A DNA stretch of 64,000 bases from Cyanobium sp. FGCU52 (GTDB lineage Bacteria; Cyanobacteriota; Cyanobacteriia; PCC-6307; Cyanobiaceae). Positions 1-64,000 of this stretch are shown here, piece by piece (position 1 is the first letter of the stretch; the number at the start of each line of letters is the position of its first letter). A model generated the notes under the pieces. The model worked only from the letters and a program-made list of their open reading frames with translations. It was not told the DNA's origin and did not search any database. Both the position numbers and the translations under genes were made by a program. The DNA lies in assembly GCA_024958715.1 (NCBI GenBank), contig JANWUS010000063.1, positions 1-64,000 of the forward strand. Direction: 5' to 3'.

Positions 1-264
1 GCGAGGCCAGAGCGCCTCCTGAGGGACGCGGAGCTTGCTACCTAATCAAGATTCATTTTATACCTTGCCTCGCTCAACAGCGGGGTGGGGGGGGGGGTTG
101 ACAGTGATGCGGGCGTCACAGCCACGTCGGCTCGGCAGTGGATCTGGCCGCCCGAGTGCGGCGTGAGCCATCGCTCCGGGCGCAGAGGAGGCTCCGCCTG
201 CTCCAAATCCTCCATCTCAGCTGCGTTGAGCCGGGCGATGGGCCTTGGTGCCGCTGGGTGGTGA

Positions 265-786
265 TCAGCCCGAGGAGTGATCGCTCTCGGCCAGGGCAAT
301 GAGCTCGGCGAGCCAGTGATCAAAGGCCTGCAGATCGGCGCACAGCTGCGGCCAGAGCATCAGGGCGCCGCTGAGGCGCTGCAGCACCTGATCGGGATCG
401 AGATCATCGGCATACAGGTGGCGCACCACATGCCGAAAGCCCAGCAGCAATCCCAGCGCCCGGGCGGTGTCCGGCGAGAGCAGCGCCGGTCTGTGCTCCG
501 TCGCCAGCGTGAGACGGTCCAGCAGGCGGCGGTGCCAGTCGGCCCCTTCAGGGGTGCCACCGTTGAGCACCCGCACGATCTGAAGCAGACAGCGCTCGAC
601 GCCGGTGTAGAAGCTCTGCAGGCGCAATGCCGCCGCATCCACCCGTTCCGCATCGGCACCCTCACGCTGCCAGCGCTCCGCCAGGCCGGCCAGGCTGTCG
701 ATCAGCACCGTGAGCCGCCGCCGCTCCACGGCCAGATCCGTGGCCAGATCGCGCAGTCGCTGGGGTGGGAGCGGATCGGCAGCCAT
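265..786 (-). CDS. hepT: HepT-like HEPN ribonuclease toxin
   Basis: ORF contains 'RHVVRHLY', matching the RX4HXY motif of HepT toxins; start codon overlaps the stop of the upstream MNT-domain gene (shared base 786). Confidence 0.75.
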   Translation of the reverse strand: MAADPLPPQRLRDLATDLAVERRRLTVLIDSLAGLAERWQREGADAERVDAAALRLQSFYTGVERCLLQIVRVLNGGTPEGADWHRRLLDRLTLATEHRPALLSPDTARALGLLLGFRHVVRHLYADDLDPDQVLQRLSGALMLWPQLCADLQAFDHWLAELIALAESDHSSG

Positions 787-1172
787 CAGGTCAACCGCTG
801 GCCTTCGGCGCGGATCCTCTCCTGCCAGTGGATCGGCAGCGTCTCTAGGCGCACCAGATCCACGGCGACCGCGGCGGATCCCGGCCGCTCAGCGGCGTCG
901 GCGCGGCCCTCAGCCACCAGCGCCAGGGCCTCTGGCAGCTCACCGGCAGGGAGGCCAGCCACGGCCAGATCGAGATCCGAATCCGCGTGCAGGCCAGGGC
1001 CCAGCACGGAGCCGAACAACCAGAGCGAAAGATCGGGCCAGCGCTGGCGCAGCGTTGCGGCGATCGCGACAGCGTGGCTCTGCAGCTGCACACGCCTCTC
1101 CTCCCGCCTTGCCGCTTCGGAGGCCCAGCGTTGCCGCCAGTGATCGCGTTGGCCTGGGGTGACAACCATCAA
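786..1172 (-). CDS. mntA: MntA-like minimal nucleotidyltransferase antitoxin
   Basis: 'GSVLGPGLHADSDLDL' matches the GSX10DXD nucleotidyltransferase motif; directly upstream of and overlapping the HepT-like gene. Confidence 0.8.
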   Translation of the reverse strand: MMVVTPGQRDHWRQRWASEAARREERRVQLQSHAVAIAATLRQRWPDLSLWLFGSVLGPGLHADSDLDLAVAGLPAGELPEALALVAEGRADAAERPGSAAVAVDLVRLETLPIHWQERIRAEGQRLT

Positions 1173-1384
1173 TGGAGCGTAATCAGCTCATGCACAGCAG
1201 GGTTGGTCACCGCGGCGCGCCTCCTCAGCGAGCTTCTGCGCGAGGCCGTCCGGCAGCCGGAGGCTGTTCACACCCTTACACGCGCTCACGGATGACCACT
1301 CACGCTTCGTTCTGCGAGGCAGGGTCACTGGAAGGTCGGTCCGTTCCGGGGTGAACTTGGCCTGGGCCTTGAGCGCCTGCGCCC

Positions 1385-4096
1385 TCAGCCCAACGCCGCG
1401 CCGAACTGCTCCCGCAACTGCTGCTCCGCCTGGCGCAGGGCCCCAACCAGCGCCGTGCCGTCACGCCCGCCGGCCTGGGCGAGGTTGGGCCGGCCGCCGC
1501 CACCGCCGCCGCACGCCTTGGCCACGCCGCCGATGAACTTGCCCGCCTGCTGGCCGGCGGCGATCACCGCTTTGCCAAAGGCGGCCACCAGAATCACCTT
1601 GCCGAGATCACTCGGATCGGGCAAGCCGCCCAGCACCACGGCGGCGCCCTCGCCCAGCTGATCGGCCAGCCCCAGGGCGGCGCTCTGCAGCCCCGCTCCA
1701 TCCACACCATCGAGGCGGGCCACCAGCAGCTGGAAATCGCCAACCCGTTCAGCCTTGTCCGCCAGCGCCGCAGCCTTCGCCAGCGCCAGTTCGCCGCGGG
1801 CCGCCGCCAGCGCCTTGCCGCTGGCCTTGAGTTCGTCCTGCAGCGCTGCCACGCGATCGACGATTTCGCCGGGCTGGGCCTTGAAGCGCTCGCCCAGCTG
1901 CTTCACCACCGCGTCCCGCTCATTGAGATAGGCCAGCACCGCCGGACCTGCCACCGCCTCAATGCGGCGGATGCCCGCCGCCACGCCGCTCTCGCTGACG
2001 ATCTTGAACAGGCCGATCTCGGCGGTGTTGGCCACGTGGGTGCCGCCGCACAGCTCCATCGACACGCCCGGCACATCCACCACCCGCACCACGTCGGCGT
2101 ACTTCTCGCCGAACATCGCCACGGCGCCGGCGGCCTTGGCCTTCTCGATCGCCATCTCCTGAACCTCGAGGGTGTGGGCCTCGGCGATCCAGCCGTTGAT
2201 CAGGGCCTCGATCTGCTCCAGCTCGGCTGAGGTCACGGCGCGGGGGCAGTGGAAGTCGAAGCGCAGGCGATCGAAATCCACCAGTGAGCCCGCCTGGCCG
2301 ATGCCCGGATCCACCACCTGCTTGAGCGCCGCCTGCAGCAGGTGGGTGGCCGTGTGGTTGGCCTGGGCGCGGCGGCGGCAGGCGGCATCCACCCGGGCGG
2401 TGAGCAGGTCGCCTACCGCCACGCAGCCCCGCTCGATCCGGCCGCTGTGCACGAACACCGAGCGATTGCGGCTCACCCCCTCGATACTCACGATCACACC
2501 CGCATCCACGCTGGTCTGGTCGCCGCCGCCCAGCAGCACACCGCGGTCGCCCACCTGGCCACCGCCCTCGCCATAGAAAGGGGTGGAATCGAGCACCAGC
2601 TGCACCTGATCACCGGCGCCGGCCAGGGTGGCCGGCTCGCCATTCACCACCAGGGCCAGCACACAACTGGGGTGTTCGAGAGCCTCGTAGCCCTTGAAAG
2701 TCGTGGCCGCCGCCGTGGCCGCCACCTGATCAATGGCCTCCTGAAGGGTGAGGTCGATGCTCACGGCAGCAGCCTTGGCCCGCTGGCGCTGCTCCTCCAT
2801 CGCCAGCTCGAAGCCGGCCACATCCACCGTGAGGCCATGCTCCTCGGCGATCTCCTCGGTGAGCTCCAGCGGGAAGCCGTAGGTATCGTAGAGCTCGAAG
2901 GCCTGGGCGCCGCTGATCTGGCTGGGTTGGCTGGCGAGCACGTCGGCCAGCAGCTTCTCGCCCCGCTCCAGGGTCTCCAGGAAGCGGGCCTCCTCGCGCT
3001 CCAGCTCCGCCAGGATCACGGCCCGGCGCTCCAGCAGCTGCGGATAGGCCTCGCCCATCAGCGCGATCGACGCCTCGCCCATCGCCGCCAGGAAGGGTTT
3101 GTCGATACCCAGCAGCCGTCCGTGGCGCACCACGCGGCGCAGCAGGCGCCGCAGGATGTAGCCGCGGCCGAGGTTGCTGGCGGTGACGCCGTCGCCGATC
3201 AGCTGGGTGACGGCGCGGCTGTGGTCGCCGATCACCTTGAGGCTGGTTTTCCCTTTCTCATCCAGACCTCGGTATTCCACCCCGGCCAGACCCGCCGCCG
3301 CCTCGATCAGCGGATAGATCAGGTCGGTTTCGTAGTTGTTCGGCACTCCCTGCAGGATCTGGGCCATGCGCTCGAGGCCCATGCCGGTGTCGATGTTGCG
3401 CGCCGCCAGGGGCGTGAGCGTGCCCTGGGCGTCGCGGTTGTACTGCATGAACACCAGGTTGTAGAACTCGATGAAACGCGTGTCGTCCTCGAGGTCGATG
3501 GCGTCGTCGCCGAGCTCGGGCCTGAAGTCGTAGTAGATCTCCGAGCAGGGTCCGCAGGGGCCGGTGGGGCCGGAGGCCCAGAAGTTGTCGGCCTCATCCA
3601 TGCGGATGATCCGCTTCGGGTTCACGCCCACCGTGTCGCGCCAGATCGCCTCGGCCTCGTCGTCCTCGCGGAAGACGCTCACCACCAGGTTCTCGGGCGC
3701 CAGGCCGAACACCCCGGTGCTCAGCTCCCAGGCCCAGGCGATCGCCTGCTCCTTGAAGTAATCGCCGAAGGAGAAGTTGCCGAGCATCTCGAAGAAGGTG
3801 TGATGCCGCGCCGTGCGGCCCACGTTCTCGATGTCGTTGGTGCGGATGCACTTCTGGCTGCTGGTGGCCCGCGGCGCCGGCCGCTCCGCCTGACCCAAAA
3901 ACACCGGCTTGAACGGCAGCATCCCGGCGATCGTGAGCAGAACCGTGGGGTCGTCGGGGATCAGGGAGGCACTCGGCATCGGCCGGTGGCCCCGCTGCTC
4001 GTAGAAGCGCAGGAAGGCCGCCCGGATCTCGGCGCCGCTGCGGGGGCGGGGGCTCGCCGGGCCGTCGGTGGGAGCGGGGGAGGGGGCGGCGGCCAT
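1385..4096 (-). CDS. alaS: Alanine--tRNA ligase
   Basis: Translation has AlaRS hallmarks ([68 protein letters not shown]). The 2221-aa ORF over-extends upstream; ATG at 4096 (or 4132) is the plausible start. Confidence 0.97.
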
Positions 4097-4173
4097 GGAC
4101 CCGGGGCGAGGAGCGTGTCGTTCTGAGGGCATGATCGCCCAGAGGCTGACGCCGCCTGCGAACGATCCGGGCG

Positions 4174-4680
4174 ATGATCCACCGGACCGCCCCCCGCCGC
4201 GCGTTGCGCCCCCCCACCGCCTTCGCCCCTGTCCTGCGACCCGCCGACCCCGACGTGACGGATCGGGCGCGGCTGCGCTGGCGGTCGCTGAGCTGGGCCC
4301 TGCTCGCCGCCGCCGTGGCCGGCGGCCTCTCCCTGCTCGGCGCCGCAACCCCATGGGCCGGCCCGACCGCCGGCCTGGAATCGGCCCTGCGCGCCGCCGG
4401 CTGCGGCTTCTTCTATGGCCTGCTCGCCTTCCACCTGCAGCGGGTCGATCCCGACGACGGCCATCTGCAGGCGGGTCTGGTGGGGGCGGTCTGCGGCATC
4501 CGCAGCCTCGGCGCCCCCCTGACCCTGCCGGCGTCCAGCCCGCTGGAGACGCCCCTGTCCTGGCTGGAGGCGGCGCTGCTGGCGCTAGGGCAGCAGTGGC
4601 TGCCCCTGTGGCTGCCCCTGGTCGGGGCCGCCTTCGCCCTGCCACTGGCCGTGCGGCGGTGGCCGGCGCTGCGGCCCTGA
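4174..4680 (+). CDS. Hypothetical membrane protein
   Basis: 168-aa ORF with hydrophobic segments, between divergent alaS and the SNF2 helicase gene. Confidence 0.55.
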
Positions 4681-4765
4681 GACCGCCGTTCCCCCATGAT
4701 GGGGCCGCAGAACGGGCTGGAGCTCTTGCCTGCGTTCCCGCCCCCCCGGCCCTGACCCCCCGGCC

Positions 4766-7700
4766 ATGAGCCTGCTTCATGCCACCTGGCTGTTTCCGCC
4801 GAGCGGAGCGGGCGGGCGGCTTCTGCTGTGGGCCGACACCTGGCGGGTGGCCACGCCGGCATCCCCGGCCCTGACGGAGGTGCCGGACCATCCCTTCTCC
4901 CTGAACGTCGACGACCTGGGGGCCTGGCTCGACGACAACGGCCACTGGTCGGAGGCGTTCCGACCGGCGGAGGCGGTGCTGACCCTGCCCAGCCGCAGCC
5001 AGGCGGCCCGGGGCCGCAAGCGCGCGGCCGATGCCGCCTGGAGCGGGCTTCCCCTGCAGGCCGGCGAACCGATCCCCCGCGAACCCCAGTGGTGGCCCTG
5101 GCGCGTGGAGGGCCTGGCCCTCGATCCCGGCGCCGCCGGCGAATGGCTCTCCACCCTGCCCCTCTCCGGTGACCATCCCGGCCTGGCGGACGACCTGCGC
5201 TGGTGGACCCATCTGCAGCGCTGGGCCCTGAGCCTGCTCGCCCGGGGACGGTGGCTGCCCCAGGTGGAGGAGGGACGGGCCCACTGGCTCCCCCTTCTGA
5301 ACCGGGAAGGCGACCGGCACCGTCTGGAGGAACTGGCGGTGGGGCTGCCGCAGGTGGCCACCTGCGCCATGGGCAGCGGGATGCCGGGGGAGGCGGCAGC
5401 GCTGGCCTGCCGGCGGCCGGGCAGCGGCCGGCTGCGGGTGGCGAGCCTGCTGGAGGCCCTGCTCGACGGGCAGCTGCGCAGCGGCTTCGAACCCGCCGCC
5501 GACGGGCTGGATCCCCTGCTGATCGCCTGGCAGAAGGGCCTGGGCAAGGGCAACGGCCAGCTCGGCCTCGACGAGGAGGACACGGAACGCCTGGAGATCG
5601 CCACCCACCACTGGCGCGAGGCGGTGGCGGGCCGGGTGGCTCCGGCCCGCGCCTGCCTGGAGCTGTTCACGCCGCCGGAGGGCGAGGAGCTTTGGGAGCT
5701 GCGCTTCGGCCTGCAGGCGGAGGCCGACCCGAGTCTGAAGGTGCCGGCGGGGGTGGTGTGGGCCCGGGGCAACCGCTCCCTGCAGCTGGGGGAGGTGGAG
5801 GTGCCGGAGCCGGGCGAACTGCTGCTGGAGGGCCTGGGCCGGGCCCTGCAGGTGTTCGAGCCGATCGAGCGCGGCCTCGACGCCGCGGCGCCGGAAACGA
5901 TGCAGCTGACCCCGGCCGAGGCCTTCGTGCTGGTGCGCACCGCGGCCGTGCAGCTGCGCGACGTGGGGGTGGGCGTGCTGCTGCCCCCCAGCCTCAGCGG
6001 CGGTCTGGCGAGCCGGCTGGGCCTGGCGATCGAGGCGGAACTGCCGGCCCGCTCCCGCGGCTTCAGCCTCGGCGAGAGCCTGGAGTGGCGCTGGGATCTG
6101 ATGATCGGCGGCGTCACCCTCACCCTGCGGGATCTGGAGCGGCTGGCGGCAAAGCGCAGCCCGCTGGTGCAGCACAAGGGCGCCTGGATCGAGCTCCGCC
6201 CCGGCGATCTCAGGAACGCCGAGCGCTTCTGCGCCGCCGACCCGGCCCTCAGCCTCGACGATGCCCTGCGACTCACCGCCACCGACGGCGAGACGCTGAT
6301 GCGGCTGCCGGTGCACCGGTTCACGGCGGGCCCGCGGCTGCAGGCGGTGCTGGAGCAATACCACCAGCAGAAGGCCCCCGATCCCCTGCCGGCGCCGGAG
6401 GGCTTTGCCGGCCAGCTGCGGCCCTATCAGGAGCGGGGCCTGGGCTGGCTCGCCTTCCTGCATCGCTTCGACCAGGGGGCCTGCCTGGCGGACGACATGG
6501 GTCTGGGCAAAACGATCCAGCTGCTGGCCTTCCTCCAGCACCTCAAGGCGGAGCAGGAACTGCGCCGGCCCGTGCTGCTGGTGGCCCCCACCTCGGTGCT
6601 CACGAACTGGAAGCGGGAGGCGGCCGGTTTCACGCCGGAACTGGAGGTGCGCGAGCACTACGGCCCACGCCGGCCCTCCAGCGAAGCGGCCCTCACCAAG
6701 GCCCTCGACGGCGTGGATCTGGTGCTGACCACCTACGGCCTGCTCCATCGCGACAGCGAACTGCTGGAGAGCGTGGACTGGCAGGGGGTGGTGATCGACG
6801 AGGCCCAGGCGATCAAGAACCCCTCCGCCAAGCAGAGCCAGGCCGCCCGCGACCTGGCCCGTCCCCGCAAGCAGGGCCGCTTCCGCATCGCCCTCACCGG
6901 CACGCCGGTGGAGAACCGCGTCAGCGAGCTCTGGGCGCTGATGGACTTCCTCAACCCGCGGGTGCTGGGCGATGAGCCCTTCTTCCGCCAGCGCTACCGG
7001 CTGCCGATCGAGCGCTATGGCGACATGAGCTCCCTGCGCGATCTCAAGGCCCGGGTGGGCCCGTTCATCCTGCGCCGGCTCAAGACCGACAAGTCGATCA
7101 TCTCCGACCTGCCGGAGAAGGTGGAGCTCAGGGAGTGGGTGGGGCTGGCGCCGGAGCAGGTGAAGCTCTACCGCCGCACGGTCGACGAGAGCCTGGATGC
7201 GATCGCCCGCGCGCCCCTGGGCCAGAAGCACGGCCAGGTGCTGGCCCTGCTCACCCGCCTCAAGCAGATCTGCAACCACCCGGCCCTGGCCCTCAAGGAA
7301 GACGCTGTGGGCAGCGATTTCGCCTCCCGCAGCGCCAAGGTGCAGCGCCTGGAGGAGATCCTCGAGGAGGTGATCGAAGCGGGCGACCGGGCGCTGCTGT
7401 TCACCCAGTTCGCCGAATGGGGCCACCTGCTCAAGGCCCATCTGGAGCGCCGCTGGCGGCAGGAGGTGCCGTTCCTGCACGGCGGCACCACCAAGACCGA
7501 ACGGCAGGCGATGGTGGACCGCTTCCAGGAGGATCCGCGCGGTCCCCAGCTGTTCCTGCTCTCGCTCAAGGCCGGCGGTGTGGGGCTGAACCTCACCCGG
7601 GCCAGCCATGTGTTCCATGTCGACCGCTGGTGGAATCCGGCGGTGGAGAACCAGGCCACCGACCGGGCCTACCGCATCGGCCAGACCAACCGGGTGCTGG

Positions 7701-7858
7701 TGCACAAGTTCATCACCAGCGGTTCGGTGGAGGAGCGCATCGACCGGATGATCAGCGAGAAGTCGCGGCTGGCCGAAGACATCGTCGGCAGCGGCGAGGA
7801 ATGGCTGGGCGGCCTCGAGGTGGGCCAGCTGCGGGAACTGGTGGCGCTGGAGGAATGA
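4766..7858 (+). CDS. SNF2-family DEAD/DEAH-box helicase
   Basis: 1030 aa; '[16 protein letters not shown]' Walker A, '[12 protein letters not shown]', '[22 protein letters not shown]', '[17 protein letters not shown]'. Confidence 0.96.
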
Positions 7859-7952
7859 AGCGCCGCGGCCGCGCCAGCGAACAGCTCCCGGCGCCACCGG
7901 CCTGCAGACTGGCGCCAGGCAGTCGCTCGCGAGCGCAACTCCGCCCCTCCCC

Positions 7953-8855
7953 ATGACCGTCACCCCCGCCGGCTCGATCACCACCCAGCTGGGCCAGCAG
8001 GGTCTGGGCCAGCAGCCCTGGTGGGTGGAGCAGTGGATGGAGCTGATCAACTCCTACCGCTACAAGAAAAGACTCGAGCGCGCCTGGGACTACGCCAGAA
8101 GCGGCAACGTGCTCTCGATCCGCTTCGAGGGGCGCCGGGTGCACGCCCGGGTGCAGGGCAGCGAGAAGGATCCCTACAAGGTGAAGCTCTGGCTCGACGT
8201 GCTCAACGACGAGGACTGGGGCTATGTGCTCGAGGCCCTCAGCCGCAAGGCCCGCTGGTCGGCCCAGCTGCTGGCCGGGATCATGCCCCAGGACATCGAG
8301 CGGGCCTTCGCCGCCAGTGGCAAGCGGCTGTTCCCGTTCAAGCTGCAGGAGGTGCGCAGCGAGTGCAGCTGCCTCGACAAGGCGAACCCCTGCAAGCACA
8401 TCAGCGCCGTGTACTACCTGATGGGGGATCGCTTCAGCGAGGACCCCTTCGTGCTCTTCCAGCTGCGCGGCCGCACCCGCAGCCAGCTGCTGGAGGAGCT
8501 GGCCCGCCGCCGGCGGGAGGGGTCCGAGGGCCGCGTGGAGACGGCCCCCCATCCCCTGCACCCCGCCCTTCTGGATCCGGCGCGCTGGTGGCGTTACGAC
8601 GCCCCCCTCGATCCCGACCTCGTGGTGATCACCCCGGCAATGGAGGGCGAGTCGGGCCTCGAAGGTGCGGGGCCCCTGCCCCTGGCGGAGGAGCCCCGGT
8701 TTCCGGAGGCCAATCGGCTGTTTCTGGAGCACCTGCACGAGCAGGGCGCGCGCATGGGCCAGCTGGCGATGGCGCGGGCCATGGCCACGGGCAACGACAA
8801 CGGCGAAGGGAGTGGCGACGGGAGTGGCGTAGGCAGCGGCGGCGAGGGCCCATGA
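7953..8855 (+). CDS. SWIM zinc-finger family protein
   Basis: '[28 protein letters not shown]' matches the SWIM CxC...CxH zinc finger; directly downstream of the SNF2 helicase. Confidence 0.9.
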
Positions 8856-9346
8856 GCGACCGGCCCACCGCCGGGGAAGCGCCCTGGCTGTCGGCGAGTG
8901 TCTGCGAGGTGGCGGCCCGGATCCTGCAGGGCCACCTCCGGGCCTTCGGCCGGCCCCTGCTGGCCGGCTGCGGTCCGCAACGCGATGCCCGCCACGCCGC
9001 CCAGGAGCTGTTTGCCACCCCCACGGTGGTGCTGGCCCATGACGGCAGCGCCGATCCCCGGCTGATCTACGCCAACCGGGCGGCCCTGCTGCTGTGGCGC
9101 CAGCGCTGGGACACGATGGTTGGCCTGCCCTCCCGGCTCACGGCCGAACCGGGCGAGCGGCTGGAGCGGGCAGCAGCCCTGGAGCAGGCCCGCCTCCGGG
9201 AAGCCCTGCAGGGCTATGGCGGGATCCGGATCGACAGCGGCGGACGGCGCTTCCGCATCGAGAACGCCAGGCTCTGGACCCTCCGCGATCGCCAGGGGAC
9301 CCCCTGCGGCCAGGCGGCGACCTTCGCCCGCTGGTGGTGGCTCTGA
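8852..9346 (+). CDS. MEKHLA (PAS-like) domain-containing protein
   Basis: ATG at 8852 overlaps the SWIM gene stop; 'LIYANRAALLLWRQRWDTMVGLPSRLTAEP' resembles the MEKHLA domain. Confidence 0.7.
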   Translation: MSDRPTAGEAPWLSASVCEVAARILQGHLRAFGRPLLAGCGPQRDARHAAQELFATPTVVLAHDGSADPRLIYANRAALLLWRQRWDTMVGLPSRLTAEPGERLERAAALEQARLREALQGYGGIRIDSGGRRFRIENARLWTLRDRQGTPCGQAATFARWWWL

Positions 9347-9373
9347 ACGAGGGTGACGCCGAGCGGGACCCGC

Positions 9374-9934
9374 TCAGGGCCGGGAGCCTTCATGCACTTC
9401 CACGGCGCTCAGCTGAACGCCGATCACGGTGATCAGGGGATGGTTGTCGACCCAGCGCACCAGACCCTCCAGCTCAAACCATTCGTTGCCGCCGGCGCCG
9501 ATGTCGAGGTGGCAGGGCAGATCCACGGCGATGGGATGGCCGCCTTCAAGGGCCAGCTTCATCCCGTCGGGGCTGATGTCCACGATCTCGCCGGTGAGCG
9601 GCGCGGCGGAACCGTCCCCGAAACGCACCTGGGCCAGGGCAAAGTTCTCCGGCGGCTTGAACCGATCCGTGCGAGCCCCCGCCTCAAGGTAGTGCTGCAG
9701 GCGCTGCAGGGCCCGGCGGTACCGATCCAGGTCTCCAGGGGGGACCGGCCTCCGACGGCTTGCCAACGTTCTAGGCCGGCCACTGAGCGGCGACCAGCCT
9801 CCACCCCCACTTCGTCGCACACTGAAAAGCGTGCCAGGGGCTGCCGAGGCCGACCCTTCCGCCGGTGGAGGCACCGCGATCACGGCGCTCCGGCCCCTGA
9901 GCGCCTGATCAGTGGAACCAGAAACGCTGATCAA
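9374..9934 (-). CDS. PilZ domain-containing protein
   Basis: C-terminal half 'GEIVDISPDGMKLALEGGHPIAVDLPCHLDI...GLVRWVDN...IGVQL' is PilZ-like; start codon uncertain. Confidence 0.65.
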   Translation of the reverse strand: MISVSGSTDQALRGRSAVIAVPPPAEGSASAAPGTLFSVRRSGGGGWSPLSGRPRTLASRRRPVPPGDLDRYRRALQRLQHYLEAGARTDRFKPPENFALAQVRFGDGSAAPLTGEIVDISPDGMKLALEGGHPIAVDLPCHLDIGAGGNEWFELEGLVRWVDNHPLITVIGVQLSAVEVHEGSRP

Positions 9935-10012
9935 TGGGCGCGGTCGACGGCCGACCTGTTCCGCGTGAACCCTTCCTAAAGTCCACCCCTCCGAGGTTGG
10001 ACAAAGAATCCG

Positions 10013-11821
10013 ATGACCTACGCCACCGGCCTCACCACACCCCTCAGCGCTGACGCTTCCGGCTCACCACCGCCGACCCCCTGCTCCACCGTCGGTCGCC
10101 TGAGCCTGCAGTGCGAACCGATCGCGCCCGACACCACGGCGATCCGTTCCCTCGACTGGGACCGCAGCCGCTTCGACATCGAATTCGGCCTGCGCAACGG
10201 CACCACCTACAACAGCTTCCTGGTGCGGGGTGAGCGCACTGCCCTGATCGACACCAGCCACCTGAAGTTCGAGGCCACCTGGCTGCCGCTGCTGGCGGAG
10301 CAGATCGATCCGAAGGAGATCGATGTTCTGATCGTTTCCCATACCGAACCCGACCATTCCGGCCTGATCGGCCACCTGATCGAGCGCAATCCCGAGATCG
10401 AGATCGTGGCCTCCAAGGTGGCGATCCAGTTCCTCGAGAACCAGGTGCATCGCCCCTTCCGCTCGCGGGCGGTGAAGAGCGGCGAGGAGCTGGATCTGGG
10501 CGTGAATCCCAGCAGCGGCGTGGCCCATCGCTTCGAATTCCTGAGCGCGCCGAACCTGCACTGGCCCGACACGATCTTCTCCTTCGATCACGGCACCGGC
10601 ATCCTCTACACCTGCGATGCCTTCGGCCTCCACTACTGCTCCGAGGATCTCTTCGACGTGGACCCCGGCGCGATCGCGCCCGACTTCCGCTTCTACTACG
10701 ACTGCCTGATGGGACCCAACGCCCGCAGCGTGCTGCAGGCGCTGAAGCGGATGGACGCCCTGCCGCCGATCACCACCATCGCCGTGGGCCACGGGCCGCT
10801 GCTGCGCCACCACCTGGGCCTGTGGCTGGGTGATTACCGCGACTGGAGCGCGGGCCGCAGCAAGGGCGAGGCCTATGCGGCCGTCTGTTACGTGAGCCAA
10901 TACGGCTTCTGCGACCGCATCAGCCAGGCGATCGCCCGCGGGATCGGCAAGGCCGAAGCCCAGGTGCAGCTGGTGGACCTGCGGGCCACCGATCCCCAGG
11001 AGCTGGCGGCGCTGGTGGGTGAGGCGGCGGCGGTGGTGGTGCCCACCTGGCCGGCGGCGCCGGACGCCGATCTGCAGGCCTCGATCGGCACGCTGCTGGC
11101 GGCGCTCCATCCCAAGCAGTGGGTGGCCTGCTACGACGCCTTCGGCGGCCACGACGAACCGATCGACCAGGTTGCCGACCGCCTGCGCAGCCTCGGCCAG
11201 CGCGATGCCTTCGCCCCCCTGCGCATCCGCCAGGTACCGGACGCGGCCGATTACCAGCGCTGCGAGGAGGCCGGCACCGACCTGGGGCAGCTGCTGACCC
11301 GGGAAAAAACCATCGCGGCGATGAAGGCCCTCGACGGCGACCTGGACAAGGCCCTTGGGCGTCTGTCCGGCGGGCTGTACGTGGTGACGGCCCGCCAGGG
11401 GGAAGGGGAAGGCGTGCGCAGCGGCGCGATGGTGGCCAGCTGGGTGAGCCAGGCCAGCTTCGATCCGCCCGGCATCACCGTGGCGGTGGCCAAGGACCGG
11501 GCGATCGAGGCCCTGATGCAGGTGGGCGATCGCTTCGTGCTCAACATCCTGCGCGAGGACAACCACCAGCCCCTGCTGCGCCATTTCCTGCGGCGCTTCC
11601 CGCCCGGCGCCGACCGCTTCGCGGGCGTGTCCGTGCTGGAGGGTGTGGCGGCCGGCGGCCCTGTGCTGGGCGACGCGCTGGCCTTCCTCGGCTGCCGGGT
11701 GGCCCAGCGCATGGAGGGGCCCGACCACTGGATCATCTACGCGGAGGTGGAGCAGGGGAACGTGGCCGATGCCACCGCCGCCACCGCCGTTCATCACCGC
11801 AAGGTGGGGAACCACTACTGA
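10013..11821 (+). CDS. flv3: Flv3-type diflavin flavoprotein (O2 photoreduction)
   Basis: 602 aa with metallo-beta-lactamase, flavodoxin and flavin reductase modules; canonical diiron ligand motif 'SHTEPDHSG'. Confidence 0.88.
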   Translation: MTYATGLTTPLSADASGSPPPTPCSTVGRLSLQCEPIAPDTTAIRSLDWDRSRFDIEFGLRNGTTYNSFLVRGERTALIDTSHLKFEATWLPLLAEQIDPKEIDVLIVSHTEPDHSGLIGHLIERNPEIEIVASKVAIQFLENQVHRPFRSRAVKSGEELDLGVNPSSGVAHRFEFLSAPNLHWPDTIFSFDHGTGILYTCDAFGLHYCSEDLFDVDPGAIAPDFRFYYDCLMGPNARSVLQALKRMDALPPITTIAVGHGPLLRHHLGLWLGDYRDWSAGRSKGEAYAAVCYVSQYGFCDRISQAIARGIGKAEAQVQLVDLRATDPQELAALVGEAAAVVVPTWPAAPDADLQASIGTLLAALHPKQWVACYDAFGGHDEPIDQVADRLRSLGQRDAFAPLRIRQVPDAADYQRCEEAGTDLGQLLTREKTIAAMKALDGDLDKALGRLSGGLYVVTARQGEGEGVRSGAMVASWVSQASFDPPGITVAVAKDRAIEALMQVGDRFVLNILREDNHQPLLRHFLRRFPPGADRFAGVSVLEGVAAGGPVLGDALAFLGCRVAQRMEGPDHWIIYAEVEQGNVADATAATAVHHRKVGNHY

Positions 11822-13704
11822 TGGCCCCCTCCCTCACGCCCCCTCCGCCGTCGCCCACCACCGATCCCGGCAAGCCCGCCAGCGGCAGCCCTCAGGCCGG
11901 CGAGCGCCGGGTGATCCGCCTGCCGATCGAGCCGGGGCTGGTGTGCCTGCGGGGCCTCAGCCCCCGGCGTCTGCGCTTCGAGGTGGAGTACGGCCTCGAG
12001 CGCGGCACCACCGCCAACAGCTTCCTGTTCGAGGCGGGCACCGCCGTCGATGGCCACCCCGTGCCGCCGGTGCTGGTGCATCCCCCCGGCATGACCTACG
12101 CCGAGCCGTTCTTCGCCGCCCTCGCCGAAACGGTGCCGGCCGACGCCCCCCTCAAGGTGGTGGTGGGGGTGGTGAACCCCAATCGGGTGGAGCTGCTGCG
12201 GGCGATGGCGAGCCGCTGGCCCAACCTGAGCCTGGTGGCCTCGAACCCCGGCGCCCAGCTCGTGCGGGAGCTGTGGGAGCAACGCCGGCCGCCCGCCCCC
12301 GGCGCGCCCGAGCCCCCGCCGCTGCCCCCGCTCCCCCCGATCGACGTGGTGAAGCAGGAGGTGAGCCGCCCCCTGGCGGGCCCCCTGCGGCTGCGGCTGA
12401 TCCCCGCCCCCACACCCCGCTGGCCTGGGGCGCTGATGGCCTTCGAGGAGCACACCGGGCTGCTGATGAGCAGCAAGTTCTTCTCGGCCCACCTCTGCAG
12501 CGACGCCTTCGAGGAGAGCAACCGCAGCAGCACCGAGGAGGACCGCCGCTGGTTCTACGACTGCCTGATGGCGCCGATGGCCCGGCAGGTGGACACGGTG
12601 GTGGACCGGCTCGAGGAACTGCCGATCCGCACCATCGCCCCCTTCCACGGCCCCGCCATCGCCCAGAGCTGGCGCAGCCTGCTGGCCGACTACCGGCGCT
12701 GGGGGGAGAACCAGGAGAAGGCCAGCCTGTCGGTGGCGCTGCTGTTCGCCAGCGCCTACGGCAACACGGCGGCGATCGCCGATGCCCTCGCCCGCGGGGT
12801 GGCCCGCAGCGGCGTGCGGGTGGAGAGCATCAACTGCGAGTTCGCCCCGGCCGAGCAGCTGATCGCGGCGATCCGGGGCTGCGATGCCCTGCTGATCGGC
12901 TCCCCCACCCTGGGGGGCCATGCCCCCACGCCGATCGTCTCGGCGCTGGGCACGGTGCTCACCGAGGGCGATCGCAGCAGGCCGGTGGGGGTGTTCGGCA
13001 GCTACGGCTGGAGCGGCGAGGCGATCGACCTGCTGGAGAGCAAGCTGCGCGATGGCGGCTTCCCCTTCGCCTTCGAGCCGATCCGGGTGAACTTCAGCCC
13101 CGATCCGCCCACCCTGCGCACGCTTGAGGAAACAGGCCTGGCCCTGGGCCGCCGTCTGCAGACCGAACAGCGCCGCTCGCGCCTGCGTCGTCCGGGCGGG
13201 GGGCTGCAGGAGAGCCGCAGCAACCCGGCGATCCAGGCCCTGGGCCGGATCGTGGGCTCCCTGTGCGTGCTCACCACCCGCAAGGGTGAAGGGGCGGCAG
13301 CGATGGGCGGCGCGATGGTGGCCAGCTGGGTGAGCCAGGCCAGCTTCAGCCCGCCCGGCTTCACGGTGGCGGTGGCGAAGGACCGGGCGGTGGAAACCCT
13401 GCTGCACGTGGGCGATCGCTTCGCCCTCAACGTGCTGGCCGAGGGGCGGGAGAACGGACCGATGAAGCGCTTCCTGCAGCCGTTCGTGCCCGGCGAGGAC
13501 CGCTTCGCCGGCATGGAGCTGGAGGAGAGCCCCGGGGGCCAGCCGGTGCTGCCGGAAGCCCTGGCCTGGCTGGAGGCCACGGTGAGTCAGCGGATGGAAT
13601 GCGGCGATCACTGGCTGCTCTATGCCCAGGTGAGCAGCGGCGGCCTGCTCGACGCCAAGGGCGTCACGGCGGTGCATCAGCGGCGGACCGGCCTGGCCTA
13701 CTGA
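11821..13704 (+). CDS. flv1: Flv1-type diflavin flavoprotein with non-canonical metal site
   Basis: Same three-module architecture as the upstream gene; HxExDH is replaced by 'VNPNRVE'; TGATG overlap with flv3. Confidence 0.87.
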   Translation: MAPSLTPPPPSPTTDPGKPASGSPQAGERRVIRLPIEPGLVCLRGLSPRRLRFEVEYGLERGTTANSFLFEAGTAVDGHPVPPVLVHPPGMTYAEPFFAALAETVPADAPLKVVVGVVNPNRVELLRAMASRWPNLSLVASNPGAQLVRELWEQRRPPAPGAPEPPPLPPLPPIDVVKQEVSRPLAGPLRLRLIPAPTPRWPGALMAFEEHTGLLMSSKFFSAHLCSDAFEESNRSSTEEDRRWFYDCLMAPMARQVDTVVDRLEELPIRTIAPFHGPAIAQSWRSLLADYRRWGENQEKASLSVALLFASAYGNTAAIADALARGVARSGVRVESINCEFAPAEQLIAAIRGCDALLIGSPTLGGHAPTPIVSALGTVLTEGDRSRPVGVFGSYGWSGEAIDLLESKLRDGGFPFAFEPIRVNFSPDPPTLRTLEETGLALGRRLQTEQRRSRLRRPGGGLQESRSNPAIQALGRIVGSLCVLTTRKGEGAAAMGGAMVASWVSQASFSPPGFTVAVAKDRAVETLLHVGDRFALNVLAEGRENGPMKRFLQPFVPGEDRFAGMELEESPGGQPVLPEALAWLEATVSQRMECGDHWLLYAQVSSGGLLDAKGVTAVHQRRTGLAY

Positions 13705-13776
13705 GGCGCTAACTCATACTCACTCCGACTTGGTGTAGCCTCCCTGGCAGTGACGCCCGCGGGGCGACCCCCAACC

Positions 13777-14490
13777 ATGGACCTCTCCAAGCCAGGAACC
13801 CACGCCAATCTCGAAGCCGCCTTCGGCGGCGAGAGCATGGCCAACCGCAAGTACCTCTTCTTCGCCGACGTGGCCAGGCAGCTCGGCAACGCCGAGCTGG
13901 CGAAGCTGTTCCGCGACACCGCCGCCCAGGAGACCGAGCACGCCTTCGCCCACTTCCGCCTGCTGCACCCGGAGCTGGTGGTCGCCGATCCCGCCGCTCT
14001 CTCCGACGAGGAGAAGCAGACGGTGCTGGCCCGCTGCCTGGAGCTGGCGATCGAGAGCGAAACCTACGAATACACCACCATGTACCCGGAGTTCGCCGCC
14101 CAGGCCCGGGCCGACCGCGACGGCGAGGCGGTGGCGGAGTTCGAGGAGCAGATCGACGAATCGAAGGATCACGCCGCCATCTTCCGCAAGGCCGCCGATA
14201 ACTTCGGCCTGCTGGCGCCGGTGGAGCAGCACCATGCCCAGCGCTACGGCGTGGCCCTGGAGGCGCTGCACGGCAACGGCAAGGCCGGCGAAGCCGCCAC
14301 CCCGGTGCCCGGCAAGTGGATCTGCAAGGTGTGCTCGATGATCTACGACCCGGCCGTCGGCGACCCCGACTCCGGCATCGCAGCCGGCACGCCGTTCGAA
14401 GCGATCCCCGACGACTGGGAGTGTCCGCTGTGCGGGGCGAGGAAGGCCAGCTTCGTGCCCTACCGCGAGCCCGAACTGCTGGCCGCCTGA
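13777..14490 (+). CDS. Rubrerythrin with C-terminal rubredoxin domain
   Basis: '[12 protein letters not shown]' and '[13 protein letters not shown]' diiron motifs; C-terminal '[12 protein letters not shown]...[13 protein letters not shown]' rubredoxin cysteines. Confidence 0.94.
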
Positions 14491-14505
14491 GTCAGGCCGG
14501 TGGCC

Positions 14506-14718
14506 TCAGGCCGCGTGGGGCGGGGTGGGGTGCGAACCCCCACCCGCCTGAAAGGGCAGCACGAGGGTGGCCCAGTGGTCGGGACGCTCAGGGCGTCGGC
14601 GGCGGGCCTGGCGCACACCGAACGGTACCCGCACCACATTGGTGCCTTCCTCGCGGAAGGTGCCACCACCCGTGGTGCCTCCGCTGCCTCCGCCACCACT
14701 GATGCCGTTGCCGTTCAT
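14506..14718 (-). CDS. Small Gly-rich hypothetical protein
   Basis: ATG at about 14718 gives MNGNGISGGGGSGGTTGGGTFREEGTNVVRVPFGVRQARRRR...; no recognised family. Confidence 0.3.
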   Translation of the reverse strand: MNGNGISGGGGSGGTTGGGTFREEGTNVVRVPFGVRQARRRRPERPDHWATLVLPFQAGGGSHPTPPHAA

Positions 14719-14816
14719 GGTCCCCACGATCTGAAAGGCGAAAAATGCAGCCGCCAGAGGCAGCAAGCACGGCAATGATGCTGCACCCGAGCAGAAGTCG
14801 GTAGTGGCGGCACCTG

Positions 14817-17774
<2,958 letters not shown>

Positions 17775-17862
17775 GGGCGGAGCTTTATAATAGCGAGCGA
17801 TTCTAGGGGTGTTTCGAAGTCGGTTGGGACACAGGCTGGGGCGATGCCGGTAGCGTTGCGCC

Positions 17863-18282
17863 ATGGCCCGCGCCGCTGCCCAGCCGTTTGAGCCGCCGGC
17901 GATCCCCTGGCGGCAGCCACGCGCGCTTGCGCCTCAGCTGGATCTTGGCCCGGGCCTTGATCCGCAGCGGTGCCATGAGGGTCTGGCCCGGCTGTGCAAG
18001 GAAGCGGACGTGTTGGCGGTAGTGGCTTTCGGCTCGCGGGCCCGGGGGGAAGCGCGGGCGGAGTCCGACCTGGATCTGGCGGTGATCGTGCGCGAGGACC
18101 GGCTCACCCCGGCGGAGAAGGCCGCCTGCTGGCGCCGCTTCCGCCAGCGGATCGGCCCGCTGGGTGTGGGGGTGGATCTGGTGGTAGCGGGCCGCGCCGA
18201 CGCCGAGCAACTGAGCGGCTCCCGCTGGCATGTGTTCGGGGACGTGGCCCGCGAAGGGAGAGTGCTGCATGTCGCCGGCTGA
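17863..18282 (+). CDS. MNT-domain nucleotidyltransferase (antitoxin-like)
   Basis: '[20 protein letters not shown]' = GSX10DXD; followed by an overlapping HEPN gene. Confidence 0.8.
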
Positions 18283-18553
18283 GGACGCCCGCCTGCTGCT
18301 GGCGATCGTGCGCCGACACCTGCGCAGCCTCCGCTTCGGGCTGGATCCGGCCTACCCCGAGGAGGACTGGGGCTTCACGGCCCAGCAGGCGCTGGAGAAG
18401 CTGCTGAAGGCCTGGATCGTGCTGGGCGATCGTCAGCCGCCCAGGGTTCACGATCTGGCGGACCTGACCCTGCTGGCGGGAAGGCAGGAGCTGCTGGCGC
18501 TCCTGGAGACGGAACTGGAGCGATGTGAGCGGGCGGTAGCGGCGATGGCCTGA
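18269..18553 (+). CDS. HEPN domain-containing protein
   Basis: 'FTAQQALEKLLKAWIVLGDRQPPRVHDLADLTLLAG' is HEPN-like; start overlaps the MNT gene. Confidence 0.75.
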   Translation: MSPAEDARLLLAIVRRHLRSLRFGLDPAYPEEDWGFTAQQALEKLLKAWIVLGDRQPPRVHDLADLTLLAGRQELLALLETELERCERAVAAMA

Positions 18554-18560
18554 GCCGCCT

Positions 18561-18950
18561 TCAGGCCGCTCCCACCCTTCCGCGGTAGGTGGCGGCACCC
18601 ATCAGGGCCTCGATCCGCTCGGGAGCGGCGGGCCGCACCACCAGCAGCCAGCCTTCGCCGTAGGGGTCGTTCTGCAGTTCCTCGGGGCTGGCCAGCACCG
18701 CCTCGTTGCGGGCCTCCACCGTGCCGCCGATCGGGGCCAGCAGATCCTCCACCGCCTTCACCGATTCCACGCTGCCGAAGCTGCGCCCCTCCTCCAGGGC
18801 GGCGCCCACCTCCGGCAGCTCCACGAACACGATGTCGCCCAGCTGGTCGATGGCGAAGGCGCTCAGTCCGATGCGCACCAGACCATCCTCGGGGCGCACG
18901 TATTCATGGCTGTCGGCGTAGCGGCAGTCGTCGGGGAAGGAAAGCGCCAT
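18561..18950 (-). CDS. gcvH: Glycine cleavage system H protein
   Basis: 'GLSAFAIDQLGDIVFVELPEVGAALEEGRSFGSVESVKAVEDLLAPIGGTV' with the lipoyl lysine context ESVKA. Confidence 0.97.
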   Translation of the reverse strand: MALSFPDDCRYADSHEYVRPEDGLVRIGLSAFAIDQLGDIVFVELPEVGAALEEGRSFGSVESVKAVEDLLAPIGGTVEARNEAVLASPEELQNDPYGEGWLLVVRPAAPERIEALMGAATYRGRVGAA

Positions 18951-18999
18951 GGCCGGGGCGGGACGGTGCGGGGAGCGCGCCCAGTCTGCCCGGTGCCGC

Positions 19000-20272
19000 T
19001 CAGGCCGGCAGCAGCTCGGCCGCGGCCAGGGCCGCCACGGCCTTCTCCAGGGCGAGGGCGCTGTGGGCGTGGTGGCTGCCGCCCTGCACGTAGAGCACGA
19101 ACGGCTCGCGCAGGGGGCCATCGGCGGAAAACTCGCTGGTGCTGCCGTCGATGAAGGTGCCGCCCGCCATCACCAGCTCGCTGGCGTAACCGGGCATGGG
19201 GGCTGGCACCGGATCGAGGTAGGAGCCCACGGGCGAGGTGGCCTGGAAGGCCCGGCAGACAGCCTTGATCCGCTCGGGCGAGCCCAGCCGCACCGCCTGG
19301 ATCACGTCGCTGCGGCGGACCCCCGCCTGGGGCTGGACGGCGAAGCCGAGGCCCTCGAACACGGTGGCGGCGAGGTCGGCGCCGATCAGGGCCTCGGCCA
19401 CCATCTGGGGCGCCAGGAACAGGCCCTGGAACAGCAGGCGGTGGAGATCGAAACCGGTGCCGCCCTCGCTGCCGATCCCCGGGGCGGTGAGGCGGCAGCA
19501 GGCCTGCTCGACCAGCTCGCGGCGGCCGGCCACGTAGCCGCCGGTGGGGGCGATGGTGCCGCCCAGGTTCTTGATCAGGGAGCCGGCGATCAGGTCGGCG
19601 CCCACGGCGGTGGGCTCCTGCTCCTGCACCAGCTCGCCGTAGCAGTTGTCGACGAACACCAGCGTGTCCGGCCGCAGGGTCTTCACCCGCTCGGCGAGGC
19701 GGCCGATGGTGGCCACGTCGAGGGAGGGGCGCCAGCTGTAGCCGCAGCTGCGCTGGATCAGCACCATGCGGGTGGGCAGCGAGAGCGCCTCCTCCAGCCG
19801 GTCCTCGTCGACGCCGCCATCGGCCAGCAGGGGAAGCTCGTCGTAGGTGATGCCGAACTCGGCGAGCGAGCCCTGGCCCTGGCCGCGCAGGCCGATCACC
19901 TCCTCGAGGGTGTCGTAGGGGCGGCCGGTGAGGGAGAGCAGGCGATCGCCGGGGCGGAGCACGCCGAACAGGGCGGCGGCGATGGCGTGGGTGCCGCTCA
20001 CGAACTGCAGGCGCACGGCGGCGGCCTCAGCCTCCAGCACCCGGGCGAAGACGCGATCGAGGGTGTCGCGGCCCAGATCGCCGTGGCCGTAGCCGCTGAC
20101 GGAGGCGAAGTGGTGCACCCCCACGCGCTCGGCGGCGAAGGCCTCGAGCACGCGCCGCAGCCGGGGAGCCACGGCGGCGGTGCGGGCCGCGGCCAGCGGT
20201 GCCAGAGCGCTGAGGGCGGCGGCGAGCTGGTCGACGGCCCAGGCCTGGGGGTTGAGGATCGGGGTCAAGGAG
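19000..20272 (-). CDS. Methionine gamma-lyase/aluminium-resistance family PLP enzyme
   Basis: 'SGYGHGDLGRDTLDRVFARVL', 'FVSGTHAIAAALFGVLRPGDRLLSLTGRPYDTLEEVIG', 'SLIKNLGGTIAPTGGYVAG'; start ambiguous (possibly TTG). Confidence 0.85.
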
Positions 20273-20485
20273 ACGGAGAGAGACTTCCGGGATCCGGAGG
20301 ATGGACGGCGGCAACGGCCACCCGTGCCCCCGGGGAAGGAATGTATGGGTCGGCGGATCAGGATCAGGCGCTGCCTTGCCCTGGGGGCGCCGCCATCGCC
20401 ACTCCTGCAGCCCGGATGATCGCCGGCAAGGTCTTCGGGCCCACCACCCTGGTGCTGCGCTGCTTCTCCTGGATGGCCTCCACGG

Positions 20486-21514
20486 GTGAGCCGCCGCCCG
20501 GCCGGTAGATTTCGCTGCTTCCGGCAGGCGGCCGGATCCGCCCTTGCCCGAGACAACTTGACGACAGCCCCTTCCGAGCCCCACGGGGCGGTGAACCTTC
20601 GCCTCCCCAGCCCGGAACCGGCGGCTCCCGAAGCGCGCCGCCAGGCGCGGCTGCGCGCGGGCCTGGTGCTGCCCAGGGCACCGTTGCCGCCGCGCCAGCG
20701 GCGCCGCAAGCTGGGCACCACCAGCTTCATGCTGGCGCTGCACGTGGGCGCGGTGGCGGCGCTGCTGCCCCGGTTCTGGAGCTGGCAGGCGGTGGCGGTG
20801 CTGGCGGTTCTGTACTGGACCACGGTGCTGGGGGTGACCCTGGGCCTGCACCGGCTGCTGGCCCACCGGGCGTTCGAGGCGCCGAAGCCGCTGGAGCGGC
20901 TGCTGGTGCTGATGGGCACCCTGGCCTGCCAGAGCGGCCCGATCGAATGGGTGGGGCTGCACCGCCATCACCACCTCCACTCCGACCAGCCCAACGACCA
21001 CCACGACGCGGGCCGGGGGTTGTGGTGGGCCCACAGCGAGTGGATGCTGCACCAGATCCCGGCCCTGGCCCACGTGGAGCGGCTCACGGGCGATCTGGAG
21101 CGGGATCCCTTTTACCGCTGGCTCGACCGCTGGTTCCTGCTGCTGCAGCTGCCCCTCGGCGTGGCGCTGTACGCGGCGGGGGAGGCCTGGAAGGTGCCGG
21201 GCGGCGGGCTGGCCCTGGTGCTCTGGGGCATCCCCCTGCGCCTGGTGCTTGTGTATCACGTCACCTGGCTGGTGAACTCGGCCACCCACGCCTTCGGCTA
21301 CCGCAACTTCGACTGCCCCGACCGCTCGCGCAACTGCTGGTGGGTGGCACTGCTGAGCTTCGGCGAGGGCTGGCACAACAACCACCATGCCCACCCCTCC
21401 AGCGCCCGCCACGGGCTGCGCTGGTTCGAGTTCGACCTCACCTGGCAGCACATCCGCCTGCTGCGGGCCCTGGGCTGGGCGCGGCGGGTGCGGCTGGCGC
21501 GTTACCCGGGCTGA
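20486..21514 (+). CDS. Acyl-lipid/acyl-CoA delta-9-type desaturase (paralogue 1)
   Basis: Histidine boxes HRLLAHR, HRHHH, HNNHH; start codon uncertain. Confidence 0.9.
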   Translation: MSRRPAGRFRCFRQAAGSALARDNLTTAPSEPHGAVNLRLPSPEPAAPEARRQARLRAGLVLPRAPLPPRQRRRKLGTTSFMLALHVGAVAALLPRFWSWQAVAVLAVLYWTTVLGVTLGLHRLLAHRAFEAPKPLERLLVLMGTLACQSGPIEWVGLHRHHHLHSDQPNDHHDAGRGLWWAHSEWMLHQIPALAHVERLTGDLERDPFYRWLDRWFLLLQLPLGVALYAAGEAWKVPGGGLALVLWGIPLRLVLVYHVTWLVNSATHAFGYRNFDCPDRSRNCWWVALLSFGEGWHNNHHAHPSSARHGLRWFEFDLTWQHIRLLRALGWARRVRLARYPG

Positions 21515-22413
21515 GGCCCGCCACCCACGCCACCGCTCACTCCTCCGCCGGTGCGCTCGAGTTCGCGGCGGACCGCGGCCGCCAGGTCGGCGGAGGGCGG
21601 GGCGGCCTGAAGCGGATCGAGCAGGGCGGCGCGGCTGCGCAGCAGGGCCAGGAAGCGCTCGGCCGTGAGTTCCTCCTCGCCGGCGGCCCCGAGCTGGGCG
21701 AGGGTGCGGCGCAGGTCGGACAGTTCGGCCTCCAGTTCGGCGGAGGTGTAGTCGTGCTGGCCGGCCATCACGGCGGCGAACTGCTCCCGGCGGGCGCGGC
21801 GGGTCGGGGGGTAGGCGGCCAGCAGCTGATCACGGCACTGGCGCCAGGGACGGCCGGCGGTGAGCAGCAGGGCGAGGGCGGCGCTGAGGGCCGGAGCTTC
21901 GGCCTCGGCGATGCGTTGATCGAAGGCGGGCGGCGGGAGCCGCAGTCCCACGAACACCTCCAGCAGTTCGCCGGGGCCGAGCACGGTCTGGGCGTCGTCG
22001 CGCACGGGCAGGGCGGAGGCCTGGAGGGCTTCGATCACATCGGGATGAACAGCGAGGCGGGCGAGGGCGGGGCCGGCGACGAGGGGATCGAGGCGACCGC
22101 CGGGGGCCTCCTGGGCCAGCCAGCGATTGATGGCGCCGAGGGCGAAGAACACCTCGGGGCCGGGGGAGGCGAGCTTGCCGTTGCGCAGCATCGACAGCTG
22201 GGAGTTGTGCACGCGGCCGAGGTCGAGGGCATCGGCGAGGGCGGGGAGGACGCGGTGCGACCAGCCGTTGCGGGCATGCCAGACGCGGATGAGATGGGCG
22301 AAGGCGACACGGCCCGCGGCAAGAGATTCGCGGTGGCCCAAGCGATCGACTCCCTGCTCGATGAATCTGATGGGATCAGGATCGGCTGTGATCCGAATCC
22401 GTATTGCTATCAT
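21502..22413 (-). CDS. Hypothetical cyanobacterial protein
   Basis: Open frame from ATG at 22413 (MIAIRIRITADPDPIRFIEQGVDRLGHRE...) to 21502, with a possible helix-turn-helix-like stretch 'LGRVHNSQLSMLRNGKLASPGPEVFFALGAINRWL'. Confidence 0.65.
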   Translation of the reverse strand: MIAIRIRITADPDPIRFIEQGVDRLGHRESLAAGRVAFAHLIRVWHARNGWSHRVLPALADALDLGRVHNSQLSMLRNGKLASPGPEVFFALGAINRWLAQEAPGGRLDPLVAGPALARLAVHPDVIEALQASALPVRDDAQTVLGPGELLEVFVGLRLPPPAFDQRIAEAEAPALSAALALLLTAGRPWRQCRDQLLAAYPPTRRARREQFAAVMAGQHDYTSAELEAELSDLRRTLAQLGAAGEEELTAERFLALLRSRAALLDPLQAAPPSADLAAAVRRELERTGGGVSGGVGGGPQPG

Positions 22414-22443
22414 CGTAACGCTCTGCATCGAGGTCGGTCCTTC

Positions 22444-23445
22444 ATGGCCGCCACCCCCCTCTCCCGCCGCCCCGGCCCCGCCGGCGCCCCGCTCCAGGCC
22501 CAGCACACCCGCCGGGCCGCCACCATCACCTCCGGCCACGACGCCCTGCGTCGCGCCGAGTCGCTGCACAACCCGCGCCGGGGTGAACCGGCCGGCACGG
22601 TGCCGAAAGGCCAGCGCTGGGGAACCATCGCCTTCATGGTGGTGATCCACGTGCTCGCGCTGGTGGCCCTGCTGCCCCAGTTCTGGAGCGTGCCGGCGGT
22701 GGCCAGCCTGCTGGTTCTCTACTGGGTCACGGCCTGCCTGGGGGTCACGATCGGCTACCACCGCCTGCTGAGCCACCGGGCCTTCCGGGTGCCCCAGTGG
22801 CTGGAGCGTTTCTTCGCCACCTGCGGCGCCCTGAGCTGCCAGCACGGCCCGATCGACTGGGTGGGGCTGCACCGCCACCACCACAAGTTCTCCGATACGG
22901 ATGCGGATCACCATGACAGCAACAAGGGCTTCTGGTGGAGCCACATGGGCTGGATGTTCGAGGAGATCCCGGCGATGGGGGCGGTGCCCCGGCTCACGGG
23001 CGACCTGGCGGCCGATCCCTACTACCGCTGGCTGAACAGCTGGTTCCTGAGCCTGCAGGTGGTGCTGGGCCTGCTGCTGTTCTGGATCGGCACCGTGACC
23101 GGTGCCGGCGGCTGGGCCCTGGTGCTGTGGGGCATCCCCCTGCGCCTGGTGCTCGTGTATCACTGCACCTGGCTGGTGAATTCCGCCACCCACGCCTGGG
23201 GCGAGGCGGTGCACGAGAGCGGCGACAAGTCGCGCAACAACCCCTGGGTGGCGGCGCTCACCTTCGGCGAGGGCTGGCACAACAACCACCACGCCTATCC
23301 CCATTCGGCCCGTCACGGCTTCGGCCCCGGCCAGATCGATCTCACCTGGCAGCACATCCGGCTGATGCGGGCCCTGGGCCTGGCCACGCAGGTGCGGCTG
23401 CCGCGGGCCGCGGGGGCCCCTGAGGCCGCCCGCCCCGTGGCGTAG
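22444..23445 (+). CDS. Acyl-lipid/acyl-CoA delta-9-type desaturase (paralogue 2)
   Basis: Histidine boxes HRLLSHR, HRHHHK, HNNHHA; paralogous to the preceding desaturase. Confidence 0.92.
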
Positions 23446-23488
23446 GGTGGTCGATCGGATTTCAGGGAAACCAGCGGTTTCGTACGTC

Positions 23489-23947
23489 ATGGCCAAGCGT
23501 GTTCAGGTGGTGCTCAGCGAAGACGTGCTGAGCCTCGGCAGGAACGGTGACCTGGTGGAGGTGGCCCCCGGCTACGCCCGCAACTTCCTGGTTCCCCAGG
23601 GCAAGGCGGTGCCCGTCACCGCAGCGGTGCTGCGCCAGGTGGAACACCGCCGCGCCAAGGAGGCCGAGCGCCAGGCGGCGCTGAAGCAGGAGGCGATCGC
23701 CCTGCGCACTGCCCTCGACACCATCGGCCGCTTCACGGTGAAGAAGCAGACCGGCGGCGACGACGTGCTGTTCGGCACCGTGACCAACGGCGACGTCGCC
23801 GAAGCGATCGAGGCCGCCACCAAGAAGGAGATCGACCGTCGCGACATCTCCGTGCCGGAGATCCACCGCACCGGCAGCTACAAGGTGCAGGTGAAGCTGC
23901 ACCCGGAGGTCACCGCCGAGGTGAACCTCGAAGTGGTGAGCTATTGA
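23489..23947 (+). CDS. rplI: 50S ribosomal protein L9
   Basis: '[37 protein letters not shown]' is the L9 signature. Confidence 0.98.
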
Positions 23948-23983
23948 TCCGCCCGCAGCCGGCGCCGGCCGCTGCGCTACATG

Positions 23984-24014
23984 AACCCCCGGGGCCCGGG
24001 CTCCGGGGGTTTTG
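23984..24014 (+). terminator. Rho-independent-type terminator downstream of rplI
   Basis: AACCCCCGG ... CCGGGGGTT inverted repeat followed by a T-rich tail (ttttgttg). Confidence 0.75.
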
Positions 24015-24158
24015 TTGTGAGGACGCCAGGGCTGGCGGAGCCTCCAGGGGGCACACCCCAGCGATGGGGTGGCAGGGCTGGCGCAAACGCCCCTCCCGGG
24101 GGAGGATAACTCTCCCCCCACCCCCTGCGCGCCGGACACCGGCCGCCCGTGACTCCCG

Positions 24159-25577
24159 ATGGTGAGCGTTCCCCTCAGCGGCTCCAGCGCCGACGCCGAA
24201 GCGGGGGGCCCCCGGGGCGGCCGCGGCTGGAACCGCGGTGAGGCCAGCTTCGAGGCGCTGCCGGATTCGGTGCCGCCCCAGAACCTGGAGGCGGAGGAGG
24301 CGGTGCTGGGCGGGATCCTGCTCGATCCCGACGCCATCGGGCGGGTGGCGGATGTGCTGCGGCCCGAGGCCTTCTACCTGGGGGCGCACCGGGAGATCTA
24401 CCGCACGGCCCTGATGCTGCACGGCCAGGGCAAGCCCACCGACCTCACGGCGATGGCGGCCTGGCTGGCGGACACGGGGCAGCTGGAGAAGGTGGGCGGC
24501 ACGGGGCGGCTCACGGAACTGGTGGAACGCACGCTGTCCACGGCGTCGATCGACCAGGTGGCGCGGCTGGTGATGGACAAGTTCCTGCGGCGGCGGCTGA
24601 TCCGCTCGGGAAACGAGGTGATCCAGCTGGGCTTCGACCAGAGCAAGCCGATGGAGCAGGTGCTCGATGAGGCGGAGCAGAAGATCTTCGCCATCAGCCA
24701 GGAGAAGCCGAGCACGGGTCTGACGCCCACGGCCGAGATTCTCACCCGCACGTTCGAGGAGATCGAGAGCCGCTCGATGGGCACGGCGGTGGCCGGCATC
24801 CCGGTGAACTTCTACGACCTGGACGCGATGACCCAGGGGCTGCAGCGCAGCGACCTGGTGATCATCGCGGGGAGGCCGGCGATGGGCAAAACGGCGATCA
24901 CGCTGAACCTGGCGAAGAACGTGGCGCAGCTGCACGACCTGCCGGTGTGCGTGTTCTCGCTGGAGATGAGCAAGGAGCAGCTCACCTACCGGCTGCTGGC
25001 GATGGAGGTGGGGATCGAGAGCGGGCGACTGCGCACGGGCCGGCTGCAGCAGGAGGAGTGGCCGCTGCTGGGGCAGGGGATCAGCACGCTGGGGCGGCTG
25101 CCGATCTTCATCGACGACAAGCCCAATGCGGGGGTGCTGGAGATGCGCTCGCTGTGCCGGCGGCTGATGGCCGAAAGCGGCAAGGAGCTGGGGCTGGTGG
25201 TGATCGACTACCTGCAGCTGATGGAGGGGGGCGGCTCCGACAACCGGGTGCAGGAGCTGTCGCGGATCACGCGGGGGTTGAAGCAGATGGCCAGGGAGCT
25301 GAACGTGCCGGTGATCGCGCTCTCGCAGCTGAGCCGGGGCGTGGAGGCGCGCACGAACAAGCGGCCGATGCTGAGCGACCTGCGGGAATCGGGCTCGATC
25401 GAGCAGGACGCCGACCTGGTGCTGATGATCTACCGCGACGAGTACTACAACCCGGAAACGGCCGACCGGGGGATCACGGAGGTGATCGTGACCAAGCACC
25501 GCAACGGGCCCGTGGGCACGGTGAAGCTGCTGTTCGAGCCCCAGTTCACCCGCTTCCGCAACCTGGCGGCGCCCTGA
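24159..25577 (+). CDS. dnaB: Replicative DNA helicase DnaB
   Basis: 'LPPQNLEAEEAVLGGILLDPDAI' N-terminus (with PP), 'GRPAMGKTAITLNLAKNVA' Walker A, 'LSQLSRGVEARTNKRPMLSDLRESGSIEQDADLV'; no intein seen. Confidence 0.98.
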   Translation: MVSVPLSGSSADAEAGGPRGGRGWNRGEASFEALPDSVPPQNLEAEEAVLGGILLDPDAIGRVADVLRPEAFYLGAHREIYRTALMLHGQGKPTDLTAMAAWLADTGQLEKVGGTGRLTELVERTLSTASIDQVARLVMDKFLRRRLIRSGNEVIQLGFDQSKPMEQVLDEAEQKIFAISQEKPSTGLTPTAEILTRTFEEIESRSMGTAVAGIPVNFYDLDAMTQGLQRSDLVIIAGRPAMGKTAITLNLAKNVAQLHDLPVCVFSLEMSKEQLTYRLLAMEVGIESGRLRTGRLQQEEWPLLGQGISTLGRLPIFIDDKPNAGVLEMRSLCRRLMAESGKELGLVVIDYLQLMEGGGSDNRVQELSRITRGLKQMARELNVPVIALSQLSRGVEARTNKRPMLSDLRESGSIEQDADLVLMIYRDEYYNPETADRGITEVIVTKHRNGPVGTVKLLFEPQFTRFRNLAAP

Positions 25578-25667
25578 GGCAGGGGCCTCCCGGAGCATAC
25601 CGAAACGCCATGCTCCCAAAAGCAGGTGCCCTTGGCCCTCGCTTTCCGCTGGCACCAGCGCGGACCC

Positions 25668-25895
25668 ATGGCCCAACAGAGCATCACGGTGCGGGTCGAG
25701 CCGGAGCTGGTCCGCTGGTTCCGCGAGGAAACCCACCTTCCCCTCAGCCAGGCGGTGAATGAAGCACTGCGCCTGCTGCAGGCCAGGCTGCAGACCGCGC
25801 AACTGCAACGGCAGATCGATCGGGAGCTGGCCGAGGGCGAAGCGTTGGTGAGCCCAGACGAACTGGCCTACTGGCAGAGGCTCAGCGATGGCTGA
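25668..25895 (+). CDS. Putative antitoxin partner of a MazF-like toxin
   Basis: Small ORF (MAQQSITVRVEPELVRWFREETHLPLSQAVNEAL...) ending in an 8-bp overlap with the MazF-like gene. Confidence 0.6.
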   Translation: MAQQSITVRVEPELVRWFREETHLPLSQAVNEALRLLQARLQTAQLQRQIDRELAEGEALVSPDELAYWQRLSDG

Positions 25896-26241
25896 GGCGC
25901 CCGGAACTGTGGCGTTCAGCCCCGGCTCGGTGCTGGTGCGACGGGCCGATCACCAGGCGGGAGACAGCAAACTCAGGCCCTGTGTGGTCGTCTCCAGCGA
26001 GGCGCGGGGCGTCGATCCCCACGCGGACACCGTGATCGTGGTGCCGCTGAGCTCCGACACCGATGGCCGCCAGCGGCTCGCCATGCCGGTGATCGTTCCC
26101 GATACCGGCAATGGCCTCCAGCACACCTCCGCCGCGATGGCCGGACGCGTCTCCAGCGTCCGCAAGACACGCCTGGTTCAGAGGATCGGTGAGGTGAGCG
26201 CCAGCGACTGCGCCGCATCCGGCGGGGCGTGGTGGCCGTGA
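25888..26241 (+). CDS. MazF/PemK-like toxin, C-terminus apparently frameshifted
   Basis: '[27 protein letters not shown]...TVIVVPLSS...[15 protein letters not shown]' is MazF/PemK-like; conserved-looking C-terminal sequence continues in another frame from about 26208. Confidence 0.75.
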
Positions 26242-26302
26242 TCGGGCTGGCCGAGCTGCTGGTAACGGGCTCACCCTACCCAACGCCAGTGAGAATGGTG
26301 TG

Positions 26303-28258
26303 ATGGCCAGCTCCGCATCCCCCACCGCCGCGTCCCCCACCGAAACCTTCGAGCTGATCGTGGTGGGCGGCGGCCACGCCGGCTGCGAGGCGGCCCTCAC
26401 CGCCGCCCGGCTCGGCATCCGCACCGCCCTGTTCACCCTCAACCTCGATCGCATCGCCTGGCAGCCCTGCAATCCGGCGGTAGGCGGTCCGGCCAAGAGC
26501 CAGCTGGTGCATGAAGTGGATGCCCTCGGCGGCGTGATCGGTCGGCTGGCCGATGCCACCGCCCTTCAGAAACGGGTGCTCAACGCCAGCCGTGGCCCGG
26601 CGGTGCGGGCCCTGCGGGCCCAGACGGACAAGCGTCAGTACGCGCGCCAGATGCTGCAGCTGCTGCAGCACACCCCCCACCTCAGCCTGCGCGAGGCGAT
26701 GGTGACGGGCCTGCTCACCGAAGGCAGCGCCGAGAACGGCGACCTGCGCATCACGGGCGTGCGCACCTTCTTCGGCAGCACCTACGCCGCCGACGCCGTG
26801 ATCCTCACCACCGGCACCTTCCTCGGCGGCCGCATCTGGGTGGGCCACCAGTCGATGAGTGCCGGCCGGGCCGGCGAGCAGGCCGCCGAGGGACTCACGG
26901 AGGCCCTGCAGGAGCTGGGCTTCCGCATGGATCGCCTCAAAACCGGCACCCCCGCCCGGGTCGACCGGCGCAGCGTCGCCCTCGACCGGCTGGAGGAGCA
27001 GCCCAGCGACGCCCACGACCGCTTCTTCTCCTTCGATCCCGCCAGCTGGAGCAGCGGCGAGCCGATGAGCTGCCACCTCACCCGCACCACCGCCGCCACC
27101 CACCGGCTGATCCGCGACAACCTCCACCTCACCCCCATCTACGGCGGCGTGATCGACAGCAAGGGGCCGCGCTACTGCCCCTCGATCGAGGACAAGATCG
27201 TGCGCTTCGCCGATAAGGACAGCCACCAGATCTTCCTTGAGCCGGAGGGGCGCGACACCCCCGAGCTCTACGTGCAGGGCTTCTCCACCGGCCTGCCGGA
27301 GGCGCTGCAGCTCGAACTGCTGCGCACCCTCCCCGGCCTGGAGCAGTGCGTGATGCTGCGGCCCGCCTATGCCGTCGACTACGACGTTCTCCCCGCCACC
27401 CAGCTGAAGCCCTCGCTGGAGACCAAGCGCGTGCAGGGCCTGTTCTCCGCCGGCCAGCTCAACGGCACCACCGGCTACGAGGAGGCCGCTGCCCAGGGTC
27501 TGGTGGCCGGCCTCAACGCCGCCCGCCGGCTGCGGGGCCAGGATCCCGTGCACTTCCCCCGCCAGGGCAGCTACATCGGCACATTGATCGACGACCTGGT
27601 CACCAAGGACCTGAAGGAGCCCTACCGGGTGCTCACCAGCCGCAGCGAATACCGGCTCGTGCTCCGCGGCGACAACGCCGACCGGCGGCTCACCCCCCTG
27701 GGCCGCGAGCTGGGGCTGCTCGACGATCGCCGCTGGCAGCTGTTCGAGGCCAAGCAGGCGGCGATCGAGGCCGAGAAGCGGCGGCTGGAAACCGTGCGGC
27801 TGCGCGCGGGCGATCCCGCCGCCCCGGCCGTGGAGGCCGCCACCGGCGCGGCGATCCGGGGCTCGATCACCCTCGCCGACCTGCTGCGCCGCCCCGGCTT
27901 CCACGCCGACGACCTGGCCGCCCATGGCCTGGCGGATCCGGCCCTGGGCCGCGAGGTGCGCGAGGGCGCCGAGATCGACATCAAATACAGCGGCTACCTG
28001 GCCCGCCAGGAGCAGCAGATCGAGCAGGTGCGGCGCCAGGAGCAGCGCCCCCTCAGCCCCAGCCTCGACTACGGCGCCATCACCACCCTCTCCAGCGAGG
28101 CCCGCGAACGGCTGACCGCGGTGCGGCCCGTGAGTCTGGGCCAGGCCGCCCGCATCCCCGGCGTCAGCCCTGCCGATGTGAATGCCCTGCTGCTGTGGCT
28201 GGAGCTGGAGAAACGGCGCCTTGAAAGCCTGGTTACAGTTGCACATCCGCCGCGCTGA
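26303..28258 (+). CDS. mnmG: tRNA uridine-5-carboxymethylaminomethyl(34) synthesis enzyme MnmG
   Basis: '[23 protein letters not shown]', '[22 protein letters not shown]', '[17 protein letters not shown]'. Confidence 0.98.
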
Positions 28259-28266
28259 AGGTCCCG

Positions 28267-29199
28267 GTGAACGCTGGACGCCCCGGCCATGAACCGGGCC
28301 ATCGGCCCCTGCGGGGGATTCCGCGCTCGCGCGCCTTCTGGGAGCTGAATGCCGAGCAGATGATGAACCGGCTGTTCGAGCCGGACGAACCGCTCGACCT
28401 CGACACACCGGCCGACGCAGCCCCCGAGCCGGCCCGCCTCCAGTCCGTGCCACGGCCCCAGCAGGAGAGCACCCCAAGCCGCCGGCGGCGGGCCGCCAGC
28501 CCGCAGACGCCCCGGCCTGCCTCTCCTCTGCGCGCCTCGCTGCGGGAGCAGCCCTGGCTGCTGGCCGCCGCCCTCGGCGGCGTGGGACTGGTGTCGGCAC
28601 TGGTGTCGGCCCTCTACCTCACCCAGTGGAACCGGATGCAGCAGGCGCTCACCCAGGAGCGCAACCTGCTGCTGCTGGAGCGGCTGCGCAGCTTCGGGCC
28701 CGCCACCCCGGCCGCCGCTCCGCCGGCACCGGCCACCCCCGCGGCGCCGGTGCTGCCGCCTCCGGCCGGCACCGCCGCGGCCGGCCTCGAGAACCTGCCG
28801 CCGCCACCGCCCGAGGAGCCCTGGATGCAGCAGCTCTCTCAGCTTCCCGGTGGCGGCGCTCCCGCCGCCATACCCGCCCCCGCCGCCGCCGCTGCTCCGG
28901 GCCGCTCTGCCGCGCCGCTGCTGCGGGTGCCGGTGAGCCCGCCCCTGGCCGCCGCCCTCAGGCGCGCTCCCACCCGTCCGGCGGCCGCCAGCGGGCCGGT
29001 GCCCGTGCTGGTGGGGGTGGTGGCGGCCCCAGGCCAGGCCGGTTCCGCCATCTTCCAGGTGGGCTCCCTCTCCACCAGTGCCGGGGTGGGCGAAACGATC
29101 AGCGGCACCAGCTGGCGGCTGCGCAGCGCCAGCGCCGACAGCGCCGTGATCGAGCGCGACGGCGAGCAGCGCACCGTGGTCATCGGCAACGGCGGCTGA
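28267..29199 (+). CDS. Hypothetical protein with one predicted TM segment and Pro/Ala-rich linker
   Basis: 310-aa ORF with hydrophobic segment 'LAAALGGVGLVSALVSALYLTQW'; GTG start. Confidence 0.65.
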   Translation: MNAGRPGHEPGHRPLRGIPRSRAFWELNAEQMMNRLFEPDEPLDLDTPADAAPEPARLQSVPRPQQESTPSRRRRAASPQTPRPASPLRASLREQPWLLAAALGGVGLVSALVSALYLTQWNRMQQALTQERNLLLLERLRSFGPATPAAAPPAPATPAAPVLPPPAGTAAAGLENLPPPPPEEPWMQQLSQLPGGGAPAAIPAPAAAAAPGRSAAPLLRVPVSPPLAAALRRAPTRPAAASGPVPVLVGVVAAPGQAGSAIFQVGSLSTSAGVGETISGTSWRLRSASADSAVIERDGEQRTVVIGNGG

Positions 29200-29209
29200 T
29201 CCTCACCCC

Positions 29210-29833
29210 GTGTCCCCCTCCTCCCTCGCCGCCCATCCCTTGCTTCCCTCACCCCGCAGCCTCTGGCAGGCGCCGGCGGCGGAGGTGGTGTCCGCGCGGG
29301 CGGGCCGCAGCCTCTCCGGCGCCTGGAAGCTGCTGCTCCTGGGCGACGGCAGTCCCACCCGACACCTGCAGCTGCTCACCGGCGCGCCGGTGGAGGTTGA
29401 GCTCATCGCCATGGCCCCGGACTCCGGGGAAGACCCCCTCACCCCCGAGGAGGTGGCTGAGCTGGCGCCTCCCCTGCTGCGGCGGCAGGTGTGGCTGGCC
29501 TGCGGCGGCCTCACCCTCGGCTGGGCTGAGAGCTGGTGGAACCAGGCCGAGGCCGAGGCGCACCTGCGCGACCGCAGCCGCCCGATCTGGCTCAGCCTCA
29601 CCGCTGGCCGAGCGGAACTGTTCCGCGAGGTGGACGGCCTGGGCCAGGTGCAGGCCGACTGGCTGGAGCAGCGCTTCGGCCATGGCGGTCCGTTCTGGAG
29701 TCGGCACTATCGCTTCTTCCGCCAGGGCCGCGAACTGACCGTGATCCGGGAGGTGTTTTCGCCCGAACTCCAGCGCTGGCTTGGGCCCGCGACCACCAGC
29801 CCGGCGACCGAGCCCCCGGTCCTCTCTTCATGA
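29210..29833 (+). CDS. Chorismate lyase-like protein
   Basis: 'GDGSPTRHLQLLTGAPVEVELIAM' and 'ELFREVDGLGQVQADWLEQRFG...FWSRHYRFFRQGRELTVIREVFSPEL' resemble the UbiC/DUF98 family. Confidence 0.65.
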   Translation: MSPSSLAAHPLLPSPRSLWQAPAAEVVSARAGRSLSGAWKLLLLGDGSPTRHLQLLTGAPVEVELIAMAPDSGEDPLTPEEVAELAPPLLRRQVWLACGGLTLGWAESWWNQAEAEAHLRDRSRPIWLSLTAGRAELFREVDGLGQVQADWLEQRFGHGGPFWSRHYRFFRQGRELTVIREVFSPELQRWLGPATTSPATEPPVLSS

Positions 29834-29930
29834 CGTTTCATGAACTTAGTAACAGGTCCCCACAGTTGCGCCTTGACGGATTGACGGCCGCCATCACCTA
29901 ACCAGGATGCAGGGATCCGAAACGACCCCC

Positions 29931-30458
29931 ATGACCCGCCCCAGCCGCAACGGCCCGCCGGGCCCCAGCCGCGATGGTGATTGGCTCAGCCTCACCGACC
30001 TGGGCCGCATCTACGGCATTTCCGCCGTACACACCGGCAAGCTGCTCGTCGCCGCCGGCCTGCGCCAGGCCAACGGCGAACCCAGCCGCAAGGCCCTGAT
30101 GGCAGGCCTGGCCTGGCAGCAGCATCCGGGCCACCACCACCAGGCCCTCTGGAACCGCGAGGGTTGCGGCCCCCACCTCGAGCGTCAGGGCGTGGAGCCC
30201 CAGCAGCAACGCAATCTTGTGGGCCTCTGGGCCGACCTGCTCACCGCCCTCCAGCAGGGGTCCCCTTCGATCGCCGTCTCGGCCGAGGAGATGGCCGGGG
30301 ATCTGCCGAAGGAACTGGTGGCACCGGTGAACCGGGAACTGCGCCAGCGCGGCTCCACCTTCCAGGTGCGCAGTTCGCTCAGGAGAGCCGCAGCGCCTCG
30401 GCCTGCTTGCTCGCCTGTTCCAGCTGCCGACGCAGGCGATCCTCGTCGGTGTGGCTGA
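29931..30458 (+). CDS. Hypothetical protein
   Basis: ORF MTRPSRNGPPGPSRDGDWLSLTDLGRIYGISAVHTGKLLVAAGLRQ...; 3' end overlaps the convergent DUF1269 gene. Confidence 0.55.
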   Translation: MTRPSRNGPPGPSRDGDWLSLTDLGRIYGISAVHTGKLLVAAGLRQANGEPSRKALMAGLAWQQHPGHHHQALWNREGCGPHLERQGVEPQQQRNLVGLWADLLTALQQGSPSIAVSAEEMAGDLPKELVAPVNRELRQRGSTFQVRSSLRRAAAPRPACSPVPAADAGDPRRCG

Positions 30459-30900
30459 GGTTGGTGCGAAGCAGGGTGGCGTGCGGGGCATGAACCCGCA
30501 GCCGATCGATCAGCCGATCGGGGGTGGCATCCTTCACCAGCAGGCAGAGGGCGGCGGTGCCGGGCTTGAGGGTTTCACCCACCTCCCGCATGAAGCCGTC
30601 GTTGATGCCCAGATCGGACATCGACCCTGAGGCCGCCCCCAGGCCCGCCCCCACCGCAGCCCCCAGCAGGGGGTTGAGGAACAGCAGACCCACCAGGGAG
30701 CCCCAGAAGCCACCCCCCAGGGCGCCGGCGGTGGTGAGGTTGATGGCCTGGTGCAGATGCACCTTGCCGTCCTTGTCGTTCTCCACCACGACGGCGTCTT
30801 CGATGGCGATCAGCTGCTCGCGCTGGATGTCGACCAGCTCGCGGCGCACGGTTTCGGCCTCATCCACGGTGGGGAAGCCCACCACGACCAGCTGGCTCAT
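30379..30900 (-). CDS. DUF1269-like membrane protein
   Basis: 'SQLVVVGFPTVDEAETVRRELVDIQREQLIAIEDAVVV' and a central Gly-rich hydrophobic segment. Confidence 0.8.
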   Translation of the reverse strand: MSQLVVVGFPTVDEAETVRRELVDIQREQLIAIEDAVVVENDKDGKVHLHQAINLTTAGALGGGFWGSLVGLLFLNPLLGAAVGAGLGAASGSMSDLGINDGFMREVGETLKPGTAALCLLVKDATPDRLIDRLRVHAPHATLLRTNLSHTDEDRLRRQLEQASKQAEALRLS

Positions 30901-30949
30901 CAGACGTGCGGTTCCAGACCGATCAAAACGAGGTCAATAGTAAATGGGC

Positions 30950-31528
30950 TCAGCGGCGCCGGCTGGAGCGGGGCAGAGGCCGGCCGCCCGGGGGCTGGGG
31001 ATCGGCGGGCGGCAACTCCGTCGGGGCCGCCGCCGGACGCTGCCAGCGGGGAAGGGTGAAGGCCTCGTCGGCGGGCCAGTCGTCGGCTGGGGCCGGACTC
31101 GCAGCTGGTTCCGGGCCCGGACCGCGGAGCCCGCGGCGGGAGATCGCCTCCAGCGGCCGCCGGGCCGAAGCACGCACCGGGGGCGCCGATGCGGCCGGTG
31201 CCGCCGCCGGTTCCTGCCAGGGCTCACGCCAGTCGTCGCCGTCGTCCTCCAGCAGCCGGTCGAGCTTGTCCTCCACCCAGCGGCCCAGATCGGCCGGGCG
31301 GAATGCACCCGCACCCGGCCGGCCGCCAGGCCGGCTGCCGGCCCCTCGCGAACCGCCCCGCGAACCCGGGCGGGCGCCGGAGACGCCCTCCACGAACTGC
31401 CGGCCGGCGCTCACCCAGCGGTCGAGCCGCTCCTCCAGCGGATCTCCCTCGCGCCTGGTGCCCCGGCGCCCCTCCGACCGGAAGTCCGAACGGGGATAGG
31501 CACTGCGGTCGTTGTCGTAACCATCCAT
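30950..31528 (-). CDS. Hypothetical low-complexity protein
   Basis: ATG at 31528 (MDGYDNDRSAYPRSDFRSEG...); Pro/Arg/Gly-rich. Confidence 0.5.
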   Translation of the reverse strand: MDGYDNDRSAYPRSDFRSEGRRGTRREGDPLEERLDRWVSAGRQFVEGVSGARPGSRGGSRGAGSRPGGRPGAGAFRPADLGRWVEDKLDRLLEDDGDDWREPWQEPAAAPAASAPPVRASARRPLEAISRRGLRGPGPEPAASPAPADDWPADEAFTLPRWQRPAAAPTELPPADPQPPGGRPLPRSSRRR

Positions 31529-31676
31529 GGGGCGCACGTTACCGGGCCTGCATCGGCCTCAGCGCCGCCGCATTGCCAACCAGCGCTCCCGGCCCAGGCC
31601 CACCAGGGCAATGGTGAGACCGCTCCACTCCAGCGTCCAGAGAAAGACGGCCATCGATGTCTGCGACAGGGCGAGA

Positions 31677-32237
31677 TTAGGCGGCGCTGCGGGGCTCGAA
31701 CACCAGCAGGCAGCTCGGATCCCAGCGGCCGCCGTGGAAGCGCTCGCAGCAGCGGCGGCAGGCCAGCCCGCGGCGGCGGCGCTGGTAGGCGGCCTCGTGA
31801 GCGCAGCGGGGGCAGCGGGCGATCCAGCGGGCCGCCTCCCGGGGCAGGGGGTAGCGGTGGCGCAGCTCCACCTTGAACCCCGGCTGGGAGCGGTTGATCG
31901 CCTCCATCCGTCCGCGGAAGCGAGGGCCGTGCACCTCCCGCTCCTCCAGCACCCGATCGACCCAGGCGTGGATCATCTCGTGGCAGAGCGTGCTGAGGGT
32001 GGCCTCCCGGGGCAGGGGCTCCAGCAGCGGCCGCGAGAGCACGATCTCGCACAGGTCGGAGCCATCGGCGCGCCAGCCGCGGCGGTAGAGGCCGGCGGTG
32101 CGGGTGAGGCGACCGTCGCTCCAGCGCAGCGCCACCAGGGGACGGCCGTCAGGCGCCAGGGTCCCGTCGAAGTGCTCCCGGTTGAGGCGGTGGAAGAGGG
32201 GCAGCAGCGGTTCCAGGGGCACGGCGAGCCGTCGCAC
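31677..32237 (-). CDS. SprT-like zinc metalloprotease domain protein
   Basis: 'TLCHEMIHAWVDRV' HExxH-type motif, 'FRGRMEAIN' and C-terminal CPRC...CRRC zinc ribbon; likely GTG start at 32237. Confidence 0.82.
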   Translation of the reverse strand: MRRLAVPLEPLLPLFHRLNREHFDGTLAPDGRPLVALRWSDGRLTRTAGLYRRGWRADGSDLCEIVLSRPLLEPLPREATLSTLCHEMIHAWVDRVLEEREVHGPRFRGRMEAINRSQPGFKVELRHRYPLPREAARWIARCPRCAHEAAYQRRRRGLACRRCCERFHGGRWDPSCLLVFEPRSAA

Positions 32238-32315
32238 CGCGGCATCATGGCGCTGCCGCGACGGCCGGCGGGGTCGTCGGTCAGACTCGCCGCCAGCGAA
32301 CCGCACGCACACGGC

Positions 32316-34920
<2,605 letters not shown>

Positions 34921-34932
34921 GCGGCCACTGGT

Positions 34933-35211
34933 TCAGGCCGTCTGAACGCCCTTCCAGAAGGCGACCCGCCCCTTGATCTCGGCAGCGGCCTGCTTCGGCT
35001 CCGGGTAGTACCAGGCGGCGTTGGCGTTCACCTGATCGCCCATCACCACGTCGTAGTAGTGGGCCTCCCCCTTCCAGCCGCAGACGCTGCGGTGCGTCGA
35101 AGGGCGGACATGGGCCGGGTCGAGGGAATCGGCGGGGAAATAGGCGTTGCCTTCGAGCTTGACGATGTCGTCGCTGCTGGCGATCACGACGCCGTTCCAG
35201 CGGGCTTCCAT
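34933..35211 (-). CDS. DUF427 domain-containing protein
   Basis: 'MEARWNGVVIASSDDIVKLEGNAYFPADSL...CGWKGEAHYYDVVM' is DUF427-like. Confidence 0.88.
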   Translation of the reverse strand: MEARWNGVVIASSDDIVKLEGNAYFPADSLDPAHVRPSTHRSVCGWKGEAHYYDVVMGDQVNANAAWYYPEPKQAAAEIKGRVAFWKGVQTA

Positions 35212-35276
35212 GGCAGGGGGGCGAAGGGTGTCCTCATCCTGCTGCCTAGGCTCAACCCACTGCCGGGATGCCCGCC

Positions 35277-35450
35277 ATGGATCAGCCCGCGACCGAAGCC
35301 ACCTCCCTTCCCACCGCACCCCGCTCGATCAAGACGGAGTGCGGCCGGGCCAAGTACGCCGAACTGGCGCAGCGCCAGGGCCCCCTGGCGCGGCTGCGGC
35401 TGGCCTGGTTCGTGGCGATCGCCAGCCTCAGGGACTGGCGGCTGCCCTGA
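35277..35450 (+). CDS. Small hypothetical protein
   Basis: 57-aa ORF MDQPATEATSLPTAPRSIKTECGRAKYAELAQRQGPLARLRLAWFVAIASLRDWRLP. Confidence 0.5.
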   Translation: MDQPATEATSLPTAPRSIKTECGRAKYAELAQRQGPLARLRLAWFVAIASLRDWRLP

Positions 35451-35666
35451 GAGCGAATGGAGCCCGCCAGCCTGCGGCAGTGCTGCCGGTGGGCGCAGAA
35501 ACGTCTGCCGGGATTCACAGCATCAGTGAATGCGTGCTCGGTGATCTGGCTGCAGATCGGCTGCTGATCGCGAGTTCTTATCCACCGGGGGCCGACCTGT
35601 AGAACCCGGCACGAGCACCGCGGCACCGTCGGGCCCCTAGAGAACAAAGGTGCTGACAACAGCTCG

Positions 35667-38600
35667 GTGACTCCCGGCGCTGCGAGGGAACTGGAGTTCA
35701 CCGAAAGGGCATCCAATGAAATAAATGAATACAACAGCCCGCCCGCACTACACACCCTTGTCGCGCAGACGACACTTAGCGGAAGCTTAACCAGGGCACA
35801 AATAGTTCACGACAAACAAAATGACAGGATTGAGCAAAAATTCCCTTCCTCCGTGTCTCTGAGCTTCGTTCGACTGGAATCCCCGATCCAGGCCGTCAAC
35901 GGTGTGATCAACTTGGCGACGGCGCCTCTTACGGCGAATGCGGAAATATCTGCCTTCAATCCTGCGAGTGGATTCATTTACACCGTTGGAGGTGGCTCAG
36001 GCTCCATCGTTGTCAGCGATCTCACAGATCCATCCCGGCCGAAAGCCGTAGCGATCGCCAAACCTGCCGACAACAGTCAGACCCTTCAGAGTGTTGCCGT
36101 CTTCGGCAAACTGCTGGCCGTAGCAGTTCAGAATACAGTTAAAACGGATCCGGGTTTCGTCCAGTTCTACGACCTCAGCAACCCGGCACTTCCCGTTCAT
36201 ATCAGCACGGTCTCCGTCGGCGCCCTGCCCGACATGGTCAAGTTCAGCGCCGACGGCAAGAAGCTGCTGATCACCAACGAGGCCGAACCGAATTCGGACT
36301 ACACCATTGATCCTGTCGGCTCGATCTCGCTGATCGACACCTCCGGCTATCTCGCCAACACTCCGGCAGCCCCAGCCCAGGCTAATGTTCAGACTGCAGA
36401 TTTCAGTGCCTGGAACAATCGCAAGGCCGAGCTTGTCAATCGTGGCATCCGCATCACCGGCAAATCCGGCGTAACCACCACGGTAGCTCAGGATATTGAG
36501 CCAGAAGCGATTGCGATCACAGCCGATGGCAAAACGGCCTTTATCTCGCTGCAGGAAAACAACGCAATTGCCGTGCTGGACATCAGCACCACCACTCCGA
36601 AGATCACTTCGATCTTCTCGGCCGGCATCAAAGACTGGGATCGCGGCCAGGCAACAGCCACCAACATCACCTACACCCTCAGCTATGCCGCCGGCAACGC
36701 CAACCTCCCTACCGGCGTGCAGCCGGGCGGTCTGTCGGGCCTCTGGTTTGACGGGGTGGAGACGGTATCCGGCAAGCAGCTGGATATCTATTACTCCATC
36801 ACCGATCGCGGCCCCAACGGCACCCTGACCAACGGCCAGCGTCAGTTCCTGGATCCCGACTTCCAGCCCAGCATCTACAAGCTGGGCATGGATCGCGCCA
36901 CGGGTGCGGTGACCGAGCTTGGAAAGATCGGCCTCAAGCGTGTGGACGGCACGGCGCTCACCGGCCTGCCGCAGCTGGCGGGCAAGGATGAGGTTCCGGT
37001 GGATGCTGACAACAACCCACTGCCCTACGACCCCTTCGGCATCGACTCGGAGACCGTTTCGGTGTTCACGACCACCATCGCTGGTGTGAGCCGCAAGGTG
37101 TTCGCTGTCGGTGATGAATACCGCGGCCAGATTAGCCTGTTTGATTTCAGCACCGGCAATCTCATCCAGCGCTACATTCCCGCCGGCCAGAAGGCCCAGC
37201 TGCAGGCCCAGCACGGCAGCGTGATCGGCGCCGAAACGATCGACAGCCTGCCGGCGATCTACGCCAACCGCTGGGCCAACCGCGGCATTGAAGGCATGGC
37301 CTTCAACAGCACCGATGGGTTGCTCTACGCCTTCGTGCAGAGCCCGCTCGACAAAGACGGCCTTGGCCTCAGTGCAAGCCGCAGCAAATCCGAGCTGACC
37401 CGCATCCTGGCGATCGATCCCGCCACCGGTGTGCCGGTGAAGGAGCATCTCTACCTGCTCAGCGGTCGCACCGGCCAGGACAAGATCGGCGATGTCACCT
37501 ACGACGCCGCCCGTGGCGTGTTCCTGGTGATGGAGCGCGACAGCACCTGGGCGCTCAATGGCTACAAGAGCGTGTACGAGGTGGATCTGCGCGGTGCAAC
37601 CAACACCCTGCCACTCACCCTCGCCAGCACGGGCTCCGCCAGCTGGATGGACGCCATCGGCGTCGCCAGCCCCGAGCTGCTGGACAACAGCCTCACCCTG
37701 GTGGGCGGGGTCTACACCGCTTCCAGCGCCGACCGACTGGCGGATGCCGGCATCAAGCTGGTGAACAAGGTGGAGCTGTTCAACCTGCCATCTGTTGGCG
37801 GCACGATCGCCTACGACAAGCCGGAGGGCCTGACCCTTCGCGACGATGGCGCAGTCATCATCAACTACGACAACGACTTCGGCACCGAAGGAGCGAACGG
37901 CAACGCCTTCACGGTGGTGACCTTCAGCAATCCGGCAGTGGACACCGAAGACAATGCGAATGGCGGATATACCCCTGCCACGAACCACGATGTCTACGGC
38001 CTTGTCATGCCCGATGGCCTGGCCACCTTCGCCTACAAGGGTGAGAATTTTATTCTCGCCGCCGGCGAGGGCGACGACAGGAACGACTTCCTCAACCCCG
38101 ACGAAACGGCGCGGGTGTCCGCCCTGCTCACGGCAGCTGCATCCGCCACACCCGCCCAGAAGGCCGGTTTGCTGGCAGCGAATGCCCAGCGCCTGAACAT
38201 CCTCACCAACACCGGTGATTACGACGGCGATGGCATCGTCGATCAGGCCTATGCAACCGGCTCACGCTCGCTGAGAATCTTCGATTCCAAAGGAAATGTT
38301 GTCTGGGATTCAGGGGTTGCCCTCGAGGAGCTCGCCAATGCTCGCGGCATCTATCCGGTCAACGATCGTGAAGATGCCAAGGGTGTGGAACCCGAGATGG
38401 TGGAAGTATTCACCACCAACGGCCGCACCTACGCCTTCGTGGCGTTGGAGCGCACCACCACCAGCATGGCGGCGATCTTTGATGTTTCGAATCCCTATGC
38501 GCCGGTGGCGGTGGATCCGGTGATCTTCCCCGACGCCCAGCGGGTGGAGGGCATCACCTTCCTCACCACCGCCACCAATGCGGCCCGCAGTGTGATCGCC

Positions 38601-41600
38601 TCCAGCGAAGGCAATGACGTGGTGTCGGTTGTCGATTTCCCTGTTCCCTGGCGGCTGCAGCTGCTCCACCTCTCCGATGGCGAGGCGGGCCTGCTGGCGT
38701 CCCAGACCGCTCCCTTCCTGGCGGGGCTGGTGGATGGGTTCGACAACCTGTACGCCAACACGCTGATCCTGGCCGGCGGCGACAACTTCATCCCCAGCCC
38801 CTTTCTCAACGGCGGCACCGACATCAGCGTGCGCGATGAGCTCAACGCCACCACCGGCTCCACGATCAGCCTGGCCGCCACCGCGAACCATCCGATCGCG
38901 GCGGTGGACATCGCCATCCACAACCTGATCGGCGTGGAGGCCTCCACGATCGGCAACCACGAATTCGATCTGGGTTCGCGGGTGTTCCGCGACTCGTTCA
39001 CCCCCGGATCTGTTGCCGGCTGGGTGGGGGCCCAATTCCCCTACCTCTCGGCCAATCTCGACTTCAGCGCCGACACGGATCTGAACCCCCGTTTCACCAA
39101 CACCGTCGGTGTTGGCGGCCTGGAGGAGGCCAGCAGCCAGAAGGGCCGAATCGTGCCTTCGGCGGTCGTCACCAAGAACGGCGAGAAGATCGGACTGGTG
39201 GGTGCCACCACCCAGATCATTGAGCAGATCAGCTCCACCGGTGGGGTGGAGGTGAAGGGCTTCAGCGGCGATGGCAGCGAGCGCGACGACATGGCCCTTC
39301 TGGCCAGCCAGTTGCAGCCGGTGATCGACGACCTGATCAATCAGGGCGTGAACAAGGTGATCCTGATGGCTCACCTGCAGCAGATCGGTAACGAGAAGGC
39401 ACTGGCGCAGCTGTTACGTGGGGTGGACATCATCCTCGCGGGCGGATCCAATACCCGCCTGGGCGACAGCAACGATCAGGCCGTCGCCTTCCCTGGCCAT
39501 GCCGCCAGCTTCGCCGACACCTATCCCCTGGTGACCAGCGACGCCGACGGTGGCACCACGCTGATCGTGAATACCGACAACGAATACACCTATCTCGGCC
39601 GCCTGGTGGTGGACTTCGATGCACAGGGGCGAATCATTCCTTCCAGCATTGATCCGCTGATCAGCGGCGCCTATGCCGCCACGGCCGCCAATGTGGCCAA
39701 GGCCTGGAACGTGAGTGAGGCCCAGCTCGCCAGCACAGCCTTCGCGGAGGGCACCAAGGCAGAGAACGTGCAGGATCTCACCGATGCCGTGCAGTCGGTG
39801 ATCGCCAGCAAGGACGGCCAGGTGTGGGGCTACAGCACCGTCTATCTGGAGGGGGAACGGGCCCTGGTGCGCGGACAGGAAACCAACCTGGGCAATCTCA
39901 CGGCTGATGCCAACCTCGCCTACGCCAAGAGCGTCGATCCCTCGGTGGTGCTCTCCCTGAAGAACGGCGGGGGCATCCGTTCCCAGATTGGCTCCATCGA
40001 CGTGGTCACCGGCGAGAAGAAACCCCCAGCCGCCAACCCAGCCGCCGGCAAGCCTGAGGGCGGCATCTCCACGCTCGATATCGAAAATTCCCTTCGCTTC
40101 AACAACAGCCTTTCTCTGGTGACGGTGACTGCCAGCAAGCTTCGGGAACTCCTGGAGCATGGGGTGGCCAGCTATCCCAACCAGGGCCGGTTCCCGCAGG
40201 TGTCTGGCGTGGCCTTCAGCTTCGACCCAACCAAGCCCGCCGGCAGCCGGATCGTGAACCTGACAATCGAAGATGCCACGGGCAAGGATCTCGACCTGAT
40301 CGTGCGCAACGGGACCCTTTACGGCGACCCGGACCGCACCTTCCGGATGGTGACGCTCAACTTCCTGGCTGGGGGCGGGGACAGCTACCCCTTCCCCACC
40401 GATCCCTCGATCAACCGGGTCGATCTCTACAATCCCTCCGCCGCCAAAACCGGTGCGGCCACCTTCGCCGGAGATGGCACCGAGCAGGATGTGCTGGCCG
40501 AGTATCTGGCCGCAAACCATGCAAACCCGGAGGCTGCCTATTCCATCGCTGAAACAGCCGCCGCGCTGGATCTGCGGCTGCAAAATCTCAGCCAGCGTAA
40601 CGACACGGTGGTGGATCCCGCCACCCTCTCCCTCAGCGCCCTCTCGGCCGACAAGGAGGAAGGCAACCTCGGCTCCACACCCTTCACCTTCACGATCCAG
40701 CGCGAGGGTGATCCCTCCGTTGCCGTGAGTGTGGCCTGGGCCGTGGCCGCCTCTGGCACCAACGCCGCCGACGCACTCGATTTCGCTGATGCTGCCCTCC
40801 CCAGCGGCATCGCCACCCTGGAGGCCGGGCAGACCAGCCAGCAGATCACCCTCAATGTGGTCGGCGATGGTTTCTTCGAGGGAGATGAATCCTTCACCTT
40901 GAGCCTCTCCAATCCAGTGGGCGGCATCCTCCTGGCTGGAGCGACCAGCGCCAGCGGCCGCATCCAGAACGACGACCTCTCGTCCCCTCCTGCCTACACC
41001 TTCAGCAAGAGCGCTGATGCGATCGATGAGGGCTCCTCCCTCGCCATCGGCGTCTCCACCGCCAACGTGCCTGCAGGCTCTCCTCTCTACTGGCGCTTCT
41101 CCGGAGCTGGCATCACGGCCGCCGACTTCAGCGATGGCCTGCTCGAGGGATCCACAGCTCTTGGCTCCGATGGCCGCGCTGGTTTCTCCAAAGCCATCGC
41201 CGCTGATGCCGCCAACGATCCCGATGAAACCCTCGAACTGCGCTTCTACAGCGATGCGGCCCGCAGCCAGCAGGTTGGCTCCACCGTCAATGTGCTCCTG
41301 AAGCAGCCCAGTGTGGGCGTGATCACCGATGGCAGCGATGCGATCACAGGCACCGGCTACGACGAAACCCTCATCGGCGTGCCCATGGGCTCCCCGCTCC
41401 GCGGGCGGGGATCCCTCGATCGGCTCACCGGTGGGGGAGGCGATGACCTCTTTGTGCTGGGCGATGCCGCAGGCCGCTTCTATGACGATGGCACCCCTGG
41501 ACTGGGCAGCGCCGATCTGGCCCTGATCACCGATTTCAACGCCGGTGATCGCATCCAGCTCCACGGCCTCGCCACCGACTACCGCCTGATCAGCGCGCGC

Positions 41601-41726
41601 TACTCCGGCCTGGCCGGCGTGCGCATCGATGCGCTCTCGCCCACCCCTGAGGCGATCGGCTTTGTGCAGGGATCCACCCTGGCGTCTCTGAATCTGGCCC
41701 ATTCCTCCCAGTTTCTATTTGTTTGA
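35667..41726 (+). CDS. Very large secreted phytase-like / metallophosphatase-5'-nucleotidase / Calx-beta protein
   Basis: ~2019 aa. Beta-propeller-like (choice-of-anchor I-like) segments; esterase-like phytase segment ('GIEGMAFNSTDGLLYAFVQSP'); 5'-nucleotidase segment ('LQLLHLSDGEAG', 'LILAGGDN', 'IGNHEFDLGSRVF', 'SLKNGGGIRSQI'); Calx-beta ('GDGFFEGDESFTLSLSNPVGGILL'); C-terminal 'LTGGGGDDLFVLGD' RTX-like. Start codon uncertain. Confidence 0.85.
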   Translation: MTPGAARELEFTERASNEINEYNSPPALHTLVAQTTLSGSLTRAQIVHDKQNDRIEQKFPSSVSLSFVRLESPIQAVNGVINLATAPLTANAEISAFNPASGFIYTVGGGSGSIVVSDLTDPSRPKAVAIAKPADNSQTLQSVAVFGKLLAVAVQNTVKTDPGFVQFYDLSNPALPVHISTVSVGALPDMVKFSADGKKLLITNEAEPNSDYTIDPVGSISLIDTSGYLANTPAAPAQANVQTADFSAWNNRKAELVNRGIRITGKSGVTTTVAQDIEPEAIAITADGKTAFISLQENNAIAVLDISTTTPKITSIFSAGIKDWDRGQATATNITYTLSYAAGNANLPTGVQPGGLSGLWFDGVETVSGKQLDIYYSITDRGPNGTLTNGQRQFLDPDFQPSIYKLGMDRATGAVTELGKIGLKRVDGTALTGLPQLAGKDEVPVDADNNPLPYDPFGIDSETVSVFTTTIAGVSRKVFAVGDEYRGQISLFDFSTGNLIQRYIPAGQKAQLQAQHGSVIGAETIDSLPAIYANRWANRGIEGMAFNSTDGLLYAFVQSPLDKDGLGLSASRSKSELTRILAIDPATGVPVKEHLYLLSGRTGQDKIGDVTYDAARGVFLVMERDSTWALNGYKSVYEVDLRGATNTLPLTLASTGSASWMDAIGVASPELLDNSLTLVGGVYTASSADRLADAGIKLVNKVELFNLPSVGGTIAYDKPEGLTLRDDGAVIINYDNDFGTEGANGNAFTVVTFSNPAVDTEDNANGGYTPATNHDVYGLVMPDGLATFAYKGENFILAAGEGDDRNDFLNPDETARVSALLTAAASATPAQKAGLLAANAQRLNILTNTGDYDGDGIVDQAYATGSRSLRIFDSKGNVVWDSGVALEELANARGIYPVNDREDAKGVEPEMVEVFTTNGRTYAFVALERTTTSMAAIFDVSNPYAPVAVDPVIFPDAQRVEGITFLTTATNAARSVIASSEGNDVVSVVDFPVPWRLQLLHLSDGEAGLLASQTAPFLAGLVDGFDNLYANTLILAGGDNFIPSPFLNGGTDISVRDELNATTGSTISLAATANHPIAAVDIAIHNLIGVEASTIGNHEFDLGSRVFRDSFTPGSVAGWVGAQFPYLSANLDFSADTDLNPRFTNTVGVGGLEEASSQKGRIVPSAVVTKNGEKIGLVGATTQIIEQISSTGGVEVKGFSGDGSERDDMALLASQLQPVIDDLINQGVNKVILMAHLQQIGNEKALAQLLRGVDIILAGGSNTRLGDSNDQAVAFPGHAASFADTYPLVTSDADGGTTLIVNTDNEYTYLGRLVVDFDAQGRIIPSSIDPLISGAYAATAANVAKAWNVSEAQLASTAFAEGTKAENVQDLTDAVQSVIASKDGQVWGYSTVYLEGERALVRGQETNLGNLTADANLAYAKSVDPSVVLSLKNGGGIRSQIGSIDVVTGEKKPPAANPAAGKPEGGISTLDIENSLRFNNSLSLVTVTASKLRELLEHGVASYPNQGRFPQVSGVAFSFDPTKPAGSRIVNLTIEDATGKDLDLIVRNGTLYGDPDRTFRMVTLNFLAGGGDSYPFPTDPSINRVDLYNPSAAKTGAATFAGDGTEQDVLAEYLAANHANPEAAYSIAETAAALDLRLQNLSQRNDTVVDPATLSLSALSADKEEGNLGSTPFTFTIQREGDPSVAVSVAWAVAASGTNAADALDFADAALPSGIATLEAGQTSQQITLNVVGDGFFEGDESFTLSLSNPVGGILLAGATSASGRIQNDDLSSPPAYTFSKSADAIDEGSSLAIGVSTANVPAGSPLYWRFSGAGITAADFSDGLLEGSTALGSDGRAGFSKAIAADAANDPDETLELRFYSDAARSQQVGSTVNVLLKQPSVGVITDGSDAITGTGYDETLIGVPMGSPLRGRGSLDRLTGGGGDDLFVLGDAAGRFYDDGTPGLGSADLALITDFNAGDRIQLHGLATDYRLISARYSGLAGVRIDALSPTPEAIGFVQGSTLASLNLAHSSQFLFV

Positions 41727-42253
41727 TGTTCACGCCCGTTCCTTCCATGAAAAGTCCCATGCGTTTGTCTGCCATTGCCGTTCTCACCGGCACCGCCGCC
41801 TCCCTTCTCTTCTCTGCTCCAGCCCAGGCTGTTGGTGTCAACTTCGGTGGGGTTCTCTACGACGTGACGGTCGTGGAAACCTCCTATACCGGTTCGGTCG
41901 AGTTGTTTCAACTGCCTCCCCTTGGCAAAATGCCCTGGTGGGGAAGCCAATCCAATGCAGATTTCTTTGCCGGTGAAGTCTTCACCTCTCTGGGTGAAGG
42001 CTCAACAGCAGGCTACGGACCCCTCTTTGCCTTCGACTACGACCCATCAATCGCTGAGGTGATCGGCAGCCTCCAGGATCTCAGCGCGCCAGGTTCCTTC
42101 ATCGATGGCACTCCCGCCGCCACGGCCACGGTGAAATACGCCATCGCCAACGCCAACGCCACAACCCCCGTCCCCGGTCCCCTGCCTCTCTTCGGCGCCG
42201 CCGCGGCCTTTGGCTGGTCGCGCCAGCTCAGGCGACGCCTACGCATCCGTTGA
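41723..42253 (+). CDS. Secreted protein with PEP-CTERM-like C-terminal sorting signal
   Basis: N-terminal signal peptide (MRLSAIAVLTGTAASLLFSAPAQA) and C-terminal 'VPGPLPLFGAAAAFGWSRQLRRRLRIR' (Pro motif, hydrophobic helix, Arg cluster). Confidence 0.75.
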   Translation: MMFTPVPSMKSPMRLSAIAVLTGTAASLLFSAPAQAVGVNFGGVLYDVTVVETSYTGSVELFQLPPLGKMPWWGSQSNADFFAGEVFTSLGEGSTAGYGPLFAFDYDPSIAEVIGSLQDLSAPGSFIDGTPAATATVKYAIANANATTPVPGPLPLFGAAAAFGWSRQLRRRLRIR

Positions 42254-42261
42254 GCGCCTTA

Positions 42262-42400
42262 GCCGACGCAGGCCGAGTTGCCCTGGCGCTCACCAATGCC
42301 AGCGGAGCTGCCATTGAACGCTTGCTGGTGTCCTTCAACGGCGAACAGTGGCGCAATGGTTGCACCACCACGGCCCAACGGCGTCGACATCGGCATCAGT
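42262..42400 (+). pseudogene. Fragment of a secreted protein with a 'GEQWRNG' domain
   Basis: Open frame reading 'ALALTNASGAAIERLLVSFNGEQWRNGCTTTAQ' resembles a domain in extracellular/PEP-CTERM-type proteins; no full-length ORF around it. Confidence 0.4.
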
Positions 42401-42438
42401 CGCACCGACTCATGCCGAGGCATAGGTGCGATCCCTGC

Positions 42439-43056
42439 TCAGGTCGGCGGCTCGGATCCCTCAAGCGCCCGGCGCGAGGCCCGGCCCGCCACCCACACGC
42501 TCGCCACGGTGGCCAGCACCCCCACGATCCGCAGGGCCCAGGTGCCGGCATCGGCCTCACCGGAGAGCACCTCGCCGAAGCGGGCCACGTCGCCCGCCAG
42601 GGCCCCCAGACCCACGAACAGGATCGTGCCGGGCAGGATGCCGATCAGGCCGATGGTGTAGTCGCGCAGGCTCACCTCGCTGAGGCCGTAGGCCAGGTTG
42701 AGCAGGGAGAAGGGGAAGGCGGGCGAGAGGCGGGTGAGCAGCACCAGCTTCAGGCCCTCCCGGCTCACCGCCTGCTCTACCGCCAGCAGCTTCGGCAGCG
42801 CCTGCATGCGCTGGCGGGCCCAATCGCGCAGCACGTGGCGGCCGAGCAGGAAGGCGGCCTCGGCGCCGAGGCAGGCCCCCAGGAACACCAGCACGCTGCC
42901 CGTGAGCGTGCCGTAGAGGGCGCCGGCCAGCATCGAGGCCCACACCCCCGGCAGCAGCAGGGTGACCCAGAGGGCATAGAGAGGCACGAAGGCGGCGGCC
43001 CCCAGGGGGCTGCGCAGGGCCGGCAGCCACGACGACAGCAGGTGCGAAGCGTCCAT
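42439..43056 (-). CDS. TVP38/TMEM64 (VTT-domain) family membrane protein
   Basis: 'LGACLGAEAAFLLGRHVLRDW', 'KLVLLTRLSPAFPFSLLNLAYGLSEVSLRDYTIGLIGILPGT'. Confidence 0.92.
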   Translation of the reverse strand: MDASHLLSSWLPALRSPLGAAAFVPLYALWVTLLLPGVWASMLAGALYGTLTGSVLVFLGACLGAEAAFLLGRHVLRDWARQRMQALPKLLAVEQAVSREGLKLVLLTRLSPAFPFSLLNLAYGLSEVSLRDYTIGLIGILPGTILFVGLGALAGDVARFGEVLSGEADAGTWALRIVGVLATVASVWVAGRASRRALEGSEPPT

Positions 43057-43088
43057 CGGCGCGGCCGTAAGGCCGCACCGTAGGCGGC

Positions 43089-44360
43089 TCAGGCGGTGGC
43101 CGGGACCGTGGGCAGGCGGTGGCGAACGGCGAGGGCCCGGTAGGCGGCGCAGAACTCCGGGCCCAGGGCTTCAGAGAGCACGGTGTCGGCCTCGAAGGCG
43201 GCCAGGGCCTCCGCCAGGCTGGTGGGCAGGCGCCGGGCCTCGGCCTCCGAGGGCGGGTGGGTGTAGGCGTTGGTGTCGAGACGAGGGCCGGGGTCGAGCT
43301 GGCGCTCGATGCCGTCGAGACCGGCCGCCAGCACGGCGGCCTGCAGCAGGTAGGGGCTGGCGGCGCCGTCGCCGAGGCGCAGCTCGATCCGGCCGGCGTC
43401 GGGAATGCGGATCATGTGGGTGCGGTTGTTGCCGCCGTAGGTGATCCAGGAGGGCGACCAGGAGGCGACGGAGGTGCTGGTGGCCCGGCCGAGCCGGCGG
43501 TAGCTGGCCTCCACCGGGTTGGTGAGGGCGCAGAGGGCCGGAGCATGGGCCAGCAGACCGGCGAGGAACTGATAGCCGAGGGTGGAGAGCCCGAGCTCGC
43601 CGGCGGGATCGGCGAACAGGTTGGTGCCCTCGCCGCTCCAGAGGGAGAGGTGCAGGTGGGCGCCGTTGCCGGTGAGCTCATCGAAGGGCTTGGGCTCGAA
43701 GCTGGCCCGCAGGCCGTGGCGCTCCGCCAGGGTGGCCACCATCACGCGGAAGAAGGCGTGGCGGTCGGCGGTGGTGAGGGCGTGATCGAAGGTCCAGTTG
43801 ATCTCGAACTGGCCGTTGGCGTCCTCGTGGTCGGCCTGATAGGGACCCCAGCCCAGGGCCTCCATGGCCTCCAGCAGCTCGGAGATCAGGGGGTAGCGGC
43901 GCATCAGCGCCAGCTGGTCGTAGCAGGGTTTCTCGCCGGTGTCGCGGGTGTCGGCGATGGCATCGGCGAGCGGATCGAGCAGGAAGAATTCGGGCTCCAC
44001 CCCCGTGCGCAGATGCAGCCCCTTGGCGGCGGCCCGCTCGAGCTGGCGCTGCAGCACCAGGCGCGGCGCCTGCTCCAGCGGCACACCGCCCACCGCCAGG
44101 TCGGTGGCCACCCAGGCCACCTCCGGCTGCCAGGGCAACTGGGTGAGGCTGGCGGGATCGGGGCGGGCCAGCACGTCGGCGTCGGCCGGGGTCATCTCCA
44201 GCCAGGCGGCGAAACCGGCGAAGCCGGCACCCTCGACCGCCAGCTCGGCCGCGGCGGAGGCCGGCACCAGCTTGGCCCGCTGCACGCCGAACAGGTCGCT
44301 GAAGGAGAAGAGGTAATGGCGCACCCCGTGATGGGCGGCGAAGGCGGCGAGGTCGGTCAT
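43089..44360 (-). CDS. Type III glutamine synthetase-like protein / glutamate-amine ligase
   Basis: 'GVEPEFFLLD', 'FEPKPFDELTGNGAHLHLSLW', 'NPVEASYRRLGRATSTSVASWSPSWITYGGNNRTHMIRIP'; ATG at 44360. Confidence 0.88.
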   Translation of the reverse strand: MTDLAAFAAHHGVRHYLFSFSDLFGVQRAKLVPASAAAELAVEGAGFAGFAAWLEMTPADADVLARPDPASLTQLPWQPEVAWVATDLAVGGVPLEQAPRLVLQRQLERAAAKGLHLRTGVEPEFFLLDPLADAIADTRDTGEKPCYDQLALMRRYPLISELLEAMEALGWGPYQADHEDANGQFEINWTFDHALTTADRHAFFRVMVATLAERHGLRASFEPKPFDELTGNGAHLHLSLWSGEGTNLFADPAGELGLSTLGYQFLAGLLAHAPALCALTNPVEASYRRLGRATSTSVASWSPSWITYGGNNRTHMIRIPDAGRIELRLGDGAASPYLLQAAVLAAGLDGIERQLDPGPRLDTNAYTHPPSEAEARRLPTSLAEALAAFEADTVLSEALGPEFCAAYRALAVRHRLPTVPATA

Positions 44361-45373
44361 GGCTGGGGAAGAAGGGCGTCGAGGGCGTGGCGGATGAAGG
44401 CCTGCTCGCGGGGCTGGTCGCGGGGGTTGCCGGCCCGGTGACCGAGGGGCGAGTCGAGCTCGAGGAAGCGGGCCCCGGGGATCAGGGCCGCCTCGGCGCG
44501 GCAGTCGGCGGGGGTGAAGTAGAGGTCGTGGGAGCCGGCGATCACGCAGGTGGCGGCCTGGATGCGGCCGAGGGCCGCGGCCAGGTCGTCGCCGCAGCCG
44601 GCGGCCGCCGCCACGTCGCTGGCGAGCCAGGTGTCGAGCATCGCCAGCAGGTTGTGGGGGTCGTGACGCCGGTAGGCCGGCAGCCACGCCTGCTCCACGT
44701 AGTCGTCGACCGTGGCGTAGCCGAGCCGCAGGTGCTCGCCGGCCGCGTAGAAGGGCTGGCTGGCGGCCCAGCTGGCGTAGATCAGCGCGAAGGTGCGCAG
44801 CCCCTGCTCCGGCAGGGCCGTGAAGCGCTCGCCGTTCCAGGCCGGATCGGCGGTGAGCGCCTGGCGCAGGCTGAGCAGGAACAGGCGGTTGTGGGGGGTG
44901 GTGCGGGCGGTGCCGCAGAGGCAGCAGAGGCGGCGGCTGCGCTCCGGCTCCAGCACGCCCCAGTGGTAGGCCTGCTGGGCCCCCATCGACCAGCCGTAGA
45001 TCAGGGCGGGCGCCTCGACGCCGAACACCTCCTCCAGCAGGCGGCGCTGGGCGCGCACGTTGTCGGCGTGGCGGATGAGCCAGCCCTGTTCGGCGGTGCC
45101 GATCGGGCTGTTGCTGGGGCTGCTGGAGCGGCCGTTGCCGAACTGGCTCGCCAGCACGATGCACCAGCGGGCGGGATCGAGCACCGGCCCCACCACCCAG
45201 TCGAGATCCTCCAGCCAGGCGCCGTAGGAGCTGGGATGGAGCACGAGGTTGGAGCGGTCGGGGGCGAGCTGGCCGAACACCCTGTAGCTGAGGTGGGCGT
45301 CGTCGAGCTCGCGGCCGTTGTCGAAGCGGAAGCGGCCGAGGCGAAAGATCTGCTCGCCGGGGGGGAGGGTCAT
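44357..45373 (-). CDS. Alpha/beta hydrolase, homoserine O-acetyltransferase (MetX)-like
   Basis: 'SYRVFGQLAPDRSNLVLHPSSYG', nucleophile-elbow-like 'IYGWSMGAQQAYHW', 'IAGSHDLYFTPADC'; overlaps the GS-like gene by 4 bp. Confidence 0.87.
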   Translation of the reverse strand: MTLPPGEQIFRLGRFRFDNGRELDDAHLSYRVFGQLAPDRSNLVLHPSSYGAWLEDLDWVVGPVLDPARWCIVLASQFGNGRSSSPSNSPIGTAEQGWLIRHADNVRAQRRLLEEVFGVEAPALIYGWSMGAQQAYHWGVLEPERSRRLCCLCGTARTTPHNRLFLLSLRQALTADPAWNGERFTALPEQGLRTFALIYASWAASQPFYAAGEHLRLGYATVDDYVEQAWLPAYRRHDPHNLLAMLDTWLASDVAAAAGCGDDLAAALGRIQAATCVIAGSHDLYFTPADCRAEAALIPGARFLELDSPLGHRAGNPRDQPREQAFIRHALDALLPQP

Positions 45374-45389
45374 CGGGGGGATGCTGCGC

Positions 45390-46334
45390 TCAACCGGCCT
45401 GGGGCAGGGCCAGGGCGGAGAGGTCGCGGCGGAACTCGCGGTGCACCGCCAGGTAGCCGACGCCGATGTGCTCAAGCTGGGGCGCCAGGAGCGCATGGGC
45501 CTCGGGGGCGGCGTGGAACGGCAGCGAGGGGTAGAGGTGGTGCTCGGCGTGGAACGGCATGTTCCACATCAGCCGGCGCAGGGGCGCCAGGGTGAGGGTG
45601 GTGCGGGTGTTGCGCAGGCCGTCGGGCTCGAAGGGGCAGCCGCCGTGTTCGGCCATCAGCACGAAGCGCAGCAGCGGCTGGCCGATGGCCAGGGGCAGCA
45701 GCCAGAAGCGCAGCAGGGCATCGGAGCCGGCGGCGATCGAGGCCACGGCAAGCAGGGCGTAGAGCCCGATCTGCAGCCGGATCGAGCGCACCACCTTCGG
45801 CGCCACCGCTTCAGGGATGTAGGGACAGCCCTCGAAGGCACCCACCAGGCCACGGGCGTGGCCGCGGATCTTGCCGATCCACCAGGGAAGGCCGCTCAGC
45901 TCCAGCAGGTAGCTGGCCAGGTTGTGGGGCGGCGCATCCTCCAGTTCGGGATCGAGCCCGATCTGGTGGGTGTAGCGGTGGTGCCACTGGTGGTAGCGGC
46001 GGTAGAAGTCGGCGTTGTAGAAGCTGAGCGCCCCGGCCCCCCAGGCCACGGCGTCGTTGAGCCAGCGGCTCTGAAAGGCGGTGCGGTGGCCGCACTCGTG
46101 CATGGCGCAGAAGCCGAAGGCCAGCCCGGCGCCGAGCAGCAGCAGGCCGGCGAGCCGCAGGGGCAGGGGCAACGCCGCGGAACCCCAGGCCAGCCCGCCC
46201 ACCAGCAGCACCGCCAGATGGAAGGCGAGCTGGCGAAGGCCCGGCCCATCGCGGCGCTCGTTAAGGCGCTCGAGCTCGGCCGAGGGGATCAGATCCCGGG
46301 TGACGGGAGGGGGCGGCGGCGCCGTCGACGTCAA
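45390..46334 (-). CDS. Fatty acid desaturase family protein
   Basis: Histidine boxes HECGHR, HQWHHRYTH and HAEHHLYP. Confidence 0.92.
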   Translation of the reverse strand: MTSTAPPPPPVTRDLIPSAELERLNERRDGPGLRQLAFHLAVLLVGGLAWGSAALPLPLRLAGLLLLGAGLAFGFCAMHECGHRTAFQSRWLNDAVAWGAGALSFYNADFYRRYHQWHHRYTHQIGLDPELEDAPPHNLASYLLELSGLPWWIGKIRGHARGLVGAFEGCPYIPEAVAPKVVRSIRLQIGLYALLAVASIAAGSDALLRFWLLPLAIGQPLLRFVLMAEHGGCPFEPDGLRNTRTTLTLAPLRRLMWNMPFHAEHHLYPSLPFHAAPEAHALLAPQLEHIGVGYLAVHREFRRDLSALALPQAG

Positions 46335-46361
46335 GGCGGGAAGCAGGCGAAAGTTCGATCC

Positions 46362-48461
46362 TCAGCCAGCGCCGCGGCTCGCATGGTCCACGGCGGACGT
46401 TCCGGCGGCGCCATCGAGGGTGCGGCCGACCACCCGGTTGCGGCCGCTGCGCTTGGCCGCGTAGAGGCAGTCGTCGGCGAGCTGCAGGAGCAGATCCACC
46501 GCGCAGGCGCTGCCGCTCTCCGGCCGCAAGATGGCGATGCCGACGCTGATGGTGAGGCGATGGCCGGCCTCGGCGGACGGATGGTGGATGCCGGCGCCCT
46601 CCACCAGCTGGCGCAGCTCCTCACCGACGGCGAGGGCACGCCCGGCATCATGGTCCGGCAGGATCAGGCCGAACTCCTCCCCCCCGAGCCGGGCGACGAA
46701 GCCGGTATTGCGGGGCAGGTGGGCCGCCAGCAGGGCCGCAACCTGGCTCAGGCACGCATCGCCGTGGGCGTGGCCGAGGGTGTCGTTGATCTGCTTGAAG
46801 CGATCAAGATCGATCAGGGCCAGGGCCAGGGGCTTGCCGGCGGTGACCACGGCGACGACTTCGGCACGGATGCGTGAATCGAAACTCCGCCGATTCGGCA
46901 GTTCCGTGAGTGAATCGAGCAACGCCAGTCGGCTGGCCCGCTCGCATTCGAAGGCATGAAACAGCAGACTCAGCAGATTGCTGAGCATTTCGATCCGCTC
47001 CACCTGGGCCTCGCTGAATCGTTGCGTACCGCGCAGACAGATGGAGACCACCGGGGTCGAGACCCCTCGTGATGAGAGGCGAAGCCCGAGATAGTCGGTG
47101 CCGCCCTGCTGGCGCAAATCCTCCAGATAGGCGAAACCCGCCGTCTCCCCATCACCGAGCGGCAGACGCACGATCGGCGCGCGGGTGGCGATGTGGTGCA
47201 GCACGCTGCTGAGATGCTGTGCCGTCTGCAGAAAATCGCGCTGCATGCGAATGCTCTGCACCTCCCCTGGTCTGGTGACATGCCAGATGAACTGGTGGCA
47301 ATCCACCTCCTCCTGATCCGGCAGGAAGGCGAATGACAGGCGCAGCACATCCAGATTCAGGCTCTGCAGTTCGCGGAGGCAACAAAGCATCACCTCCTCG
47401 AAATCGCGCATGCTCGCCCAGTGATTCAGCACATAGCGCTCCAGTGGCATCGGCGCCAGCGCTGCCGTTGGGATGGGCTTGGCCAGCAAGGGCGCCTGGA
47501 CCCGGGCATCGGCCTGCTGGATACGGCTGCTCATTGCGCTCAGGCAGTCCGGCTTCAGCCAGGGGCTGTCGCGCAGGAACGGGGCGAGCTCCGGCCAGGG
47601 CAGCGGCTTGGCGATCAGGTAGCCCTGCAAGGCATCCACCCCCAGACGCAGCAGCAGCTCCAGGTCGCGCTGCTGTTCAACGCCCTCGGCCACGACGGTC
47701 TTGCCGAAACCGTGCACCGCCTCGATCAGGGAACCCACGAAGGTCTGCATCCGGAAGGAGGCGGCGATCCCTCGCACCAGCTGCAGATCGAGCTTGATGG
47801 CGTCGTACCAGGCCTCGCAGAGGCGCCGGTAGTTGGACAGACCCGAGCCGAAGTCATCCACCAGCAGACGGACGTTCAGCTCCTCCATCAGTCGCTGCGA
47901 GACCGAGCGCATGTCGTCGACGCCCGGCAGCTGCTCCATGGCGGCCGTCTCAGACAGCTCGAAGCGGAACAGGTCACGGTCCACCCGCTGGTCGCGCACC
48001 TGGCGGATGAGGGCGTCCTGACGCTCGATCGTCTCGACAGAGCCTGCGCTGATGTTGACCGTGATGTAACGGATGCGCTGACGCAGAGGACCCAGGGCAT
48101 GCCAGGCCTGCTGCACGTCTCCCAGGCGCTGCAAAACCAGCTCATCGAGCCGATGGACCAGCCCCAGCTCCTGGGCGCACTGCACCACCGCTCCGGTGCC
48201 GAGGGCCGCCAGTGCGGGCGAGCGAAAGCGCACCAACAGTTCCATCGCGCATTGGCCGGGGTCGCGCACCAGCAGGATGGGCTGGAAGCGCAATTCGAAA
48301 TCTTCTGCCTGCAGGGCCCCCAGCTGCGCGGCGATGATCGGATCGTTGGCTTTGCGCGTTGGAGCGCCGCCGCTGTGCGGGCCTCGACCTGCTCCTCCTC
48401 TGAGTCGCAGACGGCCGCGACGACCGGAGGGCCGGCGACTGGAAGAGGAAGGAGCTGGCAA
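46362..48461 (-). CDS. EAL - linker/GAF-like - GGDEF c-di-GMP signalling protein
   Basis: EAL-type motifs ELLVRF, FELSETAAMEQ, LLVDDFGSGLSNYRRL, VVAEGVEQQRDL precede GGDEF-domain motifs 'DRFKQINDTLGHAHGDACLSQVAALL' and 'ARLGGEEFGLIL'; start codon uncertain. Confidence 0.92.
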   Translation of the reverse strand: MPAPSSSSRRPSGRRGRLRLRGGAGRGPHSGGAPTRKANDPIIAAQLGALQAEDFELRFQPILLVRDPGQCAMELLVRFRSPALAALGTGAVVQCAQELGLVHRLDELVLQRLGDVQQAWHALGPLRQRIRYITVNISAGSVETIERQDALIRQVRDQRVDRDLFRFELSETAAMEQLPGVDDMRSVSQRLMEELNVRLLVDDFGSGLSNYRRLCEAWYDAIKLDLQLVRGIAASFRMQTFVGSLIEAVHGFGKTVVAEGVEQQRDLELLLRLGVDALQGYLIAKPLPWPELAPFLRDSPWLKPDCLSAMSSRIQQADARVQAPLLAKPIPTAALAPMPLERYVLNHWASMRDFEEVMLCCLRELQSLNLDVLRLSFAFLPDQEEVDCHQFIWHVTRPGEVQSIRMQRDFLQTAQHLSSVLHHIATRAPIVRLPLGDGETAGFAYLEDLRQQGGTDYLGLRLSSRGVSTPVVSICLRGTQRFSEAQVERIEMLSNLLSLLFHAFECERASRLALLDSLTELPNRRSFDSRIRAEVVAVVTAGKPLALALIDLDRFKQINDTLGHAHGDACLSQVAALLAAHLPRNTGFVARLGGEEFGLILPDHDAGRALAVGEELRQLVEGAGIHHPSAEAGHRLTISVGIAILRPESGSACAVDLLLQLADDCLYAAKRSGRNRVVGRTLDGAAGTSAVDHASRGAG

Positions 48462-48601
48462 TGACGGGCGCGAAGGTGTTCAGGGCCTGCACCATGGTGG
48501 CGGATCCTTTGCCTTCTGGCCCCTCAGCCCCATCCACCGGTGGGCTTGGTTGACAGCGAAGCCGCTGACCACATCTCGACGCACACGGCTCTTTCGTCCC
48601 G

Positions 48602-49765
48602 ATGGTTAAAACTGCGTGGCGTGATGTCCTGCCGGCGCACAACTCAGTGGAATCGACAGCCCTGATCGTCGGTGGTGGCATCGCCGGACTGGCCAGTGCC
48701 ATTGCCCTTGGCCGGCAGGGCTGGCGTTGCACGATCCTCGAGCACGATGTCGCCCGTAGCCGCCCTGGCCAGGGGCTGTTGGCACCCCCCAGCGGCCGCA
48801 AGGCTCTGGAGCAGCTCGGGGTGGGCGGCGTCGACAGCTGCAGCGCTCCCATCGACGTCTTCGAGCTCTGTCAGCGCGATGGCAGCACCCTCCGGCGTTT
48901 CCCGATCCCTGGCTCGATGGCTGTGCTGCATCGGGATCTGCTGGAGCTGCTCCTGCGTTCTCTGCCCGCCAGCACCCAGCTGATGCCCAGCCGCTGCGTC
49001 GGCCTGGACACCCGCACCGATGGCTTCCTGGACCCGATCGATACGGAGGGGCGCCGCTGGCGCAGCGATCTCGTCGTGGCTGCCGATGGCGTGGGATCGC
49101 TGTGTCGCCGGCTGCTGTTCCCCCAGGCCCGGCTGACCCCGGAACGCACCACCGAGACCGTGTCGGTGCTCCAGAGGCCGGACCTGGCGCGATCCCTGGG
49201 GATCAGTTGCCGCAAGTTCCATGATGCTGAGGCGGGTCTGGCGCTGGGGTTGTTGCCTTGTCGCGATGGGCAGGGGGTCGTCTTCTGCCAGTTCGCCACG
49301 GCGCTGCATTCCCCGGGCGACGCCGCGGATTTGGCGATGCTGCTGCGGCGCTCTTTCGGTGGCTGGAATGCCTGTGTCGACAGCCTGCTGAGCGACCGTG
49401 ACATCGACCAAGGACGCCTCTGGCACACCACCGATCTCGACCCGCTGCCGCGATTGTTCGCGGGCAATCTGGTGTTGGTGGGCGACAGCGCCCATCCCCT
49501 GCTCACCGTTACCAGTCAGGGCGCATCATCGGCCTTGGAAGATGCGCTGGTGCTGGCCAATGCCCTGGCGGGGGTCAGCGGCAACGAGCCCGAGACCCTG
49601 ACCACGGCCCTGGATCGTTACAGCCGTGCCCGGCTGCCGGTGGTCGCCAAGTTGGTGTGTGAAGGACGCCAGAAGCAGCAGCAGTTCCTGGATCCCCACC
49701 ACGGCGCCAAGGCTGCCAGCGCTCCACTGGTGGGCTTCGGTCTGGAGCCGATCCTTGCCGGATGA
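48602..49765 (+). CDS. FAD-dependent monooxygenase
   Basis: 'ALIVGGGIAGLASAIALGRQGWRCTILEHD' Rossmann motif and 'LVLVGDSAHPLLTVTSQGASSALEDALVLANAL'. Confidence 0.93.
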   Translation: MVKTAWRDVLPAHNSVESTALIVGGGIAGLASAIALGRQGWRCTILEHDVARSRPGQGLLAPPSGRKALEQLGVGGVDSCSAPIDVFELCQRDGSTLRRFPIPGSMAVLHRDLLELLLRSLPASTQLMPSRCVGLDTRTDGFLDPIDTEGRRWRSDLVVAADGVGSLCRRLLFPQARLTPERTTETVSVLQRPDLARSLGISCRKFHDAEAGLALGLLPCRDGQGVVFCQFATALHSPGDAADLAMLLRRSFGGWNACVDSLLSDRDIDQGRLWHTTDLDPLPRLFAGNLVLVGDSAHPLLTVTSQGASSALEDALVLANALAGVSGNEPETLTTALDRYSRARLPVVAKLVCEGRQKQQQFLDPHHGAKAASAPLVGFGLEPILAG

Positions 49766-50973
49766 CGCCCCCCGATCCCTTCGGCGAGCTGTTCGGAGAT
49801 GCATCCGTTCCGCACGAGGCCCTGCGTCGCCAGGCCTTCAACCTGCGCTGGGCCACCCAGCCAGCGGATGTGATTCCGCTCACGGCTGCCGATCCGGATT
49901 TTCCCGTGGCGCCCGCGGTGCGCGAGGCGATCGCCCGCCAGGCGCGGCAAGGGCTGTTCTGCTACGGGCCGGCCGAGGGCCTGCCGGCGTTTCGCGACGC
50001 CTGTTCCCGCTTCAGCGAGGAGCGGCGCCACTGCCCTGCCAGGCCGGAGCAGGTGCTGGCCGTCGACAGTGCCGCCGCCGGCATGCGGCAGGTGTGCGCC
50101 CACCTGCTGCGGCCGGGCGATGAGGCGATCATCTTCGACCCGGTCGACTTCCTGTTTCAGGCGGCGGTGGAGGCCGCGGGCGGCCGGGTGCGACGATTGC
50201 CCGTGGATGCGCTGAGCGGTGAGCTCGCCCTGGACCAGCTGGAGTCTCTGGTCACACCCCGCACACGCCTGCTGGGGATCTGCAATCCGCTCAATCCGGT
50301 GGGCCGGGTGCTGCGCCAGGAGGAGCTGGAGCGGCTGGCCAGCTTGGCGCTGCGCCATCACCTGGTGATCCTCAATGACGAGGTCTGGGCCGACATCGTC
50401 TACCCACCGCACCGGTTCCAGAGCGTGGCGGCCCTGGGGCCGGAGCTGGCGGCCCGCTGCTGGACGGTGCACGGCTTCTCCAAGAACTATGGCCTGGCGG
50501 GGCTGCGGGTGGGCTGCGTGGTGACGCCCGATGCCGCCGCCTGCGCGGCACTGGCGCACTCCAGCCTGGCCAGCACCACGATGAGCGGGGTTTCCACCCT
50601 GTCGCAGATCGCGGCCGTCGCCGCCCTGCAGGAGGCCGACGACTGGCTGGCGGCCTGGCTGCAGCACCTGCGGCGGCAGCGGGATCTGGCGGTGGCGGAG
50701 CTGGGCACGATGCCGGGCACGCGGGTGAGGGCTCCGGAAGGCACCTACGTGCTGTTCCCCCAGGTGGACCACCGCGGCCTGGAGCCTGAAGCCCTGACGG
50801 CGCGACTGCTGGAGCGCCAGCGCCTGGCGGTGGTGCCGGGCTCGCCGCGGTGGTTCGGCCCCGGGGCGCAGGGCCATCTGCGGCTGGTGTTCTCCACCTC
50901 CGAGGCGATCCTGCGCGAAGGCCTCAGCCGGTTGCAGCGCGGCCTGGAGGAGCTGGCGGAGGACAGCGGATGA
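49762..50973 (+). CDS. Class I/II PLP-dependent aminotransferase
   Basis: 'CNPLNPVGRVLRQEELERLASLA', 'ILNDEVWADIVY', 'VHGFSKNYGLAGLRVGCVV'; ATGA overlap with the monooxygenase. Confidence 0.93.
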   Translation: MTPPDPFGELFGDASVPHEALRRQAFNLRWATQPADVIPLTAADPDFPVAPAVREAIARQARQGLFCYGPAEGLPAFRDACSRFSEERRHCPARPEQVLAVDSAAAGMRQVCAHLLRPGDEAIIFDPVDFLFQAAVEAAGGRVRRLPVDALSGELALDQLESLVTPRTRLLGICNPLNPVGRVLRQEELERLASLALRHHLVILNDEVWADIVYPPHRFQSVAALGPELAARCWTVHGFSKNYGLAGLRVGCVVTPDAAACAALAHSSLASTTMSGVSTLSQIAAVAALQEADDWLAAWLQHLRRQRDLAVAELGTMPGTRVRAPEGTYVLFPQVDHRGLEPEALTARLLERQRLAVVPGSPRWFGPGAQGHLRLVFSTSEAILREGLSRLQRGLEELAEDSG

Positions 50974-51506
50974 GCCCAGGATCACGGCCGGGACGCTCGG
51001 CAAAGGACAGGCCCCGCGGCATGGGAGGCGGCATGGCGGAGGGCCCCGAAGCCCAGCTGGTGGAGAAGCTGCGCCGCATCGAGACCCTGTTCGCCCGGGC
51101 AGGGAGCGAGGGGGAGCGAGTGGCGGCGGAGCGGGCCCGCGAGCGGATCCGGGCGCGGCTGGAGGAGCTGGCCGGCGAAGAGCCGCCGATCGAGTTCCGC
51201 TTCTCCCTGTCGGATCAGTGGTCACGCCATCTGTTCGTGGCGCTGATGCGACGCTACGGCATCCAGCCCTACCGCTACCGCGGCCAACGGCGCACCACGG
51301 TGATGGCCCGCCTCAGCCGCAGCTTCGTGAACGAGACCCTCTGGCCGGAATTCCTGGAACTGCAGAGCACGCTCTCGGCTTACTTCGACGCCCTCACCGA
51401 CAGGGTGATCGAGCAGGCGCTTGAGGTGAAGGCAGGCGAGGCGGAGGAGCAGGCCCAACCGGCACCGCAGCTGCCGCCGCAGGATCACCAGGCGTCGTTG
51501 CTGTAG
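50970..51506 (+). CDS. Hypothetical protein
   Basis: ATG at 50970 overlaps the aminotransferase stop; 'EAQLVEKLRRIETLFARAGSEGERVAAERARERIRARL' weakly resembles DUF2786-type N-termini. Confidence 0.65.
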   Translation: MSPGSRPGRSAKDRPRGMGGGMAEGPEAQLVEKLRRIETLFARAGSEGERVAAERARERIRARLEELAGEEPPIEFRFSLSDQWSRHLFVALMRRYGIQPYRYRGQRRTTVMARLSRSFVNETLWPEFLELQSTLSAYFDALTDRVIEQALEVKAGEAEEQAQPAPQLPPQDHQASLL

Positions 51507-51800
51507 ATGGCCAGCAGGCTCCTGCTCCACCCACCGGGGAGTTCGTCGTGAGCCGTCCTGACCCCTGAACGGATCCCTGCGCTGATCGGGGCGCCGGGCT
51601 TTTGAGGGTCCTGGCATGGAGGCTGGATTGGCCGGCCCGCGCCGATCTGGAGCGAAGACTTCGGCTGGCCCATTGCGCCGCAGGGCCTTCAGATCGCTGT
51701 GCCCGGCAGCGTTGCCCTTGACCTGGGGAGCCGATCGGAGGATGGGCAACAGCGCGCGCCTCTGGCTTCGCCTTGGGGTGTGCCGCGCTTACCGCTGCCA

Positions 51801-53426
51801 TCAGCCCTGGCCTGGCGACTGGTCGCGCAGGGCCGGCACATAGGGAATCAAGCCCTTGGCGAAGGCTTCCACCTGAATCTCCAGCGGCAGGGTGCGTACG
51901 TCCTGAATGAAGCCATCCACCTCCAGCATCCAGGGGATCGACGCGTGCTCCAGCAGGCTGGGCAGGCACCAGTTAGGCGCGAAGGGATGGATGCCCAACA
52001 GGTCGCGGACCTTTTTGGAGTGGGACTGGGCGGTGCTGGCGGAGACGCCGAAGGCGTCCCAGATCGTCTTGGGCGTGCAGTGGGGCGTCTGGGAGGGATC
52101 AAAGAGAAAGTTGGCCGACCCGATGGCATGCACCACCCCCGCGCACCAGGAAGGCTCCCGCCCCGTCAGCAGCGGTGAAGGACGCTTGCGGGCCAGAGCC
52201 GCCAGGGCGGCATGGATCAGCTCGCGGTAGTCGTGGTTCAGATGGCTCGTACAGAAGGGATCAATCCGGGCCATCAGGGCGTCGACGCGCTGCCGCAGCG
52301 CCGCTGGCACCTTCGGGGCAGGCTTGTCGGCAGAGGTTTGGGACATGCCGGCGTTGTTCTGCGACTGGTACGCATCGCCAGTCTCTCCGCTGGGATGGGT
52401 CACACCGATCAGCACCGGCAGGGTCATCCCGGCCACCTTGAGGCGGAAACGGCGGCGGCGCGGTGGGATGGCCTGCTGCCACAGGCCGGCCAGCTGCGGT
52501 TCGGTGTCCAGCCATTCGCACAGGGCCAGGGCGATCAGCTCCAGACGCCAGACGTCCATCCGTCGCGGCGGCATCAGCATCCGATCCGGCTCGACGAGCA
52601 TCACGGTGGGGAAGGCATCGCCGTCGGCCACGGGCCACCCGTGCTGGCGGATCTCCCGCAGCAGGCCCCTGGGCATGGCGCTCTGCGCTTCGAAGTTGAT
52701 CACCCGATAGGCGGGAAACAGCGCCATGGCCTGCCCATCACCGGCGTCCAGCCGTTCGGCCGCCTGCACATAGCGGCCGTAATCCTCGACCGAATCGAAC
52801 AGGATCACGCCATGGCTCTCCCCCTGCTGCCCGATGATGCAGCCGCTCCAGCCCCGGATGCCCAACGGGATGCAGGTGACCTGAAACAGATGGCCGTCAG
52901 TGGGAAAGCGTCGCCACGGCCGCCGGTCGTAGAGCGCGGCGGCCACCTCAAAGAAGCCCTGCACCACCTCAGGGGTGACGTCCTGGGTGAAGTAGGTGGT
53001 GAGCGCCTCCAGCCCCCGCGGCGCGTCGGCTGGGGCGACATGCTCCCGCAGGCTCTCGGCCACCGCCGCCAGGCGGGGCGTTTTCCCCTGGGCCACCAGA
53101 ACGCCCGGCAACAGGCCGGGAACCAGCTTCAGCAGCCTGGAGCTGTCCACCACCACCCGCTTCGGCTCGCCCGGCCGGCAGGGGGGCTGGGGCTCGTGGC
53201 GGGCCTGGGTGATCGCCTGCTGCAACACCTCCAGGGGCCGCTGCGGATGGCCCGGCACCATGGCGCGCACGGCGCCACTGGCATCCACCACCAGCACCAC
53301 CAGGGGGCGATAGCGGACGCCATCCTCGCCAGGCACCGTGGCGGGCAGGGTCACCAGGCCGATCTCCCACACCGTGGCGTGAGTGGCGATACCAAAGCCA
53401 CGCGGCCGCTGGTCAGGGCTGCCCAT
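51801..53426 (-). CDS. DUF6930/DUF6398-like hypothetical protein
   Basis: 541-aa ORF with 'FCTSHLNHDYRELIHAALAALARKRPSPLLTGREPSWCAGVVHAIGSANFLFDPSQTPHCTPKTIWDAFGVSASTAQSHSKKVRDLL' C-terminal domain; divergent from hsdM. Confidence 0.7.
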   Translation of the reverse strand: MGSPDQRPRGFGIATHATVWEIGLVTLPATVPGEDGVRYRPLVVLVVDASGAVRAMVPGHPQRPLEVLQQAITQARHEPQPPCRPGEPKRVVVDSSRLLKLVPGLLPGVLVAQGKTPRLAAVAESLREHVAPADAPRGLEALTTYFTQDVTPEVVQGFFEVAAALYDRRPWRRFPTDGHLFQVTCIPLGIRGWSGCIIGQQGESHGVILFDSVEDYGRYVQAAERLDAGDGQAMALFPAYRVINFEAQSAMPRGLLREIRQHGWPVADGDAFPTVMLVEPDRMLMPPRRMDVWRLELIALALCEWLDTEPQLAGLWQQAIPPRRRRFRLKVAGMTLPVLIGVTHPSGETGDAYQSQNNAGMSQTSADKPAPKVPAALRQRVDALMARIDPFCTSHLNHDYRELIHAALAALARKRPSPLLTGREPSWCAGVVHAIGSANFLFDPSQTPHCTPKTIWDAFGVSASTAQSHSKKVRDLLGIHPFAPNWCLPSLLEHASIPWMLEVDGFIQDVRTLPLEIQVEAFAKGLIPYVPALRDQSPGQG

Positions 53427-53606
53427 GGCAGGGAATCATTGGGCCCAGATTTTCCCATCGTTCGGCACCAGGGTCACCGCCAGCCCTCCGATGCGTCAGT
53501 GGCGGCGACGGTGGCTCGACGGGAACGGTCGAGATGAGGGCTGGGAGTGGGGCTTTCCGCTCCCTAGCCTTGGCCAGCTCCAAAGCCCAGCGCTCCGCCA
53601 GAGCCC

Positions 53607-55933
53607 ATGGATCAGGCCACCCACAACCGGATCGTGAGCTTCCTGTGGGGCATCGCCGACGATGTGCTGCGCGATCTGTTCCGGCGCGGCAAGTATCCGG
53701 ATGTGATCCTGCCGATGTGTGTACTGCGTCGGCTGGATGCGGTGCTGGAGCCCACCAAGCCGAAGGTGCTGGAGACGAAAGCCCGCCTGGATGCGGCGGA
53801 GATCAAGGAGCAGGCGGGGGCGTTATGCAAGGCAGCGGGTCAGGCCTTTTACAACATCTCGCCCTTTGTGCTGCGCGATCTCGCCAGCCGGGGCAGCGAA
53901 CAGAAACTACGGGCCGATTTCGAAGCGTATCTGGAGGGGTTTTCAGAGAATGTGCAAGATATCATGGAGAATTTCAAATTCCGCAACCATATTCCCACCC
54001 TTTCCCGCTCCGATTCGCTCGGCACGCTGATCAGCAAGTTTCTCGATCCCCAGGTGGATCTGAGCCCGGCCGCGCTCGACAACCACGCCATGGGCACGGT
54101 GTTCGAAGAGCTGGTGCGCCGCTTCAATGAGGAGAACAACGAGGAGGCGGGTGAGCACTGGACACCGCGCGATGCCGTGCGGTTGATGACCACATTGATG
54201 TTTCGCCCGATTGCCGCCTTGGTCAAGAGCGGCACCTATCTGCTCTACGACGACGCCTGCGGCACCGGCGGAATGCTCACCGTGGCGGACGAAACCCTGC
54301 GCGAGCTGGCGGCGGCCTTTGGGCAGGAGGTGGTGACCCGCCTCTATGGCCAGGAGATCAACCCGGAAACCTATGCGGTCTGCAAGGCCGACATGCTACT
54401 CAAAGGGGAGGGCGAACACGCCGACACGATCATGGGCGGCGCCGAGTGGTCAACCTTGTCGCACGATGCCTTTGCGGGGATGGTGTTTGATTTCATGCTC
54501 TCCAACCCGCCCTATGGCAAGAGCTGGAAGAAGGATCTGGAGGTGATGGGCGGCAAGAAGGAGATGAAGGATCCGCGCTTCCAGGTGAACCATCGCGGCG
54601 AGGTGTTGTCGCTGGTGACGCGCTCCAGCGACGGCCAGATGCTGTTCCTGGCCAACATGGCCAGCAAGATGAACCACGAGACACCCCTGGGCAGCCGCAT
54701 CGCCCAGGTGCATAACGGCTCCTCGCTGTTCACCGGCGACGCGGGATCGGGCGAGAGCAACATCCGCCGCTGGCTGTTTGAAAACGACTGGGTGGAGGCG
54801 ATCGTGGCCCTGCCCCTCAATCTCTTCTACAACACGGGGATTGCCACCTATGTGTGGCTGCTGAGCAACCGCAAAACGCCCGAACGGCAGGGCAAGGTGC
54901 AGCTGATCGATGCCAGCGGCTGGTTCGAGCCCTTGCGCAAGAACCAGGGCAAAAATAACTGCATCATGGGCCCGGCCGACATCGAGCGGGTGATGGCGGC
55001 CTATGACGCCATGGAGGAGAGCGACCACGCCAAGGTGTTTGCCAATGAAGCCTTCGGCTATTGGAAGGTGAGCGTGGAGCGCCCATTGCGCCTGCACAGC
55101 CGCATCACCCAGGCGGCGATCGAGGCGCTGCGCAGCGCGTCGGGCGACCGGGAGATTCGTGAAACGTTCTGGGTCGACTACGGCGAGGCGCTGCTGAACA
55201 ACTTCGCCAACCTGAGACCGGAGCTGGAGCAGCGGTTGCGGGAGTGGAGCGCCGGCGATGACGCCGCGGAGGACAACGACGAGGGCGCCGACGACGAGGG
55301 CGACGAAAAGCCCAGCGGCAAGGGCGGCATCCCCGAGAAGCGCCGCAAGAAGCTGCTGGATCCAGCCACCTGGATGCGCGATGCCCAGCTGGCGGCGGCG
55401 GCCGAAGCGCTGCGGGAGCTGTTCGACGAGGAGCTGTCGACGACCACAACCACTTCCGCAGCGAGGTGCAGAACGCCCTCAAGCTGCAGGGCCTCAAGCT
55501 CAGCGCCGTGGACCTGAAGTTGCTGCTCAAGCAGGTGAGCTGGCGCGAGGAGAGCGCCCCGCCGGTGATCGCCAAGGTGCACAAGGGCGGCCGGGTGGCG
55601 GCCGATCCCCTGCGCGGCCTGTTCCCGCTGGAGCTGGGCGGCAAGGCCTGCGTAGTGGAGTACGAACCCGATGCCGACCTGCGCGACAGCGAGCAGATCC
55701 CGCTGCTGGAGGAGGGCGGCATCGAGGCCTTCCTGCAGCGGGAAGTGCTGCCCTACACCCCCGATGCCTGGTTCAACCCCGAGGCCACCAAGGTGGGCTA
55801 CGAGGTGAGCTTCACCCGCCACTTCTACAAACCCAAGCCCCTGCGCAGCCTCGCCGAGATCGCCGCCGACATCCGCGCCATCGAGGCGGAAGCCGAGGGC
55901 CTGCTCGATGGGCTGCTGGTGGGGGCGGGGTGA
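53607..55933 (+). pseudogene. hsdM: Type I restriction-modification system M subunit, frameshifted near 55437
   Basis: 'DDACGTGGMLTVAD' (motif I) and 'LSNPPYGKSWKKDLE' (motif IV). Main frame ends at 55517, but HsdM-like C-terminus 'DDHNHFRSEVQNALKLQGLKLSAVDLKLLLKQVSWREESAPPVI...' continues in the frame of ORF 55466-55933. Confidence 0.85.
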
Positions 55934-56012
55934 GGGCCTCCTTATGCAACGCAGCCTTCACCATGGCGCCGCCAGGGCTCCATACGCAACGCTGCGTTTA
56001 ACATGAAGGCCT

Positions 56013-57218
56013 GTGGCGCCCATGCGCAAGGCTGAGCGATGCATGGCTGAAGCCCAGGCCCACCGCGCCGGTCGTTACCGCACCCAGCCCACGGGATATC
56101 GAGCCTTCCTGCCGGCGCCTCTGCCGCCCGATCCGCCCCTGCGGCTGGAGGGGGAGTTGCAACTGCTGCTGTCCCAGGCCGACCGTGCCCTGGGCCGGCT
56201 GGACGGATCGGTGGAAACGCTGCCCAATCCCGATCTGTTCGTGCTGATGTACGTGCGCAAGGAGGCGGTGCTCTCCAGCCAGATCGAAGGCACCCAAAGC
56301 TCCCTGCAGGATCTGCTGGCGGCGGAGGCCCAGCTGTTCGGCGCCGACAGCCTGCCCAAGGATGTAGATGAGGTGGTGAATTACGTGCGGGCGATGAAGC
56401 ACGGTCTGGCGCGGCTGGAGAGCTTGCCGGTATCGATGCGGCTGATTGGCGAGATCCACGCGGAGCTGCTGCAGGGGGTGCGCGGCAGCCGGTTGACGCC
56501 GGGCGAGCTACGCCGCAGCCAGAACTGGATCGGCCCCAGCGGTTGCAGCCTGGCGACGGCCACCTTCGTGCCGCCTCCACCGGAGGAGCTGCCGGAGGCG
56601 CTGGGGGCCCTGGAGCGGTTTCTGCATCAGCAGGATGCGATCCCGGCGCTGATCAAAATCGGCCTGGCCCATGCGCAGTTCGAAACGATCCACCCGTATC
56701 TCGATGGCAACGGCCGGGTGGGGCGGCTTTTGATCACGTTTCTACTCACGGAGCGGGGCATCCTGCAGAAGCCGGTGTTGTATCTCTCCCATTACTTCAA
56801 GCAGCAACGCCAGGCCTACTACGACCATCTACAGGCGGTGCGGGAGGCGGGCAACTGGGAGGGCTGGCTGGCCTTCTTTCTGCGGGGCGTGGCGGTGGTG
56901 AGCCAGGAGGCCAGCGGCACGGCCCGGCGGATCCTGGCGATGCGGGAGGAGCACCGGGCGCAGATCACCATCCACCTCGGCCGCGCCGCCGGCAATGGCC
57001 ATCGCGTGCTGGAAAGCCTGTACGACCGGCCGATCGTGAGCGTGCAGGCCATCCAGGAGTTGATCGGCGGCACCTATGCGGCCGCCAACAGCCTGGTGGC
57101 ACGGCTGGAGCAGCTGGGCATCCTGCGCGAGATGACCGGCCAGAAGCGCAACCGCCGCTTCTGCTATCAGCCCTACGTGGAGCTGTTCGGCGACTCGCCC
57201 CAGGAGGTGCTGCCGTGA
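56013..57218 (+). CDS. fic: Fic family AMP-transferase-like protein
   Basis: 'HPYLDGNGRVGR' Fic motif and N-terminal inhibitory motif 'SSQIEGTQ' ((S/T)xxxE(G/N)); start GTG 56013 or a downstream ATG. Confidence 0.92.
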   Translation: MAPMRKAERCMAEAQAHRAGRYRTQPTGYRAFLPAPLPPDPPLRLEGELQLLLSQADRALGRLDGSVETLPNPDLFVLMYVRKEAVLSSQIEGTQSSLQDLLAAEAQLFGADSLPKDVDEVVNYVRAMKHGLARLESLPVSMRLIGEIHAELLQGVRGSRLTPGELRRSQNWIGPSGCSLATATFVPPPPEELPEALGALERFLHQQDAIPALIKIGLAHAQFETIHPYLDGNGRVGRLLITFLLTERGILQKPVLYLSHYFKQQRQAYYDHLQAVREAGNWEGWLAFFLRGVAVVSQEASGTARRILAMREEHRAQITIHLGRAAGNGHRVLESLYDRPIVSVQAIQELIGGTYAAANSLVARLEQLGILREMTGQKRNRRFCYQPYVELFGDSPQEVLP

Positions 57219-58606
57219 TCGAGGATCTGAAGCCTTATCCGCAGTACAAGGATTCAGGACTGCCGTGGCTGGGGGAGGTGCCGGCGCATTGGGAGATCAG
57301 ACGCAATGGCGGGTTGTTCCAGCAGCGCAATGATTCGGGCGCTAACGAGTTGCCGATTCTGGAGGTTTCGCTGCGAACGGGTGTGCGGGTGCGCGACTTC
57401 GCCACATCCAAGCGCAAGCAGGTGATGACCGACCGCTCGAAGTACAAGCGAGCTGGACAGGGTGACCTTGTCTACAACATGATGCGCATGTGGCAGGGAG
57501 CCGCAGGGATCGCACCCGTGAGCGGCTTGATCAGCCCGGCTTATGTTGTGTGCAGAGCCCTGCCTGGCATTGACTCTAGCTATTTCTCCAGGCTCTTCAA
57601 AACCGACGACTATCTGGCGGAGATTGATGCCGCATCGAGGGGCATCGTCAAAGATAGAAATCGACTGTATTGGGATCAGTTCAAACAAATCTGCAGCCCC
57701 TTGCCACCAGCCAGCGAACAAGTCGCCATCGCCCGCTTCCTCACCTGGGCCACCAACCGCCTGGACCGCGCCATCGGAGCCAAGCGCCGCATCATCGCCC
57801 TGCTGCAGGAGCAGAAGCAGGCCATCATCCATCGCGCCGTGACGCGGGGGCTGGATCCCGCCGTGCCGCTCAAGGATTCGGGGATTCCCTGGCTGGGGGA
57901 GATTCCGGAGCATTGGGAGGTGAGGCGTGCCAAGTATCTTTTCCGTGAAGTTGATCGCCGCTCACAGACAGGTACAGAAACCCATCTTGCCATGAGCCAA
58001 AGGCTTGGCCTCGTGCCAAGCAGCATGGTGCAGAGCACTCTTCGTTCGCAGTCTTATGCAGGCGGCAAACTCTGCAGCTCGGGCGACCTCGTTCTCAATC
58101 GTCTGAAAGCCCACTTGGGTGTTTTTGCTGTCGCCAAGCAGGATGGAGTCATCAGCCCGGACTACACAGTGCTCCGCGAGCAGGCATTGGCTCACGCCGA
58201 TTACTACGCGTGCATTCTGAAGTCGCCTGGATGCCGTGGAGAACTGCAGACGCGAGCGAAAGGGATAGTTGAGGGCTTTTGGCGCCTGTATACAGACGAC
58301 TTTTACGAAATCCGCCTGCCCACTCCACCAATAGATGAGCAGCTGCTGATAATGGATTTAGCCTCGCAACAAACGCGAGGTCAAGAGACAGCCATTTCCC
58401 GACTTGAATCGGAAATCACCCTCCTGCGCGAATACCGCACCCGCCTGATTGCCGATGTGGTGACGGGCAAGCTGGATGTGCGGGAGGTGGCGAAGGGGTT
58501 GCCGGAGGATGTAGAGCCGCCAATCCAGTCGGATGCCGCTGGCTACGATGGAGACGAAGCAGAGGATGATTCCGACTCAGATCCGATCGATACCGAGGAG
58601 GTTTGA
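57215..58606 (+). CDS. hsdS: Type I restriction-modification system S (specificity) subunit
   Basis: Two half-subunit repeats 'YKDSGLPWLGEVPAHWEIRR' and 'LKDSGIPWLGEIPEHWEVRR' and typical helices ('ATNRLDRAIGAKRRIIALLQEQKQAIIHRAVTRGLD', 'REYRTRLIADVVTGKLDVRE'); GTG start overlaps the fic stop. Confidence 0.94.
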   Translation: MIEDLKPYPQYKDSGLPWLGEVPAHWEIRRNGGLFQQRNDSGANELPILEVSLRTGVRVRDFATSKRKQVMTDRSKYKRAGQGDLVYNMMRMWQGAAGIAPVSGLISPAYVVCRALPGIDSSYFSRLFKTDDYLAEIDAASRGIVKDRNRLYWDQFKQICSPLPPASEQVAIARFLTWATNRLDRAIGAKRRIIALLQEQKQAIIHRAVTRGLDPAVPLKDSGIPWLGEIPEHWEVRRAKYLFREVDRRSQTGTETHLAMSQRLGLVPSSMVQSTLRSQSYAGGKLCSSGDLVLNRLKAHLGVFAVAKQDGVISPDYTVLREQALAHADYYACILKSPGCRGELQTRAKGIVEGFWRLYTDDFYEIRLPTPPIDEQLLIMDLASQQTRGQETAISRLESEITLLREYRTRLIADVVTGKLDVREVAKGLPEDVEPPIQSDAAGYDGDEAEDDSDSDPIDTEEV

Positions 58607-58607
58607 C

Positions 58608-59807
58608 ATGACAGCTGAAGCCAAAGCGCCTTTCATTAAGCGGATAGAGCCAACCAATTTTCTCTCATTTGGCTCTGATAACACTGGGATTGATCTTCTG
58701 CCGCTGAATGTGCTGATCGGTCCGAATGGATCAGGTAAGTCCAACCTGATCGAGGCAGTGTCACTGCTGCGTGCGGCACCTCGCGACCGCGGCCATGACC
58801 TCCGCGATGTGACGCTCAAGGGGGGCGGTGTAGAGGAGTGGATCTGGAAAGGAAGCCCACAGGGCGTGGCCCAGATCGACTGGCTAGTCAATGACCCGAA
58901 GGCGCCGAAACCCCTGCGACATGCTCTCGTCTTTCATGCCTTGGGGCAAGGCTTCGCCTTAAAGGATGAACGAGTGGAGTACAGCGAGCCCCAACCTGGC
59001 CAACAGACGCCGTACTTTTTCTATCGCTACCAAGAAGGCAGGCCGGTGGTGAACGTACGCGATCAGGGGCAGCGGCAACTAGCCCATGACAGCATCGAAC
59101 CAGATCGCTCAATCTTGGCCCAACGGCGTGATCCAGACAGCTATCCAGAGCTTGCCTGGTTGGCCAGCCATTACGAACGTATTCGTATCTATAGAGAATG
59201 GGAGTTTGGCCGGAATGCAACCTTCCGCGCTCCCCAGCGAGCTGATCAACCCAACGACGTACTCGCGGAAGATTTCTCCAACCTTGGGCTTTTCCTCAAT
59301 CGCCTCAAGACCCGTCATCCAACTGCCGCGCGCGCAATTCTTGATGGTCTGACCGATCTCTATGACGGGCTGACTGAGTTCACTGTGCTAGTCGAAGGTG
59401 GTACGGTTCAGGTGTTTTTTATGGAAGGAGAGTTTGCGATCCCTGCCACCCGCCTCTCCGATGGCACGCTTCGCTATCTCTGCCTGCTGGCCATCCTCTG
59501 CGAGTCTAATCCACCACCGCTGGTCTGCATCGAAGAGCCCGAACTGGGACTGCACCCGGATGTTTTGCCAAGGCTAGCGGATCACCTGTTAGCAGCCTCA
59601 CAGCGAACCCAGTTAATCGTCACCACTCACTCCGATATTCTGGTGGATGCGTTGAGCGAACAACCGGAATCGGTTGTCGTCTGCGAAAAGCATCATGGCG
59701 CCACATCCATGACACGCTTGGCGACTGATGAGCTGCAGGCATGGCTGGAGAAGTATCGCCTGGGTGAGCTATGGATCAGTGGCGAGCTGGGGGGAACCCG
59801 CTGGTGA
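58608..59807 (+). CDS. AAA-family (AAA15/AAA21, OLD-like) ATPase
   Basis: 'NVLIGPNGSGKSNLIEAVSLLRAAP' Walker A, 'LSDGTLRYLCLLAIL' signature, 'VCIEEPELGLHPDVLPRLADHL' Walker B, 'IVTTHSDILVDAL'. Confidence 0.92.
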   Translation: MTAEAKAPFIKRIEPTNFLSFGSDNTGIDLLPLNVLIGPNGSGKSNLIEAVSLLRAAPRDRGHDLRDVTLKGGGVEEWIWKGSPQGVAQIDWLVNDPKAPKPLRHALVFHALGQGFALKDERVEYSEPQPGQQTPYFFYRYQEGRPVVNVRDQGQRQLAHDSIEPDRSILAQRRDPDSYPELAWLASHYERIRIYREWEFGRNATFRAPQRADQPNDVLAEDFSNLGLFLNRLKTRHPTAARAILDGLTDLYDGLTEFTVLVEGGTVQVFFMEGEFAIPATRLSDGTLRYLCLLAILCESNPPPLVCIEEPELGLHPDVLPRLADHLLAASQRTQLIVTTHSDILVDALSEQPESVVVCEKHHGATSMTRLATDELQAWLEKYRLGELWISGELGGTRW

Positions 59808-60418
59808 GTGCCCATCTCTACATCGAAGGCGGCGGCAACTCCAAGGAGGAGAAGATCCGTTGCCGTGAAGCCTTCTCCACCCTGCTCAAGAGCCAGGGCT
59901 TCAGTGGGCGCATGCCGCGGCTCACAGCCTGCGGTGGCCGTGGCGCTGCTTTCGACGACTTCAAAACCGCTCACACCACCGCAAAACCTGGCCATTTCAT
60001 TGGCCTGCTGATCGACAGCGAAGATCCACTGGCCATGCCCATGGAACCCCAGGAACAACAAACCTGGGAGCATCTCAGGCAACGAGATGATTGGGCACAG
60101 CCCAACGGTGCCACCGATGATCAGGTGCTGTTCATGACCACCTGCATGGAGACCTGGATCGCGGCTGATCGAGAAACCCTGCGGGCACACTACGGGCAAG
60201 GCCTCAATGAAAACCAACTCCCACCAACCACATCCCTCGAATCACGGCACAGACACACTGTTCAAGACTCCTTGGAGAAGGCCACATCAGCCTGCTCAAA
60301 CGCCTATCGAAAAGGCAAACGCTCGCATGAAGTCCTGGGCAAACTGAAGCCAGCCGTGTTGGCAGCCCTGCTCCCCAGCTTCGCTCGGGCCATGGCCATT
60401 CTTGAACAGAAGCTTTAA
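59804..60418 (+). CDS. DUF4276 (TOPRIM-like) family protein
   Basis: 'LYIEGGGNSKEEKIRCREAF', 'FIGLLIDSEDP', 'TCMETWIAADRETLRAHYG', 'RKGKRSHEVLGKL' are DUF4276-like; GTG start overlaps the ATPase stop. Confidence 0.82.
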   Translation: MSAHLYIEGGGNSKEEKIRCREAFSTLLKSQGFSGRMPRLTACGGRGAAFDDFKTAHTTAKPGHFIGLLIDSEDPLAMPMEPQEQQTWEHLRQRDDWAQPNGATDDQVLFMTTCMETWIAADRETLRAHYGQGLNENQLPPTTSLESRHRHTVQDSLEKATSACSNAYRKGKRSHEVLGKLKPAVLAALLPSFARAMAILEQKL

Positions 60419-60470
60419 GGCATGCCACAAGGCAGCGTCTCATCTCCAATGAACCCAGCGGGGGAGGCCC

Positions 60471-60695
60471 AATTATCTGCATGCCTGTCTCTGCTACGTG
60501 ACCCGCAAGGCCATGACCAACACCAGCCTGCGCACTCGCATGGGAGTTGAAGCCCGCAACCGCGCCACGGTGTCGCGCGTCATCCGCAAGGCCGTCGAAG
60601 CCGGGGCCATCGTGCCCGCCGATCCGGAGGCAGCCCCAAAACTCAGGCGCTACCTGCCGATCTGGGCGGCGGTCGGACCCAACAAGCAGCCATGA
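60471..60695 (+). pseudogene. C-terminal remnant of an AlbA/RecG-like ATP-binding protein
   Basis: Frame reads 'NYLHACLCYVTRKAMTNTSLRTRMGVEARNRATVSRVIRKAVEAGAIVPADPEAAPKLRRYLPIWA', the C-terminal winged-helix pattern of divergent-AAA4/AlbA_2 ATP-binding proteins; an in-frame TGA at 60450 and no upstream body. Confidence 0.7.
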
Positions 60696-60700
60696 GCCGT

Positions 60701-60815
60701 TTACTTGACGGGTACTTGATGGGAAGTCCCGTTCACGGAGTGCGATGCCGTGAGGTCGCCTGTCACGGCAAGGCTTTTGCGACCCAGCTTTTACTTGATG
60801 GGTTCTTGATCGGGA
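60701..60815 (+). repeat. Imperfect 24-bp direct repeats, each built of two tandem CTTGAY-type half-units
   Basis: ttacttgacgggtacttgatggga (60701) and ttacttgatgggttcttgatcggg (60791), starting exactly 90 bp apart. Confidence 0.85.
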
Positions 60816-61086
60816 CGGGTACCGCTGCGGGTGGGCCCAGCGTCAAAGCCAGAGCCTGCCGGGTCCAGCTGGGGAACCTCTCCATCGCCCAGCCTCCCAC
60901 AGTCCCGCCCTTGTGCTCCATCCCCGAGAGCTTTAATAAGGCCACTCCACAGCAGACCCTTAGCAAACAACTTAGTAAAGTCTGCCAGTAGAGCCCGGCC
61001 CCGAGATCCCAGACCCCGCCTTGCTTCTCCCATTGCTACCCCCCCATCCTCCAAACTGGTCTCAGGCCCCCGATTCCCCCGGCCCC

Positions 61087-64000
61087 ATGCCCACCGACAC
61101 CAGCGAGCAGGGCCTGGAAGCGCTGATCACCCGGGCGATGACCGGGCGCACCCACCTGCTGGAGCCGCCCCACCAGCCCACGCCATCCGCCACCGCGGTG
61201 AGTGGCGGCAGCGGTTGGTTGCTGGGGGATCCGCGCCACTACGACCGCAACTTCTGCCTGGATCTGGTGCAGCTGCAGGGCTTCCTGGAAGCCACCCAGC
61301 CAGTCGTAGCTGAAGCCGTTCAGATCAGCGTGGATGGGCCCACACGCCGGCAATTCCTCACCCGCCTGGAGAAGCAGATCGGCCAGCACGGCGTGGTGGA
61401 GGTGCTGCGCAAGGGCATTCGCCATGGCCCCCACGAGATTCAGCTCTTCTACGGCACCCCCTCCCCTGGCAATGCCCGCGCCGCGGAGCTGTTTGCCCAG
61501 AACCGCTTCAGCCTCACCCGCCAGCTCTCCTACAGCTCCGACCAGACCCGCCGCGCTCTTGATCTGGCCTTGTTCGTGAACGGCCTGCCGGTGGCCACGT
61601 TTGAACTCAAGAACAACCTCACCTGCCAGAACGTCCGTCACGCCATTGCGCAATACCAACAGGATCGCGATCCCCGCGAGCCCCTGTTCGCCTTCGCCCG
61701 CTGCCTGGTGCACTTCGCCGTGGATGAGCAGGAGGTGCACTTCTGCACCCATCTCAAGGGGAAAGACTCGGAGTTTCTCCCCTTCAACAAGGGCACCAGC
61801 AGCGGCGGCTCAGGCAATCCACCCAACCCCGCCGGCCTGGCCACGGACTACCTCTGGGAGCAGATCCTCACCCCCGCCAGCCTCACCGACATCCTGGAGA
61901 ACTATGCCCAGGTGGTGGAGAAGAAGCATCCCCGCAGCGGCCGCAAAACCTACAAGCAGATCTTCCCCCGCTACCACCAGCTTGATGTGGTGCGCTCGCT
62001 GCTGGCTGATGTGGCCGCCCATGGCGCCGGCCGCTGTTACCTGGCCCAGCATTCAGCCGGCAGCGGCAAGAGCAACTCGATCACCTGGCTGACGCACCAG
62101 GTGGGCGATGTGACCCACAACGGCGAGCGGGTGTTTGACACCGTGATCGTGGTCACCGACCGCCGCAACCTCGATGAACAGCTGCGCGGCAACATCCTTG
62201 ATTTCATGCAGGTGGGGGCCACCGTCGGCGCCGTGACCGGCCGGGGCAGCTCCAAGACCCAACAGCTGCGCCAGTTCCTCGAAGCGGGCAAGAAGATCAT
62301 CATCTGCACCCTGCAGACCTTCCCCGAACTCTGCCGCCAGCTCGACAACGCACCGCCTGGACGGCGCTATGCGGTGATCATCGACGAAGCCCACTCCAGC
62401 CAGGGCAGCAAGGCTTCCGCCGCCCTCAACCAGTCGCTGGCTGACGACGCCCAGCCCCTGGCTGATGACGCCGATATGGAAGACGTTGTGAATGCGGTGA
62501 TCGAGGAGCGAATGCGCAGCCGCAAGCTGCTCGCCAATGCCAGCTATTTCGCCTTCACCGCCACGGCCAAGGCAAAAACGCTGGAACTGTTCGGCACACC
62601 CCTGCCGCCCGATGGCGAGGGCAAGATCGGCCGGCGGCCATTTCATGTGTACACGATGAAGCAGGCGATCGAGGAGAAGTTCATCCTCAACGTGCTGCAG
62701 TACTACATGCCGGTGAGCAGTTACTGCCGGCTGGCAAAAACGATCGAGGCTGATCCGCTGTTCGACAGCAAGCGTGCCCGCGGCAAGCTGCGGCGCTATG
62801 TGGAAAGCCATTCGAGAGCCATCCGCGACAAGGCGGCAATCATGGTGGATCATTTCCTCGATGATGTGCTGCCCCTGCGGGAGATGAAGGGCGAGGCCCG
62901 GGCGATCGTGGTGACGGGCGGCATTGAGCGGGCGGTGCAGTATTTCGGCGCCGTTCGCACCTATCTGGCGGAACGGCGTAGCCCCTTCCTGCCGATCGTG
63001 GCCTTCTCCGGCGAGCACGACTTTGGCGACGGGCCAGTCAGCGAAGCCTCCCTCAATGGCTTCCCCAGCAGCGAGATCACCAGCCGCATCCAGGAGGATC
63101 CCTATCGCTTCCTGATCTGTGCCGACAAGTTTCAGACCGGCTACGACGAGCCGCTGCTGCAGGCCATGTACGTGGATAAGGCCTTGGGCGGCATCCAGGC
63201 GGTGCAAACGCTTTCGCGCCTCAACCGCGCCGCCACCGGCAAGAGCAAGGTGTTTGTGCTCGATTTCCAGGACAACGCCGCCGCCGTGGAAGCCGCCTTC
63301 GCCGACTACTACAAAACCACCCTGCTCAGCCAGGAAACCGACCCCAACAAGCTCCACGACCTCCGCGATGACCTCGACAAGCTGGGCGTGTACACCTGGC
63401 CTCTGGTGGAGGAGTTCGTGGCCTTGTTTCTCAGCAGCAGCGATCGTGAGGCGCTGCAACCACTCCTCAATCACTGCCGCCAGATCTACAGCGAACAGCT
63501 CAACGAAGACGACCAGGTGGCCTTCAAGGGCAAGGCCAAGGCCTTCGTGCGCAGCTACGACTTCCTGGCCACGATCCTGCCGTACGCCAACCCTGAATGG
63601 GAGAAGCTCTCGATCTTTCTCACCCTGCTGGTGCGGGCTCTACCGGCTCCTGAAGAAGACGATCTCACCAAGGGCATGCTGGAGCTGATCGACCTCGACA
63701 GCTACCGGATCGACAGAAAGCCACAACAGTCCATTCCACTGCCGGATGACGACGCCAGCCTCGATCCGGCGCCGGTTTCAGGCGGTGGCTTCAGGCCCGA
63801 GCCCGAGCTGGATCCCCTGTCGGTGATTGTCACCAACTTCAACGACCAGTTCGGCACCAGCTTCAACGACGAAGACCGCATCGGTCGCCTGATCCGCGAC
63901 GAGATCGCCCCCCAGGTGGCCCAGGATCAGCGCTACCGCAACGCCCGCGCCAACACCCCCAACACCGCCGGGATCGAACTCCAAGCCTCCCTCAACCGCG
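61087..64000 (+). CDS. hsdR: Type I restriction-modification system R subunit (3' end beyond window)
   Basis: Frame from ATG 61087: 'RQFLTRLEKQIGQHGVVEVLRKGIRHGPHEIQLFYGTPS', 'ALFVNGLPVATFELKN', 'LAQHSAGSGKSNSITWL', 'AVIIDEAHSSQGSKASAAL'; open to the window end. Confidence 0.96.
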   Translation, partial: MPTDTSEQGLEALITRAMTGRTHLLEPPHQPTPSATAVSGGSGWLLGDPRHYDRNFCLDLVQLQGFLEATQPVVAEAVQISVDGPTRRQFLTRLEKQIGQHGVVEVLRKGIRHGPHEIQLFYGTPSPGNARAAELFAQNRFSLTRQLSYSSDQTRRALDLALFVNGLPVATFELKNNLTCQNVRHAIAQYQQDRDPREPLFAFARCLVHFAVDEQEVHFCTHLKGKDSEFLPFNKGTSSGGSGNPPNPAGLATDYLWEQILTPASLTDILENYAQVVEKKHPRSGRKTYKQIFPRYHQLDVVRSLLADVAAHGAGRCYLAQHSAGSGKSNSITWLTHQVGDVTHNGERVFDTVIVVTDRRNLDEQLRGNILDFMQVGATVGAVTGRGSSKTQQLRQFLEAGKKIIICTLQTFPELCRQLDNAPPGRRYAVIIDEAHSSQGSKASAALNQSLADDAQPLADDADMEDVVNAVIEERMRSRKLLANASYFAFTATAKAKTLELFGTPLPPDGEGKIGRRPFHVYTMKQAIEEKFILNVLQYYMPVSSYCRLAKTIEADPLFDSKRARGKLRRYVESHSRAIRDKAAIMVDHFLDDVLPLREMKGEARAIVVTGGIERAVQYFGAVRTYLAERRSPFLPIVAFSGEHDFGDGPVSEASLNGFPSSEITSRIQEDPYRFLICADKFQTGYDEPLLQAMYVDKALGGIQAVQTLSRLNRAATGKSKVFVLDFQDNAAAVEAAFADYYKTTLLSQETDPNKLHDLRDDLDKLGVYTWPLVEEFVALFLSSSDREALQPLLNHCRQIYSEQLNEDDQVAFKGKAKAFVRSYDFLATILPYANPEWEKLSIFLTLLVRALPAPEEDDLTKGMLELIDLDSYRIDRKPQQSIPLPDDDASLDPAPVSGGGFRPEPELDPLSVIVTNFNDQFGTSFNDEDRIGRLIRDEIAPQVAQDQRYRNARANTPNTAGIELQASLNR

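Follow-up and report, generated by a model that had tools for sequence, protein, structure and literature searches.

In the PARIS and AbiL systems a separate TOPRIM protein acts as a toxic effector that is restrained by an ATPase partner (PMC10440598; PMC12409363), and in the AriA/AriB mechanism of PARIS it is AriA that senses Ocr (PMC12409363). RloA/RloB and AbiLi/AbiLii similarly combine an ATPase with a TOPRIM_OLD toxin, a small protein carrying an E...DxD...ExW motif, and are linked to type I restriction–modification (RM) loci (PMC10440598). A further class of candidates, termed HEC (Hma-embedded candidate), arose from 'guilt-by-embedding' (Payne et al., 2024, preprint 10.1101/2024.01.29.577857, as described in PMC12988326 and PMC12111858), and anti-phage activity has been described for two members, HEC-04 and HEC-06 (PMC12111858; PMC12988326). 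Type I RM operons can themselves accommodate such cargo. In E. coli, DarTG2 is found between hsdS and hsdR at a site proposed to be a recombination hotspot (the RRDM island), and a pair formed from an AAA-like ATPase and a putative RNA-binding protein has also been reported in this slot (PMC12255303).

The window analysed here is the whole 64,000-nucleotide stretch taken from a 69.1 kb contig of the 3.48 Mb genome of the freshwater cyanobacterium Cyanobium sp. FGCU52, for which the closest named relative at the locus is Cyanobium sp. Cruz-8D1. It contains a type I RM operon in the order hsdM, Fic, hsdS, HEC-01A, HEC-01B, remnant and hsdR, with the following features:

53607..55933, + strand: hsdM, type I methyltransferase (HsdM_N, N6_Mtase), with a 1-nt frameshift near 55440
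56013..57218, + strand: Fic/SoFic protein, cargo of the hsdM–hsdS slot (Fic_N E=5e-29, Fic E=7e-19, PADLOC SoFic E=3e-119)
57215..58606, + strand: hsdS, specificity subunit, directly 5' of HEC-01A, frame open (PADLOC Specificity_I E=2.4e-100, Methylase_S)
58608..59807, + strand: HEC-01A, ABC-type AAA_21 ATPase, 399 aa, putative sensor/regulator (Pfam, PADLOC, AF2)
58719..58742, + strand: Walker A motif GPNGSGKS, residues 38-45 of HEC-01A (sequence)
59804..59807, + strand: GTGA, stop of HEC-01A and start of HEC-01B, translational coupling (sequence)
59804..60418, + strand: HEC-01B, DUF4276 protein, 204 aa, putative TOPRIM-like nuclease effector (Pfam, PADLOC, AF2)
60477..60695, + strand: 3' remnant of an earlier slot occupant of AlbA_2/HATPase_c_4 type (match to L107)
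61087..64000, + strand: hsdR, restriction subunit, extending past the window (HSDR_N, SWI2_SNF2, ResIII)

The start of hsdR at about 61087 was inferred from homologues (MPTDTSEQ...). The hsdM frameshift (1 nt, within 55430-55450) is seen relative to the 83% identical gene of the same-genus locus L102, which is one open frame; the RM system may therefore be inactive, or the assembly may be wrong at this site. Contig C36 (L108; G000:C36) carries, at 1816-3495 and beside other genes, a second, partial hsdR that shares 90% identity with residues 433-992 of the window HsdR.

The HEC-01A frame begins with the ATG at 58608 and ends with the TGA at 59805-59807, while HEC-01B begins with the GTG at 59804 and its stop codon ends at 60418. 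The resulting GTGA overlap is real and evolutionarily conserved: the junction reads TGGTGA in 46 of the 48 homologous pairs checked, and as A terminates in the codons TGG TGA the start of B is the GTG contained within them. The terminal Trp of HEC-01A is invariant in the homologue alignment. Fic and hsdS overlap through the same four bases. An initial annotation of this DNA had placed two frames with a GTGA overlap between hsdS and hsdR, and both its coordinates and its gene order were right.

Both proteins match established profiles over their full length. HEC-01A matches Pfam AAA_21 (E=8.5e-37) and AAA_15 (E=1.3e-16) and the PADLOC HEC-01A model PDLC04177 (E=5.8e-169, 560 bits, residues 8-399 of 399), and HEC-01B matches Pfam DUF4276 (E=1.8e-12) and the PADLOC HEC-01B model PDLC04201 (E=1.3e-65, 219 bits). 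With the ATPase present and its partner directly adjacent through a 4-base overlap, the Cyanobium pair is the already catalogued candidate anti-phage system HEC-01 in its known arrangement, and not a new kind of system. The suggestion in the initial annotation of a distinct, perhaps uncharacterised effector is thus superseded by the profile matches of both proteins. As the best models are only two among many HEC-01 models, the window pair represents one sub-lineage. Like PADLOC HEC-01, it lies within another defence locus as two neighbouring, coupled genes; the host that gave HEC-01 its name is Hma, whereas the host in the window is a type I RM locus. A literature search for HEC-01 returned a single relevant mention and no experimental test, and one for 'DUF4276' returned no paper.

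HEC-01A contains a Walker A motif, an ABC signature (LSDGT), a Walker B motif (LVCIEEPE) and an H-loop (TTHS), and residues G38, N40, G43, K44 and S45 are invariant in 55 homologues. The AF2 prediction (pLDDT 93) gives Foldseek matches to SMC heads, Rad50, PtuA (Septu/retron Ec78) and OLD, with E about 1e-11 to 1e-14, and sequence matches among PDB sequences include AriA, PtuA and OLD. These matches support placing the ATPase in the OLD/PARIS/PtuA/AbiLi group.

As in PARIS, the ABC ATPase and the TOPRIM effector, putative in HEC-01, are separate proteins. HEC-01A matches the PADLOC AriA model (E=4e-35) but scores far higher on HEC-01A, and among PDB sequences it matches AriA only at E=1e-4. 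HEC-01B has no detectable match to the PADLOC AriB model and matches DUF4276 and HEC-01B only, so that the pair does not belong to PARIS. A resemblance to MADS is also observed, as HEC-01A matches mad3 (PADLOC E=3e-23; NCBIfam MAD3 E=2e-25), MAD3 being the ATPase of a methylation-linked system. However, its NCBIfam score is 90 bits against a curated MAD3 cut-off of 420 bits, and HEC-01B has no mad4-type match in PADLOC. OLD classes 1-3 and Gabija require a fused ATPase–TOPRIM protein, whereas here there are two separate genes, and neither a GajB-type helicase nor a retron RT partner adjoins the pair in the ORF list or by Pfam.

The predicted structure of HEC-01B (AF2, pLDDT 95, pTM 0.90) has a (beta-alpha)3-beta layout with a TOPRIM-like order of strands and helices. 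E8 comes after strand 1, the D71xE73 motif after strand 3, and E116, within the sequence METW, after strand 4. Across 22 diverse DUF4276 proteins no residues other than E8, D71 and E116 are fully invariant. The acidic motif is D71-S-E73, with Glu at the second acidic position of the DxD. The predicted protein therefore has the conserved Glu after strand 1, the DxD-like motif after strand 3 and the Rossmann-like core of a TOPRIM domain, and its motif residues occur in the same order as those of RloB (E30/D84xD86/E115, giving E...DxD...ExW).

Comparison with known structures and profiles gives a different picture. A Foldseek search of HEC-01B against PDB and BFVD produced no match at E<=0.001, and searching PDB sequences with the HEC-01B, DUF4276 and RloB profiles by hmmsearch gave only chance-level matches. 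A profile comparison of HEC-01B with distant DUF4276 members gives a match (E=3e-6). Between DUF4276 and RloB, hhalign is not significant (probability 1-7%), although the motif region is aligned in some comparisons. Neither Foldseek nor hhalign thus relates HEC-01B significantly to known TOPRIM proteins, and its assignment as a nuclease rests on motif and predicted topology. HEC-01B is a DUF4276 protein and not an RloB, for which it has no Pfam match, and the pair is therefore not placed in RloA/RloB or AbiL. HEC-01B is likely to be a TOPRIM-like nuclease. Motif and topology bear out a putative TOPRIM-like partner, as had been proposed, whereas the Foldseek searches of PDB and BFVD give no confirmation of TOPRIM geometry and the RloB comparison remains non-significant.

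DUF4276 is found in 31 of the 116 sampled genomes of the class. A scan of species genomes recovered relatives of HEC-01B at 70 loci, with 37-84% identity over the best segment, from Cyanobacteriota, Verrucomicrobiota, Planctomycetota, Chloroflexota, Acidobacteriota, Pseudomonadota, Armatimonadota, methanogenic and ANME archaea and other groups. Pairs of both genes are spread over some 10 phyla, archaea among them. A relative of A is directly upstream of B at about 62 of the 70 loci, several others being cut by contig ends. No relatives of B were found in the plasmid or phage records of the collections. In another cyanobacterial MAG (L073, 10001-10230; L077, G001:C6) the middle part of HEC-01B is deleted and A is intact.

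Most HEC-01 loci are solitary, flanked mainly by metabolic or housekeeping genes. Comparing 88 immediate neighbours of solitary pairs with 88 genes more than 5 kb away revealed no defence-gene enrichment, with few matches to defence models. Enrichment in defence islands is therefore not a general property of these pairs, nor is dependence on RM. The initial annotation had made its defence reading depend on such enrichment, which is in part missing from the family as a whole and holds for the RM-embedded clade.

Type I RM genes or remnants related to the window hsdM, hsdS and hsdR are present at about 19 of the 70 loci. Intact RM loci read hsdM-(cargo)-hsdS-A-B-hsdR (for example L007, L009, L012 and L017). 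The cargo of the hsdM–hsdS slot across loci is Fic, a YhcG nuclease, an AlbA_2 ATPase or a GmrSD-type protein, and in L031 the interval is without cargo. Verrucomicrobiota and Pseudomonadota also show the order hsdS-A-B-hsdR, and Acidobacteriota and Planctomycetota show hsdS-A-B; recurring as it does in several phyla, the arrangement is not due to chance. In the tree of A all 16 rows labelled as RM-embedded, the window included, fall in one 26-row clade, the fork of which has moderate support (88/81), and the RM label needs 8 changes compared with 14.5 when labels are shuffled.

C-terminal fragments of hsdS lie just 5' of A (L006, L014, L048 and L054) or just 3' of B (L013), which suggests exchange via recombination in the conserved 3' end of hsdS. 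Within the RM clade the distances of A do not correlate significantly with those of HsdM, HsdR or HsdS (Mantel r 0.16, 0.27 and 0.03, respectively), and A has thus not simply been inherited along with a single RM lineage; at this sample size strict co-inheritance with the Hsd subunits is unsupported. RM-embedded and solitary pairs are told apart by few positions in A and by none in B.

Turnover of the slot is seen among seven same-genus loci (hsdR family at least 59% identical, window included). In L102, where hsdM, Fic and hsdR are 83-86% identical to those of the window, the hsdS–hsdR slot contains an AlbA_2/HATPase_c_4 ATPase. In L105 and L106 it contains DarT with a macro-domain DarG-like gene, and in L103 it contains HEC-01, with a macro-domain gene upstream. 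The window remnant has no Pfam match on its own, and over 65 aa is 77% identical to the 3' end of the L107 HATPase_c_4 gene, which sits upstream of hsdR; L104 gives a shorter match. With this AlbA_2-type remnant behind HEC-01, the window looks like an AlbA_2-type slot that was later occupied by HEC-01. Within one RM lineage, HEC-01, Schlafen/AlbA_2 ATPases and DarTG thus replace one another in the hsdS–hsdR interval, which serves as an exchange slot. It is the same operon slot as that of DarTG2 in the RRDM island (PMC12255303), the cargo being unrelated. The position between hsd genes and the variable content among relatives uphold the view of the pair as a candidate two-gene defence module carried as cargo within a type I RM locus.

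Other cargo was also observed. In L105 (7101-8644) and L106 (7397-8940) the hsdM–hsdS slot is filled by conserved cargo of two genes, with products of 388 aa and 127 aa, that has no Pfam match and may be undescribed. The genome of the window has a further type I locus on contig C59 (L110; G000:C59, 54-9751), which comprises part of hsdM and hsdS followed by three ATPase-led pairs behind this single hsdS: a HEC-01A-like ATPase with a small CEDSG...ExW protein, a HEC-01A/HEC-01B pair of another subfamily, and Septu PtuA/PtuB up to the contig end. The small protein of the first pair (3604-4215), coupled to its ATPase, has E-D-S-G / D-x-N / ExW motifs like those of DUF4276 and no match in Pfam or PADLOC.

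Taken as HEC-01 in an exchangeable hsdS–hsdR slot, the pair is a candidate defence system, and we lean slightly towards it being an abortive-infection unit made of two parts. The ABC ATPase HEC-01A, which probably oligomerizes, would sense a phage cue. In the resting state it would hold or restrain HEC-01B, a putative TOPRIM-like metal-dependent nuclease. Once triggered, HEC-01B could cleave an essential nucleic acid, either tRNA, as AriB does, or DNA, as OLD/GajA do, and this cleavage would stop the infected cell. Such a restrained-effector model is transferred by analogy from AriA/AriB (PMC12409363) and from AAA-neutralized TOPRIM toxins (PMC10440598). Embedding in the RM operon may provide shared expression and shared horizontal transfer without the functions being obligatorily tied.

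It is also conceivable that A and B form a constitutively targeting DNA nuclease complex, similar to OLD, Gabija or Septu, that cuts invading DNA directly and not through abortive infection. The structural neighbours of A (SMC heads, Rad50, PtuA and OLD by Foldseek) are consistent with this, as is the cutting of DNA by class 1/2 OLD enzymes (PMC10568477). We consider it unlikely, as HEC-01 resembles PARIS and AbiL in being made of two distinct proteins, and in those systems the ATPase restrains a toxic TOPRIM protein (PMC10440598; PMC12409363), and the fold of B is unconfirmed by Foldseek. The solitary, sporadic insertions among housekeeping genes, away from defence islands, would instead fit a selfish toxin–antitoxin-like addiction unit that maintains itself and the RM operon, with phage defence secondary or absent, and AAA-neutralized TOPRIM toxins do act as toxin–antitoxin pairs (PMC10440598). 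The recurrent RM embedding beside DarTG, Fic, AlbA_2 and Septu is typical of defence cargo, however, making an addiction unit distinctly unlikely.

HEC-01 might instead guard the surrounding RM system in the manner of PARIS or PrrC, killing the cell when it detects either an Hsd complex that has been inhibited or the anti-restriction proteins of a phage. The sensing of Ocr by AriA (PMC12409363) offers a precedent, and the single clade that holds all 16 RM-embedded rows, together with the slot directly behind hsdS in most RM-embedded pairs, points the same way. By contrast, the distances of A in this clade do not follow those of HsdM, HsdR or HsdS, few positions of A and none of B separate RM-embedded from solitary pairs, most homologues have no RM system nearby, and in the window hsdM is frameshifted, yet A and B are intact. 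The sensing of anti-restriction proteins that the initial annotation had raised may be envisaged by analogy with PARIS and Ocr, but we hold such a guard to be quite improbable. A related proposal confines the tie to the RM-embedded clade, where HEC-01 would serve as a second line by keeping watch on the Hsd complex, or on phage inhibitors of it, and would come into play once restriction is blocked, and adds that DUF4276 is a diverged nuclease fold unrepresented in public structure libraries; taken jointly, these two propositions are very improbable.

Residues suitable for mutation are K44 of HEC-01A and E8, D71, E73 and E116 of HEC-01B. What is added here to the description of HEC-01 is the slot turnover seen in sister genomes, the single RM-embedded clade, the conserved GTG coupling and caution over the TOPRIM assignment. 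The analysis documents a catalogued, little-studied candidate system in cyanobacteria and archaea and, if the pair works, DUF4276 would acquire a biochemical role.
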